The notes beneath the pieces were generated by a model that saw only the letters and a list, made by a program, of their open reading frames with translations, was not told the DNA's origin and ran no database searches. The translations under genes were made by a program, and so were the position numbers. A stretch of 64,000 nucleotides of DNA from Alkalibacterium thalassium (lineage in GTDB: Bacteria > Bacillota > Bacilli > Lactobacillales > Carnobacteriaceae_A). The DNA lies in the NCBI RefSeq assembly GCF_900101165.1, contig NZ_FNFK01000004.1:1-64000 (forward strand), read 5' to 3'. Positions within the stretch are counted from its first letter, which is position 1; the number at the start of each line of letters is the position of its first letter. This document shows positions 1-64,000 of the stretch, in pieces.

Positions 1-1
1 A

Positions 2-196
2 TACAAAGCGGAACAAAAAGGACGTACACTCATCAAAGCGGACAGGTTCTATCCATCCAGCCAGATTTGTTCTGCCTGTGGACACCGTGACGGCAAGAAA
101 CCCCTCCACATACGGGAGTGGGAGTGCCCTAATTGCGGGGAGTATCTGGACCGAGACATCAATGCCAGCAAGAACCTTTTGGCGTTAGCCAAGTAA
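2..196 (+). CDS. tnpB: TnpB (IS200/IS605-family OrfB), C-terminal fragment
   Basis: This is an open frame of 64 codons entering from the left edge and stopping with TAA at 194-196. It shows the end of a TnpB RNA-guided nuclease: a zinc ribbon of two Cys pairs (CSAC and CPNC) followed by the last RuvC motif LDRDINASKNLL, which supplies the final catalytic Asp. Wild-type TnpB proteins are about 370-430 residues, so only the tail is in the window; whether the rest is intact cannot be seen. In this family TnpB uses the transcript of the element's right end as guide RNA. The downstream right-end sequence (to about 342) fits an IS605-type element. Confidence 0.9.
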   Translation, partial: YKAEQKGRTLIKADRFYPSSQICSACGHRDGKKPLHIREWECPNCGEYLDRDINASKNLLALAK

Positions 197-342
197 AAGA
201 AAACCTATGAGGCAGGGACTGCCTTTTGAGCCTACCCATATCCGATTCCTCTGTCTGCATGAAACCTGTGCAGACAAGAATGGAGTTCGTAGGAAGCCCC
301 CACTTCAAAATCCGGAGGATTTAAGTGGTGGGTAGTTCACGT
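150..342 (+). ncRNA. Probable omega RNA (reRNA) / right end of the IS element
   Basis: Downstream of tnpB is a non-coding stretch ending in a hairpin-prone segment in which CCCCCACTT (about 297-305) pairs with AAGTGGTGGG (about 323-332), followed by TAGTTCAC. This is the usual appearance of IS200/IS605-type right ends, from which TnpB guide RNAs are made. In that model the scaffold starts within the tnpB 3' end, the element ends near 340-342, and the guide would start with GTCAAGC at about 341-347. The 5' boundary given here is a guess. Confidence 0.6.
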
Positions 343-354
343 CAAGCAAATACA

Positions 355-390
355 GAAAAAACGGAGAAGGCACCTACACCTCTTCTCCGC
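355..390 (-). terminator. Rho-independent terminator of the decayed bgl gene
   Basis: CGGAGAAG (362-369) and CTTCTCCG (382-389) form an 8-bp stem. On the minus strand it is followed by a T run (355-361). It lies just past the stop codon of the GH1 pseudogene and immediately beyond the IS right end. Confidence 0.85.
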
Positions 391-405
391 TTAATGCTAA
401 TTTAA

Positions 406-1035
<630 letters not shown>

Positions 1036-1248
1036 AGTAAAGCTCTCGGATCAATTCAGGTTTTGCCTGCATCTAAATTCAGATCAGTAACAATCCAGTT
1101 ATGCTCCAGATATTTAACTTTGAATAAACTATACCATGTCAGAAAAAATCCTGCAAGCGTTTTTTTTTGGAATGGTTTTCATTACCTGATTTGAACACCT
1201 TTTTATTCTTAGATAGAGTCATAATTATTCCAGTCAATCCGCAACAAA

Positions 1249-1292
1249 AACAACACCTGCCGAAACAATCCCTTTTACTGTCCCGACAGGTG
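1249..1292 (-). terminator. Terminator of the purine operon
   Basis: CACCTGCCG (1254-1262) and CGACAGGTG (1284-1292) make a 9-bp stem with one wobble pair. On the minus strand it is followed by a T-rich tract. It lies a few bases past the purB stop. The 210-base gap between here and the bgl remnant shows no gene. Confidence 0.85.
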
Positions 1293-1298
1293 CTTTAA

Positions 1299-2594
1299 TT
1301 AATTCAGTCCAACACGTTCAAATATTTCATCTACATTTTTCAGATGGTAGTTATAGTCAAAAGCATCTTCGATATCTTCAGCACTCAAAATGGACATGAT
1401 TTTTTCGTCCTCTTCAAGCAGTGGGCGGAACGCTGTCTGTTCATCCCACGCAATAGCTGTTTTTGGCTGAACCAGGTCGTAAGCTTCTTCCCGGCTGAGG
1501 CCTTTATCAATCAGCTTCAGCAATACGCGCTGGCTGTATATCAGACCAAGTGTTGCATCCATATTGCGTTTCATGTTCTCAGGGAACACGGTCAGATTGC
1601 GGACGATATTGGCGAATCGGTTCAGCATGTAGTTCAGCAGGGTCGTGCTGTCAGGCAAAATAATGCGTTCCGCAGATGAGTGCGAAATATCACGCTCATG
1701 CCATAAGCTGACGTTCTCGTAGGCTGTCACCATGTGTCCTCTGATCACACGCGCCAGTCCGGCCATATTTTCAGACCCGATTGGGTTACGTTTGTGAGGC
1801 ATTGCTGAGGAGCCTTTCTGACCTTTAGCAAAACCTTCTTCCACTTCTCTAGTTTCCGACTTCTGCAGGCCTCTGATTTCGGTCGCAAACTTCTCTACGC
1901 TGGTTGCAATAAGGGCAATGGCGCTCACATACTCCGCATGCAGATCACGTGGCAGGACCTGGGTCGAAATTTCCTGAGGACGCGTTCCCAGTTTGTCGCA
2001 GACATACCTTTCAACAAACGGTGGGATATTGGCAAACGTTCCAACTGCTCCACTGATTTTTCCGGCTTCTACGCCTTTAGCTGCGTGTTCGAACCGTTCG
2101 ATGTGGCGTTTCATTTCTGAATACCAGAGCGCCAGCTTCAGACCAAAGGTAGTCGGTTCAGCGTGAACACCGTGCGTGCGTCCCATGGTCACCGTATGCT
2201 TATGCTCTTTAGCTTTTTCACCGATAACTTCAAGCAGCTGCTGAAGGTCTTTTCTGAGCACATCATTGACCTGTTTCAGCTGGTAGCCGTAAGCTGTATC
2301 AACGACATCCGTACTGGTCAATCCGTAGTGGACCCATTTCTTTTCGTCTCCCAACGTTTCAGAAACGGCACGTGTGAAAGCGACCACGTCATGTTTCGTT
2401 TCTTTTTCAATTTCCAGAATACGGGCAATATCAAAAGAGGCATGCGCTCGGATCTTCTGAACGTCTTCTTTAGGAATCTCTCCCAGTTCGGCCCAGGCTT
2501 CATCAGCTAGGATCTCAACTTCCAGCCATGACTTGTAGCGGTTCTCCTCTGACCATAATTCTTTCATTTCAGGTCGCGTGTAGCGTTCGATCAT
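1299..2594 (-). CDS. purB: Adenylosuccinate lyase
   Basis: 431 residues, full length. The enzyme removes fumarate from SAICAR in de novo purine synthesis and from adenylosuccinate in AMP formation. The fumarase/aspartase-family signature [10 protein letters not shown] is at residues 262-271, and the active-site His motif [12 protein letters not shown] begins near residue 136. It is the last gene of the purine operon, 12 bases after purK, and is followed by a strong terminator. Confidence 0.97.
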
Positions 2595-2606
2595 TATACC
2601 AGTCTC

Positions 2607-3743
2607 CTAATTCCAGATTTTCGTTTCTTCAATGTCTTTCAGTGTCTTCTCGGTATCAGCCGTCAGTATAGTCACGTGCCCCATCTTTCGCCCGGTCTTG
2701 ACCTCTTTCTTGCCGTAATCATGTACATGCCAAGCTGGCTGACTGCTGTTCAGTTTCAGTGCCTGGTCAAAGTGCTCACCCAGGATATTGACCATTACAG
2801 CAGGCTTGAGAAGGTCCACTTCAGCAAGAGGATAGCCGCAGATTGCACGTATGTGCAGGTCAAACTGTGAGTCTGAACAGGCTTCGATAGAATAATGTCC
2901 GGAGTTATGCGGACGCGGCGCCAGTTCATTGGCATAGAGCTTTCCTTCAGAAGTCAAAAAGAGTTCCACACCCAGGACACCTGATAAGGTCATCTTTTCA
3001 GCGATGGTTTCAGCAATCTGTCGTGCCTCGTCCATCACCTCATCTGACACGCGTGCCGGTACGATACTCTTAAGAAGGATATTGTTCTCATGGATGTTTT
3101 CTGAAACAGGCAAGGTGACCACATCCCCTGAGGCATTACGAGCTACCATAATGGAGAGTTCCTTTTCAAATGACACCCACTCTTCCAGGACACATGTCCC
3201 TTTTTTTATCAGAGCAGAAGCTTCTTCAAAATCAGCATCCGATTCCAGAACGACTTGGCCCTTTCCGTCGTACCCGCCTTGAACAGTCTTCAGGACACAT
3301 GGATAGCCAAGGGCTTCAACGGCTTCCTTCAAATTTTCTTCGGTTTCAATTTTAGCATAAGCGGCAATAGGAATCCCTGAATTTTCCAGAAAATCTTTTT
3401 CAGTCAGGCGATTCTGGGTATTAAGTAAAAGCTCGGTCCCCTGGGGAACTGCAATTTCCACTGCCTCAAGAACGTGTTCGATTGTTTCGGCATCGACATT
3501 TTCAAATTCATAGGTCAGCACATCACTTGATCTGGCCAGTTCTTTCAAAGCATCCAGATCATCATAAGCTGCTTCAATATGCAGATCCGCGACTTGGGCT
3601 GTTGGACAGTCTGGAGTCGGGTCAAGCACAGCGATCCGGTAGCCTCTTTCCTTAGCAGAAAAAGCCATCATCCGTCCCAGCTGTCCCCCACCTATAATGC
3701 CTATTGTACTTCCCGGTCTGATCAGTTTAGACAAGTTCGTCAC
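2607..3743 (-). CDS. purK: N5-carboxyaminoimidazole ribonucleotide synthase (ATPase subunit)
   Basis: 378 residues, an ATP-grasp enzyme that carboxylates AIR on nitrogen using ATP and bicarbonate, making the substrate of PurE. The N-terminal dinucleotide-like motif [13 protein letters not shown] and the ATP-grasp segments [14 protein letters not shown] and [16 protein letters not shown] are visible. The start codon overlaps the 3' end of purE by 17 bases, which points to translational coupling. Length is normal for the family. Confidence 0.97.
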
Positions 3744-4215
3744 TACTTTCCATTACCTTCTGTTTCAATGATTCTCTTCTTGATTCGATTCGGTCGGCCA
3801 GTTCAGGCTGAAAGGCTCCTAACATTTGAGCGGCGAGGAGACCGGCATTCGTTGCCCCAGCCTTGCCGATGGCTACGGTAGCAACAGGAACTCCTCCAGG
3901 CATCTGTACAATCGACAGTAAGGAGTCCAGACCGTTCAGCGCCTTTGACTGAACAGGCACGCCGATGACCGGCAGCGTCGTCTTGGCTGCCAGCATTCCT
4001 GGAAGATGTGCAGCGCCTCCCGCTCCAGCGATGATCACTCTGATCCCCCGCCCGCGCGCTTCTTCAGCATAATCAAACATCAAGTCCGGTGTCCGGTGAG
4101 CGGAGACCACTTTTTTCTCGTAAGCTACCTCCAGTTCATCCAGCACCTCACATGCATGCTTCATGGTCTCCCAGTCGGATGTGCTTCCCATGACGACCCC
4201 TACTTCAATTGCCAA
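3727..4215 (-). CDS. purE: N5-carboxyaminoimidazole ribonucleotide mutase
   Basis: 162 residues. It moves the carboxyl group of N5-CAIR to carbon 4, giving CAIR. The class I PurE motifs [10 protein letters not shown] and VVSAHRTPD are at the N terminus, and the glycine-rich [13 protein letters not shown] is in the middle. purD lies 37 bases upstream and purK overlaps the end. Having both purE and purK indicates the two-step bacterial route from AIR. Confidence 0.97.
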
Positions 4216-4252
4216 ATCAAACGCCTCCTAATAGTTATGGTTCCATTTTAGC

Positions 4253-5527
4253 TTATTGCTTATTCGCGTTTATAACCGCTCTGTTTCCGATGTCTTTCCT
4301 GTAGATATACTCGCTTGCATCTACGGCTTCAAGCGCTGAATAGACAGCTTCCTGCACCTCTTCGATTGTTTCCCCAGCTGCTTCGACTAAATAGACACGG
4401 CCGCCGTTTGAAACCAGGTTTCCTTCGGTTTCTGAGACACCTGCGAAATACAAGTTCATCTGATCGTCTATTTCAGGCAGGTCCAATGGTCTAAATTTTT
4501 CGTAAGCTTCTGGATAGCCTTTTGAGGCAACTACCACCCCAAGACTAACGCCATCTTGCTTCCAGACTAGACTGGGTTCCTCATCACTAAGAATAGCTGA
4601 AATGGCTTCTGCCAGGTCGGATTCCAAACGGTTCATCAGCACTTGCGTTTCCGGATCTCCAAAGCGGGCATTGAACTCGATCGTTTTAGGTCCATCGTCT
4701 GTTGCCATGACTCCGGCATATAATATACCCGTAAAAGGCGTGCCGTTTCTTACCATCCCTGTCGCAGCCGGCAGGAGTATCTTTTCAGTCGCTTCTTTTA
4801 CTACAGCTTCAGATATATGCTTAACTGGAGCATAGGCCCCCATTCCTCCAGTGTTCGGACCTTTGTCCATTTCAAGCAGGCGCTTATGATCCTGAGAAAC
4901 TACCATCGGATAGACCTTCTCATTTTTAACGAAAGCCATAAGGGAAAACTCTTCTCCCGTCAGGTATTCTTCGATGACTACACGCGTGTTCAGGTCCCCG
5001 AATTTTTTATCCAGCATCATGTCATCAAGGGCATCAAGTGCCGCTTCCATGGTTTCAGCTACAACGACTCCTTTACCTGCGGCCAATCCATCAGCCTTGA
5101 TGACGACTGGAATGTTTCCTTTTTCAATGTAACGTCTAGCTTCTTCATACTGATCGAAAGACTTGTAATCTGCTGTCGGAATAGCATTGGCGGTCATCAG
5201 CTCTTTAGCAAACGCCTTTGATGATTCTATCTGAGTCGCAGCTTTTGATGGGCCGAAAATTGCGAGCCCTTCAGCCTGGAAATCATCTACGATGCCATTA
5301 AACAGGGGGATTTCCGGGCCAACGATGGTCCATTCAACACTTTCTTTTTTGGCAAAATCGATTAACGATTCATGATCTTCCTGACTGATATTCACCACAG
5401 TTATGCCGTCCTGACTCATCCCCGGGTTTCCCGGTGCACAGCACACCTGCTCGACTTGGCTGCCTTCCAGCAGTTTTTTTGCAATCGCGTGTTCACGTCC
5501 ACCTGATCCAATCACTAGTAACTTCAC
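4253..5527 (-). CDS. purD: Phosphoribosylamine-glycine ligase (GAR synthetase)
   Basis: 424 residues, full length. An ATP-grasp ligase joining glycine to phosphoribosylamine. It opens with MKLLVIGSGGREHAIA, the family's N-terminal signature, and carries the ATP-grasp motifs VVIKADGLAAGKGVVVA and EFNARFGDPETQVLM. An internal hairpin separates it from purH (75-base gap), so its transcript level may differ from the upstream part of the operon. Confidence 0.97.
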   Translation of the reverse strand: MKLLVIGSGGREHAIAKKLLEGSQVEQVCCAPGNPGMSQDGITVVNISQEDHESLIDFAKKESVEWTIVGPEIPLFNGIVDDFQAEGLAIFGPSKAATQIESSKAFAKELMTANAIPTADYKSFDQYEEARRYIEKGNIPVVIKADGLAAGKGVVVAETMEAALDALDDMMLDKKFGDLNTRVVIEEYLTGEEFSLMAFVKNEKVYPMVVSQDHKRLLEMDKGPNTGGMGAYAPVKHISEAVVKEATEKILLPAATGMVRNGTPFTGILYAGVMATDDGPKTIEFNARFGDPETQVLMNRLESDLAEAISAILSDEEPSLVWKQDGVSLGVVVASKGYPEAYEKFRPLDLPEIDDQMNLYFAGVSETEGNLVSNGGRVYLVEAAGETIEEVQEAVYSALEAVDASEYIYRKDIGNRAVINANKQ

Positions 5528-5567
5528 ATATTTCTCCCCTTTAAAATCCCTAAATATAATCTATGTA

Positions 5568-5596
5568 TAAAACGAAAGAGAGGTTTCCCTCTCTTT
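5568..5596 (-). terminator. Intra-operon hairpin between purH and purD
   Basis: AAAGAGAGG (5575-5583) and CCTCTCTTT (5588-5596) form a perfect 9-bp stem closed by a GAAA tetraloop on the minus strand, followed by CGTTTTAT. The T tract is short, so it may be a leaky terminator or an mRNA-stabilising end rather than a full stop. Confidence 0.6.
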
Positions 5597-5602
5597 TATT
5601 GA

Positions 5603-7141
5603 TCAATGTCTAAAGTGACGCATGCCCGTGAACACCATGGCAATGCCGTATTCATTCGCTTTGTCGATCGACGCCTGATCCTTGATGCTTCCGCCTGGCT
5701 GAATGATTGCTTTAATCCCGTTCTCGGCAGCATATTCGACACTGTCATCCATCGGGAAAAAGGCATCGCTGGCCATGACCGCACCTTCTGCCTGCTTCCC
5801 TGCCTGTTCAATGGCAATCTTGACTGCTCCGACCCGGTTCATCTGACCGGCTCCGATGCCTAAGGTCTGCTTGTCATTCCCCACAACAATGGCGTTGCTC
5901 TTCACATGCTTCACTGCTTTCCAGTTCAGTTTCAGTGCACGCATCTGGCTGTCAGTTGGGGCCTTGTCCGTAACAACTGACCATTCAGGAGCATCTTCTT
6001 CGTTGACCCAGTCCTGGTCCTGGACCAGCAGGCCGCCAAGTACGGACACGGATTCTTTTCCACCTTGTCTGGCTTCAGAGAAATCCAATTCAAGCAGACG
6101 GATATTTTTCTTCTTAGTCAAGACAGCCAGAGCATCCTGAGAAAAACCAGGAGCAATGACGATTTCAAGGAAGATTTTACTTAATTTGTCTGCCAGTTCA
6201 GCTGTGACTGTTTCATTTACTGTGACGATGCCACCGAAAATAGACACAGGGTCTGCATCATAGGCTCTGTCAAAGGCTTCTTCTATCGACTCACCAATTC
6301 CTATTCCGCACGGATTCATGTGTTTAAGTGCTACAGCTGCCGGTCCGTTAAATTCGCGAATGATACGGATCGACGCATCTGCATCCTTGATGTTATTGTA
6401 TGACAATTCTTTTCCGTGAAGCTGCTTTGCCTTGGCAATGGAAAAACTGTTTGCTTGGGGAGCCTCATAGAAAACGGCAGTTTGATGACTGTTTTCGCCG
6501 TACCTTAGAGTCTGCTTCACGTCAAATGTCTGTGTATAACTGTCTGGCTGAGTTTCTTCTTCAACCTGCGCAGTCAGATAATCAGCTATAAGAGCATCAT
6601 AAGCGGCCGTGTGACGGAAAACTTTAGCTGCCAGACGCTGCCTGGTCTTGAGAGAGGTCTCACCGTTTTGTTCCAGCTCCTTGATCACTTGAATGTAGTC
6701 ATCAGTATCTACAATGACCGTGACCGCTGCATGGTTTTTAGCCGCACTTCTAAGCATGCTCGGTCCGCCTATATCGATCTGTTCGATGGCTTCTTCTCTA
6801 GTCGTTTCGGGTCTGGCAATCGTTTCTTTGAACGGATACAGATTCACACAGACAAAGTCGATCGGAGTGATCTCATGTTCAGCCATAGCCGAACGGTGAG
6901 TGTCCAGATCCCGACGGCCCAGCAGTCCCCCATGGATCAGCGGGTGTAACGTTTTGACCCGTCCGTCCATCATTTCAGGAAAACCGGTGACCTCTTCGAT
7001 CGACAAGGTTGGAATCCCAGCCTCGTCCAGGACCTTTTTCGTCCCTCCTGTTGAAATAATCTCTATGTTCTGTCTGACTAATGCCTGAGCAAAGTCAACG
7101 ATATTGGTCTTGTCTGAAACACTGATAAGTGCACGTGTCAT
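5603..7141 (-). CDS. purH: Bifunctional AICAR transformylase / IMP cyclohydrolase
   Basis: 512 residues; carries out the last two steps to IMP. The N-terminal cyclohydrolase (MGS-like) domain covers about residues 1-140 ([22 protein letters not shown]). The transformylase domain follows and has the catalytic Lys-His pair at 273-274 in the motif ALKHMNPCG. The gene starts two bases downstream of the purN stop. No defects seen. Confidence 0.97.
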
Positions 7142-7143
7142 AG

Positions 7144-7743
7144 TTAGGCATACTCCTTCTGCAACTTTTTGATATAAGTCTGAATGACTTCAGGATACAG
7201 CACATGCTCGACAGCATGAATCTTCTCCTCTAGTGATTCTATCGTATCGTCTGGATCGATAACAACTTTTTCCTGAGCCAGTATCGTCCCGGTATCGATG
7301 CCTTCATCCACTAGATGTACGGTCACACCCGTTTCTTTGTCTCCTGCATCAAATGCATCCTGTATTCCCTGTTTCCCGGGATAAAGCGGAAGCAATGACG
7401 GATGAATATTAATAATTCGATTGTCAAAGGCTTCCAGTAAAGTCTGCCCGATGATTCGCATGTAACCGGCCAGGACAATCAGGTCGATGTCTGCTTCCTT
7501 CAAATGATCTAAAACTTCTCTCTCAAAGACTTCTTTTGAAGGAAACTGTTTCGGGTAAAATGAAACAGAGGGAACAGCCAATGTATCGGCTCTAGTCAGA
7601 GCAAAAGCGTCAGGCTTGTCACTTACGAGCAGAGCCACTTCTGCCTCTAACGTCTGTTTTCTAATCGCCTTCACAAGTGCTTCAAAATTCGATCCGCTCC
7701 CGGAAGCAAAAACGGCTAGTCTGATCGGCCCAGCTTTACTCAA
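7144..7743 (-). CDS. purN: Phosphoribosylglycinamide formyltransferase
   Basis: Transfers a formyl group from 10-formyl-THF to GAR. The formyltransferase motifs [13 protein letters not shown], the active-site [12 protein letters not shown] and [13 protein letters not shown] are present. The start chosen is TTG at 7741-7743: it lies nine bases after a GAGG ribosome-binding site, overlaps the purM stop by 8 bases, and gives a 199-residue protein beginning close to the conserved fold. An ATG at 7764 would add seven residues but has only a weak ribosome-binding site. Confidence 0.93.
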
Positions 7744-8770
7744 AACGGATCGCCTCATTTTCATCTGCTCTGACTTCTCCGATGGTGACTGCTTTTTCTC
7801 CGGAATCTTTTAAGCTTTTAAGCACTGCTGCTTCGTGTTCTTCCGGAACAGCAAGAACCATGCCGATTCCCATGTTGAAATAGCCGTACATTTCATCACG
7901 GTCGAGTTTTCCATACTCCTGAAGTAGAGAAAAAATTCCAGGAATGTCCCAGGTCTCTTTTCTGACTATTGCGGACAAGCCCTCTGGTAACATACGAGGC
8001 AGATTTTCAATGAATCCGCCGCCTGTAATGTGAGAAATGCCGTGTACCCAGCCTTCCTTTAATAGAGGCAGTACAGCAGACACGTAGATTTTTGTCGGCT
8101 TAAGTAAGACCTGGCCTAAAGTGTCGTCCCCTAAGGCAGCATGCTTAAAATCGTAACCCAACTCATTCTGTTCAAAACAGATTTTTCTGACCAGTGAGTA
8201 GCCGTTGGAATGTATGCCGCTGGATGACAAGCCAATCAGCTTGTCGCCGGCTTTAACGTGATCCTTAGTCAGCATACGGCTTTTTTCCACCACACCGACA
8301 CAGAATCCCGCAACATCGTAGTCCTCTTCCCCATACATGTCAGGCATCTCAGCCGTTTCTCCACCGATCAGGCCTGCACCTGCCTGGACGCACCCATCAG
8401 AAATGCCTGCAACGATCTGTTCCATTTTCTCAGGAACCGTTTTGCCCGTTGCAATATAATCCAGAAAATATAACGGCTCAGCACCTTGAGCTAAAATATC
8501 ATTCACACACATAGCCACACAGTCGATGCCGATCGTATCGTGTCTGTCCTGCTGGATCGCAATCAGCAGTTTCGTACCGACCCCATCCGTTCCAGATACA
8601 AGGACCGGTTCTTTCACATCGACAACAGACAGGTCGAATGCACCGCCGAAACCTCCCAGCGCACCCATCACACCCAGGCGTTCCGTTCGTTCAGCGTGTT
8701 TCTTTATTCGTTCAACTGTTTCGTATCCTGCTTCGACATTGACGCCTGCGTCTGTGTAGGCATTTCCCAT
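7736..8770 (-). CDS. purM: Phosphoribosylformylglycinamidine cyclo-ligase (AIR synthetase)
   Basis: 344 residues; closes the imidazole ring of FGAM with ATP. The N terminus [19 protein letters not shown] and the motifs [33 protein letters not shown] (in two overlapping parts) and [13 protein letters not shown] match the family. The start follows an AGGAGGATC ribosome-binding site. A hairpin with arms GACCGG and CCGGTC lies in the 65-base gap to purF, and purN overlaps its end. Confidence 0.97.
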
Positions 8771-8835
8771 ATAACAGATCCTCCTGTGCTTTTCTGACCG
8801 GCTGAAGTCTGACCAGCCCGGTCTTGTCTTATTTT

Positions 8836-10287
8836 TTATACCATTAACGGCTTGCTTTCTCTGAGTTTAGCCAGAGTATTCATATAGTCTGTTTCATAGT
8901 CATATAAAGGTGTCGGGTAGTCTCCAGTAAAGTAAGACATACACAGACCATTATGTGGCGCATCGAACTTCAGTCCGATCGAGTCCACTGTCCCTTCGAC
9001 ACTTAAAAATGACAGACTGTCTGCACCGATTTTCTCTCGGATTTCTTCCACTGAATAATCTGCAGCAATCAGTTCTTTCTGGTTCTGAATATCGATTCCG
9101 TAGAAACATGGATATTTTAAAGGTGGAGATGAAATGCGGACATGTACCTCCGCTGCTCCAGCTTCTTTCAATAACTGAACGATGCGTCGGCTAGTCGTGC
9201 CGCGAACGATGGAATCATCCACCATGATCACTTTCTTACCTGCCACCACACCTCGAACAGCAGAGAGTTTCATTCTTACACCTTGTTCTCTCAGTTCCTG
9301 AGTCGGCTGGATGAATGTGCGTGCAACATACTGGTTCTTGACTAGTCCCATTTCATAAGGGATCCCACTCACTTCTGCATACCCGCTAGCTGCGGACAGA
9401 GATGAGTTCGGGACACCGATAACCATATCTGCATCGACCGGTGCTTCTTCAGCCAGACGTTTGCCCATATTCTTACGTGCAGTATGGACATTGACTCCAG
9501 CAATATTTGAATCCGGGCGGGCAAAGTAGATAAATTCCATGGAGCAGATCTGAAGCAGTGTCTGGTCAGTATAGGTTTCGATTCGGTAACCCGAATCATC
9601 GATAATAACCAGTTCACCCGGCTGAACGGCACGGACAAATTCTGCTCCGACAACATCAAGGGCACAGGTTTCACTTGCAAGTACGTAGGCACCATTTTCC
9701 ATCTGTCCAATGGATAAAGGACGGAAACCGTTCGGATCCAGTGCACCGATCAATGCATCAGGCGTCAGCATGACATAAGCAAACGCACCTTTTACGGTAT
9801 TCAGACTTTCTTTGATTCGGTCGATTAGTGTATCCTGCTTGCTTTTACGGATCAGGTGCATCAGGATTTCAGTATCCGAGTTTGAATGAAAAATTGCCCC
9901 AGCCTGCTCGAGTTCCTGGCGCAGACTCACTGCATTGATAAGGTTTCCGTTATGAGCCAGTGCCAGCTCCTCATCGTGAAACTTGAACAGAAACGGTTGA
10001 ATATTCAAGATACTGTTGCTGCCGGTAGTGCTGTAACGGACGTGCCCAATTCCAGCTTCTCCCGACAGGCGGGTCAGTTCGCGTTCATCTTTAAAGACTT
10101 CAGATAACAGTCCCAAGTCACGGTGTCCTTTCAGACGCCCGTTGCGATTGGTTACAATCCCTGCCCCCTCCTGACCGCGGTGCTGCAAGCTATGCAGACC
10201 AAAAAAGTTCAGCTGAGCTGCATCCGGGTGTCCCCACACACCGAATACGCCACATTCTTCATTTAAGCTTTTGATTTCAGCAACCAA
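8836..10287 (-). CDS. purF: Amidophosphoribosyltransferase
   Basis: First committed step of purine synthesis: PRPP plus glutamine to phosphoribosylamine. An N-terminal glutaminase domain is followed by a phosphoribosyltransferase domain with the PRPP loop [16 protein letters not shown]. The C-terminal half has Cys residues that may hold an iron-sulphur cluster, as in Bacillus PurF. I place the start at TTG (10285-10287), seven bases after AAGGAG. This leaves an 11-residue propeptide ending NEE before the catalytic CGVFG Cys, the same length as in B. subtilis. An ATG at 10305 would add six residues and put the ribosome-binding site inside the gene. It overlaps the purL end by 25 bases. Confidence 0.95.
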
Positions 10288-12494
10288 GGAATGGCTCCTT
10301 CCCATAAGTCTTTCACTTCTTTAACATCAATAGTCAGCTCTTCCGTCTGCGTAAGGATTTCAGCGATTCGTGTATCTTTTACTTCACCTATTTCAACGGC
10401 ATCTTGTCCAAATACTTCTTTGACTGCTTCGGTGTGTTCAGGTCTGACAGATAGAACAAAACGGGACGGCGATTCTGAAAACAGCCACTCTGACGGCATA
10501 TCTAGTGTCGCAGACAGCCCCAGCTCATTCCCAAAGGCTGATTCCATCAGCGCCACGGCCAGTCCACCTTCAGAACAGTCATGCGCACTTTGAATAAGTC
10601 CTTCACGAATAGCCTGCAGAACTTTATCCTGAATCATTTTTTCTTTATCTATATCAAAATCGAAAAGCTCTCCTTCGATTCTCCCCAGTTGCATTTTCTG
10701 CAGTTCAGATCCGTTAAAGTCAGCTTCTGTTTCCCCAATGACGAAAATTTTATCCCCAGCCTGTTTAAATTCTGATGTTGTCACATGATCTAGATCCTTG
10801 ACCAGTCCGACCATGCCAATCATAGGTGTCGGATAGATCGCTTCCCCATTTGTTTCGTTGTATAGCGATACGTTTCCTGAAATGACAGGTGTATTTAATG
10901 TCGTACAGGCTTTGGCAATACCATCCGCGGATGTCCACAGCTCCCAGAACACTTCAGGCTTATCGGGATTCCCGTAGTTCAGACAGTCCGTTATTGCCAG
11001 TGGTTCGCCCCCGCTTGCCACGATATTTCTTGCGGCTTCTGCTACAGCCATCTGTCCACCTTTTTCCGGATCGAGATAAAGGTAGCGGGCATTACAGTCA
11101 GTCGTCATGGCAAGCGCCTTGCGGGTCCCTCTGATGCGCAGAACTGCCGCATCGCTTCCTGGACCGACAACGGTGTTTGTTCTGACCATTGAATCATATG
11201 TTTCAAAAATCGATTTTTTTGAAGCAACAGTCGGTTGCTGAATGAGTTGTTTCAATGTTTCTTCTGTATCCTTGATGTCCGGTTTATATGCATCAAGTTT
11301 TTTAAATGCCTGAATGCGTTCCGGCTCAGTGTATGGTTTATGGTAGACAGGTGCTTCTTCCGCCAATGCGTCTACCGGTAAGTCAGCGACCAGTCTTCCT
11401 TCGTGGTACAGACGATACTGCCCGTCACCAGTCACTTCTCCAATAGTTACTGCATCCAGTTCATAACGTGAGAACAGCTCTTTAACACGATCTTCAGAGC
11501 CTTTCGTCACACAGATCAGCATCCGTTCCTGAGACTCTGAGAGCATCATTTCATAGGGCGTCATGCCTGCTTCACGTTGCGGCACATCGTCCAGATTAAG
11601 GATCAGTCCACTTCCCGCTTTTGATGCCATTTCTGAACTGGATGAGACCAGTCCCGCGGCTCCCATATCCTGGATACCGACGAGAATATCGCTGTGGTCC
11701 TGGATCAGTTCCAGGCATGCTTCCATCAGAAGTTTTTCCATAAACGGATCGCCGACTTGTACAGCTGAACGCTCAGCCTCTTCTTCATCACTGAATTCTT
11801 CCGAAGCAAAGGTTGCACCGTGAATGCCGTCACGACCCGTTTTGGCGCCGACATACATGATCGTATTACCGATCCCTTTAGCCTGGCCTTTTTGAATATC
11901 CTCATGGTCGATCAGACCGACACACATGGCATTAACCAGCGGGTTCCCTCTGTAGACGGGATCAAAGGCAATTTCTCCGCCGACTGTCGGAATCCCGATA
12001 CAGTTGCCGTAGCCGCCGATTCCTGCCACGACTTCTTCAAGCAGATACTTTGTCCGTTCGTTGTCGAGTTCACCGAACCGTAAAGAATCCAGCATCGCAA
12101 TCGGACGGGCACCCATACTGAAAATATCACGAATGATGCCTCCGACACCTGTCGCCGCCCCTTCATAAGGTTCAACAGCGGATGGATGGTTATGACTTTC
12201 CGCTTTAAACACAACGGCCTGACCGTCTCCAATATCAACGATTCCGGCACCCTCACCAGGACCTTGAAGCACTTGAGGTCCCTTTGTAGGGAATTTTCTC
12301 AACACCGGTTTGGAGTTTTTATACGAGCAGTGCTCGCTCCACATAACTGAAAACAGGCCAGTTTCCGTATAGTTAGGCAGACGTTTGATTATGTCCTCGG
12401 AAATCATGCGGTATTCTTCATCCGTCAGTCCCCACTGAGCATAGATTTTCTGATCTCTGATCTGTTCGGCCGTCGGTTCATGTAATGTCTTCAT
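10263..12494 (-). CDS. purL: FGAM synthase, large subunit
   Basis: 743 residues, the small (Bacillus-type) PurL that works as a complex with PurQ and PurS to convert FGAR to FGAM. Catalytic and ATP-binding motifs are visible: [11 protein letters not shown] near residue 53, [20 protein letters not shown] near residue 95, and [10 protein letters not shown]. Its ATG overlaps the purQ stop by four bases (ATGA), typical of coupled subunits. Confidence 0.97.
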
Positions 12495-13174
12495 ACCTCT
12501 GCAGTCTCCTTTATAAAGTTCTTGACCATCGATTCGAAAAAGCGCAGCCCGTCACTTGAGCCTAAAAGATCTTCGACTGCCCGCTCAGGATGCGGCATCA
12601 TACCCAGAACATTGCCTTGTTTGTTTATAATCCCTGCGATATTTTCAACTGAGCCGTTCGGATTGTCTGACGCATAGGTGAATACGATCTGATCGTTGGC
12701 TTTCAGTTCCGAAAGTGTCTCTTCATCACAGTAATAATTCCCTTCGCCATGAGCGACGGGTATGGTGAGGAGTTCCTGCTTGTCATATTCAGAGGTAAAT
12801 TTCGTCCGGTTATTGACCACTTCCAGTTCCACTGTCTTACAGATAAAATGAAGGTTTTCGTTACGCTGCAAAGCCCCAGGCAGAAGTCCTGCTTCAACTA
12901 AAATCTGGAATCCGTTGCAGGTACCAAAGACTGGCTTGCCTTCCTCTGCAAAACGGGTCACTTCACTCATCACATTTGAAAAGCGGGATATGGCACCACT
13001 TCTTAAGTAATCGCCGTACGAAAAACCTCCAGGAAGCAGGACACCATCAAATCCGTCCAGACTTTCTGCAGTGTGAGGCACGTATTCAGCTTCTTCTCCT
13101 ACACCGTCTCTGATTGCATGAAGCAGATCGACATCGCAATTGGAACCTGGAAACTGGATCACTGCAAATCTCAT
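12491..13174 (-). CDS. purQ: FGAM synthase, glutaminase subunit
   Basis: 227 residues, class I glutamine amidotransferase that supplies ammonia to PurL. The nucleophile Cys86 is in [12 protein letters not shown] and the catalytic His is in MMPHPERA near the C terminus. The protein opens [14 protein letters not shown], the usual PurQ N terminus. Two bases separate it from purS. Confidence 0.97.
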
Positions 13175-13176
13175 GC

Positions 13177-13437
13177 TTAGACCGTCTCCTTTACGCGTTC
13201 GATTTCATAGCGATAGCTTTCCATCACGACATTTGCCAGAAGCTTGTCGCAGATCGTTTCAATGACTTCTTCAACTGAACGGTCGGCAGTATCTGACACT
13301 TTGATTTCAAAATACTTCCCGATACGAATATCTTCAATTTCATCGAAGCCCATACGGTGAACGGCTCCTCTTACCGCTTCTCCCTGAGGATCCAGAATTG
13401 ATTCTTTATAGGTTACATATACTTTTACGTTATACAT
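13177..13437 (-). CDS. purS: FGAM synthase, PurS subunit
   Basis: 86 residues. Small bridging subunit of the PurLQS complex, needed for ammonia transfer in organisms with the short PurL. It shows the family pattern [20 protein letters not shown] near the N terminus. It lies three bases after purC and two bases before purQ. Confidence 0.96.
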
Positions 13438-13440
13438 GAG

Positions 13441-14163
13441 TCACTTCTCCTTTTGATCTCTCGTCAGACGGTCGAGTACTTCCTGATATAGTGGGATAAT
13501 GTCGCCGAGATCCTGTCTGAAGACATCCTTGTCCAGACGATCGTTCGTCTTTTCATCCCATAGACGGCATGTGTCCGGTGAAATTTCATCTGCCAGAACG
13601 ATTTGTTCTTTCGCAGCCTTTCCAAATTCCAGCTTGAAGTCGATCAATCTGATGCCGGCCTCACTGTAAATCTCAATCAGCGACTGGTTGATGTTGTGAG
13701 CCTGTCTTTTAATTTCGTCAATTTCTTTCTGGTCAGCCAGATTAAGTGCAAGCACATGATCATCATTAATGAGCGGATCGTTCAGTCCGTCATCCTTGAG
13801 GTAAAATTCCAGAACCGGAAAGGCCAGCTCCGTCCCCTCGTCTACACCGAGGCGTCTGGAAAAGCTTCCAGCAGCGACATTTCTGACGACAACCTCAAGA
13901 TCGAACATAGCCACTTTTTCAATCAGCTGATCCGTTTCAGACACTTCCATGATGAAGTGACTTGGAATATCCTTTTCCTTCAGCTTTTTGAATATCATGC
14001 TGGTAATCTGGTTATTCAGCTGCCCTTTACCGGCAATAGCTTCTTTCTTGGCTCCATTTCCAGCCGTGGCCTGATCTTTATACGTGACCCATAGAATGCT
14101 GGGTTCACTGGTCTCATATAATCGTTTTGCCTTGCCTTCGTATAACAGGTCTCTCTTTATCAA
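13441..14163 (-). CDS. purC: SAICAR synthetase
   Basis: 240 residues; couples aspartate to CAIR with ATP. The N terminus LLYEGKAKRLYE and the signatures VRNVAAGSFSRRLGV and IDFKLEFG are typical. It is the first gene of the operon and has a well-formed sigma-A promoter and PurBox-like sites upstream. Its order next to purS, purQ, purL and purF resembles the lactococcal cluster rather than the B. subtilis one. Confidence 0.97.
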   Translation of the reverse strand: MIKRDLLYEGKAKRLYETSEPSILWVTYKDQATAGNGAKKEAIAGKGQLNNQITSMIFKKLKEKDIPSHFIMEVSETDQLIEKVAMFDLEVVVRNVAAGSFSRRLGVDEGTELAFPVLEFYLKDDGLNDPLINDDHVLALNLADQKEIDEIKRQAHNINQSLIEIYSEAGIRLIDFKLEFGKAAKEQIVLADEISPDTCRLWDEKTNDRLDKDVFRQDLGDIIPLYQEVLDRLTRDQKEK

Positions 14164-14248
14164 CTGAATACCCCTTTCAGGACTTGGTTAAACACGAATA
14201 TTAAACACGATTTTTTTGTAATCGTTCCGTTTTTGTCGGTATAGCTTT

Positions 14249-14277
14249 ATCATAAATCGTCTATGAAATAGAGTCAA
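14249..14277 (-). promoter_or_regulatory. Promoter of the purine operon
   Basis: On the minus strand, -35 TTGACT (14272-14277), a 17-bp spacer and -10 TATGAT (14249-14254). The transcript would start near 14242, leaving a leader of about 80 bases before purC. The leader contains further CACGA motifs (14189-14215) but no riboswitch fold that I recognise. Confidence 0.8.
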
Positions 14278-14311
14278 CCTTTCAGCGTCTATTTATGGAT
14301 GATACTTCGGA

Positions 14312-14325
14312 TAATGTTCGTGTTT
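14312..14325 (-). promoter_or_regulatory. PurBox (PurR site) at about -76
   Basis: The minus strand reads AAACACGAACATTA, which fits the PurR box of Bacillus and lactococci with its central CGAA. Its centre is about 76 bases upstream of the predicted purC start, the position reported for lactococcal PurR activation sites. Confidence 0.7.
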
Positions 14326-14362
14326 TATATTTATAAAGCTGAATTTACAGATTAAAACATTC

Positions 14363-14388
14363 TAATGTTTTGTAATTAACGAACATTG
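14363..14388. promoter_or_regulatory. Second PurBox-like inverted pair
   Basis: TAATGTTTTG (14363-14372) faces TTAACGAACATTG (14376-14388), an imperfect inverted repeat of the PurBox core. It lies further upstream of purC and could serve either the purine operon or the divergent promoter near 14460. Confidence 0.5.
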
Positions 14389-14451
14389 CTGACTATTCAT
14401 CCTTGAATAGTGATTCTAAGATCAGAGTTCGTAATACTATTCACAAAATTC

Positions 14452-14482
14452 AATTGAGAATAATTCTCAATTAGAGTATACT
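14452..14482 (+). promoter_or_regulatory. Promoter overlapped by a perfect Fur-like palindrome
   Basis: AATTGAGAAT (14452-14461) and ATTCTCAATT (14463-14472) form a perfect palindrome around one central base. The inner 7-1-7 part TGAGAAT-A-ATTCTCA resembles a Fur box. It covers the -35 TTGAGA (14454-14459), which is 17 bp from the -10 TATACT (14477-14482). An iron-responsive (Fur or related) repressor is the likely ligand. Confidence 0.7.
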
Positions 14483-14530
14483 TAATTAAAATCAATTCGC
14501 TGACAGACTCACACTTAGGAGATGATTCAC

Positions 14531-15232
14531 ATGCAGATATACTGGACAACCCTTGTAGACGTCATTGATGAAGCTACAGATACTAAAACGTTCTACCTGG
14601 ATCTCCCAGAGGGCTTCACCTAGGAAGAAGGCGCGCACACTCACCTGGCACTGGAAGGATTCAATAGCGGAGAAAAACCTGACAAAGGGCTGGTCCGGCA
14701 CATGTCGATCGCAACTCTTCCAGAAGAAAACACAATCGGCATCACGACTCGCCTTAGAGCAGAGCGCTCAAGATACAAGTCTCATCTGGCTGAACTTAAA
14801 AGCGGAAGCTCAGTTGCCCTCTTCAAGACACATACAAATATCCCATTGAAGCGAGAAGACAGACCCATTTACCTGTTGTCATGCGGGGTTGGCATCGCTT
14901 CATTCAGACCTCTCATTCTGCAGTACTTAAATGATTCTAATGGAATAGACTCTCTCCATTCTCTAAATATCGACTCGTCTGGTGAGCAGCTCTTCTCTGG
15001 TTTGTTTGAACAAGATTCAGATCCGTCTCTGACAGCTCAATACGTCACTGACCGTCCGGCTTACTATGAGGAAGTGAACAGACTGGCTGTTGATACTAAC
15101 GCCTTCTTCTATATCGTCGGCAGCGATGACTTCCTTAAAGAAACCATCGCCACCCTGCGTGAACGCGGGATTTCTGGTGAGCAGATCACGCTCGATAAGC
15201 ATGAACGGTTTCGTTCAGATTTTCTTAGCTGA
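14531..15232 (+). pseudogene. Ferredoxin/flavodoxin reductase-like oxidoreductase with a premature amber stop
   Basis: An ATG at 14531 follows AGGAG and opens a frame of 233 codons with one TAG at 14621-14623 (codon 31), in the context GFT-stop-EEGAHTHLAL where homologues tend to have Trp; TGG to TAG is one change. The rest is a FNR-family reductase: the FAD-binding motif RHMSIATLP near residue 57 and the NAD(P)-binding LLSCGVGIASFRPL near residue 116. The family passes electrons between NAD(P)H, flavin and an iron- or haem-containing partner. The Fur-like promoter suggests an iron-related reductase. A restart at ATG 14702 would lose the start of the FAD domain, so the gene is probably dead unless the stop is read through. 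Confidence 0.75.
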
Positions 15233-15374
15233 ACAGGTATAAAAAAATAAGAAGAGACGCCATTCTTTGGAATGGCGCTCATTATTGCATTCGGGGTAGT
15301 TGTTCGGATTCCGTTTAGGGCTTCTTTTATTCCTGGATGGGAAGCGAGCGACGATTCATTTTGATGACGAATGC

Positions 15375-15511
15375 CTCATATCTCACTTTTATGAGGCATT
15401 CGCCCGATCGATTGAGAGCTCAACGTCTCATAACCTACTTTTATGAGGCATTCGTCCGATCGATTGAGCACTCAATGTCTCATAACCTACTTTTATGAGG
15501 CATTCGTCTAT
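15375..15511. repeat. Tandem repeat array C, 52-bp period
   Basis: Two full units (starting 15375 and 15427) and one partial unit (15479) of a 52-bp repeat beginning CTCATAACCTACTTTTATGA. The unit holds CTCA and TGAG flanking 13 T-rich bases, then GGCATTCG and CGATCGATTGAG. It lies between the broken reductase and uxaC, whose 3' ends face each other. The rest of the 450-base gap holds a hairpin with arms GCCATTC/GAATGGC near 15262 and no gene. Confidence 0.9.
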
Positions 15512-15582
15512 ATGGACTAGAGCTGTTCGTGACCCTTTACGGATAAATAAATCTTCATAGGCGGTAATTCCCATATATATAC

Positions 15583-15631
15583 AAAAAAAGGCTGCATTAC
15601 TCTTCTACTCGAGAGTAATACAGCCTTTTTT
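15583..15631 (-). terminator. Bidirectional terminator of uxaC
   Basis: GGCTGCATTACTCT and AGAGTAATACAGCC (15590-15625) form a long stem with one mismatch, with A and T runs on the two sides. It can stop uxaC transcription on the minus strand and any plus-strand transcription. Confidence 0.9.
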
Positions 15632-15682
15632 ATCTGAATCTACTAGGTTATACCTAGAACACTACTTTAAAGTAGATACTGT

Positions 15683-17077
15683 TTATTTCTGAAAATATCG
15701 TTTCGCATTTTTGTAGCACACATTTTCCACCAGCTGCTTAAGAAGTGCCGGTTTATCAGGGAACTTGCCGCTTTCGACCTGCTCACCGACAAAGTTGCAG
15801 AATATGCGGCGGAAGTAATCATGTCTAGGATAGGACACGAAACTTCTTGAATCCGTCAGCATCCCTACGAAATGCATTAGCAGCCCATGATCCGCCAGGG
15901 TTTCCATTTGTCTAAGCATTCCCTGTTCCGTATCATTGAACCACCAGCCGGCACCGAACTGAACTTTGCCTTTGATACCTTCTTCATTGGACTGGAAATT
16001 AGCCACTGCACTGGCAACAATATGGTTATGTTCAGGATTCAAGTTATAGACAATCGTTTTCGGCAGCTTGCCTTCTTTGTCCATAGCATCCAGCAATGAA
16101 TTCAGATGCACCGCAACTTTTGACTGGTCAAAGATGGAATCGACGCCTACATTTGCGCCTACCTGTTCAAAGAGCCGTGTATTCATATTTCTGATCGCTC
16201 CAAAATGGATCTGCATGATCCAGCCTCGGTCATGATACAACTGACCTAAATCGACGAGCAGACGCGTCATCCATTTCGCCTTGTCTGTATCTGAAACTGA
16301 TTCTCCGGCTTTATAAGAGGCGAAAATTCTCTCGATGTCCTCATCTGAAGTTTCTTTGTAAAGCAGCTCGGTGATGCCGTGATCGGAAATAAGTGCCCCA
16401 TGCCGGTCAAAATGATCGATACGGTCCTCGATGATTTCAAGGAACGTACCATAATCGGCTGCCTGTTTTCCGGTCAGCTCCTCAAGTCTTGATACATCTT
16501 CAGCTGACAGGTCATACAGTTCATCCGGTCTGAATGACGGCGCCACTTTGACATCAAACGCCTCTTTGTCAGCAATCTGCTTATGATACTCGAGCGAATC
16601 GAAAGGTGTATCCGTTGTACCGATAAATTCTACATTGGATTTTGCGATCAATGACTGTGCCGTCATGTCTTCCTCTTTCAGCTGACGATTAGCCTCGTCA
16701 TAAATGGTTTCCCAATTGTGGCTTCCAAGCAGCTCCTCAATACCGAAATACTCTTTTAGTTCCAGTTGGGTCCAGTGGAATAACGGATTGCCTAGAGCAA
16801 TCTCTGCCGTTTCCGCCCAGGCTTTGAACTTCTCTTTAGACGATCCATTACCAGTAATAAGCTCTTCAGACACTCCATTAGCCCGCATCGCCCGCCACTT
16901 GTAATGATCTCCTGCCAGCCATAATTCGCTAATGTCTTCAAACGCATGATCCTCAGCGATTTCTTTAGGATCAAGGTGGCAATGATAGTCAATGATCGGC
17001 AGATCCTTGGCTATTTGATGATACAAAGTTTTAGCCGTCTCATTTTGAAGCATAAAATCCTCATGAATAAAAGTCAT
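15683..17077 (-). CDS. uxaC: Glucuronate (uronate) isomerase
   Basis: 464 residues, a member of the amidohydrolase fold. Converts D-glucuronate to fructuronate and galacturonate to tagaturonate, the entry step of hexuronate catabolism. The metal-binding start IIDYHCHLDPKEIAED and later motifs WWFNDTEQGMLRQME and GMLTDSRSFVSYPRH(D)YFRR are typical. The other uxa/uxu/kdg genes are not nearby, so it stands as a single-gene unit between a terminator and a palindrome-covered promoter. Product 2-keto-3-deoxygluconate would be formed elsewhere. Confidence 0.95.
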   Translation of the reverse strand: MTFIHEDFMLQNETAKTLYHQIAKDLPIIDYHCHLDPKEIAEDHAFEDISELWLAGDHYKWRAMRANGVSEELITGNGSSKEKFKAWAETAEIALGNPLFHWTQLELKEYFGIEELLGSHNWETIYDEANRQLKEEDMTAQSLIAKSNVEFIGTTDTPFDSLEYHKQIADKEAFDVKVAPSFRPDELYDLSAEDVSRLEELTGKQAADYGTFLEIIEDRIDHFDRHGALISDHGITELLYKETSDEDIERIFASYKAGESVSDTDKAKWMTRLLVDLGQLYHDRGWIMQIHFGAIRNMNTRLFEQVGANVGVDSIFDQSKVAVHLNSLLDAMDKEGKLPKTIVYNLNPEHNHIVASAVANFQSNEEGIKGKVQFGAGWWFNDTEQGMLRQMETLADHGLLMHFVGMLTDSRSFVSYPRHDYFRRIFCNFVGEQVESGKFPDKPALLKQLVENVCYKNAKRYFQK

Positions 17078-17090
17078 AGTACCCTCCGTT

Positions 17091-17115
17091 GGTTTGTTTA
17101 TATATTATACAAACC
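17091..17115. promoter_or_regulatory. Operator palindrome at the uxaC promoter
   Basis: GGTTTGT (17091-17097) and ACAAACC (17109-17115) are perfect inverted arms around an AT-rich core containing TATAAT on the minus strand, 14 bases upstream of the uxaC start. A repressor bound here would block the -10 box. The regulator is unknown; the XRE gene next door is one candidate. Confidence 0.6.
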
Positions 17116-17271
17116 TTATTCTAAAGAGAAACGAATCCGGTTACAAGTGGTTTTATCTTCAAAATTGTTTTTTTCTCATCTTCTGAGCTTATGTTTGTAA
17201 AGAAAAACTCAAAAAAAAGCCCTGATTATGTAAATTGGGACCTGAGACCTATATTAATCAGGAGTGATTAT

Positions 17272-17280
17272 GTTATAATT
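17272..17280 (+). promoter_or_regulatory. Extended -10 promoter of the XRE gene
   Basis: TGTTATAAT, a perfect extended -10 element, 50 bases upstream of the ATG. No clear -35 is seen. Confidence 0.55.
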
Positions 17281-17330
17281 ATTTTAATATATTAATGCAT
17301 ATATAATAATGGTTACGGGGAGATCGTTTT

Positions 17331-17669
17331 ATGCACATCGGGGAAAAGATTCAATTTCTAAGAGAAAAAGAAGAACTGTCGCAGCGAAAACTGGCTAAGT
17401 CCATGCACGTCAGCCGTCAGACCGTATCCCGGTGGGAAAACGGGTATTCACTTCCAGAAAGTGAATCAGTCATTCTGCTGGCGAAAACGTTCGGGTACCC
17501 TATTGAATGGTTTCTGAAAGACGCATATGGAGTTGACTATCTTACCAGCAGGCCATCCGAAAAGTTAAACGAGAGACCGAGTACAGATGCTGATCTAGTC
17601 GCGTCTGAACAAGGTGGCAAACAGGCACGATCAGTATTGAAGAAGTTGTTTCACCCATTACATAAATAG
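17331..17669 (+). CDS. XRE-family HTH transcriptional regulator
   Basis: 112 residues. The N-terminal 60 residues are a Cro/CI-type helix-turn-helix (GEKIQFLREKEELSQRKLAK, then VSRQTVSRWENGYSLPESES), the form common in small Gram-positive regulators. The tail after residue 70 is polar and has no recognisable domain or membrane segment. A GGGGAG ribosome-binding site precedes the ATG. It is divergent from uxaC and shares a terminator with the glnQ gene. The target is unknown. Confidence 0.85.
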   Translation: MHIGEKIQFLREKEELSQRKLAKSMHVSRQTVSRWENGYSLPESESVILLAKTFGYPIEWFLKDAYGVDYLTSRPSEKLNERPSTDADLVASEQGGKQARSVLKKLFHPLHK

Positions 17670-17678
17670 AATACAGGC

Positions 17679-17717
17679 AAAAAGACCGGTATTCCTCATG
17701 AAGGAGACCGGTCTTTT
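17679..17717. terminator. Bidirectional terminator between the XRE gene and glnQ
   Basis: AAAAAGACCGGT (17679-17690) and ACCGGTCTTTT (17707-17717) form a stem with A and T runs on the outside, serving both converging genes. Confidence 0.93.
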
Positions 17718-17723
17718 CAGTGA

Positions 17724-18449
17724 TTATAGGACTTTGGACAGGAAATCCTGAGTCCTTTCATTTTGAGGATTAGAGAAAATCATGTCTGGAGTACCTGATT
17801 CGACAATATAGCCGTCATCCATAAACAGGACACGATCAGCAACTTCTCGGGCAAAGCCCATTTCGTGAGTCACCACAACCATGGTCATTCCGGACTGAGC
17901 TAAGTCTTTCATTACTTTCAGAACCTCTCCGACCATCTCCGGATCCAATGCTGATGTCGGTTCATCGAACAGCATCACATCGGGATCCATCGCTAGAGCA
18001 CGAGCAATAGCCACACGCTGCTGCTGCCCACCTGATAAACTGGCAGGATAGGCATCTTCCTTATCACCCAGTCCGACCTGTCTCAGAAGTTTGACCGCAG
18101 TCTGATCAGCCTGATGCTTGTCGACCCCTTTCGATTTTACTGGTGCAATCGTCAGATTCTGTTTCGCCGTTTTGTGAGGAAACAGATTGAACTGCTGGAA
18201 AACCATACCCATTTTCTGACGCAGCTGGTTCAGGTCTTTTTCATTCAGACCTGTCAGCGTAGTCCCTTCGAAAACGATCTCCCCATCAGAAGGTTCTTCA
18301 AGCAAATTCAAGCAACGCAGAAACGTTGATTTCCCGGAACCGGAAGGGCCGATTACTACAACCACTTCCCCCTGGCTGAATTCTTCGTTTATATCTTTCA
18401 GTACTTCATTTTTTCCAAATGACTTTTTCAAATGATTCACTTTAATCAT
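17724..18449 (-). CDS. glnQ: Polar amino-acid ABC transporter, ATP-binding protein
   Basis: 241 residues. The ATPase of a glutamine/polar amino-acid uptake system. Walker A is [10 protein letters not shown] near residue 34, the Q-loop is [11 protein letters not shown], the signature is [16 protein letters not shown], and Walker B is [13 protein letters not shown]. The start overlaps the end of the permease fusion by 8 bases, so the two are coupled. The exact amino acid cannot be told from sequence. Confidence 0.93.
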
Positions 18450-19920
18450 GATTCATTCTCCCTTCATAGAAGTTCAAGAGTTTCGTCAGGCTGAAGGTCA
18501 GCGCAAAATAGATCAGCATAGTGATGAATAGCGGCAGGATTCCCTGGAAGGAAATAGAACGCACCACTCGTGTCTGGAAAATCAGTTCGCCGACACCAAT
18601 GACTGATACAATGGACGACTCTTTAATAATGGTAATGAACTCATTACCTAGTGCAGGCCAGATATTCTTAAGGGCCTGAGGGAAGACGATGTAGCGCATG
18701 GAATCATTCTTACTCATACCTAAACTTCTCGCAGCCTCATCCTGTCCTTTGTTGACAGAATTGATTCCACTTCTTATGATCTCAGCAATGTATGCCCCGG
18801 AGTTGAGCGAGACAGCAATGATTCCTGCAGTCAGGGCCGGCAAATTGAAAAACATACCTGACGCGAAGTAGATGAACATAACTTGAATGAGAAGCGGCGT
18901 TCCTCGTACAAACTCCACATAAGCGGTTGCCAGTTGTTTAACCAGGAACACTTTAGACAGTCGCATGAGTGCCAGCAGTGATCCTAAAATTAGACCGAAG
19001 AACACGGCAGACGCTGAAATCAGCAAAGTGATCAGTGTCCCATCAAGGAAATATTCCCAGTAGCTTGCAATAAACCCTGCTTCTATTTCTTCCCCATCTT
19101 CATCCAGTTCCGTCTGAGCCATATATTCGCCTGCTTTGGCTAGATACTCTTCTATCAGATTCTGTTCTTTTATTTCAGCCAAGCTTTCATTAACTGCATC
19201 AACTAGTGAATCTTCTCCTTTTCTGAAGGCAATCGCTGAACCCTGGTCATCATCGTCCATTTCAAATCCACCTACAAAAGTATGCAGATCCTCGTCATGA
19301 CCAGCGTGCGCTTCAGCATTTGGCCCCTGCATAACGATTGCTTCGATTCGGTTAGTTTTCAAAGCAAGCAGTAAATCATTTAAGTCTGTCAGACTCATGA
19401 TTTCTGCATCCGGAATCTGCTCAGCGAGCTCTTCCTGAAGTGACCCGGACTGTACACCAACTGTCAATCCTCTCAATGATTCGATTGAATCGTAGATATC
19501 CTCATCTTCCGCACGAATCATAATATTCTGGAAAGTACGGAAGTAAATATCCGAGAAATCTACATTTCTACGACGTTCAGCAGTCGGAGTCATTCCCGCA
19601 ATGACTACATCGACATTTCTGGCTTCCAGAGCCGGCAGCAGACTGTCAAATCCAATGTCCTGAATTTGAAGTTCCACTCCAAGATCATCCGCAATTTTCT
19701 GCGCAATCATCATATCCATTCCTACGACCTGGCGTTCACCGTCGACAACTGCATAGAATTCGAATGGCGGAAAGTCGGCACTTGTTCCAACGACCAGGAC
19801 ACCCTGATCCTGAACACGCTGCAGTGCCGATCCATCTTCAGCCGACACCGGTTCTGCCGGAATGAATAATATACTGAATAAAATAAGTAATGCTATAAAT
19901 CCTTTTACGCCCTTCATCAT
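18442..19920 (-). CDS. glnP: Fused amino-acid binding protein and permease (GlnP-type)
   Basis: 492 residues. Signal peptide at residues 1-28 ([20 protein letters not shown]), one solute-binding domain of about 235 residues ([19 protein letters not shown] to [13 protein letters not shown]), then a HisM/GlnP-type permease domain with the EAA-loop motif [20 protein letters not shown]. Fusion of binding protein to permease is a feature of lactic acid bacterial GlnPQ systems, where two binding domains are usual; here there is one. It is co-transcribed with glnQ. Confidence 0.92.
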
Positions 19921-19959
19921 ACTCCTTATCCCCTTTAGTTCTGTTTTGACTTAAAAAGA

Positions 19960-19988
19960 ATCATACCACCATAAATATAATTATGCAA
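19960..19988 (-). promoter_or_regulatory. Promoter of glnPQ
   Basis: Minus-strand -35 TTGCAT (19983-19988), 17-bp spacer, -10 TATGAT (19960-19965), 40 bases upstream of the start codon. Confidence 0.65.
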
Positions 19989-20179
19989 TATAATTTATGA
20001 AAAAAGGTATATTTTGTTTAAAAAACATGTTATTTGCATTATTTATGTATATTAAGGATCCGTTTTCATAATTGTTGTGTAGCGGGCGATGATTTAAACT
20101 CGTGAGATATTAGGAGTGCTTGCTTACCTGACTGGGTTCAAGCATGAGAACGGGAAATGAAAGTGAGGCGGCTCGCTTT

Positions 20180-20741
20180 TCTTGTCGGGATGGAGCTTCT
20201 TAGAACCAGCTCGATGGTTCTTTCCTTCTTGAGTTTGTCGTAAGATCTGTCTTGGAACCCACTCGGCTGTTGTTTTCTCCCGAGTTGGTCGCAAGTTGCG
20301 GCTTACAGCCCACTCACCGATTCATTGCTCCTGAGTTGGTCGCAAGATACATCTTAGAGCCCACTCACCGACTCATTTCTCCTGAGTTGGTCGCATGATG
20401 CGTCTTAGAGCCCACTCACCGGCTCTTTTCTCCTGAGTTGGTCGCAAGATGCGTCTTAGACCCCACTCACCAGCTTATTTCTCCTGAGTTGGTCGCAAGA
20501 TACATCTTAGAGCCCACTCACCAGCTTATTTCTCCTGAGTTGGTCGCAAGATACATCTTAGAGCCCACTCACCGGCTCTTTTCTCCTGAGTTGGTCGCAA
20601 GATACATCTTAGAGCCCACTCACCGACTCATTTCTCCTGAGTTGGTCGCATGATACATCTTAGAGCCCACTCATCGGCTCTTTTCTCCTGAGTTGGTCGC
20701 AAGATGCGGCTTTGGACCCACTCGTGCTGATTCGGCCTATT
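20180..20741. repeat. Tandem repeat array A, 51-bp period, about eleven units
   Basis: Units start at 20231, 20282, 20333, 20384, 20435, 20486, 20537, 20588, 20639 and 20690 (the last 52 bp), with a degenerate unit at 20180. Each begins GAGTTGGTCGCAAGATACAT and ends CACTCACCG...TTTCTCCT. Central units differ at only a few positions; end units are more diverged. It fills the space between the glnPQ promoter and the terminator near 20800. No other gene is seen at 20000-20780. Confidence 0.97.
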
Positions 20742-20781
20742 GAGTTAGTCTTTCTTCAGTCCTACCCCTAGCTCTGAAAGC

Positions 20782-20827
20782 AAAAAGAAGAGTATGGAGC
20801 ACCCGGTAGGCTCCACCACTCTTCTTT
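20782..20827 (-). terminator. Terminator of the MORN-like gene
   Basis: AAAAAGAAGAGT (20782-20793) and ACTCTTCTTT (20818-20827) form the outer stem with an inner GGAGC/GCTCC stem; T-rich on the minus-strand exit. Confidence 0.88.
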
Positions 20828-20847
20828 GAAAGTCAACTTGCTGAGCT

Positions 20848-21186
20848 TTACTTCTTCTTCAGCTGCTTCCCATTTTCAAACTGTTCATCATACTCCACTT
20901 CTCCATCTCGGCTGTAACGGAGCCATCTTCCGTGTTTCTGATCCGCTTTGAAATGGCCGACTTGCCATAGTTCACCCGTTTTACGGTAAAAAATCCACTC
21001 CTGTTCCATCTTTTGTTCAACAAAAGGGCCTTTTGCTTTGACCGTACCGTCTTCGTAGAAATAGGTCAGAACATTATCTTCCAGTTCATAAACCTTCTGG
21101 CCATTGGCGTACTCTTTTTTTTCAAGCATCTTGACGGGATATCCGTCCGCACTGGACACGATCCCCTTCCTCCTCTCTTCACTCAT
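20848..21186 (-). CDS. MORN-repeat-like small protein (YwqK type)
   Basis: 112 residues with no signal or membrane segment. It shows repeats of the form Y-x-D/N-G-x-x-K/x-G-x-x (YFYEDGTVKAKGPF, YRKTGELWQVGHFK, YSRDGEVEYDEQFENGKQ), the pattern of MORN-variant YwqK-like proteins. Some relatives are labelled as antitoxins, but no toxin gene is adjacent here. It is a single-gene unit with its own terminator. Function unknown. Confidence 0.75.
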   Translation of the reverse strand: MSEERRKGIVSSADGYPVKMLEKKEYANGQKVYELEDNVLTYFYEDGTVKAKGPFVEQKMEQEWIFYRKTGELWQVGHFKADQKHGRWLRYSRDGEVEYDEQFENGKQLKKK

Positions 21187-21278
21187 CTATCTATAGTATA
21201 CTAAACTCTACCTATAAATTGGTATGTCAAAAGGTATTCAGTTTCACAAATATTCTGGCGCTCGTACAGTTCTCCTAT

Positions 21279-21324
21279 AACAAAAGCACCCAACCGTCTG
21301 ATTGAATAAGAACGATCGGGTGCT
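21279..21324 (-). terminator. Terminator of gntK
   Basis: AGCACCC (21285-21291) and GGGTGCT (21318-21324) form the stem; TTTTGTT follows on the minus strand. Confidence 0.8.
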
Positions 21325-21336
21325 AACTATATTCAT

Positions 21337-22869
21337 TTACTTATACTTCTCCTGAAAAGCAGTGATTGCATCATACTCTTCTTCAAACAGACGGCTCAAG
21401 CGGATATATATCGGCATGAGTTCTTCATATATCGCAACGGATTCGGGATTCGGCGGATTGACTTTACCCGTGTTGACCATATTACCCACTTCGCTTAAAT
21501 CATCGATGTCTCCTATAGCGAAACGGCCCAGAACAGTTGCTCCCAGACAGGCACTTTCCACAGTCATCGGGACATGCACTTCCTGGTTGAAAATGTCTGC
21601 CAGCATCTGACGCCACACATCAGAATTCGCAAATCCACCAGTCGCATGGATCCGTTCCGGTAAACCGATCACTTCTTCAAGAGCCAGCAGAACCATATAG
21701 AGATTCATATTGATGCCTTCCAGTACCGCACGCATCATATGTTTTTTCTGATGATGCAGAGCCAGTCCGTAAAAGGAGCCTCGAGCGTTCGCGTTCCATG
21801 AAGGAGCCCGTTCGCCGGATAAGTACGGATGGAAAATCAGCCCATTGGATCCGGCCTGAACTTCCGCTATTTTCTCTGTGATGACATCATAAGCCTCCCG
21901 ACCGGCGGCTTCTGCTTGAGACACTTCCTCAAGGCAGAGTTCGTTTCTGAGCCACCTCAAGATCATTCCGCCGTTATTCACTGGCCCACCGATCACCCAG
22001 TGCTTGTCCGTCAAGGCATAACAGAAAATTCGGCCTTTCGGATCTGAAACTGGTTTATCAGTAACCGTACGGATCGCGCCACTCGTTCCGATCGTTACGG
22101 CCACAACCCCTTTATCAATCGCATTGACTCCAAGATTTGCCAGGCAGCCATCGTTAGCGCCTATGACAACGGGTGTGTCACGACCAATCCCTGTTTTAGC
22201 TGCATATTCTAAGCGTATGCCGGTAAAGACTTCAGTCGTCGAAACGATCGGCGACAGTCGGCCAGGGGTAATCCCAGCTGTTTCCAGGGCTTCCTCATCC
22301 CAGTCCAAAGCTTCCATATTAAAGAGTCCAGTAGCAGATGCAATCGAGTAATCGACAGCGTATGTACCAAACAATTTATGGAAAACATATTCTTTTATTC
22401 CAATGAAACGGGCAGCAGACTGGAATACTTCAGGCTTTTCATCTTTCATCCAGATCAGTTTGCATAAGGGCGACATAGGATGAATCGGCGTCCCAGTCTT
22501 TTCATAGATGCTCCGCCCATTTGTTTCTTTCAGCTGTCTTGCGTAAGGTTCGCTGCGCTGATCTGCCCAGGTAATGACCTGCGTCAACGGCTCTCCCTCA
22601 TCATCTACAGCAATCAGACTATGCATAGCCGCGCTGAAGCCGATGACTTTAATGTCTGACTGGGATGCTTGGGAGGTTTCCATGACTGACTGAAGGGACA
22701 GGAGGACCGCATCGAAAATCTCATCCGGATCCTGTTCGGCAACTTTCGGTTCAGGTGTGTAGAGAGGATACTCAATCGTTGCCTGATAGAGATTCTCTCC
22801 TTGTTCTGAAAACAGGACGGCTTTTGTGCTCGTCGTCCCGATGTCCACACCGATGGAATAACTACTCAT
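21337..22869 (-). CDS. gntK: Gluconokinase (FGGY family)
   Basis: 510 residues. Phosphorylates gluconate to 6-phosphogluconate, feeding the decarboxylating dehydrogenase encoded upstream. The FGGY N-terminal ATPase motif SIGVDIGTTSTKAVLF, the sugar-binding QVITWADQRSEPYA and the C-terminal IHATGGFANSDVWRQMLADIF are all in place and fit GntK best. A permease for gluconate is not seen in the window. It lies 189 bases after gnd and appears to have its own promoter. Confidence 0.9.
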   Translation of the reverse strand: MSSYSIGVDIGTTSTKAVLFSEQGENLYQATIEYPLYTPEPKVAEQDPDEIFDAVLLSLQSVMETSQASQSDIKVIGFSAAMHSLIAVDDEGEPLTQVITWADQRSEPYARQLKETNGRSIYEKTGTPIHPMSPLCKLIWMKDEKPEVFQSAARFIGIKEYVFHKLFGTYAVDYSIASATGLFNMEALDWDEEALETAGITPGRLSPIVSTTEVFTGIRLEYAAKTGIGRDTPVVIGANDGCLANLGVNAIDKGVVAVTIGTSGAIRTVTDKPVSDPKGRIFCYALTDKHWVIGGPVNNGGMILRWLRNELCLEEVSQAEAAGREAYDVITEKIAEVQAGSNGLIFHPYLSGERAPSWNANARGSFYGLALHHQKKHMMRAVLEGINMNLYMVLLALEEVIGLPERIHATGGFANSDVWRQMLADIFNQEVHVPMTVESACLGATVLGRFAIGDIDDLSEVGNMVNTGKVNPPNPESVAIYEELMPIYIRLSRLFEEEYDAITAFQEKYK

Positions 22870-22925
22870 ATACGAAATCCTTTCATTTAGACTGATAGGT
22901 TCCTATTCGTCTAGTACTCTCTTAT

Positions 22926-22954
22926 ATTATAAACAATCCGATGAGCATTGCCAT
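22926..22954 (-). promoter_or_regulatory. Possible gntK promoter
   Basis: Minus-strand ATGGCA (22949-22954), 17 bp, TATAAT (22926-22931). The -10 is perfect; the -35 is fair. Confidence 0.45.
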
Positions 22955-23057
22955 GCAGGATTTAAATCTATTGAGAACTGATACTCATTAATTGTAACAT
23001 TCAATTCTATTATATGAACTCATTGATAAGTCTTGATTGTTGAAACTTTCAATCTTG

Positions 23058-23954
23058 TCATTGTTTCTCAACTGCGTGTCCGCCAAATTGCCTTCTAAGT
23101 GACGCGACGACTTTTCCACTGAAGGTGTCTGCTTCCAGAGAACGGTTTCTCATCATGAGAGACAGTGCAATGACTGGTGCAGCCGTTTCAAGTTCCATAG
23201 CTGTTTCTACTGTCCATTTTCCTTCGCCTGATGCATGTACGACTCCTCTGATATCATCAAGTTTAGGATCGTCAGAAAAGGCGTCCTGCATCAGTTCCAT
23301 CAGCCATGAACGAATGACCGATCCGTTGTTCCAGACGCGGGCAACAGCCTCATGGTCAAAGTCGAATGGACTTTTCTCCAAGATGTCGAATCCTTCTCCG
23401 ATGGCCTGCATCATGCCGTACTCCACACCATTGTGCACCATTTTCAGGAAGTGCCCGCTGCCTGATTCACCGGTATACAGGTATCCATTTTCAACCGAGA
23501 TATCACTGAACAGTTTCTCGATTTCCAAAACGACTTCCCGTTTACCTCCGACCATCGTGCAGGCTCCGTTTCTTGCGCCTTCCATTCCCCCACTTGTACC
23601 GATATCGACGTAATGCACGCCTTTTGCTTCAAGTGTCTGAGCTCGTCTGATCGAATCTTTGTAAAAGGCATTACCGCCGTCCATCAGAATATCGTTTTCA
23701 GTCAGATACGGTGTCAGGTCTGTGAGCAGCTGTTCCGTAATGTCTCCTGCAGGAACCATCATCCAGATCAGTTTTCTGTCCCGAAAGGCTTGTGTAAGGT
23801 CCTCTAAAGAATGAACCCCTTCTGCCCCGAGTTTGTCTGCTGCTTCGACTAGTGTCGCATCAATATCATAAGCCACGACTTCATGACCATTACCTAATAA
23901 GTTATCTACTAAATTCAGACCCATTTTTCCCAGTCCGCAAATGCCCAGTTTCAT
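23058..23954 (-). CDS. gnd: 6-phosphogluconate dehydrogenase, decarboxylating (short form)
   Basis: 298 residues, the short GndA/YqeC-like form. Oxidises 6-phosphogluconate to ribulose-5-phosphate and CO2. The Rossmann motif GICGLGKMGLNLVDN opens the protein; DGGNAFYKDSIRRA, YVDIGTSGGMEGARNG and KMVHNGVEYGMMQA carry the substrate-binding and catalytic residues. The start chosen at 23954 follows a strong GGAGGAG; an upstream in-frame ATG would add 22 hydrophobic residues that do not belong to the family. Together with gntK it forms a gluconate route into the pentose phosphate pathway. Confidence 0.93.
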   Translation of the reverse strand: MKLGICGLGKMGLNLVDNLLGNGHEVVAYDIDATLVEAADKLGAEGVHSLEDLTQAFRDRKLIWMMVPAGDITEQLLTDLTPYLTENDILMDGGNAFYKDSIRRAQTLEAKGVHYVDIGTSGGMEGARNGACTMVGGKREVVLEIEKLFSDISVENGYLYTGESGSGHFLKMVHNGVEYGMMQAIGEGFDILEKSPFDFDHEAVARVWNNGSVIRSWLMELMQDAFSDDPKLDDIRGVVHASGEGKWTVETAMELETAAPVIALSLMMRNRSLEADTFSGKVVASLRRQFGGHAVEKQ

Positions 23955-23991
23955 AATAATTCTCCTCCAAAAAAATATTTTCCATGAATAG

Positions 23992-24020
23992 AGTATAAGG
24001 AAGAAAATTATTCTTTTCAA
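23992..24020 (-). promoter_or_regulatory. gnd promoter with flanking AT-rich operator-like repeats
   Basis: Minus-strand -35 TTGAAA (24015-24020), 17 bp, -10 TATACT (23992-23997). GGAAAATATTTT on the minus strand (near 23971-23982) and GGAAAAATATTTC on the plus strand (near 24029-24041) face each other on either side, and are candidate sites for the divergently encoded RpiR protein. Confidence 0.65.
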
Positions 24021-24094
24021 GTGATGTAGGAAAAATATTTCTTTTTAATTCGGTTTTCTTTATACTATAAGTGAGATAGAAAGAGGTGAACTCC

Positions 24095-24955
24095 TTGGAT
24101 AAATCATTAAACAACAAACCTTTAAATATGCGTATCCGACTGCTTTACTCTACTATGAGTGAAAAAGAGCAGCTGATGGCTGATTATATTGCCAGCCAAC
24201 CCGATACTATCATTCATGGAACGATCACGCAGATTGCCGAAGAGCTGAACGTAGCTGATTCAACTGTCTTCCGCTTCTGCAAACGATTAGGATACAAAGG
24301 GTTTCAGGATATGAAAATCTCTCTGGCTGCAGAAACATCCTCAACACTCGGGGATATTCATGACATGGTCAGTGAAGAGGACGATAAAAAAACGATTCTT
24401 GAAAAAACATTCCACTTCAACATAAAGACACTTGAAGACACATTAAAAGTCATTGATGACACAGATTTTTCGAAAGCAGTGGATACCATCCTTGATGCCG
24501 GAAGAATTGAATTCTTCGGTTTCGGAGGATCAAACATTATCGCTCAGGATGGGTACCATAAATTTATCCGGACTGGTCTCCCAGTCAGCACCCAGATTGA
24601 TTCCCATATGCAGCTGATGTCCGCTTCACAGCTGAAAGAAAATGATGTAGCTATCCTGATTTCACATACCGGAAATTCCAAAGATATTCAGGATATTTTA
24701 AAGACTGTTAAGAAAAACAAAGTCAAGACGATAGGAATTACTGGCTATACCCAGTCTCCATTCAGTCAAGCCGTTGATATCCCTCTATATACCTTGTCAG
24801 AAGAAACAGATTACAGATCAGAAGCTCTTGCATCACGGATCGCTCAATTGAGTATTTTAGATGCTCTGTTCGTCAATCTGATGATGGCTCTCGATGAGAA
24901 AGGCACAGAATCACTCAAGAATGTACGTGAAGCCATCCAGTATAAACGACTTTAA
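24095..24955 (+). CDS. RpiR-family regulator (HTH plus SIS), probably of the gluconate genes
   Basis: 286 residues from the TTG start, placed eight bases after AGAGG; a GTG at 24086 would overlap that ribosome-binding site. An N-terminal RpiR helix-turn-helix (MSEKEQLMADYI, then LNVADSTVFRFCKRLGYKGF) is followed by a SIS sugar-phosphate-binding domain from about residue 110 (FFGFGGSNIIAQDGYHKF, ILISHTGNSKDIQDILK). Such proteins sense phosphosugars. Its divergence from gnd suggests control by 6-phosphogluconate or a related compound; this is inference. Confidence 0.85.
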   Translation: MDKSLNNKPLNMRIRLLYSTMSEKEQLMADYIASQPDTIIHGTITQIAEELNVADSTVFRFCKRLGYKGFQDMKISLAAETSSTLGDIHDMVSEEDDKKTILEKTFHFNIKTLEDTLKVIDDTDFSKAVDTILDAGRIEFFGFGGSNIIAQDGYHKFIRTGLPVSTQIDSHMQLMSASQLKENDVAILISHTGNSKDIQDILKTVKKNKVKTIGITGYTQSPFSQAVDIPLYTLSEETDYRSEALASRIAQLSILDALFVNLMMALDEKGTESLKNVREAIQYKRL

Positions 24956-24991
24956 CTCTCATTTTTCAGATCATTTAAGAAAGAAGGTCAC

Positions 24992-25750
24992 ATGTTGATC
25001 GACTTAAGCAAGTTAACCGCAGGCAAAACACTGACAAGCCTGGAAACCGATATTCTTACCTATATCGTTGAACACATTACGGACATTCAGGATATGGGCG
25101 TTCGGGCAGTCGCCAGAGAGACCTATACCTCCCCCGCTTCTGTTATCCGCTTATCCAAGAAGCTGGGTTTTACAGGGTTTACTGATATGTACTATTCTCT
25201 GCTGCCTCTGATCAAGCAGGCGGAACATGGAGAAAACCATACGGAAAGCCGCTTTTTGAACCGTACCCTATCTTCATTAGTCAAGGACTGTTCGCTTGAG
25301 ACGATGGATGCCTTTATCGATCAGGTCCTCATGAACAAACAGAAGTATATCTTCATCTACGCGACTGGTTTCTCAAAAATCATAGCCGAGTACCTGTATA
25401 AGAAACTGCTGGTTTTAGGGAAGAAAGTCATCATGTCCAGTGGATCGGACTCTGTCGGTGTCTTCGAGAATAATCTAGATGATATCGGCGTCATGCTCGT
25501 CGTATCCAAGTCCGGCGAAACAGATCAGGTCTATCAGAAACTGAAAACAGCATCCGAAGCTGGAATCTATACGGTATCCTATACTCAGGACAGCAGCAAC
25601 CGGATAGCTGAGCTGGCTGACCTCTCCATTCAGATTAGTGATTCACACAAGCTGGATGACCAGAACCTCCTGCCCAATGTCTTCTTTCCGGGCGTTCTCT
25701 TTTCATTCGAGCTGATCGTCGAACGCTACCTTGACCGCTTTTCCAGCTGA
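24992..25750 (+). CDS. RpiR-family regulator, GlvR-like
   Basis: 252 residues, close to the 254 of B. subtilis GlvR. HTH at the N terminus (VRAVARETYTSPASVIRLSK) and a SIS domain (YIFIYATGFSKIIAEYLYKK, VVSKSGETDQVYQKL). The genes that follow, a maltose-type PTS permease and a GH4 6-phospho-alpha-glucosidase, are the same set as the B. subtilis glv operon (glvA-glvR-glvC) in another order. In that organism GlvR activates the operon in response to maltose. The same role is likely here. Confidence 0.82.
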   Translation: MLIDLSKLTAGKTLTSLETDILTYIVEHITDIQDMGVRAVARETYTSPASVIRLSKKLGFTGFTDMYYSLLPLIKQAEHGENHTESRFLNRTLSSLVKDCSLETMDAFIDQVLMNKQKYIFIYATGFSKIIAEYLYKKLLVLGKKVIMSSGSDSVGVFENNLDDIGVMLVVSKSGETDQVYQKLKTASEAGIYTVSYTQDSSNRIAELADLSIQISDSHKLDDQNLLPNVFFPGVLFSFELIVERYLDRFSS

Positions 25751-25761
25751 ATACTTTTGAC

Positions 25762-25839
25762 GAAACGTGTTTCGCTTTAGCGGAACACGTTTCAAACGTT
25801 TACAGACCCCTGACTTTTCAACCGCTTTCAAGTTATACT
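25762..25839 (+). promoter_or_regulatory. Operator and promoter region of the maltose PTS/GH4 genes
   Basis: A near-perfect inverted repeat has arms GAAACGTGTTTCGC (25762-25775) and GCGGAACACGTTTC (25780-25793), one mismatch and a 4-base loop, without a following T run. TTCAAACGTTTACA (25791-25804) matches the cre consensus at all but two positions. CTGACT (25810-25815) and TATACT (25834-25839) may be -35 and -10 with 18 bp between. The palindrome is a likely GlvR-type site and the cre a CcpA site. Confidence 0.6.
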
Positions 25840-25892
25840 CACTATATCGACATCCTAATTTAATCAAAAAAAGAAGTTGGAGGATTATATTT

Positions 25893-27503
25893 ATGAAAGA
25901 CAAATTGATGGATAGCATGCAGCGTTTTGCCAAAGCCATGTTTATCCCTGTGCTTATTCTACCGATTGCCGGTATTCTCATCGCTTTCGGAAACTTGTTT
26001 ACAAATGCGCGGTTAATTGAAACCGTTCCATTTCTGGATAATCCGATCACGACAGGGTTCGGTACGATCCTGTCAGGGTCACTTGTTTCAATCCTGACCA
26101 ACCTGGGACTGATATTCTGTGTGGGTATCGCTATCGGTCTTGCTGATAAGAAAAAGGCAGAAGCCGGCTTCACTGCCCTTCTTGGCTTTCTAGTTTTCAT
26201 TCATGCAATGAACAACTTCCTGTCCCTGAACGGATTGCTGGTCGATCCGGAAGCCTTGAGAGGATCCGGACAGACCATGGTCATGGGTGTTCAGGTTCTG
26301 GACATGGGCGTTTTCCTGGGAATCATTCTGGGTGTCATCACTGCTTATGTTCATAACAAATATGCTGAAATCGAATTTGACAATGCCTTCCAGATTTATG
26401 GTGGATCACGATTTGTTTTCATCGTACTTATTCCAATCGTCGTTCTCTCAGCAATTATGATGAGCTTCATTTGGCCAATCATTCAGTCAGCTATCGACTC
26501 AACCGGGGTCTTTATCAATCAGGCTGGTAACTTCGGACTGTTCCTGTATGGGACACTTGAGCGTCTGCTAATTCCGACAGGCCTGCACCACCTAGTCTAC
26601 ACACCGTTCCTTTATACATCTCTTGGCGGTGTAGCTGAAGTAGGAGGAGAAGTATTCGAAGGTGCCCGCAACATTTACTTCGCAGAAATGGCTGATCCTT
26701 CAATCAGCGTCTTATCTGAAAGTGTTATCTGGGATGCGCGTGGAATTTCTAAAATGTTCGGTCTGATCGGTGCCTGTCTAGCTATGTACCACACAGCTAA
26801 GCCTGAACATAAAGCGAAAGCAAAAGCGATTCTGATTCCTGCTGTAGTTACGTCATTTATTGCAGGTGTGACTGAACCGATCGAATTTTCATTCATATTT
26901 ATCGCACCACTTCTGTTCGTAATCCACTCTGTATTAAGTGGATTGAGTATGGTCACATTGAACCTGTTAAATGTCCGGGCGATCGGTCCTAATGGATTCA
27001 TCGACTTCCTGCTGTTCAATGTGCCCCTGGGAATTGAGCGAACAGGCTGGCCAATGTACATTCTGGTCGGACTCATCTATTTCGGTCTGTACTATGCAAT
27101 CTTCCGTTTCCTGATCACCAAGTTCAACTTCAAGACAATCGGACGCGAAGACAGCTCAAGCGAAACCCGTCTGTATTCGAAGAAAGATTATCAGGCAAAA
27201 AAATCTGGTGATGTGATTCCGCGTGCCACTGTCACAGCTGATACGTCTCAGAACGACATGGCTGGGACAATCGTTCAGGCATTGGGTGGCGATGGCAACA
27301 TTCAAACCATCACAAACTGCTATTCCAGACTGAGACTCACTCTTGCCGATCCTTCAATGGTCGATCAGGCTATATTGAAAGATCAGACAGGTGCAAGCGG
27401 AGTGATGATTAAAGATAAGAATGTACAGGTCGTATATGGTCTGCAAGTGAACAAGATCAGGAAATCTGTTGAACAGTATCTCGGCAGGAATTCAGAAGAA
27501 TAA
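25893..27503 (+). CDS. PTS permease EIICB, maltose/alpha-glucoside type (GlvC/MalP-like)
   Basis: 536 residues from the ATG after GGAGG; an in-frame ATG 126 bases upstream lies in the regulatory region and is not used. The EIIC membrane domain covers about 1-410, with the conserved GTLERLLIPTGLHHLVYTPF and AGVTEPIEFSFIFIAPL. The EIIB domain follows after a linker, with phospho-Cys476 in TITNCYSRLRL. There is no EIIA domain, so a phosphate donor must come from elsewhere, perhaps the EIIA of the MalT-like protein at 32952. The family is glucose-glucoside PTS; the GH4 neighbour points to maltose or other alpha-glucosides as substrate. Confidence 0.88.
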   Translation: MKDKLMDSMQRFAKAMFIPVLILPIAGILIAFGNLFTNARLIETVPFLDNPITTGFGTILSGSLVSILTNLGLIFCVGIAIGLADKKKAEAGFTALLGFLVFIHAMNNFLSLNGLLVDPEALRGSGQTMVMGVQVLDMGVFLGIILGVITAYVHNKYAEIEFDNAFQIYGGSRFVFIVLIPIVVLSAIMMSFIWPIIQSAIDSTGVFINQAGNFGLFLYGTLERLLIPTGLHHLVYTPFLYTSLGGVAEVGGEVFEGARNIYFAEMADPSISVLSESVIWDARGISKMFGLIGACLAMYHTAKPEHKAKAKAILIPAVVTSFIAGVTEPIEFSFIFIAPLLFVIHSVLSGLSMVTLNLLNVRAIGPNGFIDFLLFNVPLGIERTGWPMYILVGLIYFGLYYAIFRFLITKFNFKTIGREDSSSETRLYSKKDYQAKKSGDVIPRATVTADTSQNDMAGTIVQALGGDGNIQTITNCYSRLRLTLADPSMVDQAILKDQTGASGVMIKDKNVQVVYGLQVNKIRKSVEQYLGRNSEE

Positions 27504-27542
27504 CTCAATGTAAGAACAATTAATTAAAAGGGGAAGATTTAA

Positions 27543-28874
<1,332 letters not shown>

Positions 28875-28884
28875 TAATCATACA

Positions 28885-28932
28885 AGAAGCCCCATCCTGT
28901 GAGTTGATTCTCAGGATGGGGCTTCTTTTTTG
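28885..28932 (+). terminator. Strong terminator after the GH4 gene
   Basis: AAGAAGCCCCATCCTG and CAGGATGGGGCTTCTT form a 16-bp perfect stem, followed by a run of T. Confidence 0.95.
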
Positions 28933-28942
28933 GTTTATCTCT

Positions 28943-29360
28943 TTAGGTCTATGAGCTATCCTATTTGTCCCTGTACTAAATTTATTTGCGACTAAGTTCC
29001 TATGCTATCTTGATTGCACCTGCACTCAAACTCTTTTCCCCTCCGAGTTCCGGCGCTATTCATATTGCACCTCTACTCAAACTGTTTTCCCTACTGAGTT
29101 CCGGCGCTATCTTGATTGCCCCTCTACTCAAACTGTTTTTCCATCTGAGTTCCTAAGCTATCTTGATTGCACCTGCACTCAAACTCTTTTTCCTTCCGAG
29201 TTCAGGCGCTATTCCGATAGCACATGTACTCAAACAGATTTCTCTTTTGAGTTCCTAAGCTATCTTGATTGCCCCTGTACTCAGTCTGTTTTTCTATCTG
29301 AGTACAGGCGCTATTCAGATTGCACCTGCACTCAAACAGGCTTCCCCTACGAGTGCCGCT
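28943..29360. repeat. Tandem repeat array B, 51-bp period, eight units
   Basis: Units start at 28943 (degenerate), 28994, 29045, 29096, 29147, 29198, 29249 and 29300, with a partial one at 29351. Consensus begins GAGTTCCGGCGCTAT and runs through GATTGCACCTGCACTCAAAC to TGTTTTTCC. The 5' 12 bases and the ACTCA with T-tract are best conserved; inner bases alternate between two forms (CGGCGC and CTAAGC). It lies between two converging transcription units, each with its own terminator. Confidence 0.96.
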
Positions 29361-29390
29361 CCAAAACACAATAGTGAAGGTTTTTTCTAC

Positions 29391-29430
29391 GAAAAAACCG
29401 CCCGACTGAAGATAACCACAGTTAGGCGGG
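29391..29430 (-). terminator. Terminator of the second amino-acid ABC operon
   Basis: On the minus strand CCGCCTAACTG pairs with CAGTCGGGCGG with one mismatch and one wobble (29398-29429), then TTTTTT. Confidence 0.88.
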
Positions 29431-29451
29431 GCTGATATTACTCAATTCGTC

Positions 29452-30195
29452 TTACTCGTCTTCAAGTAGAGCAAGAAATTCTCTTGTGCGGTCTTCTTTT
29501 GGATCGGTCAGGACTTGTTCAGCCGGACCTGACTCTAGGATATAGCCTTCATCCATGAAGAAGGCTTTGTCTGCTATACGGCGGGCAAAGTTCATCTCGT
29601 GTGTCACGATGACCATTGTCTGGCCTTCTTTAGCCAGACTTTCAATAACTTTGAGAACTTCTCTGACCAGCTGAGGGTCCAAAGCAGACGTTGGTTCATC
29701 GAAGAGCATGACTTCCGGGTGCATCATCAGTGCACGGGCGATCGCTGCTCTCTGTTGCTGACCACCGGACAAGGCATCTGGGAACTTGTCCTGATGTTCG
29801 GACAGTCCAACTCTTTCAAGCAGCACACTCGCTTCTTTCATGATCGTCTCTTTATCCTGCTGCTTGGCAGTTAGAGGTGCTTGAGTAATGTTTTCCAGTA
29901 GAGTCATATGCGGGAAAAGGTGGAAGCCCTGGAAGACCATACCTGAATAGCGGCGGATGTCCTTGATATCTTTCTTGGATAGTTTATCTTCACCGAAAGA
30001 TACTTCTTTATCACCTATTCTGATCGATCCTTCATCTGGTGTTTCCAGCAGATTCAGGCAGCGAAGCAAGGTTGTTTTCCCCGATCCGGACGCACCGACC
30101 AGGCAGACCACTTCGCCCTTTTTCACTTCAAGGTTAATTGATTCTAGAACTGGAGTGTCGTCAAATGTTTTCTTAAGATTCTTTACTGTAATCAT
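29452..30195 (-). CDS. Amino-acid ABC transporter, ATP-binding protein
   Basis: 247 residues. PAAT-family ATPase: Walker A VGASGSGKTTLLR near residue 35, signature [16 protein letters not shown], Walker [14 protein letters not shown]. It is the third gene of an operon of binding protein, permease and ATPase. An 85-base gap with a small hairpin (AGTTAAGAA/TTCTTAACT, near 30211-30244) separates it from the permease. The best guess at substrate is cystine or another polar amino acid. Confidence 0.92.
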   Translation of the reverse strand: MITVKNLKKTFDDTPVLESINLEVKKGEVVCLVGASGSGKTTLLRCLNLLETPDEGSIRIGDKEVSFGEDKLSKKDIKDIRRYSGMVFQGFHLFPHMTLLENITQAPLTAKQQDKETIMKEASVLLERVGLSEHQDKFPDALSGGQQQRAAIARALMMHPEVMLFDEPTSALDPQLVREVLKVIESLAKEGQTMVIVTHEMNFARRIADKAFFMDEGYILESGPAEQVLTDPKEDRTREFLALLEDE

Positions 30196-30280
30196 GCGTT
30201 TACCTCCTCGTATAATAAGTTTGTAGTTAAGAATTGTTCTTAACTTAGTTGATTGATTAACTGTTTGAAAGCTAGCTACA

Positions 30281-30979
30281 TTATTTAGATAGATAACGGT
30301 TGTACCTGATTTCCAGACGATCCTGGAAATACCCGATTACGATACAGACCATCCAGTAGATCAGGGCAGCAGAAATATACATAGTCATACTGTCATAGGT
30401 TCGACCAGCAACTAGTCGTGCACTGTAAAGTAGTTCCTGGACCGTAATAACAGAGGCCAGTGATGTCCCTTTGACGACGTCCATAAAAATATTGAATGTC
30501 GGTGGAAGAGCAATACGTGTAGCTTGGGGAATCACAATTTTTCTCAAGGTCTGAAAGTAATCCATCTGCAAAGTCGCCGCTGCTTCCCACTGACCTCTGG
30601 GCACAGATAAGATAGCTGACCGTACCACTTCCGCAAGGTAGCCGCCGAAGTTTAAACTGACACCTACAATAGCAGCTACAACAGCATTATTGAACTCGAG
30701 TCCTATTACCGGCAGGCCATAATAAAGGATAAATACAAATACAAGCAGTGGGGTCCCTCGCATAAAGGAAATGTATAATCTGGCAGGTAAATGAAATATG
30801 GCAAATTTCGACATACGAGCGACACCTATTACAACACCCAGCATTAAAGCAAAGAACATACTGAACAAGGCAATAACCATTGTAATCCGCAACCCTTGAA
30901 GCAGGAAAGGTAATGAGTCTATCGCCAGTTCATAATCAAATAGATATTCCCACCGTATATTTCCAAACGTCTCAAACAT
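30281..30979 (-). CDS. Amino-acid ABC transporter, permease
   Basis: 232 residues, about five membrane spans, HisM/GlnP type. The EAA-loop region reads QWEAAATLQMDYFQTLRKIV. The start ATG follows an AGAGAGGA-like site. Terminator-like hairpin upstream separates it from the binding protein, so permease should be made in lower amount. Confidence 0.92.
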   Translation of the reverse strand: MFETFGNIRWEYLFDYELAIDSLPFLLQGLRITMVIALFSMFFALMLGVVIGVARMSKFAIFHLPARLYISFMRGTPLLVFVFILYYGLPVIGLEFNNAVVAAIVGVSLNFGGYLAEVVRSAILSVPRGQWEAAATLQMDYFQTLRKIVIPQATRIALPPTFNIFMDVVKGTSLASVITVQELLYSARLVAGRTYDSMTMYISAALIYWMVCIVIGYFQDRLEIRYNRYLSK

Positions 30980-31009
30980 CGTTTTGTCCTCTCTTTTTTA
31001 TTTTGACTT

Positions 31010-31050
31010 TTAAAAAGAAAACATACAAGAAGTGTGTGCTCCTTGTATGT
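31010..31050 (-). terminator. Leaky terminator between binding protein and permease
   Basis: On the minus strand ACATACAAG and CTTGTATGT (31021-31050) form a 9-bp stem followed by TTTTCTTTTT. It sits inside the operon and would raise the ratio of binding protein to membrane components. Confidence 0.8.
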
Positions 31051-31062
31051 CCATAGATCTAA

Positions 31063-31950
31063 TTATTCTCCATCAAGACTCACGATTTCTGATTCTTCAA
31101 CTGGTTCAGTTACATCAGCGCCTAAGAATTCCATAGACAATTCTGAAACCGTTCCGTCATCCATCAGTTCCTGAAGGGTTTCACTCAGACGATCTCTTAA
31201 GGACGTGTTGCCTTTTAAGACAGCCATCGCGCTTTCAGTGGCGTGGAATTTCACATCTTCAGCAATCGTCAGTTGGTCGTCACCGAATTCGTTCAAGGTG
31301 TTAAGCAGGACCAGGTAGTCATTCAGATATGCATCCTGGTTGCCGTTAATGACATCTCTAAGAATAGCTTCAACTCCACCGTCGTATGCCGTACCATTTG
31401 CTCCAATATTGTCCGCAAAGATCGCATAGTTACTAGTCAGTGACCCAACTGCAACGTCGACACCTTCCAGGTCATAAGCAGAGTCGAAACGGTCTGCGTC
31501 TTCCTGTCTGACGATAACTGATCCATAGGAGAATTTATGTGGATCAACAAAATCGAAAATTTCAAGGCGTTCTTCAGTGATGGCAAAGTCGTGTGCTGCC
31601 ACATCAATTTGTCCATTTCTCAGTGAAGGAAGGATCCCGTCGAAATCCATTGTTTCGAATTCAACTTCAAGGTCCAGTCTTTCGCCGATTTCTCTGACCA
31701 GTTCAACTTCGAAACCAGTTAGTTCATTGTTTTCATCAAAGAATGTGATCGGAGCGTACGTGCCGGATGTTCCGACTGTCAGGACGCCTTCTTCTTCAAT
31801 ATCAGCCCATGATGTTTCTTCTGCTGTATCTTCCCCATGTTCTTCCTGAGCTGTATCTGTTTCGGCATCGTCTCCGTTATCAGCTGGTCCACAAGCCAGA
31901 AGGAATCCACTCACAGATAGAATACCAGTATATAATAATTTCTTTTTCAT
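31063..31950 (-). CDS. Amino-acid ABC transporter, substrate-binding lipoprotein
   Basis: 295 residues. Lipoprotein signal with lipobox FLLACG, a short acidic linker, then a type II periplasmic binding fold (VLTVGTSGTYAPITFFDENN, GFEVELVREIGERL, IDVAAHDFAITEERLEIFDF). The start at 31950 is eight bases after AGGGGA and gives a normal lipoprotein signal; an in-frame ATG eight codons earlier lacks a ribosome-binding site. The domain resembles cystine/polar amino-acid receptors. The protein is strongly acidic, as are other exported proteins here. Confidence 0.9.
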   Translation of the reverse strand: MKKKLLYTGILSVSGFLLACGPADNGDDAETDTAQEEHGEDTAEETSWADIEEEGVLTVGTSGTYAPITFFDENNELTGFEVELVREIGERLDLEVEFETMDFDGILPSLRNGQIDVAAHDFAITEERLEIFDFVDPHKFSYGSVIVRQEDADRFDSAYDLEGVDVAVGSLTSNYAIFADNIGANGTAYDGGVEAILRDVINGNQDAYLNDYLVLLNTLNEFGDDQLTIAEDVKFHATESAMAVLKGNTSLRDRLSETLQELMDDGTVSELSMEFLGADVTEPVEESEIVSLDGE

Positions 31951-32005
31951 AAATAAAATCCCCTTTTTAATCAAATCATCTCTATGATTTATACATTTTC
32001 AGCAT

Positions 32006-32039
32006 ACAAAAGCACTGGATGTTAAATCAATCCAGTGCT
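32006..32039 (-). terminator. Terminator of the malT-mapP operon
   Basis: AGCACTGGAT (32011-32020) and ATCCAGTGCT (32030-32039), a perfect 10-bp stem; TTTTGTATG follows on the minus strand. Confidence 0.85.
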
Positions 32040-32084
32040 TAATATAGCATGTTTTCATTGTCTTGTCACTTACTTTCTCTAACT

Positions 32085-32936
32085 TTAAGTAAGCTTTAAC
32101 TTTACTAGAGCCTCCACACCGAAGTGATCACTCACGACCGGTCCATTTTTTCCGTCGAAAGTCACTTGGTACTGTTCGATGTCAAAGCCTTTCCCGGCAA
32201 AAATATAGTCGATCCGTTTAAGATCCGAGTGGCCTTCCCATCCGTCAATTTCCTTCTCTACGGTTGCTTCACCTATCTTCACGTCCGCTGTTTCAAAAGC
32301 ATCATTCAGGAAAGGGGCCGAGCGTCTGACCAGTGCATAGCCCTCATTCTGGACTGAGGAGTCATTATTGAAATCGCCCATGACTATGGCGGTTTCTCTT
32401 TCATCAGGACGGATCATGTCCAGCGTCTGCATCCATTCATGCTCAAACAGCTGCCTGCCATTCCCGTCAGTCCACCAGGAATAATGAGCGGACAGAACTA
32501 CCCATTGTCTATCCTGATGATCAAAGGAGGCTTTCAGCACTTTCCGTGTGTAGTGACTGGTATAGTCCTCTGATTCAGAGACCAGCTGACTTTCTGCTTT
32601 GAACGGGACTTTAGAGAGAATCGCCACGCCTTCGTCATACAGGTCATACCCGACATGATTGGCTGCCCAGCTCCAGTAGTAAGTCAGATCAAGACGCTTC
32701 AGCTTCTTGACCAACAGCCGGGCAAAATTATCTTCTTTTATTGGAACAGCACATACTTTTTCTTCAGGAGCAATGAAAGTATCATCTTTGATTCCCTTGG
32801 CATCGATCGTCTGATTGACCTCCTGAAGAGCAATAACGTCATATTCTGATTCTGCAAGCTGCTCAGCTAGAGCATCCAGCTTTTCATAAGGGTCGTCTTC
32901 CATCCACGCGTGAGTATTCAATGTTAAGACTTTCAT
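32085..32936 (-). CDS. mapP: Probable maltose-6'-phosphate phosphatase (EEP family)
   Basis: 283 residues of the endonuclease/exonuclease/phosphatase fold: LTLNTHAW at the N terminus, IALQEVNQT with the metal-binding Glu, MGDFNNDSS, and the C-terminal SDHFGVEA. In Enterococcus faecalis the gene just after malT encodes a phosphatase of this fold, MapP, that dephosphorylates maltose-6'-phosphate. The gene here follows a MalT-like PTS gene by 15 bases, and the product maltose can be used by the maltose phosphorylase encoded at 48121. The name rests on fold plus context; another sugar phosphate could be the substrate. Confidence 0.8.
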   Translation of the reverse strand: MKVLTLNTHAWMEDDPYEKLDALAEQLAESEYDVIALQEVNQTIDAKGIKDDTFIAPEEKVCAVPIKEDNFARLLVKKLKRLDLTYYWSWAANHVGYDLYDEGVAILSKVPFKAESQLVSESEDYTSHYTRKVLKASFDHQDRQWVVLSAHYSWWTDGNGRQLFEHEWMQTLDMIRPDERETAIVMGDFNNDSSVQNEGYALVRRSAPFLNDAFETADVKIGEATVEKEIDGWEGHSDLKRIDYIFAGKGFDIEQYQVTFDGKNGPVVSDHFGVEALVKLKLT

Positions 32937-32951
32937 TTGTACACTCCTTTT

Positions 32952-35141
32952 TTATTCCATTACTGACCCAATAAGGTCCGCTGCTTTACATTCTCCAGTT
33001 GCCTTAAGGTTAATTATCTGTCCATCAGTCAAGTTCGTAAAGACTATGAGTACCGCTGTATCCTTATCGGCTTTGCTTATTGCCTCGCGGTCCATTTGAG
33101 CCAGCTCATCGCCCGCTTTCAGTGTCTGTCCTTCTTCAACAAATAGCTCGAATCCCTGACCGTTTAATTCTACCGTATCAATTCCCATGTGTACAAGCAC
33201 ATCGATCCCCTCTTCTGTCTGGATTCCGATTGCATGTTTAGTAGGGAATATACTGGTGATTGAACCTGAAACAGGTGAAACGATTCTATCCGATGAAGGG
33301 ATGATGACATAGCCGTCGCCCATCATTTTCTGAGAGAAGACGTCGTCCGGTGCTTCAGTGATCGGCTGTACGTTTCCGTCTGCAACACTGTAGACAGCTG
33401 TTTTTTCTGATTGATTTGTTGAAGATTCCCTCGTCTGATTATGAGCTGTGTCTTCTGCTAATGCCTTATTCTCATCGATCGTTGAGGGAGGAATGTCTAC
33501 ATTCGTTTCAAGTACATCCAGAATATCGGATTTCAGTACATCCGCTTTCGGTCCATATATCGCCTGAACACCAGTGTCTTTATGAACAAGCCCCATCGCT
33601 CCAGCTTTTTTCCAGTTCGCTTCGCTGCCTACTTTATTCGTATCCTTAACTGATACACGCAGTCTAGTCATACAGGCATCCACATCAGAAATATTGTCTT
33701 TTCCACCTAATAAATGAATGATATTGTACACCTGCTGAGAAGCATCCACTGCCTGAGCTGCATCCGACCCGCTTGCTTCTCCCTCATAATTTCCTTTACG
33801 ACCAGGCGTGGCATACTGGAATTTACGAATAAGGAAATCTGCCAGGAAGTAAGTGCCGACTGCAAACAGGACAGTGACCCACAGGAAGTTGATCAAGTCG
33901 AGGCCAAGACCCGCTCTCAATGCAAGTGGTGTACGAGTCAGAAGCTCGATATTTCCGAAGGCGTGGATTCTTAGATTAACAATATCCGCCATGGCAAAAG
34001 CTGCCCCCTGAATCAGTGCATAGATGCCGTAGAGCGGCATTGCTGCAAACATGAACATGAACTCAAGCGGCTCAGTAACACCTGTAAGAAAAACTGCCAG
34101 TCCGGCAGACAAGTACATCGATTTATACTGCTCGCGCTTATCTTTATCGACATTTTTATACATCGCATAAGCCAGTCCCATTAAAATACCTGACGATCCA
34201 ATCATTTGACCTACTTTAAAGCGAGCTGGTACGAAATTTTCCAAGGCATACTGATATGTGCTGGTATCTCCAGCAGCATCAAGGTTGACCAGGTCCCGTG
34301 CCCATGCCAGCCACAACGGATCCTGTCCAAATACCAACGCACCTTCCTGCGCTCCACTCAGCACCTCGTAGGTTCCTCCAAGTGGTGTATAGTTGATTGG
34401 AATGGTCAGCATATGATGCAGACCGAACGGCAGCAATAGTCGTTCCAGAGTCCCGAAAAGGAAGGGAGCCAAGACAGGGGCTGTATCCTGTGATTCAGCG
34501 ATCCATACCCCGAAACTGTTGATTCCGCCTTGGATGACCGGCCAGACAATTGAAAGCACAACGGCCGCAATCAGTGACCATAAAATCACAACGAAAGGAA
34601 CGAAACGCTTACCATTGAAGAATGACAAAGCATCCGGTAATTTTCTGAAGTTGTAGTATTTATTGAATGCCATCGCACCCATGAATCCGGCAATGATTCC
34701 GACGAACACACCCATATTTAGTGCCGGCGCTTCCAGAACTGATGTAAAGTACCCATCGACCGGAATCTCTGTCCCGAATAGCGTCTGCGTGACTGCTGAT
34801 TCATCTGCAAGCATGTCTCCAGTGACGCCGAAAATTGCTCCGGTGATCCGATTGATCAGAATAAAACTGATTCCGGCAGCAAAGGCTCCACCAGCTTTAT
34901 CTTTGGCCCAGCTTCCACCAATAGCCAGAGCAAAGAGGATATGCAGGTTTCCAATAATCGCCCACCCAATATTCTCGATTACGCTTCCAAAAGCAACCAG
35001 GGCTGTCAGGTCAGGGTTGATCAGCGGAATTGATCCACCGATACTGATCATCAGACCGGCTGCCGGCATAACGGCAATGACACCCATCAGGGCTTTTCCG
35101 AATTTCTGCCAGAACTCAAAGTTCATTATCTTTTTCATCAT
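32952..35141 (-). CDS. malT: PTS permease EIICBA, maltose type (MalT-like)
   Basis: 729 residues. EIIC membrane domain at about 1-440 (FGTLERLLLPFGLHHMLTIP; FLTGVTEPLEFMFMFAA), EIIB at about 465-550 with phospho-Cys490 in DVDACMTRLRV, a linker, and EIIA at about 600-729 with phospho-His651 in VLVHMGIDTVELNG. It takes up and phosphorylates a glucoside. A MapP-like gene follows and glucokinase and an oligo-glucosidase precede it, which fits maltose rather than free glucose. It ends 13 bases before mapP's start region and begins 13 bases after glcK. Confidence 0.85.
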   Translation of the reverse strand: MMKKIMNFEFWQKFGKALMGVIAVMPAAGLMISIGGSIPLINPDLTALVAFGSVIENIGWAIIGNLHILFALAIGGSWAKDKAGGAFAAGISFILINRITGAIFGVTGDMLADESAVTQTLFGTEIPVDGYFTSVLEAPALNMGVFVGIIAGFMGAMAFNKYYNFRKLPDALSFFNGKRFVPFVVILWSLIAAVVLSIVWPVIQGGINSFGVWIAESQDTAPVLAPFLFGTLERLLLPFGLHHMLTIPINYTPLGGTYEVLSGAQEGALVFGQDPLWLAWARDLVNLDAAGDTSTYQYALENFVPARFKVGQMIGSSGILMGLAYAMYKNVDKDKREQYKSMYLSAGLAVFLTGVTEPLEFMFMFAAMPLYGIYALIQGAAFAMADIVNLRIHAFGNIELLTRTPLALRAGLGLDLINFLWVTVLFAVGTYFLADFLIRKFQYATPGRKGNYEGEASGSDAAQAVDASQQVYNIIHLLGGKDNISDVDACMTRLRVSVKDTNKVGSEANWKKAGAMGLVHKDTGVQAIYGPKADVLKSDILDVLETNVDIPPSTIDENKALAEDTAHNQTRESSTNQSEKTAVYSVADGNVQPITEAPDDVFSQKMMGDGYVIIPSSDRIVSPVSGSITSIFPTKHAIGIQTEEGIDVLVHMGIDTVELNGQGFELFVEEGQTLKAGDELAQMDREAISKADKDTAVLIVFTNLTDGQIINLKATGECKAADLIGSVME

Positions 35142-35154
35142 TTATTCTCCTATT

Positions 35155-36159
35155 CTACAAGTTGACGTTTTCATTTTGTCCAACGGCTTCCACTCTATCT
35201 TTTAGAGCAAACGCCAGGGATGCGGCGCCAAGTACGCCCGCTTCGTTTTCAAGTGATGCCGTTCTGATTGCCGTGCGTGTGGCAATCGTCGGAAATGCAT
35301 GGCGTTCAAAGTGCGGCGTCACGTAATCGAGCAGCAGCTGCCCGGCTCTGGACACCCCGCCCCCAAGAACAATCGTTGACGGGTTCAGGATATTGGCAAT
35401 ATTAGCACAAGCCTTTCCCAGATAGCTACCCACCTTATTCAGAACATCATCTGCTAATGGATCATTTAATCTAGCCTGATCGAATACTATCTTCGCTGTG
35501 ACCGGCTGACTGTTCCATATTTTCTGAGCCAACTGTGACTCCCCGATATACTGCTCAGCCTCTTTTCTGGCAACATTGACGATACCAGTCGCACTGGCTA
35601 CTGTTTCCAGACAGCCTACCTGACCGCACGTACAGTGAAAACCGTCTGCATCGACTTTGACATGACCAATTTCTCCAGCAGTATCATGTGCTCCATGAAC
35701 CAGCTCCCCGTTGACGATCACTCCGCCCCCGACACCGGTTCCTAGAGTCAGAAAGACCACATGTGGCTCATTTTGTCCGGCTCCCAGCCACTGCTCTCCC
35801 AGAGCGGCAACGTTTGCATCATTGTCCAACTCAAATGGAATTCCTAGTGCACCTTCGATTTCTTCACGGACATGGACCGTTTCAGTCCAGTTCAAATTAT
35901 AGGCACCGGTCACTGTCCCTTCAGACCTGTTCACAGATCCAGGTGACCCCATTCCGATTGCTGAAATATCTTCAGCCGTAAGTGCCTGTTCGCTCATTTT
36001 TTCCTGAATCGACTGAATGATTGTAGGAACGATACTGCGCCCTTTGTTATGGACAGGAGTGGGAACGGCCCACTGAGTGATCGTTTCCCCTTTCCGTGCC
36101 AGAAAGGCAAATTTAATCGTCGTTCCACCTAAGTCGATGCCAATCGCTAATTTTTCCAT
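35155..36159 (-). CDS. glcK: Glucokinase (ROK family)
   Basis: 334 residues. Phosphorylates free intracellular glucose, here the product of maltose phosphorylase and glucosidases. The N-terminal GIDLGGTTIKFAFL and the ROK zinc site CTCGQVGCLETVAS identify it. LTLGTGVGGGVIVNG is the phosphate-binding segment. It sits in the operon between the oligo-glucosidase (15-base gap) and malT. Confidence 0.93.
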   Translation of the reverse strand: MEKLAIGIDLGGTTIKFAFLARKGETITQWAVPTPVHNKGRSIVPTIIQSIQEKMSEQALTAEDISAIGMGSPGSVNRSEGTVTGAYNLNWTETVHVREEIEGALGIPFELDNDANVAALGEQWLGAGQNEPHVVFLTLGTGVGGGVIVNGELVHGAHDTAGEIGHVKVDADGFHCTCGQVGCLETVASATGIVNVARKEAEQYIGESQLAQKIWNSQPVTAKIVFDQARLNDPLADDVLNKVGSYLGKACANIANILNPSTIVLGGGVSRAGQLLLDYVTPHFERHAFPTIATRTAIRTASLENEAGVLGAASLAFALKDRVEAVGQNENVNL

Positions 36160-36174
36160 CCGCTTCTCCTTTGA

Positions 36175-37872
36175 TTAAAGAACGTAATAGTTTGGATCGT
36201 GCCAAATTTTCTGTTTGGTTACTTTATACACACGTGATTCATATGGACGCAGCGTCATGACTGCATTCTGAGCATCCGTAACGGTATAATTGCTTAACTT
36301 CAAGTCTCCAAGATCCAGTTCCTCACTCAGGTCCAAATCAGTCGTCTCGTTGAACAGATTGACAATCACGACATATTCCACCCCTTCGTATGCGCGAAGG
36401 TAGGCGTAGACCTTGTCATGCTCCTCAGCAATCAGCTCATAATGTCCGTAGATCAGAGCAGGCGTGGTCTGTCTCATCTGAATCATCTTCTTGTAGAAAT
36501 GATAGATCGAATCCGGATCATTCAGAGCCTGTTCCACGTTGATATCCGGATAATTCGGATTGACGCCGAGCCATGGTTGTCCTGTTGTGAACCCGGCTTG
36601 AGGCGCATTTGACCACTGCATCGGTGTGCGTGAATTGTCCCGTCCGTTCTTCCAGATGTATGCCATGATTTCTTCGTGCGTCGAGCCATTTTTCGTTTCA
36701 ATGTTATACATGTTGATCATGCCGACATCATCGTAGTCCTCGATCGAGTCGAACTGTACATTCGTCATACCGATTTCCTGACCCTGATAGATGAATGGCG
36801 TGCCCTGCATGAAGAAATAGAATGTCGCCAAGGCTTTCGCAGAAGTTTTTCGCAGATCTGCATCATTGCCCCAGGTTGATACGCTTCTCGCCAGGTCATG
36901 GTTTTCAATAAATAACGCGTTCCATCCACGACCGTCTAGGCCTTTCTGCCAGCGGGTCATGACCTCTTTCAATTCCTTCAAGTCAAGTCCGTCGCCATTC
37001 GCTCCCCATAAACCAAGGTGCTCGAACTGGAAAATCATGTTGAAGTAGCCATTCTCTTCGCCTACCCAGCGGTCTGCATCCTGAATCCTTACTCCATTCG
37101 CTTCCCCGACAGTCATGACATCATAGTTGCTGATTGTACGCTCCGCAAACTCCGATAGAAACAGATCGATGCCCGGCTGATTCATGTGTCCGTCAAAGGA
37201 AGGCACGTAATCCTGGTTCAGCGGGTTAGGCATATTCGGATAGCCGTTCTTTTTCTTGATATGTGAAATGGCATCTACTCTGAACCCATCGATTCCCTTG
37301 TCCAGCCACCAGTTGACCATTTCGTATAAGCGTTCTCTGACCTTTGGATTTTCCCAGTTCAAGTCAGGCTGCTTTTTTGAAAATACGTGCATATAGTACT
37401 CGCCTGTTTTTTCATCATATTCCCAGACCGACCCACCGAAGATCGACTCCCAGTTATTAATTTCGGAGCCATCCGGTTTTGCCGGATGCCAGATGTAAAA
37501 ATCACGGTAGGGGTTATCTTTAGATGATCGGGATTCGATAAACCACTCATGCTCATCAGAGGTATGGTTGATGACCAGATCCATAATGATTTTCATGCCA
37601 CGCTTATGCACTTCTTCAAGCAGTTCGTCAAAATCAGCCATCGTTCCAAATTCTTTCATAATCCCGTGATAATCACTGATATCGTATCCGTTATCATCAT
37701 TAGGCGACTCGTAAACAGGGCTGACCCAGATCACATCGATCCCCAGATCCTTGATGTAATCAATCTTTTCAATAATGCCTCTTAAATCTCCAATACCGTC
37801 TCCATTTGAATCATAAAAACTGCGCGGATAAATCTGATACGCGACCGCTTTCTTCCACCATTGCTTTTTCAT
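36175..37872 (-). CDS. Oligo-1,6-glucosidase / alpha-glucosidase (GH13)
   Basis: 565 residues. Cytoplasmic exo-glucosidase. GH13 region I DLVINHTSDEHEWF, region V QPDLN (typical of oligo-1,6-glucosidases), region II GFRVDAISHI with the nucleophile Asp, region III VGEANGV with the acid/base Glu, and region IV FIENHDLAR are all intact. It lacks a signal peptide. It opens an operon with glcK, malT and mapP and is preceded by a good promoter and the LacI-type operator shared by three promoters in this region. Substrates could be isomaltose, panose or maltose. Confidence 0.9.
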   Translation of the reverse strand: MKKQWWKKAVAYQIYPRSFYDSNGDGIGDLRGIIEKIDYIKDLGIDVIWVSPVYESPNDDNGYDISDYHGIMKEFGTMADFDELLEEVHKRGMKIIMDLVINHTSDEHEWFIESRSSKDNPYRDFYIWHPAKPDGSEINNWESIFGGSVWEYDEKTGEYYMHVFSKKQPDLNWENPKVRERLYEMVNWWLDKGIDGFRVDAISHIKKKNGYPNMPNPLNQDYVPSFDGHMNQPGIDLFLSEFAERTISNYDVMTVGEANGVRIQDADRWVGEENGYFNMIFQFEHLGLWGANGDGLDLKELKEVMTRWQKGLDGRGWNALFIENHDLARSVSTWGNDADLRKTSAKALATFYFFMQGTPFIYQGQEIGMTNVQFDSIEDYDDVGMINMYNIETKNGSTHEEIMAYIWKNGRDNSRTPMQWSNAPQAGFTTGQPWLGVNPNYPDINVEQALNDPDSIYHFYKKMIQMRQTTPALIYGHYELIAEEHDKVYAYLRAYEGVEYVVIVNLFNETTDLDLSEELDLGDLKLSNYTVTDAQNAVMTLRPYESRVYKVTKQKIWHDPNYYVL

Positions 37873-37934
37873 TTATATTCGTCACTCCATATTCCTGAGA
37901 TACTCTATACCCTGTCAATTATGACAACAGACTA

Positions 37935-37989
37935 ATATTATCTTCTGAATAAACGGCTTTCAATACTTTTCTGCCTGTTATCGGTATCA
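37935..37989 (-). promoter_or_regulatory. Promoter with upstream LacI-type operator (malT operon)
   Basis: Minus-strand -35 TTGAAA (37958-37963), 17 bp, -10 TAATAT (37935-37940). TGTTATCGGTATCA (plus strand, 37976-37989) lies 12 bp upstream of the -35. It is a near-palindrome with a central CG, the type bound by LacI-family proteins, and recurs at 45346 and 52422. Confidence 0.75.
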
Positions 37990-38039
37990 GAATGGATATA
38001 TGAAAAATGGATTAGTGAGACGTCGCTTTATGGCGGGGC

Positions 38040-38230
38040 ACATCGATGCTGGAACATGTATTGGGACCAGTTCGAGAGACTTTTAGATACGAGTTTGATG
38101 TGGGCAGCAACTCGGAACCAGCTCGGTGGTTCGTTACTGCTTGAGTTGATCGCAAGATCCATCTTAGAACCCACTCAGAAGAAATCATATCTCGAGTCGA
38201 TCCCGCTGAGCTCGACAGATTCCCCCAAGC
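38040..38230. repeat. Short tandem array A', same family as array A
   Basis: Three to four diverged units with starts at about 38040, 38091, 38143 and 38194. The unit at 38143 (GAGTTGATCGCAAGATCCAT, then CTTAGAACCCACTCAG) is clearly related to array A at 20 kb; the others keep GAGT and the period. The rest of the 460-base gap holds only the promoter and the amylase terminators. Confidence 0.85.
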
Positions 38231-38242
38231 AGCAGACATAAG

Positions 38243-38325
38243 AAAAAGCAGTAAGCACCTTCTTAAATCCTAGGCTGCTCACTGCTTTTCATTCAATGTC
38301 TATAGAGCTGGGGCATACCCCAGCT
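38243..38325 (-). terminator. Two consecutive hairpins after the amylase gene
   Basis: AGCTGGGG/CCCCAGCT (38306-38325) is followed on the minus strand by a second stem, AGCAGTGAGCA pairing TGCTTACTGCT (38248-38289), with a T run at 38243-38247. The first has a T-rich tract on the plus side. Confidence 0.85.
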
Positions 38326-38332
38326 TTCTTTC

Positions 38333-41300
38333 TTATGTCTTATTTTTCTTTTTGATCTGTCTGACCGCGACCCCTGTCAAAAGGCTCACTAGGCCGACTG
38401 CTCCGACTGTCCAGAGCATTGTTGCCGTAGAAGGAAGTCTTTCTCCATTCCGATCACCAGTTTGGGATTTAGAAGAATCGCCTTCCGATTCGGTAGTCTC
38501 CTCACCATTAGGATCATCTAATGGACCATCTGAATGACCTTGATCGCTATCAGCTGTGGAATCTTCACTATCCTGACCAGCACCAGGATTCTCAGACGAA
38601 TCAGTATGGTCTGCCGATTGACCATCACCCTCGGCATCTCTTTCTGAATCAGCTATTTCTTCTCCACCTGAGACAGGATCGTCGCCATCGGATTCCTGAT
38701 CTGTTCCTGGTCCAGATTCTCCATCGGGCTGTTCCCCGTTGCCTGGGTCAGTTGCTTCTTCATCATCCTCGGTTTCTTCTACCGGTTCTTCTGAATCATC
38801 CGGTGTTTCGATTTCTTCCGCAATCAGTGACCCGTTGTCCACTGTAAGAAGTGCTGTTCCGCCGTCTGCCATGGCTGGCAATGTAAATGTGATGATCTGG
38901 CTATCACCCGTCTCTTCAGCCGAGTACTGGCTGTCTGAATAATGATCCATCACGATGACGTCGCTGCTATCCACTCCCACAGAAATCAGCTGCTCCTCTT
39001 CGGATGTATTGAAGGCAAGAAACACTGATTCATCTTCCAGAGCCCGTTCGACGATCATCCAGTCCTCGTCTTCTGAAGTCAGGAAAGTCTCCCTCGTTCC
39101 TCTGGAAAGCAGTTCGCTGAATTCATTTCTAAATCCGATGACTTTCTGATAATGCGTCAGGATATGATTACCTTCAATCAAATCCCAGCCGAAGTCATAG
39201 CGGTTGTCGTATACAGGCCAGTTATTCGGTCCGGATTGACCCAGTTCTTCACCGTAATAAATGACCGGCTGACCTTTTGCTGTCATTTGTAGAGATGCAG
39301 CCAGTTTCAGCTGACCTTCGTCGCCGCCAAGTGCATACAGGAACCCGGCTTCGTCGTGACTGCCTAAAAATTGGCCGAGTGTTGCATCACTAGTTAATGC
39401 ATTGTTTCGCTCAATCAAAATATCATTTGCAGCAGTCAGATTTCCTCTAACAAAGTTTCTTGCATAGTCTTTGAATGAAAAGTCCAGTAAGCTGTCCATT
39501 GTTCCAGTATTCAAGTAACCATGGTCATTTCTATAATTCGCGCCCCATGATTCACCGATTAGTTTAAATGCGGGGTCTCTTTCTACCAGTTCATTCTTGA
39601 AGTGCTGCCATGTTGTATCGTCCACGTGTTTCACTGTGTCGACACGATAACTTGAAATGGCATTTCCATTAGGGGTGGTTGACTTAGTAATCCAGTCAGC
39701 CTGCCACTCCACCAGCTGTTCTCTCACTTCATGGTCTTCTGTGATGAAATCAGGCAAGCCTGCCAGTTCCATTGTTAGATCATTACTGCCGCCTGTTTCT
39801 CTGATCATGCCGTCAAAACGTGCACGATCTTCGTCGGTCGGGTAGCCTGCCGGCGGATTCTCTACACCATCATTTGGATGCATTCCGTAGCCTGGGTGAT
39901 TCAATACCACGTCTACCATGATACTGATGTCTCGTTCCGCAGCACGGTCAATCAGTTCGTGAAATTCTGCAAGTGTTCCTAAATGTGGATTTAACTCTTC
40001 AAAATCTTTAGCCCAGTAGCCATGGTAAGCATAGTAGCTGCCGTTATCCGGGTCTGCGTACGATACATCATACGCTACATTTTCAACAATCGGAGTAATC
40101 CAGATAGTTGAAACACCTAACTCATCCAAGTAATCCAGGTTTTCTGTGACACCTTTAAAGTCTCCACCCTGATACGTTCCACGAGGGTTGTCGGCATTTT
40201 CATAGTTCAAGCCGTACGGATCATTGTTCGTCGGATCCCCGTCAGCAAAGCGGTCGGTAAGCATAAAGTAGATGATTTCTTCATCCCAGTCCCGTTCACC
40301 TTCTGCCTTGTTCCGCTCACTGATTGTCACGTCAGTTTGCGCAGTATAACGTCCGTTGTTTTCATCCCAGACGTTGACGGTTATTGGGTATGTTCCCGGC
40401 TGGATTGTGTGATCAGCTGATAGGGTCACCCGGTTCAGTTCAGGAGAAATAACTAGATCAGACGGTCCCCCGATCGATGAGACATCCGCTGAAATGCGTG
40501 ATACCTCAAGGTCAGACTGATTATCGATCGTGACATCAAGAAGTCCGTGTTCGTTGTAGCTGAATGCCCGGCTGACTGAAGCAGACACTCTGATGTCCTC
40601 GACTCCCTCAGATTCTTCCGGTCCGTCCTCTTCATCTGATCTGTAAAAAGGATTAGTAAAGGCTTGAGTTGGGTCATCAGCTGTGACAAAGACCTGATTC
40701 ATCGTATCAAATGAGGCGAACCGTAAGTCCTCCGTCAGCTTGTCTTCTCCATCCGACAGATTAACAACTAAAAAGCCGACTGACTGGGCAGATTCATTGA
40801 CTGGAAGATCGATGTAGGCTCCGTGCGGGCCGACCTGATTATTTGAAAATGGAATGGCGTCATTAGGCCACTCACTAGGCTGATTCGGTGCATCTCCCCA
40901 GAACCATACCCCGTAATCCTCATAGTTCACGGCGTCGTTTAGGTAGTGAATACGCAGAGCCGGTGTCTCAAAGTCGACTGGAACATAATAATAGACAGAT
41001 CCATCAGCTCTGATCCAGACTTCTTCAACTTCCGGGAACAATGTAATGATAATGTCTTCCTCAATATATCTTGTTCCATCTCCGAATACAGGAATCAGAC
41101 CGATTTCTTCAGCATCCGCCTGTATTGCAATGTCCTGATAGTAACCAAAGTCAGTCTGATCAGATTCTGAAAAAGACGAACCGGACGGCCAGGAAGACAC
41201 GTCCTCAGATTTCGTCAGCACATCTCCCCACATCCATAACGAGAGATCATTATCAATTTCATCCGTTTCAAGATGTACCCGAAGCATCCGCTCAGTCTCG

Positions 41301-41401
41301 GCACTCACGGAGGTGAAATCGGGAAAGACATTGGCTAACGACTGAAATAGCAGTAAAAAGACCAGTAAAGCTGAAAATAATGCAGTTGATTTTCTGTTCA
41401 T
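38333..41401 (-). CDS. Cell-surface alpha-amylase/pullulanase-like GH13 enzyme with CBM41-type domains
   Basis: 1022 residues. Signal peptide ending near residue 35 (VSA-ET). Two beta-rich modules of the pullulanase-associated (CBM41) kind at about 40-145 and 150-245 (MLRVHLETDE...LWMWGD, LRIHYLND...VWFWGD). A short immunoglobulin-like spacer, then a GH13 catalytic domain at about 360-830: region I MVDVVLNHPGYG, region II YRVDTVKHV, region III LIGESWG, region IV FLGSHDEAG. A 110-residue Asp/Glu/Ser-rich tail leads to LPSTA, a membrane helix and a KKKNK tail, a sortase-type anchor. It would release maltodextrins outside the cell for MalEFG. Precise linkage specificity is not certain. Confidence 0.88.
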   Translation of the reverse strand: MNRKSTALFSALLVFLLLFQSLANVFPDFTSVSAETERMLRVHLETDEIDNDLSLWMWGDVLTKSEDVSSWPSGSSFSESDQTDFGYYQDIAIQADAEEIGLIPVFGDGTRYIEEDIIITLFPEVEEVWIRADGSVYYYVPVDFETPALRIHYLNDAVNYEDYGVWFWGDAPNQPSEWPNDAIPFSNNQVGPHGAYIDLPVNESAQSVGFLVVNLSDGEDKLTEDLRFASFDTMNQVFVTADDPTQAFTNPFYRSDEEDGPEESEGVEDIRVSASVSRAFSYNEHGLLDVTIDNQSDLEVSRISADVSSIGGPSDLVISPELNRVTLSADHTIQPGTYPITVNVWDENNGRYTAQTDVTISERNKAEGERDWDEEIIYFMLTDRFADGDPTNNDPYGLNYENADNPRGTYQGGDFKGVTENLDYLDELGVSTIWITPIVENVAYDVSYADPDNGSYYAYHGYWAKDFEELNPHLGTLAEFHELIDRAAERDISIMVDVVLNHPGYGMHPNDGVENPPAGYPTDEDRARFDGMIRETGGSNDLTMELAGLPDFITEDHEVREQLVEWQADWITKSTTPNGNAISSYRVDTVKHVDDTTWQHFKNELVERDPAFKLIGESWGANYRNDHGYLNTGTMDSLLDFSFKDYARNFVRGNLTAANDILIERNNALTSDATLGQFLGSHDEAGFLYALGGDEGQLKLAASLQMTAKGQPVIYYGEELGQSGPNNWPVYDNRYDFGWDLIEGNHILTHYQKVIGFRNEFSELLSRGTRETFLTSEDEDWMIVERALEDESVFLAFNTSEEEQLISVGVDSSDVIVMDHYSDSQYSAEETGDSQIITFTLPAMADGGTALLTVDNGSLIAEEIETPDDSEEPVEETEDDEEATDPGNGEQPDGESGPGTDQESDGDDPVSGGEEIADSERDAEGDGQSADHTDSSENPGAGQDSEDSTADSDQGHSDGPLDDPNGEETTESEGDSSKSQTGDRNGERLPSTATMLWTVGAVGLVSLLTGVAVRQIKKKNKT

Positions 41402-41424
41402 TTACTCAGGCTCCTCTTCTTTTT

Positions 41425-41439
41425 GGTTAACGCTTTCAA
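41425..41439 (-). promoter_or_regulatory. Catabolite-responsive element (cre) upstream of the amylase
   Basis: The minus strand reads TTGAAAGCGTTAACC, which fits the cre consensus at 13 of 14 positions. It lies between the malG terminator and the amylase start, about 25 bases from the ATG, so CcpA would repress the amylase specifically. Confidence 0.75.
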
Positions 41440-41447
41440 TTTTGAGC

Positions 41448-41483
41448 AAAAAAGACTCCCCCATACGGAAGGCGTAAGGAGAG
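41448..41483 (-). terminator. Terminator of malEFG
   Basis: On the minus strand CTCTCC-T-TACG, a CCTTC loop, then CGTA-T-GGGGGAG, followed by TTTTTT. It separates the transporter operon from the amylase gene. Confidence 0.8.
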
Positions 41484-41494
41484 CTTTAGTTGTA

Positions 41495-42373
41495 TTACCC
41501 TTTGGTGGCACCGGCGGCAAGACCTGAAATAAGGTACTTCTGCAGCAGCAGGTAAACTGTGGCGATCGGAATAGCGATCAGTACCGCTCCGGCAGCGAAT
41601 CGGCTGAAGTTATTGGAGAACTGGGCGTTGACAAAGTTGTACAGACCCAGAGCCAATGTGAAATTTTCAGGGCTTCTCAACACGATACGAGGCAGGATAA
41701 AGTCCATGAATGGGGCCATGAAGTTGAACAGGGCCACCACAGATAAAATAGGTTTTGCCAGCGGCAGCAGAATCTGGAAAAAGATTCTGAAGTGTCCGGC
41801 ACCATCCATTTTAGCGGATTCATCCAGCGATTTAGGCAGGGTATCCAGGTAACCTTTGACTAAAAAGGCATTCATCGGAATGTTTCCTCCGATGTAAATC
41901 AGGATCAGTCCCCATAGGTTGTCAATAAGGCCAATCGTGTTCAGCAGGATGAATAAAGCCACCATTGCCATCAGAACTGGAAACATCTGAAGCAGAAGGA
42001 AGGCATATAAGCCGTACGTGCGTCCTCTGAAACGGTAACGCGAAAATGCATAGGCTGTAAAGCTGACCAGCAGCGTCGTTACTACCGTTACGATTGTGGA
42101 AACGAACAAGGTGTTCCGATACCACTGCAGGTAGTCACTTCTTGGATTGGTAAAAAGCCAGACGTAATTGTCCAGAGACCAGTTTGCCGGAGAAAGGGAC
42201 GCTGTAAATAAGTTAGATGTCGTGTTCATTGAAATGGCAAAGGCCCAGAATAGCGGATAGAAAATGATCAGGAACATGACGGCCAGAATCAGATAAATCA
42301 TAGCGACTTCAAGCTTGCTTTTCTGCTTGCGCGTGAACTGTCTCTTCTGCATGCGTTCGAAGATTTTACTCAT
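41495..42373 (-). CDS. malG: Maltodextrin ABC transporter permease MalG
   Basis: 292 residues with six membrane spans, MalFG-like. The EAA motif region YLDTLPKSLDESAKMDGAGHF is characteristic for binding to the ATPase. Start ATG overlaps the malF stop by one base (TAATG). The N terminus is basic (QKRQFTRKQKSK). No ATPase (MsmX/MsmK type) is encoded nearby; in Gram-positives one shared ATPase often serves several sugar importers. Confidence 0.93.
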   Translation of the reverse strand: MSKIFERMQKRQFTRKQKSKLEVAMIYLILAVMFLIIFYPLFWAFAISMNTTSNLFTASLSPANWSLDNYVWLFTNPRSDYLQWYRNTLFVSTIVTVVTTLLVSFTAYAFSRYRFRGRTYGLYAFLLLQMFPVLMAMVALFILLNTIGLIDNLWGLILIYIGGNIPMNAFLVKGYLDTLPKSLDESAKMDGAGHFRIFFQILLPLAKPILSVVALFNFMAPFMDFILPRIVLRSPENFTLALGLYNFVNAQFSNNFSRFAAGAVLIAIPIATVYLLLQKYLISGLAAGATKG

Positions 42374-43689
42374 TAATAGTTCCCCTCCTCTTTAAATGAT
42401 CGTGAACGACGGAACTGGAAGAAAGCGAAGGTCGCCACGATCAGTCCGAGAATCAGTGAAATTGCTGCAGCCATACTGAACTGAGAGTTGTTGAATGTCA
42501 GCCCGTAAACCCATGAGATTAGGATATCGGTACCGCCGGCATTCTGTCCGCGCACAGCTGGTCCCCCTTCATTGAAGAGATAGATAATGTTGAAGTTGTT
42601 GAAGTTGAATGTGTACTGCGTCAGCAGGATCGGCCCTGTGGCAAACATCAAATGCGGGAAAGTGATTTCCTTGAATTTTTGCCAGCGTGTTGCTCCGTCC
42701 ATATCCGCTGCTTCATACCAGTCATCCGAAATTCCTTTAAGCACACCGGAAAACAGCGCGTAAACATACGGGAAGCCAAGCCATACCTGGATCATGATGA
42801 TCGCTATACGGCTCCACATGACGTTAGACATCCACGGGATAGTCGTATTGAACAGTGGCTGAATGATATCTGTGTTTATTGCTCCAAAATTGTCATTGAA
42901 TAATGCTGAGAAAATAATGATCGTCACGAATCCTGGAACAGCCCACGGTAAGATCAGGATCGTCCGGATGATACGTGTGCCTTTCAGTCGCTTGTCATTT
43001 GTCAGGATGGCCAGGAACATAGCCAGTCCGATAGACAAGGTCGTTGCTACGAATGTCCAAGTCAGTGTCCATGACAGAACGCTGAAGAAAGTGGTGCGCC
43101 ATTCCGCGATGGTCACCAGTCTGACAAAGTTTTCGAAGCCGACCCACTGCAGAATGTTTCTAGGCGGGGCATTATACAAATTGTAGTTTGTAAAAGCCAT
43201 GAAAGCCATGAAGAGCAGCGGCAGGATGACCACGAAGATCAGCAGAATGAATCCTGGGCCGATCAGAACATAAGGAAAACCGGCATCCCATGAATTCCTG
43301 AAGTTCTCCATAACGCCTCCTGGACGCCATCCGTCTCTGATTTTCTGCGCTTCTTTTTTTGCATCCTGAAGGTTGAACGTATAAAACACACCGTAGAACA
43401 CAGTGAATATGATAGCTAAAATTCCTTCAATCAGGAACACACGTGAATCGTCCACTCGTGGTTCAGTTCCCAGGGTAATCAGCCCCTGTAATCCGGAAGC
43501 AATAAAGTCAAACATCATTACAGTAAAAGCTGCAAACAGGATGAATATCAGTGCACCTTTTAATCGTCGTTTATTATAAATCTGACCCATTCCTGGAATA
43601 ACGGACAGCAGCATAGCTTTTTTAGGGCTATGGTCCAGATCCGCATTTACGGGACGTTTGTTTTTTTGATTTTTTTTGTCAGTAGGCAT
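42373..43689 (-). CDS. malF: Maltodextrin ABC transporter permease MalF
   Basis: 438 residues; start at the ATG 43689 after AAGGAGAGAG, preferred over an in-frame ATG 24 codons earlier with no ribosome-binding site. About eight membrane spans with an extra N-terminal part, as in Gram-positive MalF. The EAA motif region DDWYEAADMDGATRWQKFKE fits family carbohydrate transporters. Works with MalG and MalE; the ATPase is outside the window. Confidence 0.92.
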   Translation of the reverse strand: MPTDKKNQKNKRPVNADLDHSPKKAMLLSVIPGMGQIYNKRRLKGALIFILFAAFTVMMFDFIASGLQGLITLGTEPRVDDSRVFLIEGILAIIFTVFYGVFYTFNLQDAKKEAQKIRDGWRPGGVMENFRNSWDAGFPYVLIGPGFILLIFVVILPLLFMAFMAFTNYNLYNAPPRNILQWVGFENFVRLVTIAEWRTTFFSVLSWTLTWTFVATTLSIGLAMFLAILTNDKRLKGTRIIRTILILPWAVPGFVTIIIFSALFNDNFGAINTDIIQPLFNTTIPWMSNVMWSRIAIIMIQVWLGFPYVYALFSGVLKGISDDWYEAADMDGATRWQKFKEITFPHLMFATGPILLTQYTFNFNNFNIIYLFNEGGPAVRGQNAGGTDILISWVYGLTFNNSQFSMAAAISLILGLIVATFAFFQFRRSRSFKEEGNY

Positions 43690-43790
43690 AATCTCTCTCC
43701 TTCTATCAGCCCAATATTTAAAAGAGACTTTGCTGCCTTTAAAGCATCGCTCTCTATGCATTCATTACTTCAAAGAACTAATACGAACAA

Positions 43791-43822
43791 GGAGATTGAG
43801 TCATCACATCTGCTCAATCTCC
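43791..43822 (-). terminator. Stem-loop between malE and malF
   Basis: GGAGATTGAG (43791-43800) and CTCAATCTCC (43813-43822) form a perfect 10-bp stem with a 12-base loop, 40 bases after the malE stop. A weak T tract follows. It probably protects the malE end of the mRNA or causes partial termination, giving more binding protein than permease. Confidence 0.7.
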
Positions 43823-43862
43823 CCTGTTCAAATTAGTTTGATTTCACACTATATTGGGTGCC

Positions 43863-45167
43863 TTATTGTCCCATCATTGAAATGTTGGCTTCAATATTTG
43901 CAACAGCTTCGTCCAGTACTTCCTGTACATCGTACCCTTGCTGTACGAACTGCAGCGCGTCTCCCATTGGCTCCCAAACCTGAGACATTTCAGGAATATT
44001 TGGCATTGGGTGAGCGTTCTGAGTCTGTGCGAAGATTGGTGCCATGAATTCATCGTCGATTTCTACAGCTGTGTGAGCAGGCAGTTCACCGGCAACTTCA
44101 AAGTAAGTAGTTGAGCTTTCTTCGTTGGTGATGAATAGAGCCAGTTCAGTTGCCCAGTACTCATGGTCTGTGTAGTAGTTGACTAACCAACCTTTGTTTC
44201 CTGAGAAGGAGTTCAATGGCTCTCCGTCTTGAGTCGGCAGCTCTACGACTTGCAGGTTTTCACCGATTGCATCACGGTAGTCAGGAATTGCCCATGGGCC
44301 GTTGACGACCATACCAAGCTGTCCATCCATGAACAAGCTGTCCGCTACTTCAAGGTCAGTTCCTGGAGGCATAAGCCCTTCGTCGAACCATGACTGAATC
44401 ATTTCTACAGCTGAGACTGCTTCAGGTGTGTTTAGACCGATATCGGTTGGATCATAGACGCCGTCTTCATCTTGACCGAAGATGTATCCTCCGTCAGCTG
44501 TGATGAACGGATATGTGAAGTACAGGTCTCCTGCATTCATCATGAAGCCGTGCTGGCCGTCTCCAGTCAGATCACGCGCAATGTCCATCAGTTCATCCAT
44601 TGTTTCAGGTGCTTCAGGTACTAGCTCATTGTTGACGAATAGAGCATATGTTTCAACGACTGCTGGGATTCCGAACTGGATTCCCTCGAAGCTGAATGAC
44701 TGAACCGCTTCTTCGTTGTACTCTCCAAGGCGTTCAAGCTGATCATCTGTCAGATCAAGCTCAGCTGCCAGACCCTGCAGGTAAATATCTCCCATACGGT
44801 CATGCGGCTGGAAGAAAAGATCCGGTCCTTGTCCGGCAGGTCCATCCAAGCTCATGCCTTCAAGCTGCTCAAGCATTTCGTAAGGTGTGATCTGTACATC
44901 GATACCGTACTCTTCAGTAAAGCGCGCTGTAATTTCTTCATAAGCATCCAGCTGCTGTTCTTCATTATTAACCCACATGTGAAGAGATTCAGGCTTTTCA
45001 GGTACATCTTCGTTTGTAGCTTCTTCAGTCGTGTCAGGATCGGTGCCCGTGTCTCCCGTGTCTCCCGTATCTCCCGCATCTCCCGCGTCACCATCTCCAC
45101 ATGCAGCTAATAGACCAGCAGTTGAAAGCAGTAACATTCCTTTGTATAACAATTTAGAATCGATCAT
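43863..45167 (-). CDS. malE: Maltodextrin-binding lipoprotein
   Basis: 434 residues. Lipoprotein signal with lipobox LLAAC, followed by a low-complexity Asp/Gly/Thr tract (repeats of DAG and DTG), then a type I extracellular sugar-binding fold (LHMWVNNEEQQLDAYEEI; GPDLFFQPHDRMGD; LGMVVNGPWAIPDYR). It captures maltodextrins for MalFG. The linker repeats could vary in length by slippage. Preceded by a promoter with two palindromes. Confidence 0.92.
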   Translation of the reverse strand: MIDSKLLYKGMLLLSTAGLLAACGDGDAGDAGDTGDTGDTGTDPDTTEEATNEDVPEKPESLHMWVNNEEQQLDAYEEITARFTEEYGIDVQITPYEMLEQLEGMSLDGPAGQGPDLFFQPHDRMGDIYLQGLAAELDLTDDQLERLGEYNEEAVQSFSFEGIQFGIPAVVETYALFVNNELVPEAPETMDELMDIARDLTGDGQHGFMMNAGDLYFTYPFITADGGYIFGQDEDGVYDPTDIGLNTPEAVSAVEMIQSWFDEGLMPPGTDLEVADSLFMDGQLGMVVNGPWAIPDYRDAIGENLQVVELPTQDGEPLNSFSGNKGWLVNYYTDHEYWATELALFITNEESSTTYFEVAGELPAHTAVEIDDEFMAPIFAQTQNAHPMPNIPEMSQVWEPMGDALQFVQQGYDVQEVLDEAVANIEANISMMGQ

Positions 45168-45283
45168 TTTTTGTTCCTCCTATTTTTTTCAGTCTTCATT
45201 AGACACATTACGTGTCACTTTTCATTGCCGACTTGTCCGTAAACAGGAGGTACCATCCCATTCACGAAACCGCTTGAAAAACT

Positions 45284-45359
45284 TTTGTAAGTGATTACAA
45301 ATTAACTATATAAGGTTTTTACAATTATTTCAATTGTTTTTTCAATGTTACCGGTATCA
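45284..45359 (-). promoter_or_regulatory. malE promoter with two operators
   Basis: Minus-strand -35 TTGAAA (45328-45333), 17 bp, -10 TATAGT (45305-45310). Twelve bp upstream of the -35 is TGTTACCGGTATCA (45346-45359), the shared LacI-type operator. A second, perfect palindrome TTTGTAA-GTGA-TTACAAA (45284-45301) covers the expected start site. The 400-base gap to the next gene contains otherwise only a terminator. Confidence 0.75.
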
Positions 45360-45510
45360 GGAATCACGTCACATCCCTGTAGTTAAATACTGCTGGCGTC
45401 CTCTCATTTTTAACCATTAATATGAGTGTATAATGCACAACCTCTGTTCCATGATTTCCCGTTATTATCGTTTCGGTGTAACTGATTATAAATCGTATTT
45501 TTTCTGCAGA

Positions 45511-45565
45511 CAAAAAGGCATACGCCCTTTTCCGGTTAAGATCCCGGTTAAAAAGACGTATGCCT
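45511..45565 (-). terminator. Terminator of the pgmB-dexB unit
   Basis: AGGCATACG (45516-45524) pairs with CGTATGCCT (45557-45565), with a further CTTTT/AAAAG stem inside, followed by TTTTTGTC on the minus strand. Confidence 0.88.
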
Positions 45566-45573
45566 GTCATAAA

Positions 45574-47205
45574 TTAGCTTGTTTCCCATGCTCTCACCGC
45601 TACCGCTTCGTAAGGGTTCAGATCCACTGATTTCCAGTCAACAGCTGACCTGTTGTAATTGGTTGCCATCACATCATACTCATTTGGCATGTCGTCCAGA
45701 CTGACCTGCTGTTTTTCGTCGCTGATATTAGCCACAACGACCCATCTTTCACCTTGGTACCGACGCTCGTAGGCAAAGACCGTCGGGTGGTCAGGTAACA
45801 AGAGTGTATAGTCTCCCCAGACGATTGCGGGATGATCTTTTCTCAACTGAATCAGCTGCTTATATGTATGGAACACTGATTCTTTGTCTGATACGGCTTG
45901 CTCAACATTGATGCTTGTATAATTCGGCTGAACAGCGAGCCATGGTTCGCCTGTCGTAAATCCGGCATGCTCTGAACTGTCCCACTGTACAGGTGTCCGA
46001 GCATTGTCGCGCCCTTTGACGTTGATGGCATTCAGAATCTCTTCTTTTGAGTAGCCTTGCTCCAACCGTTCATGGTACATATTCCGACTTTCAATGTCGT
46101 CCACTTCATCGATTGAACTAATGAAACGGTTGGTCATGCCGATTTCTTCCCCCTGATAAATATAAGGGGTCCCCTTCATCAGGTGCAGAAGTATCGCAAA
46201 GCATTTCGCACTTTCGACACGATAGGTATCATCATTCCCCCATCTTGAAACGACACGCGGAGTATCGTGGTTATTCCAGAACAGACTGTTCCATCCATCT
46301 TCTTTAAAGGCAACCTGCCACTTGCTCAAGACTTGCTTCCATTCGACCAGGTCCAGTTCTTTCAGATCCCATTTCGACTTGCCGGGCTGTTCGTCAAGCA
46401 TCATGTGTTCAAACTGAAAAACCATGGACAGCTCGTTGCGCTTAGGGTCTGAATACAGTTTAGCCGACTCAGGGGTCGCACTCCATGTCTCACCGACTGT
46501 CATCACATCACGTCCCTTTAGCGTGTGCTCATGCATTTCTTTCAAGTAATCATGCAACTTCGGTCCATTTGCGGTCAATTTTTCATCCGGCATTTTGCCG
46601 ATCAGATCGATGACATCCATACGGAAGCCGCCTATCCCTTTGTCTAGCCAGAAGTTCATCATCTTATAGACATCCTGACGCATCCGCTCATTCTCCCAGT
46701 TCAGGTCCGGCTGCTTCCTGCTGAATAGATGCAGGTAATACTGTCCACTTTTTTCATCAAGTGTCCAGGCTGATCCGCTGAAAGCAGAAGTCAGATCGTT
46801 TGGTGCCTGCCCATCTACAGGGTCGCGCCAGATATAGTAATCTCTGTAGGCATTATCCTCACTCTTTCTGGCCTCGACAAACCAGTTGTGCTCGTCACTC
46901 GTATGATTGACGACCAGATCCATCACGATTCGGATGCCTCGTTTCTGCCCTTCTGCGATCAGTTCATCCATATTTTCCATCGTACCGAACTCGGGATGAA
47001 TAACCTCGTAATCACTGATGTCATACCCATTGTCGTCATTCGGAGACGCATAGACCGGACTCAGCCAGATCGCATCGATCCCAAGCTCTTTTAAGTAGTC
47101 CAGCCGGCTGGTAATGCCTGGGATATCCCCAATCCCATCTCCATTGCTGTCCTGAAAACTGCGCGGATAGATCTGATAGACTACCGCATTCTGCCACCAC
47201 TTCAT
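45574..47205 (-). CDS. Glucan 1,6-alpha-glucosidase-like enzyme (DexB type, GH13)
   Basis: 543 residues, close to the length of streptococcal DexB (about 536). Removes alpha-1,6- (or alpha-1,4-) linked glucose from short oligosaccharides in the cytoplasm. Intact regions: DLVVNHTSDEHNWF, QPDLNWEN, GFRMDVIDLIG with nucleophile Asp, VGETWSA with the acid/base Glu, and WNNHDTPR. It is 11 bases downstream of pgmB. It is a paralogue of the GH13 enzyme at 36175 but belongs to a different transcription unit. Confidence 0.88.
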   Translation of the reverse strand: MKWWQNAVVYQIYPRSFQDSNGDGIGDIPGITSRLDYLKELGIDAIWLSPVYASPNDDNGYDISDYEVIHPEFGTMENMDELIAEGQKRGIRIVMDLVVNHTSDEHNWFVEARKSEDNAYRDYYIWRDPVDGQAPNDLTSAFSGSAWTLDEKSGQYYLHLFSRKQPDLNWENERMRQDVYKMMNFWLDKGIGGFRMDVIDLIGKMPDEKLTANGPKLHDYLKEMHEHTLKGRDVMTVGETWSATPESAKLYSDPKRNELSMVFQFEHMMLDEQPGKSKWDLKELDLVEWKQVLSKWQVAFKEDGWNSLFWNNHDTPRVVSRWGNDDTYRVESAKCFAILLHLMKGTPYIYQGEEIGMTNRFISSIDEVDDIESRNMYHERLEQGYSKEEILNAINVKGRDNARTPVQWDSSEHAGFTTGEPWLAVQPNYTSINVEQAVSDKESVFHTYKQLIQLRKDHPAIVWGDYTLLLPDHPTVFAYERRYQGERWVVVANISDEKQQVSLDDMPNEYDVMATNYNRSAVDWKSVDLNPYEAVAVRAWETS

Positions 47206-47216
47206 TCTTGTCCTCC

Positions 47217-47879
47217 TCAGTTCTGATTGGCCTTTTCAAGAATCGTATCCAGATCCAGGTCGGCCGTACTTTCAACTGCGTAATCCGCTTCTTTCATCGC
47301 CTCTTTAGACCCGACTCCGACAGAAAACATATGTGCGCTATTAATCGATTGTATCCCGGCTTCAGCATCTTCCAGTCCGACGCATTCTTGTGGACTGAGG
47401 TTCAGCATTTCAGCACCTCTGATGAAAATCTCCGGATCCGGTTTACCTGCTTTAAGTGACGCAGGGTCTACAATTCCGTCAAACAGATCCATGATCTCCA
47501 GCCTTTCCATAATTGCCGGTCCATTCTTGCTCGCTGAAGCCAGAACCAGCCCTAATTTTTTCTCTTTCGCTTCTTTCAATAGCGCATCAATACCCGGAAG
47601 CAGATCATCTGGTGTGATTTCCTTGATGTATGCCTTATACTCTTCATTCTTCTGCGTGGCCAATTCTTCTTTTTCAGCTTCTGTATAGGCCGTTTCTTTC
47701 CCTCCGTGCTTAAGAATCAGATCCAGAGACTCCATGCGGCTGATCCCTTTCAGCTGTTCGTTGAATTCTCTGTCAATCTCTATGCCGATTTTTTCAGCCA
47801 GACTTTTCCACGCCAGAAAATGGTATTCTGCAGTATCTGTAATGACGCCGTCTAAATCAAAAATCAAACCTTTAATCAT
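47217..47879 (-). CDS. pgmB: Beta-phosphoglucomutase
   Basis: 220 residues, HAD family. Converts beta-glucose-1-phosphate, the product of maltose phosphorylase, to glucose-6-phosphate. FDLDGVITDTAEYH holds the phosphorylated Asp and catalytic Asp; LKGISRMESLD is the substrate-binding cap region; LASASKNGPAI and VGLEDAEAGIQSI are the HAD motifs II and IV. Often directly adjoins the phosphorylase; here 240 bases, including a terminator, lie between them. Confidence 0.95.
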   Translation of the reverse strand: MIKGLIFDLDGVITDTAEYHFLAWKSLAEKIGIEIDREFNEQLKGISRMESLDLILKHGGKETAYTEAEKEELATQKNEEYKAYIKEITPDDLLPGIDALLKEAKEKKLGLVLASASKNGPAIMERLEIMDLFDGIVDPASLKAGKPDPEIFIRGAEMLNLSPQECVGLEDAEAGIQSINSAHMFSVGVGSKEAMKEADYAVESTADLDLDTILEKANQN

Positions 47880-47912
47880 GTCAATTCCTCCTGTTTGTTA
47901 TATAAATGGACT

Positions 47913-47981
47913 AGTTTTCGCCTGGCGAAAACTGGCGACCTTATGATTACACTGAAGTTAAAAGCCGTCCAGGCGGCTTTT
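47913..47981. promoter_or_regulatory. Palindrome and hairpin upstream of pgmB
   Basis: AGTTTTCGCC (47913-47922) and GGCGAAAACT (47924-47933) form a perfect palindrome around one base, 34 bases upstream of the pgmB start. Just beyond it AAAGCCG/CGGCTTT (47961-47980) forms a hairpin. The palindrome could be an operator or a 5' mRNA hairpin. No clear promoter is seen. Confidence 0.5.
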
Positions 47982-48027
47982 CTCTATTTAAAATAAGCTT
48001 TTCCTACAAAAATAGGTTTGGGAGCAA

Positions 48028-48080
48028 ACTCAGACTGATTTTTCGCCCGAGTACCGGGGTATGCAGGTACCCCTCACTAA
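48028..48080. repeat. Solitary 51-bp-repeat-like unit (D)
   Basis: ACTCA (48028-48032), 16 bases including GATTTTTCG, then GAGT (48049-48052), followed by ACCGGGG and CCCCTCACT. The spacing between ACTCA and GAGT is the same as in arrays A and B although the rest is unrelated. Confidence 0.45.
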
Positions 48081-48107
48081 AAAAGAAGGGGGAGAAGCCT
48101 CCCCCTT
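48076..48107 (-). terminator. Terminator of the neopullulanase-mapA unit
   Basis: On the minus strand AAGGGGGAG-GCTT-CTCCCCCTT (48086-48107), followed by CTTTTTT. Confidence 0.93.
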
Positions 48108-48120
48108 TACTTTACTGCAA

Positions 48121-50391
48121 TTATTTTTCTATCGCATGCGACAGCGTTCCATCAAGCGTGACTTCTTTGTTGTAAAGCGTGAAGGTCAGCGCCTCCCCTT
48201 CTTGAAGAGAGAATTCGACTTCATCAGCAGTCACGTGCACAGCAATCAGACGCCCGCGGTACTTGAGCTTAAACTGATAGCCGGTCCACTGCGTCGGGCA
48301 GTATGGTTCGAAGGATAGATGCCCCTCAAGGGTACGCATGCCTGCAAAACCGTGAACGATCGACAGCCAGCCGCCGCTCATTGACGTAATATGCAGACCG
48401 TCTTCTGTATCATTGTTGTAGTTGTCCAGATCCAGTCGGGCAGTGCGCTCGTACATTTCGAATGCTTTTTCCTTTTTGCCCAGCTCGGATGCTAGAATCG
48501 AGTGTACAAGAGGAGACAGAGAAGACTCATGGACCGTCATCGGCTCATAGAAATCAAAGTTCTTTTCTTTCTCTTCCTGAGTGAACTCATGATTCAGGAA
48601 ATACAGCCCCTGAAGCACATCGGCCTGCTTGATAAACGGTGAACGCAGAATTTTGTCCCATGACCAGTTCTGGTTGATCGGACGTTCTTCTGGTTTCAGT
48701 GAATCTACCGGTCGCAGATCCTTGTCTAGGAATGTATCGTGCTGAACGAAAATTCCAAGCTCTTCATCCTCAGGGAAGTACATATGCTCGACAATATCCG
48801 CCCACTTGTCGGTTTCGCCAGGTTCAAGAGCCAGAGCACTTAAGCGCTCTTCGGATGCTTTTTCTAGAGACTCCATCGTGTAGCGAAGCGTCCAGGCTGC
48901 CATCGTGTTAGTGTACCAGTTGTTGTTGACGTTGTTTTCATATTCGTTAGGTCCCGTTACGCCATGGATCATATACTGCTTGTTACGCTTTGAATAGTGG
49001 ACACGGTCAGCCCAGAATCTGGAAATACCCACGAGGACATCCAGACCCTGATCCAGCAAGTAGGTCTCATCACCGAAGTAAGTGGAGTAGTTATAGATCG
49101 CATGAGCAATCGCTCCGTTCCGGTGAATTTCTTCAAAAGTGATTTCCCATTCATTGTGACATTCTATACCTGTAAAAGTCACCATCGGGTAAAGAGCACC
49201 TTTCAGTCCCTGTTTCTGAGCATTGATATGAGCCTGTTCAAGCTGATTGTGTCTGTATACCAGCAGCTGTCTGGAAATTTCCTCATCTGTGATTGACAGA
49301 TACATTGGCAGGATGCAGGCTTCAGTATCCCAGTAGGTTGCCCCGCCGTATTTCTCTCCAGTAAAGCCTTTAGGTCCGATATTCAGACGCGGGTCTTCTC
49401 CGTAATAGGTCGAAAACAGCTGGAAGATGTTGAAACGGACCCCTTGCTGACTGGCCTCGTCCCCTTCGATCATGACATCAGCATTTTTCCAGCGCTGTGC
49501 CCATTCTTCTACGTGAGCTTCTTTCAAACTCGTATAGCCTTTATCCTTTGCTTCAGCAACGATGCGTTCAGCAGCATCGATCTGATCGGACTCTTCTACA
49601 TCACGACTCGTAATGACAGAAACCAGCTTAGTCAAAGACACTGATTCCCCTTCACCTAGCTGACCGGTTACATGCTCTTCCACCTTCATTTCAGAGTCCG
49701 CCGCTGATTCAGTTGTTAGGCCTTCCGTCAGATTCGCCATCATCATGGTCACGGTGAATCGGTCCGTTCCGAAATTGTTTTCGATCGTCTTTGTTGTCAG
49801 ATAGGGATATGGAGACAGGCCGCGATTTCTTTCCAACCAGAACATTTCATCATAGTTGCTGTCTTCATTCACCACATCACCGTCCAGATGAGGGATCAAT
49901 TCAATTGAGGCATCACCTTTTTGACTGGTCGCTTCTACATGAATGACGGCCAGCTCTTTAGTAGCTGCACTCACAAAGCGTGAGAAATTAAAGGCAATGG
50001 CCTTTCCGTCCTTTTCCCATACGAAGGACCGATTCAGGATTCCTTCTTTCATATCCAGTTCCAGGGTGTAGTCCCTGACTTCATCGACAGCCAGGTCCAT
50101 CTTATGCCCGTCGATCAGCACTGTGACCGGAATAAAGTTAGTCGCGTTGATCACTTTTCCGAAATACTCTGGGTAGCCTATTTTCCACCAGCCGACTCGC
50201 GTCTTGTCCGGATACCAGACTCCAGCTAAATACGTTCCGATATGAGTATCTCCAGAGTAACCTTCTTCAAAATTTCCACGCAGCCCCATGTAGCCATTTC
50301 CAATTGAGGTCAGGCTTTCCTGTACGCGCTTCTTTTCACTCACATCTGTAGAAATGACCTTCCATGGGTCCACCTTTGCAATACGTTCCAT
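48121..50391 (-). CDS. mapA: Maltose phosphorylase (GH65)
   Basis: 756 residues, full length. Phosphorolysis of maltose to beta-glucose-1-phosphate and glucose, saving ATP. The general acid Glu483 lies in [13 protein letters not shown], equivalent to Glu487 of the Lactobacillus brevis enzyme; phosphate-binding and substrate regions [14 protein letters not shown] and [14 protein letters not shown] are present. It follows the neopullulanase gene by 35 bases. It would use maltose from MalEFG, neopullulanase and the MalT-MapP route. Confidence 0.95.
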
Positions 50392-50426
50392 ACATTACAC
50401 GTCCAATCCTAATCATTTATAGTTGT

Positions 50427-52301
50427 CTATTTTTTTATTGCTTCCATCAGAACCTTGCGTTTCTTTGCCCGGTCACGTTTTTTCATCAGGCGTTTTTTAC
50501 GTTCTTCTTCATTATCTTCATAATAAAAGACTGAAAATCCATTGTGACTGAGCAATGTTTCATCTCCATCAGCAATATCATTCAGATGGAACACTTTCTT
50601 TGCCCCACGCGGAATGAGTGGCAGGAATGCTTCCTCTTCATCCTGATTGAAGAAGAAAAGCAGTTCTCTGTTGCCGAGTTTACGTTTGAATCCCAAAAAC
50701 TGTTCATCGTCTCTCACGTCATGCCACTCTGTTTCACCGGAAATAAGGATATCTGAATACATTTTACGGAATTGAATCAGTTCTTTTGTAAATGCCAGCA
50801 TATCATGATCCTGTTTATCTTCATCCCAGATCATGCACTTGCGGCAGTCCGGATCCATTCCCCCGTCCATACCGATTTCTGTACCGTAATACATGCATGG
50901 TGCTCCCGGCTGTGCATAAAGGAAGGCCATGGCAGATTTCACCAGATTCTTGTCATGGCCTGCTTTCGTCAGCACACGCGGTGTATCGTGGGAATCCAGC
51001 AGGTTGAACATGACTTCAGTGGTCTGCTGGCGGTATAGCATCAGCTGACTGTTCAGGCCGGATACCAGTCTGGTCGGTGACAGGAATTTCTTGAAGAAGT
51101 AGTTCTCGATCGTATCGGTAAAGGCGTAGTTCATCACTGCATGAAACTCATCGCCATTCAGCCAGTTCTGTGAGGAATGCCAGATTTCTCCCAAAATATA
51201 CAGATCCTCTTTGATTGCCGTTGTTTCTTTGAAGAAACGCTTCCAGAAGAAGTGATCAACTTCGTTAGCGACATCCAGACGCCAAGCATCGATATCGAAT
51301 TCCTTGATCCAATAAGTGGATATATCCAACAGATACTCCTGGACTTCTGGATTGGCTGTATTTAGTTTAGGCATGTGTCCAGTAAATGCAAACGTATCGT
51401 AATTCACCCGTCCGACATTTTCCAGCGCTTCTGTGCTCAGGCCGGCAACATCATCGACTGGGAAAGAATGAATATAGAACCAGTCTTTGTATCTGGACTT
51501 CTCCTGATTTTCAAGGACATCCAGCCACTGAGGAGAATGAATTCCCACATGATTGAATACCGCATCGATCATGATCCGGATGCCTCTGCTGTGCGCTTCT
51601 TCCACGACTTTCTTGAACAAAGCTTTGTCTCCGAAGTCCGGATCGATTTCTTTATAGTCAATGGTGTCATATTTGTGGTTCGAATGAGCTTTGAAAATCG
51701 GTGTGAAATAAATGCCGTTGATGCCCAGGTCTTCCAGATAATCCATATTATCGAGAACACCCCGCAGATCTCCACCGTAAAAGTCATCACGTGACGGGTT
51801 TTCCTTGCTTCCCCACGGCAGTGTGCCTTCTGGATCATTTGACGGGTCACCGTTGGCAAAGCGTTCAGGGAAAATCTGATACCAGACTGTTTCGCCCGCC
51901 CATTTCGGTGCACGGAAGGCATCGATTTCATGAATATAAGGGACACGGAAATAAAAGTTCATCTGACTCAAGAATGTTTCTTCAAATGGGAAGACACCCT
52001 GGTCCGAATAGAAAATTTCAATTCCGTCTTTCCCAATGACTCTAAATCCGTATGCCATTCGTTTAGTCGGTTCATGTGTGTCGATCATCCAGTAGTCATG
52101 CATGTTCGTTGAAGCAACTTTTTTCATTTCCTTCCCGTTCATGAACCACTTTTCCTGGTCCAGTGAATAGGGATCGCCACTCAGCAGTTCAACGGACTGC
52201 ACATCATTCGCTTTCGTCCGGATTCGGATGTGATAATGCCCACGCTCATACAGATAGGCGTATTCGCTCTCGGCACGGTGATAAATTGCAGCTGTGTCCA
52301 T
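50427..52301 (-). CDS. Neopullulanase / maltogenic amylase / cyclomaltodextrinase (GH13_20)
   Basis: 624 residues without a signal peptide. An N-terminal CBM34-like module (about 1-130) that in this subfamily helps dimerisation is followed by the GH13 barrel: MIDAVFNHVGIHS, WRLDVANEVDHFFW with nucleophile Asp, YILGEIWHSS with the acid/base Glu, and NLLDSHDTPR. It cuts imported maltodextrins or cyclodextrins to maltose for the phosphorylase encoded next. The C terminus ends in a very basic stretch (KKRLMKKRDRAKKRK), which is unusual. Confidence 0.9.
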   Translation of the reverse strand: MDTAAIYHRAESEYAYLYERGHYHIRIRTKANDVQSVELLSGDPYSLDQEKWFMNGKEMKKVASTNMHDYWMIDTHEPTKRMAYGFRVIGKDGIEIFYSDQGVFPFEETFLSQMNFYFRVPYIHEIDAFRAPKWAGETVWYQIFPERFANGDPSNDPEGTLPWGSKENPSRDDFYGGDLRGVLDNMDYLEDLGINGIYFTPIFKAHSNHKYDTIDYKEIDPDFGDKALFKKVVEEAHSRGIRIMIDAVFNHVGIHSPQWLDVLENQEKSRYKDWFYIHSFPVDDVAGLSTEALENVGRVNYDTFAFTGHMPKLNTANPEVQEYLLDISTYWIKEFDIDAWRLDVANEVDHFFWKRFFKETTAIKEDLYILGEIWHSSQNWLNGDEFHAVMNYAFTDTIENYFFKKFLSPTRLVSGLNSQLMLYRQQTTEVMFNLLDSHDTPRVLTKAGHDKNLVKSAMAFLYAQPGAPCMYYGTEIGMDGGMDPDCRKCMIWDEDKQDHDMLAFTKELIQFRKMYSDILISGETEWHDVRDDEQFLGFKRKLGNRELLFFFNQDEEEAFLPLIPRGAKKVFHLNDIADGDETLLSHNGFSVFYYEDNEEERKKRLMKKRDRAKKRKVLMEAIKK

Positions 52302-52349
52302 AATAAAGTCTCCTTTTAACTAATGCGTTTCTTATTAATTGAGTCGCTC

Positions 52350-52363
52350 GTTCCCGCTTTCAT
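52350..52363 (-). promoter_or_regulatory. Possible cre site downstream of the neopullulanase start site
   Basis: The minus strand reads ATGAAAGCGGGAAC, near the cre consensus with two mismatches. It lies about 12-25 bases after the predicted transcription start, a position for CcpA repression. Confidence 0.45.
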
Positions 52364-52381
52364 TAAGCGGTTCCATCTTGA

Positions 52382-52435
52382 TTCTAGCATCCACAGGTAA
52401 TTATACAAGCAGTTTTAAAGTGTTATCGGTAACAG
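52382..52435 (-). promoter_or_regulatory. Promoter with upstream LacI-type operator (neopullulanase-mapA)
   Basis: TGTTATCGGTAACA (52422-52435), a near-palindrome with central CG. Twelve bp downstream on the minus strand is TTGTAT (52404-52409), then 16 bp, then TAGAAT (52382-52387). An alternative -10, TATAAT at 52401-52406, overlaps this -35. Confidence 0.65.
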
Positions 52436-52480
52436 AAATCGAAGCGCTGACATCTGCCTGATTATAGCGTCCGGAAAATT

Positions 52481-52523
52481 AAAAAACTGAGTGACACTCA
52501 TCCCATCTCCGACAGACTCAGTA
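52481..52523 (-). terminator. Orphan terminator-like hairpin on the minus strand
   Basis: ACTGAGT (52487-52493) pairs with ACTCAGT (52517-52523), and a run of T follows on the minus strand (52481-52486). malR already has its own terminator at 53143, so this one would end a transcript starting in the 52530-53140 gap, or catch read-through. Confidence 0.6.
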
Positions 52524-52724
52524 CATCATAAAATACCCCTGCTCCGCATCAGGCGACAACGAAGGTGCTGAAAAGATAATCATACCTTAATTATATTAAG
52601 ATAATGAATCTAAAGGAGTTCTTTCAGGGACCAGGACACTTGAAGATCGGCTGGAAATAGCCACAGCTATTTCCTTTCCACATTAGAGAATTGATCAATT
52701 CCTTATTACTTTTCTGCCATTCTT

Positions 52725-53130
52725 GTCATCGACCGATTCTCTTTGCAGTTCAGATATTTCCATGCTATCTAAAATGTAACTAGGCCTGCGCCTAGTTATA
52801 CCTTATTGAAGATCCTTTTGTACATACTACAGATAGCCCGATTCTACTTATAGTTCAGTTCCTATTCGGGAGAAATAACTGATGCTAGAAAAGCTTTAGT
52901 TCTAGCTTATTCTAAAATCGTCTTTATTGCTTACGCTAGAGGGCTTCTCGTTTCACTTTCAGGTCCTACTTTTTCAGGAACTATAACTAGACCCGCTCTA
53001 CTTACAGTTCCTCCCCCAAATCAGAAGCTGACCTCCAGCTAGACACGCGCTAACAAAACTAATCTCCATATCTTCTAGATCAAACTCCATCTAGCACTTC
53101 TTCAGACCCCTTGTCATATTCTGCCAAACA
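52725..53130. repeat. Degenerate tandem repeat array E, 51-52-bp period
   Basis: CTAG occurs at 52885, 52936, 52987, 53039 and 53091, spaced 51, 51, 52 and 52 bp. Before that, TAGCCCGATTCTACTTATAG (52834) matches CTAGACCCGCTCTACTTACA (52987) with few changes three periods later, and CCGATTCT recurs at 52733 and 52838 (105 bp, two periods). About eight units, much more diverged than arrays A and B. This accounts for most of the 900-base gap between the neopullulanase and malR genes; I see no gene in it. Confidence 0.75.
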
Positions 53131-53142
53131 GATTTCTGAACA

Positions 53143-53176
53143 GAAAAAGGACTGAAGCCAGTCGTGCGCTTCAGTC
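53143..53176 (-). terminator. Terminator of malR
   Basis: GACTGAAGC (53150-53158) and GCTTCAGTC (53168-53176), a perfect 9-bp stem; CTTTTTCTG follows on the minus strand. Confidence 0.9.
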
Positions 53177-53198
53177 TTACCCTTTGATTACAGCTTTT

Positions 53199-54164
53199 TC
53201 ACTTTACTTCGGGCTGATTCCGGGTCGTTCCACCCAGCTTCAGTTCGGTTTCAAAGAGTTTATTTCCTTGAGACTTGCCGTTTTCCTTCACCTTGTTCAG
53301 AACCATTCGGGCACAGGCTGCACCCATTTCGGCTGTCGACTGCTTGAGGGTCGTCAGGTGTGGATAAGCGATCTGATCCAGGAACACGCCGTCGTGTCCG
53401 ATGACGCCATAGTCGTTGGGAATATCAAATCCCATTTCCCTGATTTCCCGGATAACACCCAGCCCCAAACGGTCGGATGCACAGAGGAACAGCGTGTTTT
53501 TAGGAAAACGATCCAGATTCTCCCGGATGAATGCAGCAGAATACCTCGAGCGGTTTTCCAGACGGTAGACATTCTTTTCCAGTCCATGTGCATCCATGAC
53601 TTGAGCATAACCTTTTTCTCTGGCATGGGCAAAGGGCTGATCGACATCAATACCGATATAGACGATCTTATCGTAGCCGTCCTGAATGGCAAATTTTGTT
53701 GCTTGTTCCATACTCTTCTGATTGTTGCTGTCGACAAAATCGTAGCCGATATCATTTTGACCGTAGACTACCGTCGGCTTCTTCAGACTTTCCACTAGTT
53801 CCTTATGCTCATCACGCATGCCACAGACGATATAGCCGTCGGAATCCCCGATCTGCACGTTTTTATGAGTGAGAAGCTGAAGGCTGTACGCATACTTATC
53901 CAGCTCATTCGCAATACCAGTCAGCAGAAACATATAATACGGTTCAGTTGTATCCATTTCTTCCAGGATAAGCAGTTTAATAATTTGAGTTCGGTTGTTA
54001 GCCAATGCTTTGGCAGCAATGTTCGGCCGGTAGTTCAGTTCCTGCATGGCTTCATAGACCAGCTGCTTCAACTCATCAGTCACTTGTTCCGGGTGATTGA
54101 TGACACGGGAAACAGTCATTTTGGAAACATTGGCTTTTTTTGCAACATCATTTAATGTGACCAA
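53199..54164 (-). CDS. malR: LacI-family regulator of the maltose region (MalR)
   Basis: 321 residues. LacI helix-turn-helix and hinge at 1-60 (TLNDVAKKANVSKMTVSRVI, then NYRPNIAAKALANNRT), then a periplasmic-binding-like effector domain (VVYGQNDIGYDFVDSNNQKS, IGHDGVFLDQIAYPHLTT). It lies upstream of the neopullulanase gene as a single-gene unit. It is the only LacI protein in the window, so it is the natural candidate for the three TGTTAYCGGTAWCA operators. The effector is likely maltose or a maltodextrin. Confidence 0.88.
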   Translation of the reverse strand: MVTLNDVAKKANVSKMTVSRVINHPEQVTDELKQLVYEAMQELNYRPNIAAKALANNRTQIIKLLILEEMDTTEPYYMFLLTGIANELDKYAYSLQLLTHKNVQIGDSDGYIVCGMRDEHKELVESLKKPTVVYGQNDIGYDFVDSNNQKSMEQATKFAIQDGYDKIVYIGIDVDQPFAHAREKGYAQVMDAHGLEKNVYRLENRSRYSAAFIRENLDRFPKNTLFLCASDRLGLGVIREIREMGFDIPNDYGVIGHDGVFLDQIAYPHLTTLKQSTAEMGAACARMVLNKVKENGKSQGNKLFETELKLGGTTRNQPEVK

Positions 54165-54216
54165 ATGCGTTCTCCTTTCTCTTTCTCAATCTTTCGTTTC
54201 AACTATTCACCCTATA

Positions 54217-54225
54217 TTATATCAA
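54217..54225 (-). promoter_or_regulatory. malR promoter, extended -10
   Basis: The minus strand reads TGATATAAT, an extended -10, about 55 bases upstream of the malR start. No good -35 was found. Confidence 0.5.
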
Positions 54226-54338
54226 GAATCGATACATTCTTTTAGAATAATTTCAATGAAAACTGTGAACTTTTAAGTTCTTTTAAGTTCCGCCCGATTC
54301 ACCTCGGATAACCAAACAAAACTAATCAGATTACCTCA

Positions 54339-54578
54339 TTAAAGCGCATCAACCAGAAGGAAAGTCAAAACAGTAACAATCACAGTAAAGAAAGCCGTCA
54401 GCCAGAACATATCGTAGTCATACTCTTTGTCTTTATGTACTTTTTCGATTACAGCTACCATATTCATGGCACACACAATAGCCCAGATTGTCATTGACAG
54501 AGTAGCCAGCATCATAAGAAATGAAAAAAATCGTCTCTCTCCCCTATTCTCAACTTGTTCTATCACCATTATTAGCAA
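54339..54578 (-). CDS. Small membrane protein of unknown function
   Basis: 79 residues, probably from a TTG start with TGGAG 11 bases upstream; an ATG three codons in is an alternative. Two hydrophobic segments (about residues 17-42 and 56-78) with a charged loop KVHKDKEYDYDMF between. No family recognised. It follows the beta-galactosidase gene by 40 bases on the same strand and may be the last gene of that unit. Confidence 0.55.
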   Translation of the reverse strand: MLIMVIEQVENRGERRFFSFLMMLATLSMTIWAIVCAMNMVAVIEKVHKDKEYDYDMFWLTAFFTVIVTVLTFLLVDAL

Positions 54579-54618
54579 AATAGGGAAGGCTCCAGTTATC
54601 AGCCCCCCTACCGTTCAA

Positions 54619-56676
54619 CTAGCTTACGACTTTCTCGACCACTCTAACTTCGTAAGGTGCCAGATCAAGCGTCCCAGACAATGGAGAATGGGTCTGCAGA
54701 TCCGTCACGTCTTCCATGATCTCAATCGCCTGCATTTCTTCAGTGAAGTTCATGATGAAGATGGTCTGTCTACCCTCAGCTTCTCTTGCCTGAACAGAGA
54801 CGCCTCTTTTATGTCTGAGATCCAGCGGGGCTTTCAGTCCCAGTGCATCGATCAGTTCACCGTAAAAAGCTTGATGAAAGGCATCGTCAAGACGGGCTCC
54901 GATATAATATGTCTGTCCATTATGGTACTCATTTCGAGTAACCGCTGAAGTCCCTTTGTAGAAATCTTCTTCATAACTTCCCAGCGTTTCAGCTCCAGCC
55001 ATATTCATAAGTGTCGCATAGTCTCTCACTTCATAGGACTGGCCTTTGTAGGAGACATGGTTTCGGTCCGATGGATAAAAAGTATCCGTTTCAGTCGGTT
55101 CGATTCCGAACATCTCTTTCAGCGGGCCATACCAGCCCCCAAGATACGTCAGATCGGACTCATCGACTAAGCCAGTGATGTAGGTCCCGACTAGCGTTCC
55201 ACCGTTCTTAACATAAGCCTGAAGCTTAGTTGCCGTTTCTTCAGACACCATGTAAAGCATTGGGATCAGAAGAATTTTATAATGCTCCAAGTCATCTTCT
55301 TTTGACAGAATATCTACCGCAATGTTCCGTTCCCAGAAAGCCTGATAGTGTTTCTGCAGGGTTTCTCCGTAATGCTTCGTCTTCAGTCCGAAGCCTTGAG
55401 CATCTTTCAGCGCCCACTCACTTTCCACATCATACAGAATGCCGACATCTGCTTTGCGCTGGTATCCGACGACATGATCCGACAAGGCTTCCATTGCCTG
55501 ACCGAGCTGTGCCACTTCCTTGAAGACCCTGTTTTCGCTGGACCGGTCGTGATCGACGACAGCTCCGTGGAACTTTTCCGAAGATCCGCGGGACTTGCGC
55601 CACTGGAAGTACAGGACGCTGTCTGACCCATGTGCAAGCATCTGCATGGAAGACAGAAAATGCATTCCTGGACGTTTAGCTTTGTTCACATCATGCCAGT
55701 TGACCAGGCTTGGTGTCGATTCCATAAGCAGGAACGGCTGATGCTTCATATTGTAGAAGTGATCATTTAAGAAGGCGACACGTGAGGCCAGCGTCGGTGT
55801 ATCTTCCTGATCATTATGCCAGGCCGGGTAGGCGTCCCAACTGATGACGTCCACTTCCTTGGCAAACTGACTGTAATCAAGTGCGGTAAACGGCACAAAC
55901 TCCGGATTGTCCGACATGAAGTTTGTCGTGATCGGGATGTCTGGTGTCCGTTCTCTCAATGGAACGATTTCATTTTTATAAAAGTCGATCGTCTGATAAG
56001 AGACAAAGCGACGCCAGTCCAGATTCATGCCGTGAACAGCACTTTCCCCAATCGGTGAAGGTGACTCGATCTGATCCCATTCTGTAATCGTATGGCTCCA
56101 GAACGGCCCCCACCACGCGTGATTCAACTTATCCAGATCGTTGTCATACTTATTTTTGAGCCAGGCCCGGAAATTCTCCTGACACAGATCACAGTGACAT
56201 TCTCCGCCGAATTCATTGGAAATGTGCCACATCAGCAAAGCAGGGTGATCCCCATATCGCTCCGCCAGCAGGGTATTCATTTCCTGCGTTTTTCTTCTAT
56301 AGTATGGAGAAGAGAAGCAGTGGTTATGACGCGCCCCATGGAGCTGCTTGCGTCTGAGCGAATCGACACGCAGCACTTCAGGATGATTCTTTGACATCCA
56401 TGCCGGCCTTGCCCCACTCGGAGTGGCCAGAATAAAGCGCCCATCGATCGATGCGATCCGTTCAATGACTTGATCGAGCCACTCGAAATGATATACGCCT
56501 TCTTCAGGCTCCAGCGCCGCCCAGGCAAATATTCCGATAGAGAAGGTGTTGGTGTGCGCTTTTTTCATCAGCTTAACGTCTTCTTCAAGTATATCCGGAT
56601 AGTCCAGCCATTGGTCCGGGTTGTAGTCGCCGCCGTGGAGCAGGCGCTTGTCGTCAGTTACTCTTATTCTATCCAC
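54619..56676 (-). CDS. bgaB: Beta-galactosidase (GH42)
   Basis: 685 residues. Hydrolyses beta-galactosides in the cytoplasm. The N terminus LLHGGDYNPDQW, the acid/base motif MWHISNEFGGECHC and the nucleophile motif LLMESTPSLVNW are typical; the CxCDLC cluster after the acid/base fits the zinc site of GH42 enzymes. No signal peptide. No lactose transporter is nearby. It is 20 bases downstream of the JetD-like gene, with which it is probably co-transcribed. Confidence 0.93.
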   Translation of the reverse strand: MDRIRVTDDKRLLHGGDYNPDQWLDYPDILEEDVKLMKKAHTNTFSIGIFAWAALEPEEGVYHFEWLDQVIERIASIDGRFILATPSGARPAWMSKNHPEVLRVDSLRRKQLHGARHNHCFSSPYYRRKTQEMNTLLAERYGDHPALLMWHISNEFGGECHCDLCQENFRAWLKNKYDNDLDKLNHAWWGPFWSHTITEWDQIESPSPIGESAVHGMNLDWRRFVSYQTIDFYKNEIVPLRERTPDIPITTNFMSDNPEFVPFTALDYSQFAKEVDVISWDAYPAWHNDQEDTPTLASRVAFLNDHFYNMKHQPFLLMESTPSLVNWHDVNKAKRPGMHFLSSMQMLAHGSDSVLYFQWRKSRGSSEKFHGAVVDHDRSSENRVFKEVAQLGQAMEALSDHVVGYQRKADVGILYDVESEWALKDAQGFGLKTKHYGETLQKHYQAFWERNIAVDILSKEDDLEHYKILLIPMLYMVSEETATKLQAYVKNGGTLVGTYITGLVDESDLTYLGGWYGPLKEMFGIEPTETDTFYPSDRNHVSYKGQSYEVRDYATLMNMAGAETLGSYEEDFYKGTSAVTRNEYHNGQTYYIGARLDDAFHQAFYGELIDALGLKAPLDLRHKRGVSVQAREAEGRQTIFIMNFTEEMQAIEIMEDVTDLQTHSPLSGTLDLAPYEVRVVEKVVS

Positions 56677-56696
56677 TTGTTATTCCTCTCTTCCCA

Positions 56697-57980
56697 CTAC
56701 TTATTGTAATATGTTTTCAGTTCATTGATCAGATCATCCGCTACGTTCATCAGATAACCCGCTTGTCGTCGGTCTCTCATTTCATCTTTCAGGCAGGCAA
56801 GGTAGTCGAGATGATGCTTGTCCAGCAGTTCGCAGTCCTTGTCACTCAAATACTCATTGAGATTTCGAGATTTAAGATAGGTTGGAATGTCCATCCTCCA
56901 GGTACTGGACTGCGTCGGATAATGAAGGAGCAGTTCTTCTGCCCGGACGATGCCTTCTGGGGTAAAGTTCCCGATGAAGCGAATGTTGAATCCGCTGTCC
57001 TCGATCCGGTCAAAGACTTCCCAGATGGCACAGGTCCACTCTTCTTTTGTACAGATCATCGGTATCGAAGGCACCTCATCCAGAATGCGGGTAAACAGCT
57101 CGGGATCATCTACGACATAAACGATGCCGGTTTCGTGAGCCGGATAAACCGCCGTCAGCTTGATCACTTCTCTTAAGGGAACGGTCAGTACGCTTCTCGA
57201 ATGTACTGCGGCTTCCCACATTGGATGATACCCGGTCTGAGTCTCGGCAAAGAGATTGGCCACCGTAACAGAATCAGAAATATCTTCTCTGAACAAGTTG
57301 AACTCCTTCAACAGCTTGTCTTCATTTTTTCTGTTTTCAGGCAGACGGATCGGTTCGATGGCATGTAGGCGTTTAGTTTCCGCCAGAACATGCAGCCAAA
57401 GTTTTCCTAATGGACTGGAAGGCTGAAAGGCATCGGCATCCAGTGTGATGATCTGACTGAAAACAGATAGGCGGATCGGTCGACTCGGAAGCAGACGGAT
57501 GCCTTCGGATAAGTACAGCACATGCTGTTCAAACTGATGGCTCGACTCCTCTATCATATCGTGAATCCATCTTACATCTCGGCTATGGGTGCGCAAATAA
57601 GCCAGCCAGTCTTTCAGGAGGGAAAATTCCTTTTCCAGCCGTTTAAGATACAGCGAGCGTTCTTCTTTAGTAGATAATGTCAGCAGCTTTTCGTCAAAAT
57701 AGGCCTCCAGCAGCTGTGTAAGATCAATTCCATTGAATGGCGGGCTATCCAGTTTCCTGTTGAAGGCTTCAAGGTCAACTCGGCCTTTGATTTTAAGTGA
57801 ATCAATGGATACTTGAAAAAAATGAGCAATGGACTCCAGCTCTATAAGAGAAAACCCATCCAGCTTAACGTGTCCTTTGATTCTACGATGCGTAAGCAGT
57901 TCATCTCTTAACAGCTTGAACAGTTTATCCATTCCAGGCTGAGATTCAAAAAACTGAATCGCTTCATTCAAGTCAGTCAT
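56697..57980 (-). CDS. JetD-like protein (DUF3323/DUF2399, TIGR02679 type) with altered Toprim residues
   Basis: 427 residues, no signal or membrane segment. The N-terminal part shows a pattern of DUF3323 (KGHVKLDGFSLIELESIAHF, then RVDLEAFNRKL) and mid-protein a segment SSPLGKLWLHVLAE. The C-terminal part resembles the Toprim-like DUF2399 domain: IVYVVDDPELF (286-296), MICTKEEW, FIGNFTPEGIVRAEELL (335-351), WRMDIPTYLK. In TIGR02679 proteins, the JetD component of type II Wadjet plasmid-defence systems, the acidic motifs are usually ENP and GDFDxxG; here they read DDP and GNFTPEG. The usual partners (DUF2397, DUF2398 and an SMC-like ATPase) are absent. Family recalled from memory; function here is unknown. 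Confidence 0.65.
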   Translation of the reverse strand: MTDLNEAIQFFESQPGMDKLFKLLRDELLTHRRIKGHVKLDGFSLIELESIAHFFQVSIDSLKIKGRVDLEAFNRKLDSPPFNGIDLTQLLEAYFDEKLLTLSTKEERSLYLKRLEKEFSLLKDWLAYLRTHSRDVRWIHDMIEESSHQFEQHVLYLSEGIRLLPSRPIRLSVFSQIITLDADAFQPSSPLGKLWLHVLAETKRLHAIEPIRLPENRKNEDKLLKEFNLFREDISDSVTVANLFAETQTGYHPMWEAAVHSRSVLTVPLREVIKLTAVYPAHETGIVYVVDDPELFTRILDEVPSIPMICTKEEWTCAIWEVFDRIEDSGFNIRFIGNFTPEGIVRAEELLLHYPTQSSTWRMDIPTYLKSRNLNEYLSDKDCELLDKHHLDYLACLKDEMRDRRQAGYLMNVADDLINELKTYYNK

Positions 57981-58254
57981 TTTCAGACGTAACTCCTTTC
58001 CTGCGGGTGATTTCCCCTACATCTTACCACTAAATCACCTTATTCTGAATTTTTTTAACAAATTGTGACAACACTCTAATTATTTTCATTTTTAACATGC
58101 ATTTAACCCTTCACCAATCTCCGGCTTGTGATAAGATACTTGTAATGACGCAATTTTCATAGAAAACGCATGAGATTAGCATTTTATTAAATCTGTCTAT
58201 TAAAGACAGCACAATGTCCCAAATGAATTTGTGAGAAAAAGGAGCTTTTGATTA

Positions 58255-60459
58255 GTGAATAAAAAACGTGTAATGCTATGGTGTGCAGCCTGCGCAGTGG
58301 TTCTTGTACTTGGTATACTTTTACCAGCCACTTCTGCCTTGGCTCATGACCGTCATCACTCTGACGAGTACATAGATATTATCGTCAGGTACAGCGGCGA
58401 GGTTCCATCAGAAGAAGACCTCGACCCGGAATTCAAAAATGTACGTACAATGACACTTCTCCCTGTTCAGACGATGTCCGTCCCAGCTTCTTCAATCAAG
58501 GACATCAGTCAGATGGAGAATGTCGAACGTATCACCTATGACCAGGAGATGCACACAACCAGTACCGGTCACAGTTACCCCGTTCAGGCCGACGACTGGA
58601 ATCAGGACATGATCGGTACATTCAATGCCTGGGAAGAAGGCATCACAGGCGAATCAGTCAGTGTTGCAGTTTTGGACACTGGTTTCTATGAGCACGGTGA
58701 TATTGAGTACGCCGGTGGGTACAGTATATTTGAAGATGACACAGAAAACCCTGACTACTGGACGAACGATCACGACGGTCACGGTACACATGTCGCCAGC
58801 ATCATTGGTGCCAACCAGGGGTCGCGTGCTCAAGGCGTGGCACCTGGAGTAAACCTTTATGGTGTAAAAGTATATCACCAGAAAGACGGAGACACGACTA
58901 ATGCAAGTAACCTACTAGCCGGACTACAGTGGGCAATCAATGAAAATATGGACATTATCAGTATCAGTTCAGGCTATGGTAAAGTCAGTCAGGAAATTCA
59001 TGATCTGATCAAAATTGCCGACCAGCAGGGGATCCTTGTGGTTGCTGCAAGCGGAAATATCTCAGAAAATAAGAACATCATCGATTATCCTGCAGCTCAT
59101 CCTGAAGTGATCGCTGTGGCCAACGTCGATCAGAATGGTTATCGGGCAAGCGACTCAATGATTTCAGCAAAAAACGAACTGGCTGCTCCTGGTCGAGACA
59201 TTTTAGGCTTAGGCATCGATGGACCGGATAGTTTCAGAACAATGTCCGGCACCTCTCAAGCAACCCCACACGTTGCTGGAATTGCTGCACTACTGATGCA
59301 GAAATATCCAGAGGAATCAGCTGCTCAAATAAGAGCACGGATGGCTGAAAAAGCTAGAGACCTTGGTCCGGAAGGGCACGATGAAGACTATGGATACGGA
59401 CTCGTTCATTATCTTCCTGAACAGATGGAAGAGCCCGAGCCCGAAGAAGATGATACGGAATCTGACTCCGATGACGACACTGAAACAGAAGACGGTATAA
59501 CTGATGAAGATACTGATGAAAACGAAAACGGTAATGGAGAAGAACAGGATTCGGAAGAAATAGACGATACCGAATCCCCTCAGGATGACCTGGAAGACGA
59601 TTCGTCCCCTGAAGAAGAGCCAGCTGAGGATCAGGAATCAGAGGATAGTCAAGACGACGCATCAGATGCTGATGAAGAAGACGAAGCTGAAGAAGAAGAG
59701 CCTCATCAGAGTACGGTATGGATCCGCCCTTCAGACACGAACGGGATGGCCGTCATCGATGACGAAGACCTGGAAGCTGTCGCAGACAATGGCCTGCTGG
59801 CAATCTCCTTTGACTCGTCACTGGAATATATTGAGCGAGTCAATCTTACTCCAGAACAAGTTGAATCGATCAGAAGCCGAAATATTACACTACTGATTGT
59901 ACGTATCGATATGGAATGGGTCATTCCGGCAGCTAACCTGACTGAAGGAGAGGCTTTCCTGTCTTTCGAAACAGTTCAGGAGCCTCTGGACTACAGTGAG
60001 ACTGCTCACAGCGATCTGATCGACTTCTCAATTGAACAGAATGACCAGATGATTACGTCTTTCCCTGAACAGATGACTTACCGCTTCTTTACAGAACAGG
60101 CTGAAGCCAATCAGCACCAGTTATACGAGTGGAACACGGCTCAGGAAGAATGGATTCTACTTGGCGACACCTATATTAACAGCGCGGTAGTCGGACAGAC
60201 TGCATCGGTTGCGACTATGGCTGTCTTTGATCCGATAGAACTGGAAGCTGCCATTTTAAGCAGTGAAGAACCGGAAGAAATAGAAGAAGTAACCGAGGAA
60301 CCTGAAGAAGAATCGGAAGAAGATGAAACTGAAGAATCAACACGTGCTTCATTCGGTGACGGAGACAGCGAACTCCCAGTTGTACTGATTGGAGGCCTCG
60401 TTATCCTGACTTCAGTCGGTGGAGGATTCTACTTCTTTGGCGGTAAACCTAAGCAGTAG
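58255..60459 (+). CDS. Membrane-anchored subtilisin-like serine protease (S8)
   Basis: 734 residues, GTG start after AAGGAG. Signal peptide (1-30), inhibitor I9-like propeptide (about 38-100), and a subtilase domain with catalytic Asp141 (VAVLDTGF), His176 (DGHGTHVA), oxyanion Asn268 (AASGN) and Ser334 (GTSQATPHV). A roughly 110-residue Asp/Glu-rich stretch follows (about 395-480), then a beta-rich domain (TVWIRPSDTNGMA to VATMAVFDPIEL), a second acidic linker and a C-terminal membrane helix (LPVVLIGGLVILTS...) with a KPKQ tail. Probably active on the outer membrane surface. The acidic linkers suggest a salty or alkaline habitat. The 275-base gap upstream shows no gene. Confidence 0.9.
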   Translation: MNKKRVMLWCAACAVVLVLGILLPATSALAHDRHHSDEYIDIIVRYSGEVPSEEDLDPEFKNVRTMTLLPVQTMSVPASSIKDISQMENVERITYDQEMHTTSTGHSYPVQADDWNQDMIGTFNAWEEGITGESVSVAVLDTGFYEHGDIEYAGGYSIFEDDTENPDYWTNDHDGHGTHVASIIGANQGSRAQGVAPGVNLYGVKVYHQKDGDTTNASNLLAGLQWAINENMDIISISSGYGKVSQEIHDLIKIADQQGILVVAASGNISENKNIIDYPAAHPEVIAVANVDQNGYRASDSMISAKNELAAPGRDILGLGIDGPDSFRTMSGTSQATPHVAGIAALLMQKYPEESAAQIRARMAEKARDLGPEGHDEDYGYGLVHYLPEQMEEPEPEEDDTESDSDDDTETEDGITDEDTDENENGNGEEQDSEEIDDTESPQDDLEDDSSPEEEPAEDQESEDSQDDASDADEEDEAEEEEPHQSTVWIRPSDTNGMAVIDDEDLEAVADNGLLAISFDSSLEYIERVNLTPEQVESIRSRNITLLIVRIDMEWVIPAANLTEGEAFLSFETVQEPLDYSETAHSDLIDFSIEQNDQMITSFPEQMTYRFFTEQAEANQHQLYEWNTAQEEWILLGDTYINSAVVGQTASVATMAVFDPIELEAAILSSEEPEEIEEVTEEPEEESEEDETEESTRASFGDGDSELPVVLIGGLVILTSVGGGFYFFGGKPKQ

Positions 60460-60499
60460 AATGGTCATTGCCTAGCTGATTTTAATCTTATATCTGAAC

Positions 60500-60537
60500 A
60501 AAAAAGGATCACCCGACGTTGGGCGATCCTTTTTTTT
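60500..60537. terminator. Bidirectional terminator after the protease gene
   Basis: AAAAAAGGATC and GATCCTTTTTT flank an inner CCCGACGTTGGG stem. Runs of A and T on both sides allow it to serve both converging genes. Confidence 0.93.
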
Positions 60538-60539
60538 AT

Positions 60540-60866
60540 TTATTTAAATGAATACGGCCGTCTTCTGCCTGACTTGTTTCTAAGCTTGTAAATAATCGGG
60601 TTCAGAATAGCCAACAGGACAACGCCCAGGAACATGTAGAACGTCAGTGAATCCCCATCTAAAGTAAAGTCTTCGAGGAAGGTATTTTCAACAATCAGCA
60701 AAGCTGTAGCAATTGCCAGATGTGAAATGGAAATAGCCAGAACTGAAAAGAAAGTCACTACAGTGTTTCTGCCTTTTGGAACAAGAGAAAGAACTAAAAA
60801 CAGCACTAATATAGCCAGGGTAATGCCAAACACTAATCTAAATTCCGTGAATAATTCAAGATCCAT
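60540..60866 (-). CDS. Small membrane protein of unknown function
   Basis: 108 residues with three predicted membrane helices (about 10-30, 37-60 and 74-95), a short extracellular acidic loop and a basic tail RNKSGRRRP. An AAAGGAG site precedes the ATG. No family recognised. It has its own gap of 98 bases to the next gene upstream. Confidence 0.6.
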   Translation of the reverse strand: MDLELFTEFRLVFGITLAILVLFLVLSLVPKGRNTVVTFFSVLAISISHLAIATALLIVENTFLEDFTLDGDSLTFYMFLGVVLLAILNPIIYKLRNKSGRRRPYSFK

Positions 60867-60964
60867 TTTATAAACTCCTTTAATTCATATACTTACTATA
60901 TTCTACAAGGCAACCTCAGAAAATACAATCTTTTTAAAATGAAATATCACTGTCTGATACTCAA

Positions 60965-61657
60965 TTAATAAAACTGCCGTCCAAACAGCCAGCCTCCGAT
61001 CATATCGGTGACTGAATAGTAGTGTTCCATACGGGACGGATCCACTCCCTGTTCATCGTCGGTCAAGTGCAGGGCTTCAAAAATGATGTGGTGTTCATTG
61101 TAAAAGCCAATGTCTTCGAACTGCTCGTCGACCAGCCTATGTTCACGCCCAATCAGATAACTCGAGTCTTCAGACCAGTGAACCACACCGTCCAGCCGAA
61201 ACGTATAAGCGTCATCTTCTCCATATGAAAAATAATGCTGACTGCCGTTTGAGCCTACATAGGTATAGGGGAAGTCGCGCGTCACTTCCTCATCTTCGTA
61301 CATCTCAAGCTGAGTCAGATTCTCCCCTAAGCTCTCAGAACGTCTGTAGGCACTGGCGATCGCTGGATCTTCGTGTGTTTCCATACCAAAAATCGTTGCC
61401 CGATCTCTTATCCCCGGATGAATGTAGTCATTCTGATCAAGCCAGAAATTATGAGATCGGTGTCCCCACAAGCCGTAGATAATAGCAGGTGTCAGTAGAC
61501 TGAAAAACACCAGATGACCGATTTTCTGCGCTCTAGTCTTCCGGTCGGTGTAGATCAGTATGAACAGGTAAACTCCTGCCAATATGATCATGGCGATTGC
61601 TATAGCCGGCAAGGTAAACGTATAGAACTGTTCAGCTGCCATCCATTGTCTAAACAT
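60965..61657 (-). CDS. Membrane-anchored protein of unknown function, paralogue 1
   Basis: 230 residues. Two N-terminal membrane helices (about 12-36 and 46-64), then an extracellular or cytoplasmic domain that begins NFWLDQNDYIHPGIRDRATI and contains HYFSYGEDDAYTFRLDGVVHW. It is clearly homologous to the next gene upstream: FW-x-(D/E)QNDYIHPGIR, HYFS(Y/F)G(E/D)-(E/D)D-x-Y and other segments align over the full length. I do not recognise the family. It is the last gene of the cluster. Confidence 0.7.
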   Translation of the reverse strand: MFRQWMAAEQFYTFTLPAIAIAMIILAGVYLFILIYTDRKTRAQKIGHLVFFSLLTPAIIYGLWGHRSHNFWLDQNDYIHPGIRDRATIFGMETHEDPAIASAYRRSESLGENLTQLEMYEDEEVTRDFPYTYVGSNGSQHYFSYGEDDAYTFRLDGVVHWSEDSSYLIGREHRLVDEQFEDIGFYNEHHIIFEALHLTDDEQGVDPSRMEHYYSVTDMIGGWLFGRQFY

Positions 61658-61684
61658 AGGTCTCTCCTATTCTAATATCCTGTT

Positions 61685-62380
61685 TTAGTCACGCTGATTC
61701 GGGAAAATCCAGTTCGGATAAACTTCACTGATTGCTGTCATACGATAATCAGACAAATCGGCCAGCTCTCTCTGCTCTGTTTCAGGTAACAGAAGAACAT
61801 CAAAAATAATATCAAAGTCTTTTGCGAAACCTAATGTCTCGAAGCGGTCATCTGTCAGCCTGAACTGCCAGCCGTGAATGTCCCGTTCGCCTCGGGTCCA
61901 CTCTACAGTACCCCTGATCCGGAATGCATACTGGTCTTCGTCTCCGAAAGAAAAATAATGGGTATCGTCTCTGGATCCCAGATAATCGTAAATCATTGGC
62001 TGTACCCTGGCATCAGCTTCATATTTTTCCAGTGCATTCAATTGTCTATAAAGAGACGGGCTCTGACGCTGGGCTCTTATGACCTGCCGATCCTCATCTG
62101 ACCGAATCCCTAAGATATAGGTATATTCTCTGATTCCGGGGTGAATGTAATCATTCTGCTCCACCCAGAAGCTGTAGCGGAGATGACCGAAGACAAAATA
62201 CAGCAGACTGAGTAAAAGGATACTGATCACACTTAAATTAGCCCCTTTCCTCAGCTTCTGACCATTGGCTGTGTAAGAATAAATAAAAATATAGACAAAC
62301 ACAAGGACAGCCAGGCCGATTATGGTCCAAGGCATGATTAGTGAGTAGAAGCGTTCGGCTTCGATCCAGGATTCATACAT
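61685..62380 (-). CDS. Membrane-anchored protein of unknown function, paralogue 2
   Basis: 231 residues, same plan as the neighbouring paralogue: two N-terminal helices (about 12-34 and 47-64), then SFWVEQNDYIHPGIREYTYI and THYFSFGDEDQYAFRIRGTV. Gap to the downstream paralogue is 27 bases and to the lipoprotein gene 13 bases, so the genes form an operon. The two copies are well diverged; the duplication is not recent. Confidence 0.7.
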   Translation of the reverse strand: MYESWIEAERFYSLIMPWTIIGLAVLVFVYIFIYSYTANGQKLRKGANLSVISILLLSLLYFVFGHLRYSFWVEQNDYIHPGIREYTYILGIRSDEDRQVIRAQRQSPSLYRQLNALEKYEADARVQPMIYDYLGSRDDTHYFSFGDEDQYAFRIRGTVEWTRGERDIHGWQFRLTDDRFETLGFAKDFDIIFDVLLLPETEQRELADLSDYRMTAISEVYPNWIFPNQRD

Positions 62381-62393
62381 AGGTTAGCTCCTT

Positions 62394-63305
62394 CTACTTC
62401 TCTTCCAGTAACAGCTGGTCGACCATCGGCAGATAAAGAACATCTCCTTCATCCAGGTCGATCACCGGCTTGTCTTCTTCAAACCTCTGTCTCTGCATTT
62501 CATTCATTTCATATATTTCCGGGGTAATCTGCCCTCGTTCAAGCAGCGACTGATTGTCTTCTGCGCTTATGACCCCGGCAGGATTCATACGCGAGTGCAG
62601 TTCAATAATGGCTACCTCATCATTCTCAGAAAGGAGATAAAGTTCCGAAGCCCTGGGACCCGTAGCACTTTCTATCGTATACTGCCCGGGTGACAGGTGC
62701 GTTCCTACACTGTAGTGTCCGGATGTCAGTGTGATCTGCTCTTCACCGAGCCCGGTATTCACCCAGTTGTTCCCGGTTTCTCCAGAATAGTCCACATAAA
62801 GGATTGGATCATTCCCGCTTACCTCAACCGTGTAGCCTTCTCGCAAATCGACATAGGCCTGCATCACGCCAGTTTCATTCTGAAAATGCTGATCAAAAGC
62901 CACTGAATCAGTTTCGTCTCTAATCACGACGTGTGCTGTGTGGATGATCCAGAATTCAGGCCTGAAATCGCTCGACTCACTTTGAATATAAACCCGACCT
63001 TCAGGCAAGTCTTCGCCTACACTATACTCCCCTTCGTTCAGTTCAAAAGAGCCTGCGTCAGAAAAGTCCAGCGCGTCCTCTCTTAATCGGCTGCTCAGCG
63101 GATACCGTCTATAGATGCCTTCGAATGCCTCATCCACCTGGGATGATTCGCTGTAGCGCTCAATCGCTTCCTCATCAGGTTCGATCGGCCCCCCATCATA
63201 ATGCGGTGAGCGGAGACCTGTAAAGCCGGCACAGCCGGAAAGCAGCATAAGTACACCGCTCAGTCCAGTCAGCTTGACGGACAGTTTAAACCGGTTCAGT
63301 CTCAT
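62394..63305 (-). CDS. Lipoprotein with two VGxxLxxGxY-type repeats
   Basis: 303 residues from the ATG at 63305, which lies seven bases after AGGGGG; an ATG two codons earlier is too close to it, and a longer in-frame start inside the ABC gene is unlikely. Lipobox LLSGC. Two similar segments, GEYSVGEDLPEGRVYI and GHYSVGTHLSPGQYTI, are repeats of a motif seen in many Gram-positive surface proteins of unknown role. Its start overlaps the end of the upstream ATPase gene by 20 bases. Function not known; probably acts with the ATPase and paralogues. Confidence 0.72.
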   Translation of the reverse strand: MRLNRFKLSVKLTGLSGVLMLLSGCAGFTGLRSPHYDGGPIEPDEEAIERYSESSQVDEAFEGIYRRYPLSSRLREDALDFSDAGSFELNEGEYSVGEDLPEGRVYIQSESSDFRPEFWIIHTAHVVIRDETDSVAFDQHFQNETGVMQAYVDLREGYTVEVSGNDPILYVDYSGETGNNWVNTGLGEEQITLTSGHYSVGTHLSPGQYTIESATGPRASELYLLSENDEVAIIELHSRMNPAGVISAEDNQSLLERGQITPEIYEMNEMQRQRFEEDKPVIDLDEGDVLYLPMVDQLLLEEK

Positions 63306-64000
63306 GCTCATGCCCCCTGTCGTAAGAATGAAGTTCCAGGCCGTAGAGATGAGAATAATATTCTCCCGTTCCAAGCGGTCCCACTGTCAAGGCACCGTCT
63401 TTCATCTGACGGATCATCTGATAAAGAGCCAGCTGTTCTTTTTCATTAAGGGTTTCAAGTGGAATGCACAGCATGCTGTTCCCCAGATGCATAGTTCCTT
63501 CAGGCAAAGCTATAGACTCTTCCAGCTTCTCAGTCTGCTTCTGTGTACACATGAGTTTGAAATAGTCGATTTTATCTACATGGTGGTCGAAGACAAAATG
63601 CAGCTGCTTGTCTTTCAGGAAAAAGACTTTGTCCGCGTACTCGTCCAGATTGTCGAGCAGGTGGGAAGCGACCATGATGATTTTTCCATCGCGTCTCAGG
63701 TCAATCAATATGTCAGAGACGAGCGACACGTTTTCCGGATCGAGTCCGTTCATGACCTCGTCCATGAACATGATCGGTGTATCGGCCGCCACCACCATGG
63801 CAAAGCAGAGTCGCTGGCGCATACCTAGAGAGTAGGTGCTGACTTTGCGGTCCACATAGTCTTCCATTTCCAGACGTTTGATGATCGCCTGAACCTGATC
63901 GCGCTTGCCTGACCACATATCCGCATACATCTGGATATGCTCCGTTCCGGAAAAGTTTTCATGCAGATCGGCCTGATTCGGAAAAAAGGTGATTAGCTTA
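63286..64000 (-). CDS. ABC transporter ATP-binding protein (5' end outside the window)
   Basis: 238 residues in the window. The frame is open to the edge, running through KLITFFPNQADLHENFSGTE before the first ATG at 63930. Visible are the signature YSLGMRQRLCFAMVVA and Walker B IMFMDEVMNGLDPENV; Walker A lies beyond the edge. The last 100 residues form an accessory domain ending near EHETEPV. The type resembles ABC-2 drug or peptide exporters. A permease is not in the window and may lie upstream. Confidence 0.85.
   Translation of the reverse strand, partial: KLITFFPNQADLHENFSGTEHIQMYADMWSGKRDQVQAIIKRLEMEDYVDRKVSTYSLGMRQRLCFAMVVAADTPIMFMDEVMNGLDPENVSLVSDILIDLRRDGKIIMVASHLLDNLDEYADKVFFLKDKQLHFVFDHHVDKIDYFKLMCTQKQTEKLEESIALPEGTMHLGNSMLCIPLETLNEKEQLALYQMIRQMKDGALTVGPLGTGEYYSHLYGLELHSYDRGHEHETEPV

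What the first reader, a model, noticed from the sequence alone, without database searches (positions are those of the whole stretch)
28994..29355. Conserved CTCA-(13-15 T-rich nt)-(T/C)GAG junction across unrelated arrays
In arrays A and B the sequence between ACTCA and the next GAGT is always 16 bases and T-rich (for example AACTGTTTTTCCATCT and CCGACTCATTTCTCCT). The solitary unit at 48028 has the same 16-base spacing. Array C has CTCA, 13 bases with CTTTTA, then TGAG. So a conserved hairpin-capable half is joined to a locus-specific half, as in a mobile or recombining unit with a fixed end and variable cargo.
Basis: seen in the sequence. Interest (0 to 1): 0.65.

Follow-up and report, generated by a model that had tools for sequence, protein, structure and literature searches.

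The report
GAGT-tagged tandem palindrome arrays in Alkalibacterium
Between its genes, this salt-loving lactic acid bacterium carries tandem arrays of a 34-base inverted-repeat unit spaced every 51-52 bases, whose two arms are conserved while everything between them drifts, which points to an unidentified protein that recognises, and perhaps moves, these repeats.

Summary
ACTC-N17-GAGT occurs 18 times in the window against 1.1 expected. The repeating unit is YGAGT-N26-ACTCR (34 bp from GAGT to ACTC) plus a 17-18 bp spacer, period 51/52.

Two 14-bp inverted arms (about YGAGTnnGnnnTWWA) are constrained; a 6-bp core and the spacer drift. This holds within arrays (p<1e-10), between loci of one genome, and between orthologous arrays.

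Arrays occur in all 12 Alkalibacterium genomes held, Atopococcus, Pisciglobus, a Carnobacterium jeotgali group and one Marinilactibacillus; other sampled Bacilli show chance-level hits. They lie between genes, favour convergent pairs, avoid divergent ones, change copy number by whole units between sister species, and sometimes share whole units between loci.

Single units fold no better than shuffles. No Y1/RAYT transposase, dedicated tyrosine recombinase, Xer/dif change, Rfam family or recurrent neighbour gene accounts for them.

Best reading: a new REP/BIME-like class of extragenic palindrome, GAGT-tagged, recognised by an unidentified protein. Array C is a separate hairpin repeat; the 'solitary unit' at 48028 is chance-compatible, while a genuine single unit lies at 38143-38197.

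The parts
28994..29355 (.). Array B: 51-bp period. First unit (28994-29027) has AAGT for GAGT; intact palindromes GAGT-N26-ACTC at 29045-29078, 29096-29129, 29147-29180, 29198-29231, 29249-29282, 29300-29333; a partly decayed unit lies before 28994
   Evidence: same site carries a shorter array in A. pelagium
29024..29354 (.). The seven ACTC-N17-GAGT junctions of array B (the finding): the spacers between palindromes plus their anchors
   Evidence: spacers are not constrained
20231..20745 (.). Array A: ten palindromes, arms GAGTTGGTCGCAAGA / GAGTGGGYTCTAAGA (family A), period 51, decayed edge units on both sides
38143..38197 (.). Single family-A unit: palindrome 38143-38176 plus junction to 38197, with a decayed neighbour
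48028..48052 (.). Lone ACTC-N17-GAGT junction; no partner arms at 26 bp; compatible with chance (about 1 expected per window)
15370..15525 (.). Array C: three 52-bp units with an 11-bp hairpin AATGCCTCATA/TATGAGGCATT; a different repeat, not part of this class
   Evidence: mostly missing in A. pelagium

Best explanation
The arrays are a GAGT-tagged, REP/BIME-like class of extragenic repeat. The element is a 34-bp inverted pair of 14-bp arms (YGAGTnnGnnnTWWA - 6-bp core - inverted arm). A trans-acting, sequence-specific protein, not yet identified, recognises the arms; core and spacer are not read. SHOWN: the geometry; the constraint on arms against core and spacer; genome-specific arm families; whole-unit copy-number change in place; sharing of whole units between some loci; placement between genes with divergent pairs avoided. 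INFERRED: that a protein reads the arms; that units spread by copying (transposase-like or recombinational) and then expand by unequal crossing-over or slippage between the 51/52-bp repeats; that the constraint comes from that protein's need for its half-sites; that the 51/52-bp period (about five helical turns) keeps successive sites on one face of the DNA.
For: Fixed geometry over unrelated sequences: inner 26 in 468 of 489 units, spacer 17/18, period 51/52; gap 26 seen 524 times against a median of 7. Arms slower than core and spacer within 82 arrays (0.89/0.84 vs 0.65/0.68, p<1e-10), between loci of one genome and between orthologous arrays (arms 0.83-0.88, core about 0.4, spacer 0.24-0.44). 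Genome-specific arms: nearest neighbour in same genome 96/118 vs 20.5 expected. Whole units shared between loci; one arm family at 11 loci here and about 13 in A. pelagium, with decayed singles. About 9 vs 2 units at one orthologous site with the same edges; no array at sites A and B in more distant Alkalibacterium. Convergent-biased placement (OR 4.2, p=3e-6), as described for REPs. Patchy but genus-wide distribution.
Against: No recognising protein found: no recurrent neighbour gene and no correlation with Y1 transposases. No clean insertion with an empty site was seen, so mobility is not proven; shared units could come from ectopic recombination. Several arm families coexist in one genome, which a single protein would have to tolerate. 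Anchor conservation is partly a product of the search patterns; CAGT...GCTC variants exist in A. pelagium.
Confidence: 0.58

Rival explanations
1. Purely architectural binding-site arrays: a nucleoid- or topology-related protein binds the phased arms between genes (as gyrase is reported to bind BIMEs); the repeats are not mobile and arrays grow only by tandem duplication in place.
For: Helically phased 51/52-bp period, convergent-pair bias, arms constrained and core/spacer free; in A. kapii different loci rarely share core or spacer (1% of pairs at or above 0.7).
Against: Pisciglobus and C. jeotgali loci share whole units and decayed single copies are scattered, which needs copying between loci. 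Arm sequences differ between species, unlike sites of a conserved housekeeping protein.
Confidence: 0.22
2. RNA element: the palindrome acts as a transcribed hairpin array (terminator, mRNA stabiliser or small RNA precursor).
For: Inner positions 11-14 pair above expectation; mean fold z -1.4 against shuffles that keep only the anchors; location downstream of genes.
Against: Folding is equally weak on both strands; individual window units fold no better than dinucleotide shuffles; arms conserve sequence, including consistent mismatches, rather than complementarity; no Rfam match at any array.
Confidence: 0.07
3. Tyrosine-recombinase (Xer/dif- or lox-like) sites: inverted arms around a short core are strand-exchange sites.
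For: 14-6-14 bp arm-core-arm layout, 34 bp in all, with free core; left and right arms differ consistently in A. kapii.
Against: A. kapii, with one of the highest array counts, has only two tyrosine recombinases, which score as the XerC/XerD pair does in all genomes searched. dif is identical in array-bearing and array-free genomes, so Xer specificity did not change. Cores differ inside one array, which would block exchange.
Confidence: 0.03
4. Neutral minisatellites: tandem duplication by slippage, with no function and no recognition.
For: Copy number varies, edges decay, two- and three-unit higher-order periods occur.
Against: Same geometry and YGAGT ends in unrelated sequences, loci and genera; arms evolve slower than core and spacer in the same arrays.
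Confidence: 0.05

Closest known systems
REP / BIME / REPIN elements (GTAG- and CGTC-tagged; PMC3733652, PMC3116915)
   Same: Short (20-40 bp) extragenic palindromes with a conserved tetranucleotide tag, several sequence families per genome, species-specific bodies, convergent/unidirectional placement, ordered tandem arrays, decayed singles.
   Different: Tag is GAGT at both outer ends; weak folding; rigid 51/52-bp phased period; arrays predominate over singles; found in Lactobacillales; no Y1/RAYT transposase in six array-bearing genomes.
Tyrosine-recombinase sites (dif, loxP-type)
   Same: About 34 bp, two inverted arms of 13-14 bp around a short core.
   Different: No cognate recombinase beyond XerC/XerD; dif unchanged; cores differ between neighbouring units; long direct arrays.
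CRISPR arrays
   Same: Regular alternation of a partly palindromic segment and a spacer.
   Different: Spacers in one array are related to each other (mean identity 0.68), palindromes vary too, spacer only 17-18 bp, many small arrays per genome.

Membership tests
REP/BIME elements | 20-40 bp palindromic, extragenic, multi-copy | tested here: met
   34-bp inverted units; 70 exact sites here (35 per strand-symmetric count aside), 209/193 pattern hits in Pisciglobus; arrays intergenic
REP/BIME elements | GTAG or CGTC tag next to a hairpin | tested here: not met
   Tag is GAGT at both outer ends; single units fold no better than shuffles
REP/BIME elements (RAYT-dependent REPIN/REP) | Y1 (RAYT) transposase in the genome | tested here: not met
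   PF01797 absent from array-bearing G001, G004, G008, G011, G021, G027
REP/BIME elements | Placement between convergent and unidirectional genes | tested here: met
   Convergent 29/70 vs 36/250, divergent 5/70 vs 72/250; REP pattern in PMC3733652
Tyrosine-recombinase site | Inverted arms around a 6-8 bp core | tested here: met
   Arms 1-14 and 21-34 conserved, 15-20 free
Tyrosine-recombinase site | Cognate recombinase present where sites are | tested here: not met
   A. kapii has only two PF00589 proteins; dif constant
CRISPR array | Near-identical repeats with unrelated spacers | tested here: not met
   Palindromes vary, spacers in an array are related
CRISPR array | cas genes nearby | not tested
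   No directed search; flanking genes of the arrays do not recur
Structured RNA family (Rfam) | Match to an Rfam model | tested here: not met
   No match in the window; none at array positions in 14 array loci

The most novel reading that the evidence does not exclude
The arrays belong to an undescribed system: a DNA-binding or DNA-moving protein of Carnobacteriaceae-type bacteria, with fast-changing specificity, spreads and maintains helically phased site arrays between genes without a Y1 transposase or a dedicated tyrosine recombinase.
Probability: 0.35. Interest if true: 0.8.

Novelty: new variant of a known kind. Interest (0 to 1): 0.58.

Why it matters
REP-type repeats are described mainly from Proteobacteria and are tied to Y1 transposases. 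Here is a well-defined class in Lactobacillales with another tag, a rigid phased period and no such enzyme. Its patchy presence (1 of 5 Marinilactibacillus, all Alkalibacterium) gives natural with/without pairs for finding the responsible gene, and the split between constrained arms and free core and spacer makes the recognition question directly testable.

Tried and rejected
RAYT/Y1 mobilisation: no correlation with arrays. Dedicated tyrosine recombinase or XerCD: rejected. A linked gene: flanking proteins cluster at most six-fold and look like ordinary orthologues; flanks of the five divergent arrays look like housekeeping genes. Phage origin: 3 hits in the viral contigs, taken as chance level. 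RNA families: none. Array C as a relative: rejected. Hits in a Lachnospiraceae MAG (RGIG2814) and in RUG14274 are operator-like repeats just upstream of a gene. The simple terminator scan did not report the obvious hairpin after the GH4 gene at 28884-28931 (seen as I4), so it was not used. Literature searches found no description of these repeats.

Full report
OBSERVATION. The pattern is real. ACTC-N17-GAGT occurs 18 times in the window; dinucleotide shuffles give 1.13 on average and never more than 4. Arrays A (20231-20745) and B (28994-29355) are 51-bp tandem arrays. In the 2.36-Mb genome the pattern ACTC-N16..18-GAGT-N24..30-ACTC gives 59/61 hits against 4/1 for the reversed pattern, and YGAGT-N26-ACTCR gives 70 against 4. 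The lone junction at 48028 is at chance level; a genuine single unit sits at 38143-38197.

ORGANISM. The window lies in an Alkalibacterium close to A. pelagium.

ANATOMY. Among 489 distinct units the inner length is 26 in 468, the spacer 18 (362) or 17 (107), the period 52 (359) or 51 (108). M. piezotolerans often uses inner 27 with spacer 17, keeping 52 (read). The consensus arm is Y-GAGT-n-n-G-n-n-n-T-W-W-A; positions 11-13 pair across the dyad in 71-75% against 39-47% expected, centre positions do not, and the spacer does not pair beyond the anchor. At about 10.4 bp per turn the period is five turns (inference).

WHAT IS CONSTRAINED. Three comparisons agree. Between loci of one genome, arms are conserved while the 6-bp core and the spacer sit near chance; in A. 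kapii some arm positions reach 1.0 while core and spacer are about 0.3. Between orthologous arrays of A. gilvum and A. kapii, arms are 0.83-0.88, core about 0.4, spacer 0.24-0.44. Within 82 arrays, arms are 0.89 (inner) and 0.84 (outer), core 0.65, spacer 0.68 (all p<1e-10). Arm families are genome-specific: the nearest neighbour is in the same genome for 96 of 118 arrays, 20.5 expected. At one site flanked by the same genes in A. kapii (L118) and Alkalibacterium sp. 20 (L071), arms agree at only 0.56-0.60, and each array carries the arm type of its own genome.

DYNAMICS. The more distant G003 has no array at sites A and B (intergenic about 98 and 125 bp), while A. pelagium has arrays there with different copy number. 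At one site near a tRNA gene A. pelagium has about nine units and this genome about two, with the same edges. One arm family counts about 24 units at 11 loci here and about 70 units at about 13 loci in A. pelagium, including decayed singles. Some loci share whole units: in Pisciglobus the best unit pairs agree at 86-95% of core and spacer positions. This points to copying between loci as well as tandem expansion. Two M. piezotolerans loci have flanks up to 98.7% and 93% identical to Alkalibacterium and look horizontally acquired.

PLACEMENT AND DISTRIBUTION. Arrays prefer convergent gene pairs (29 of 70 against 36 of 250; OR 4.2, p=3e-6) and avoid divergent ones (5 of 70 against 72 of 250; p=7e-5) (ORFs were called by a simple script). 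In 396 Lactobacillales genomes arrays occur only in Alkalibacterium (12/12, weak in G006), Atopococcus, 1 of 5 Marinilactibacillus, Pisciglobus and a Carnobacterium group with C. jeotgali (6/6); other sampled Bacilli show 0-2 hits. Lederbergia citri has one similar 51-bp array, and Lachnospiraceae UBA1267 has GAGTAA-type arrays of period about 53; whether these are related is open.

MECHANISM. Sequence-conserved arms, a free core, weak folding that is equal on both strands and helical phasing point to recognition of double-stranded DNA by a protein. Dispersal, decay, array growth and placement match REP/BIME elements as described in PMC3733652 and PMC3116915. But the tag differs, the hairpin is weak, and the Y1 transposase is absent from six array-bearing genomes, so this is not filed as a member of that family. 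Tyrosine recombinases fail as well: A. kapii has only two, and dif is the same in array-bearing and array-free genomes. The recognising protein is unknown; no gene recurs beside arrays.

LIMITS. Units were collected by exact anchors, which inflates anchor conservation; A. pelagium shows CAGT...GCTC variants. Some loci carry masked runs of N. Protein recognition and mobility are inferences, not demonstrations.

Noticed in passing
window 15370-15525: Array C: three 52-bp units with a strong 11-bp hairpin, largely missing at the same site in A. pelagium; a separate repeat family.
   Followed up: partly
window 45046-45089: Nine-base tandem repeat CCCGTGTCT, about 5 copies, inside the ORF 43863-45167.
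   Followed up: no
L136, L152 (Lachnospiraceae UBA1267): Many arrays with TTGAGTAA...TTACTCAA ends, inner 26-27 and period about 53; 28/29 pattern hits against 0/0 control. Possibly convergent, possibly related.
   Followed up: partly
L105 7440-7800 (Lederbergia citri): One 51-bp array GAGT-N26-ACTC outside Lactobacillales.
   Followed up: partly
L097, L107 (Marinilactibacillus piezotolerans): Two array loci with carbohydrate genes nearly identical to Alkalibacterium (up to 98.7% protein identity), apparently horizontal transfer of array and genes together.
   Followed up: partly
L254, L255, L071, L075, L118, L149, L154, L165: Genes similar to one another (a conserved N-terminus with L..L.KG..GE; NERD-like by recollection, not tested) sit next to arrays in several genera, each with its own arm family.
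   Followed up: partly
L266 690-860 (G000 contig C122): A derived tandem repeat of about 50 bp containing family-A half units (GACCAACTCGATGACACGATCACAACTCAGTTGGCTGCTCGC).
   Followed up: no
window 28940-29214 vs L193 15339-16621: A. pelagium (and G011, G006) carry an alcohol-dehydrogenase-like gene beside array B; it is missing in this genome and in G003.
   Followed up: no
L070 6073-6816 (Pisciglobus halotolerans): Group II intron RNA about 2 kb from an array.
   Followed up: no
L123, L128: Tandem AAACTCAC...GTGAGTTT repeats just upstream of a gene in two rumen MAGs, operator- or promoter-like.
   Followed up: no
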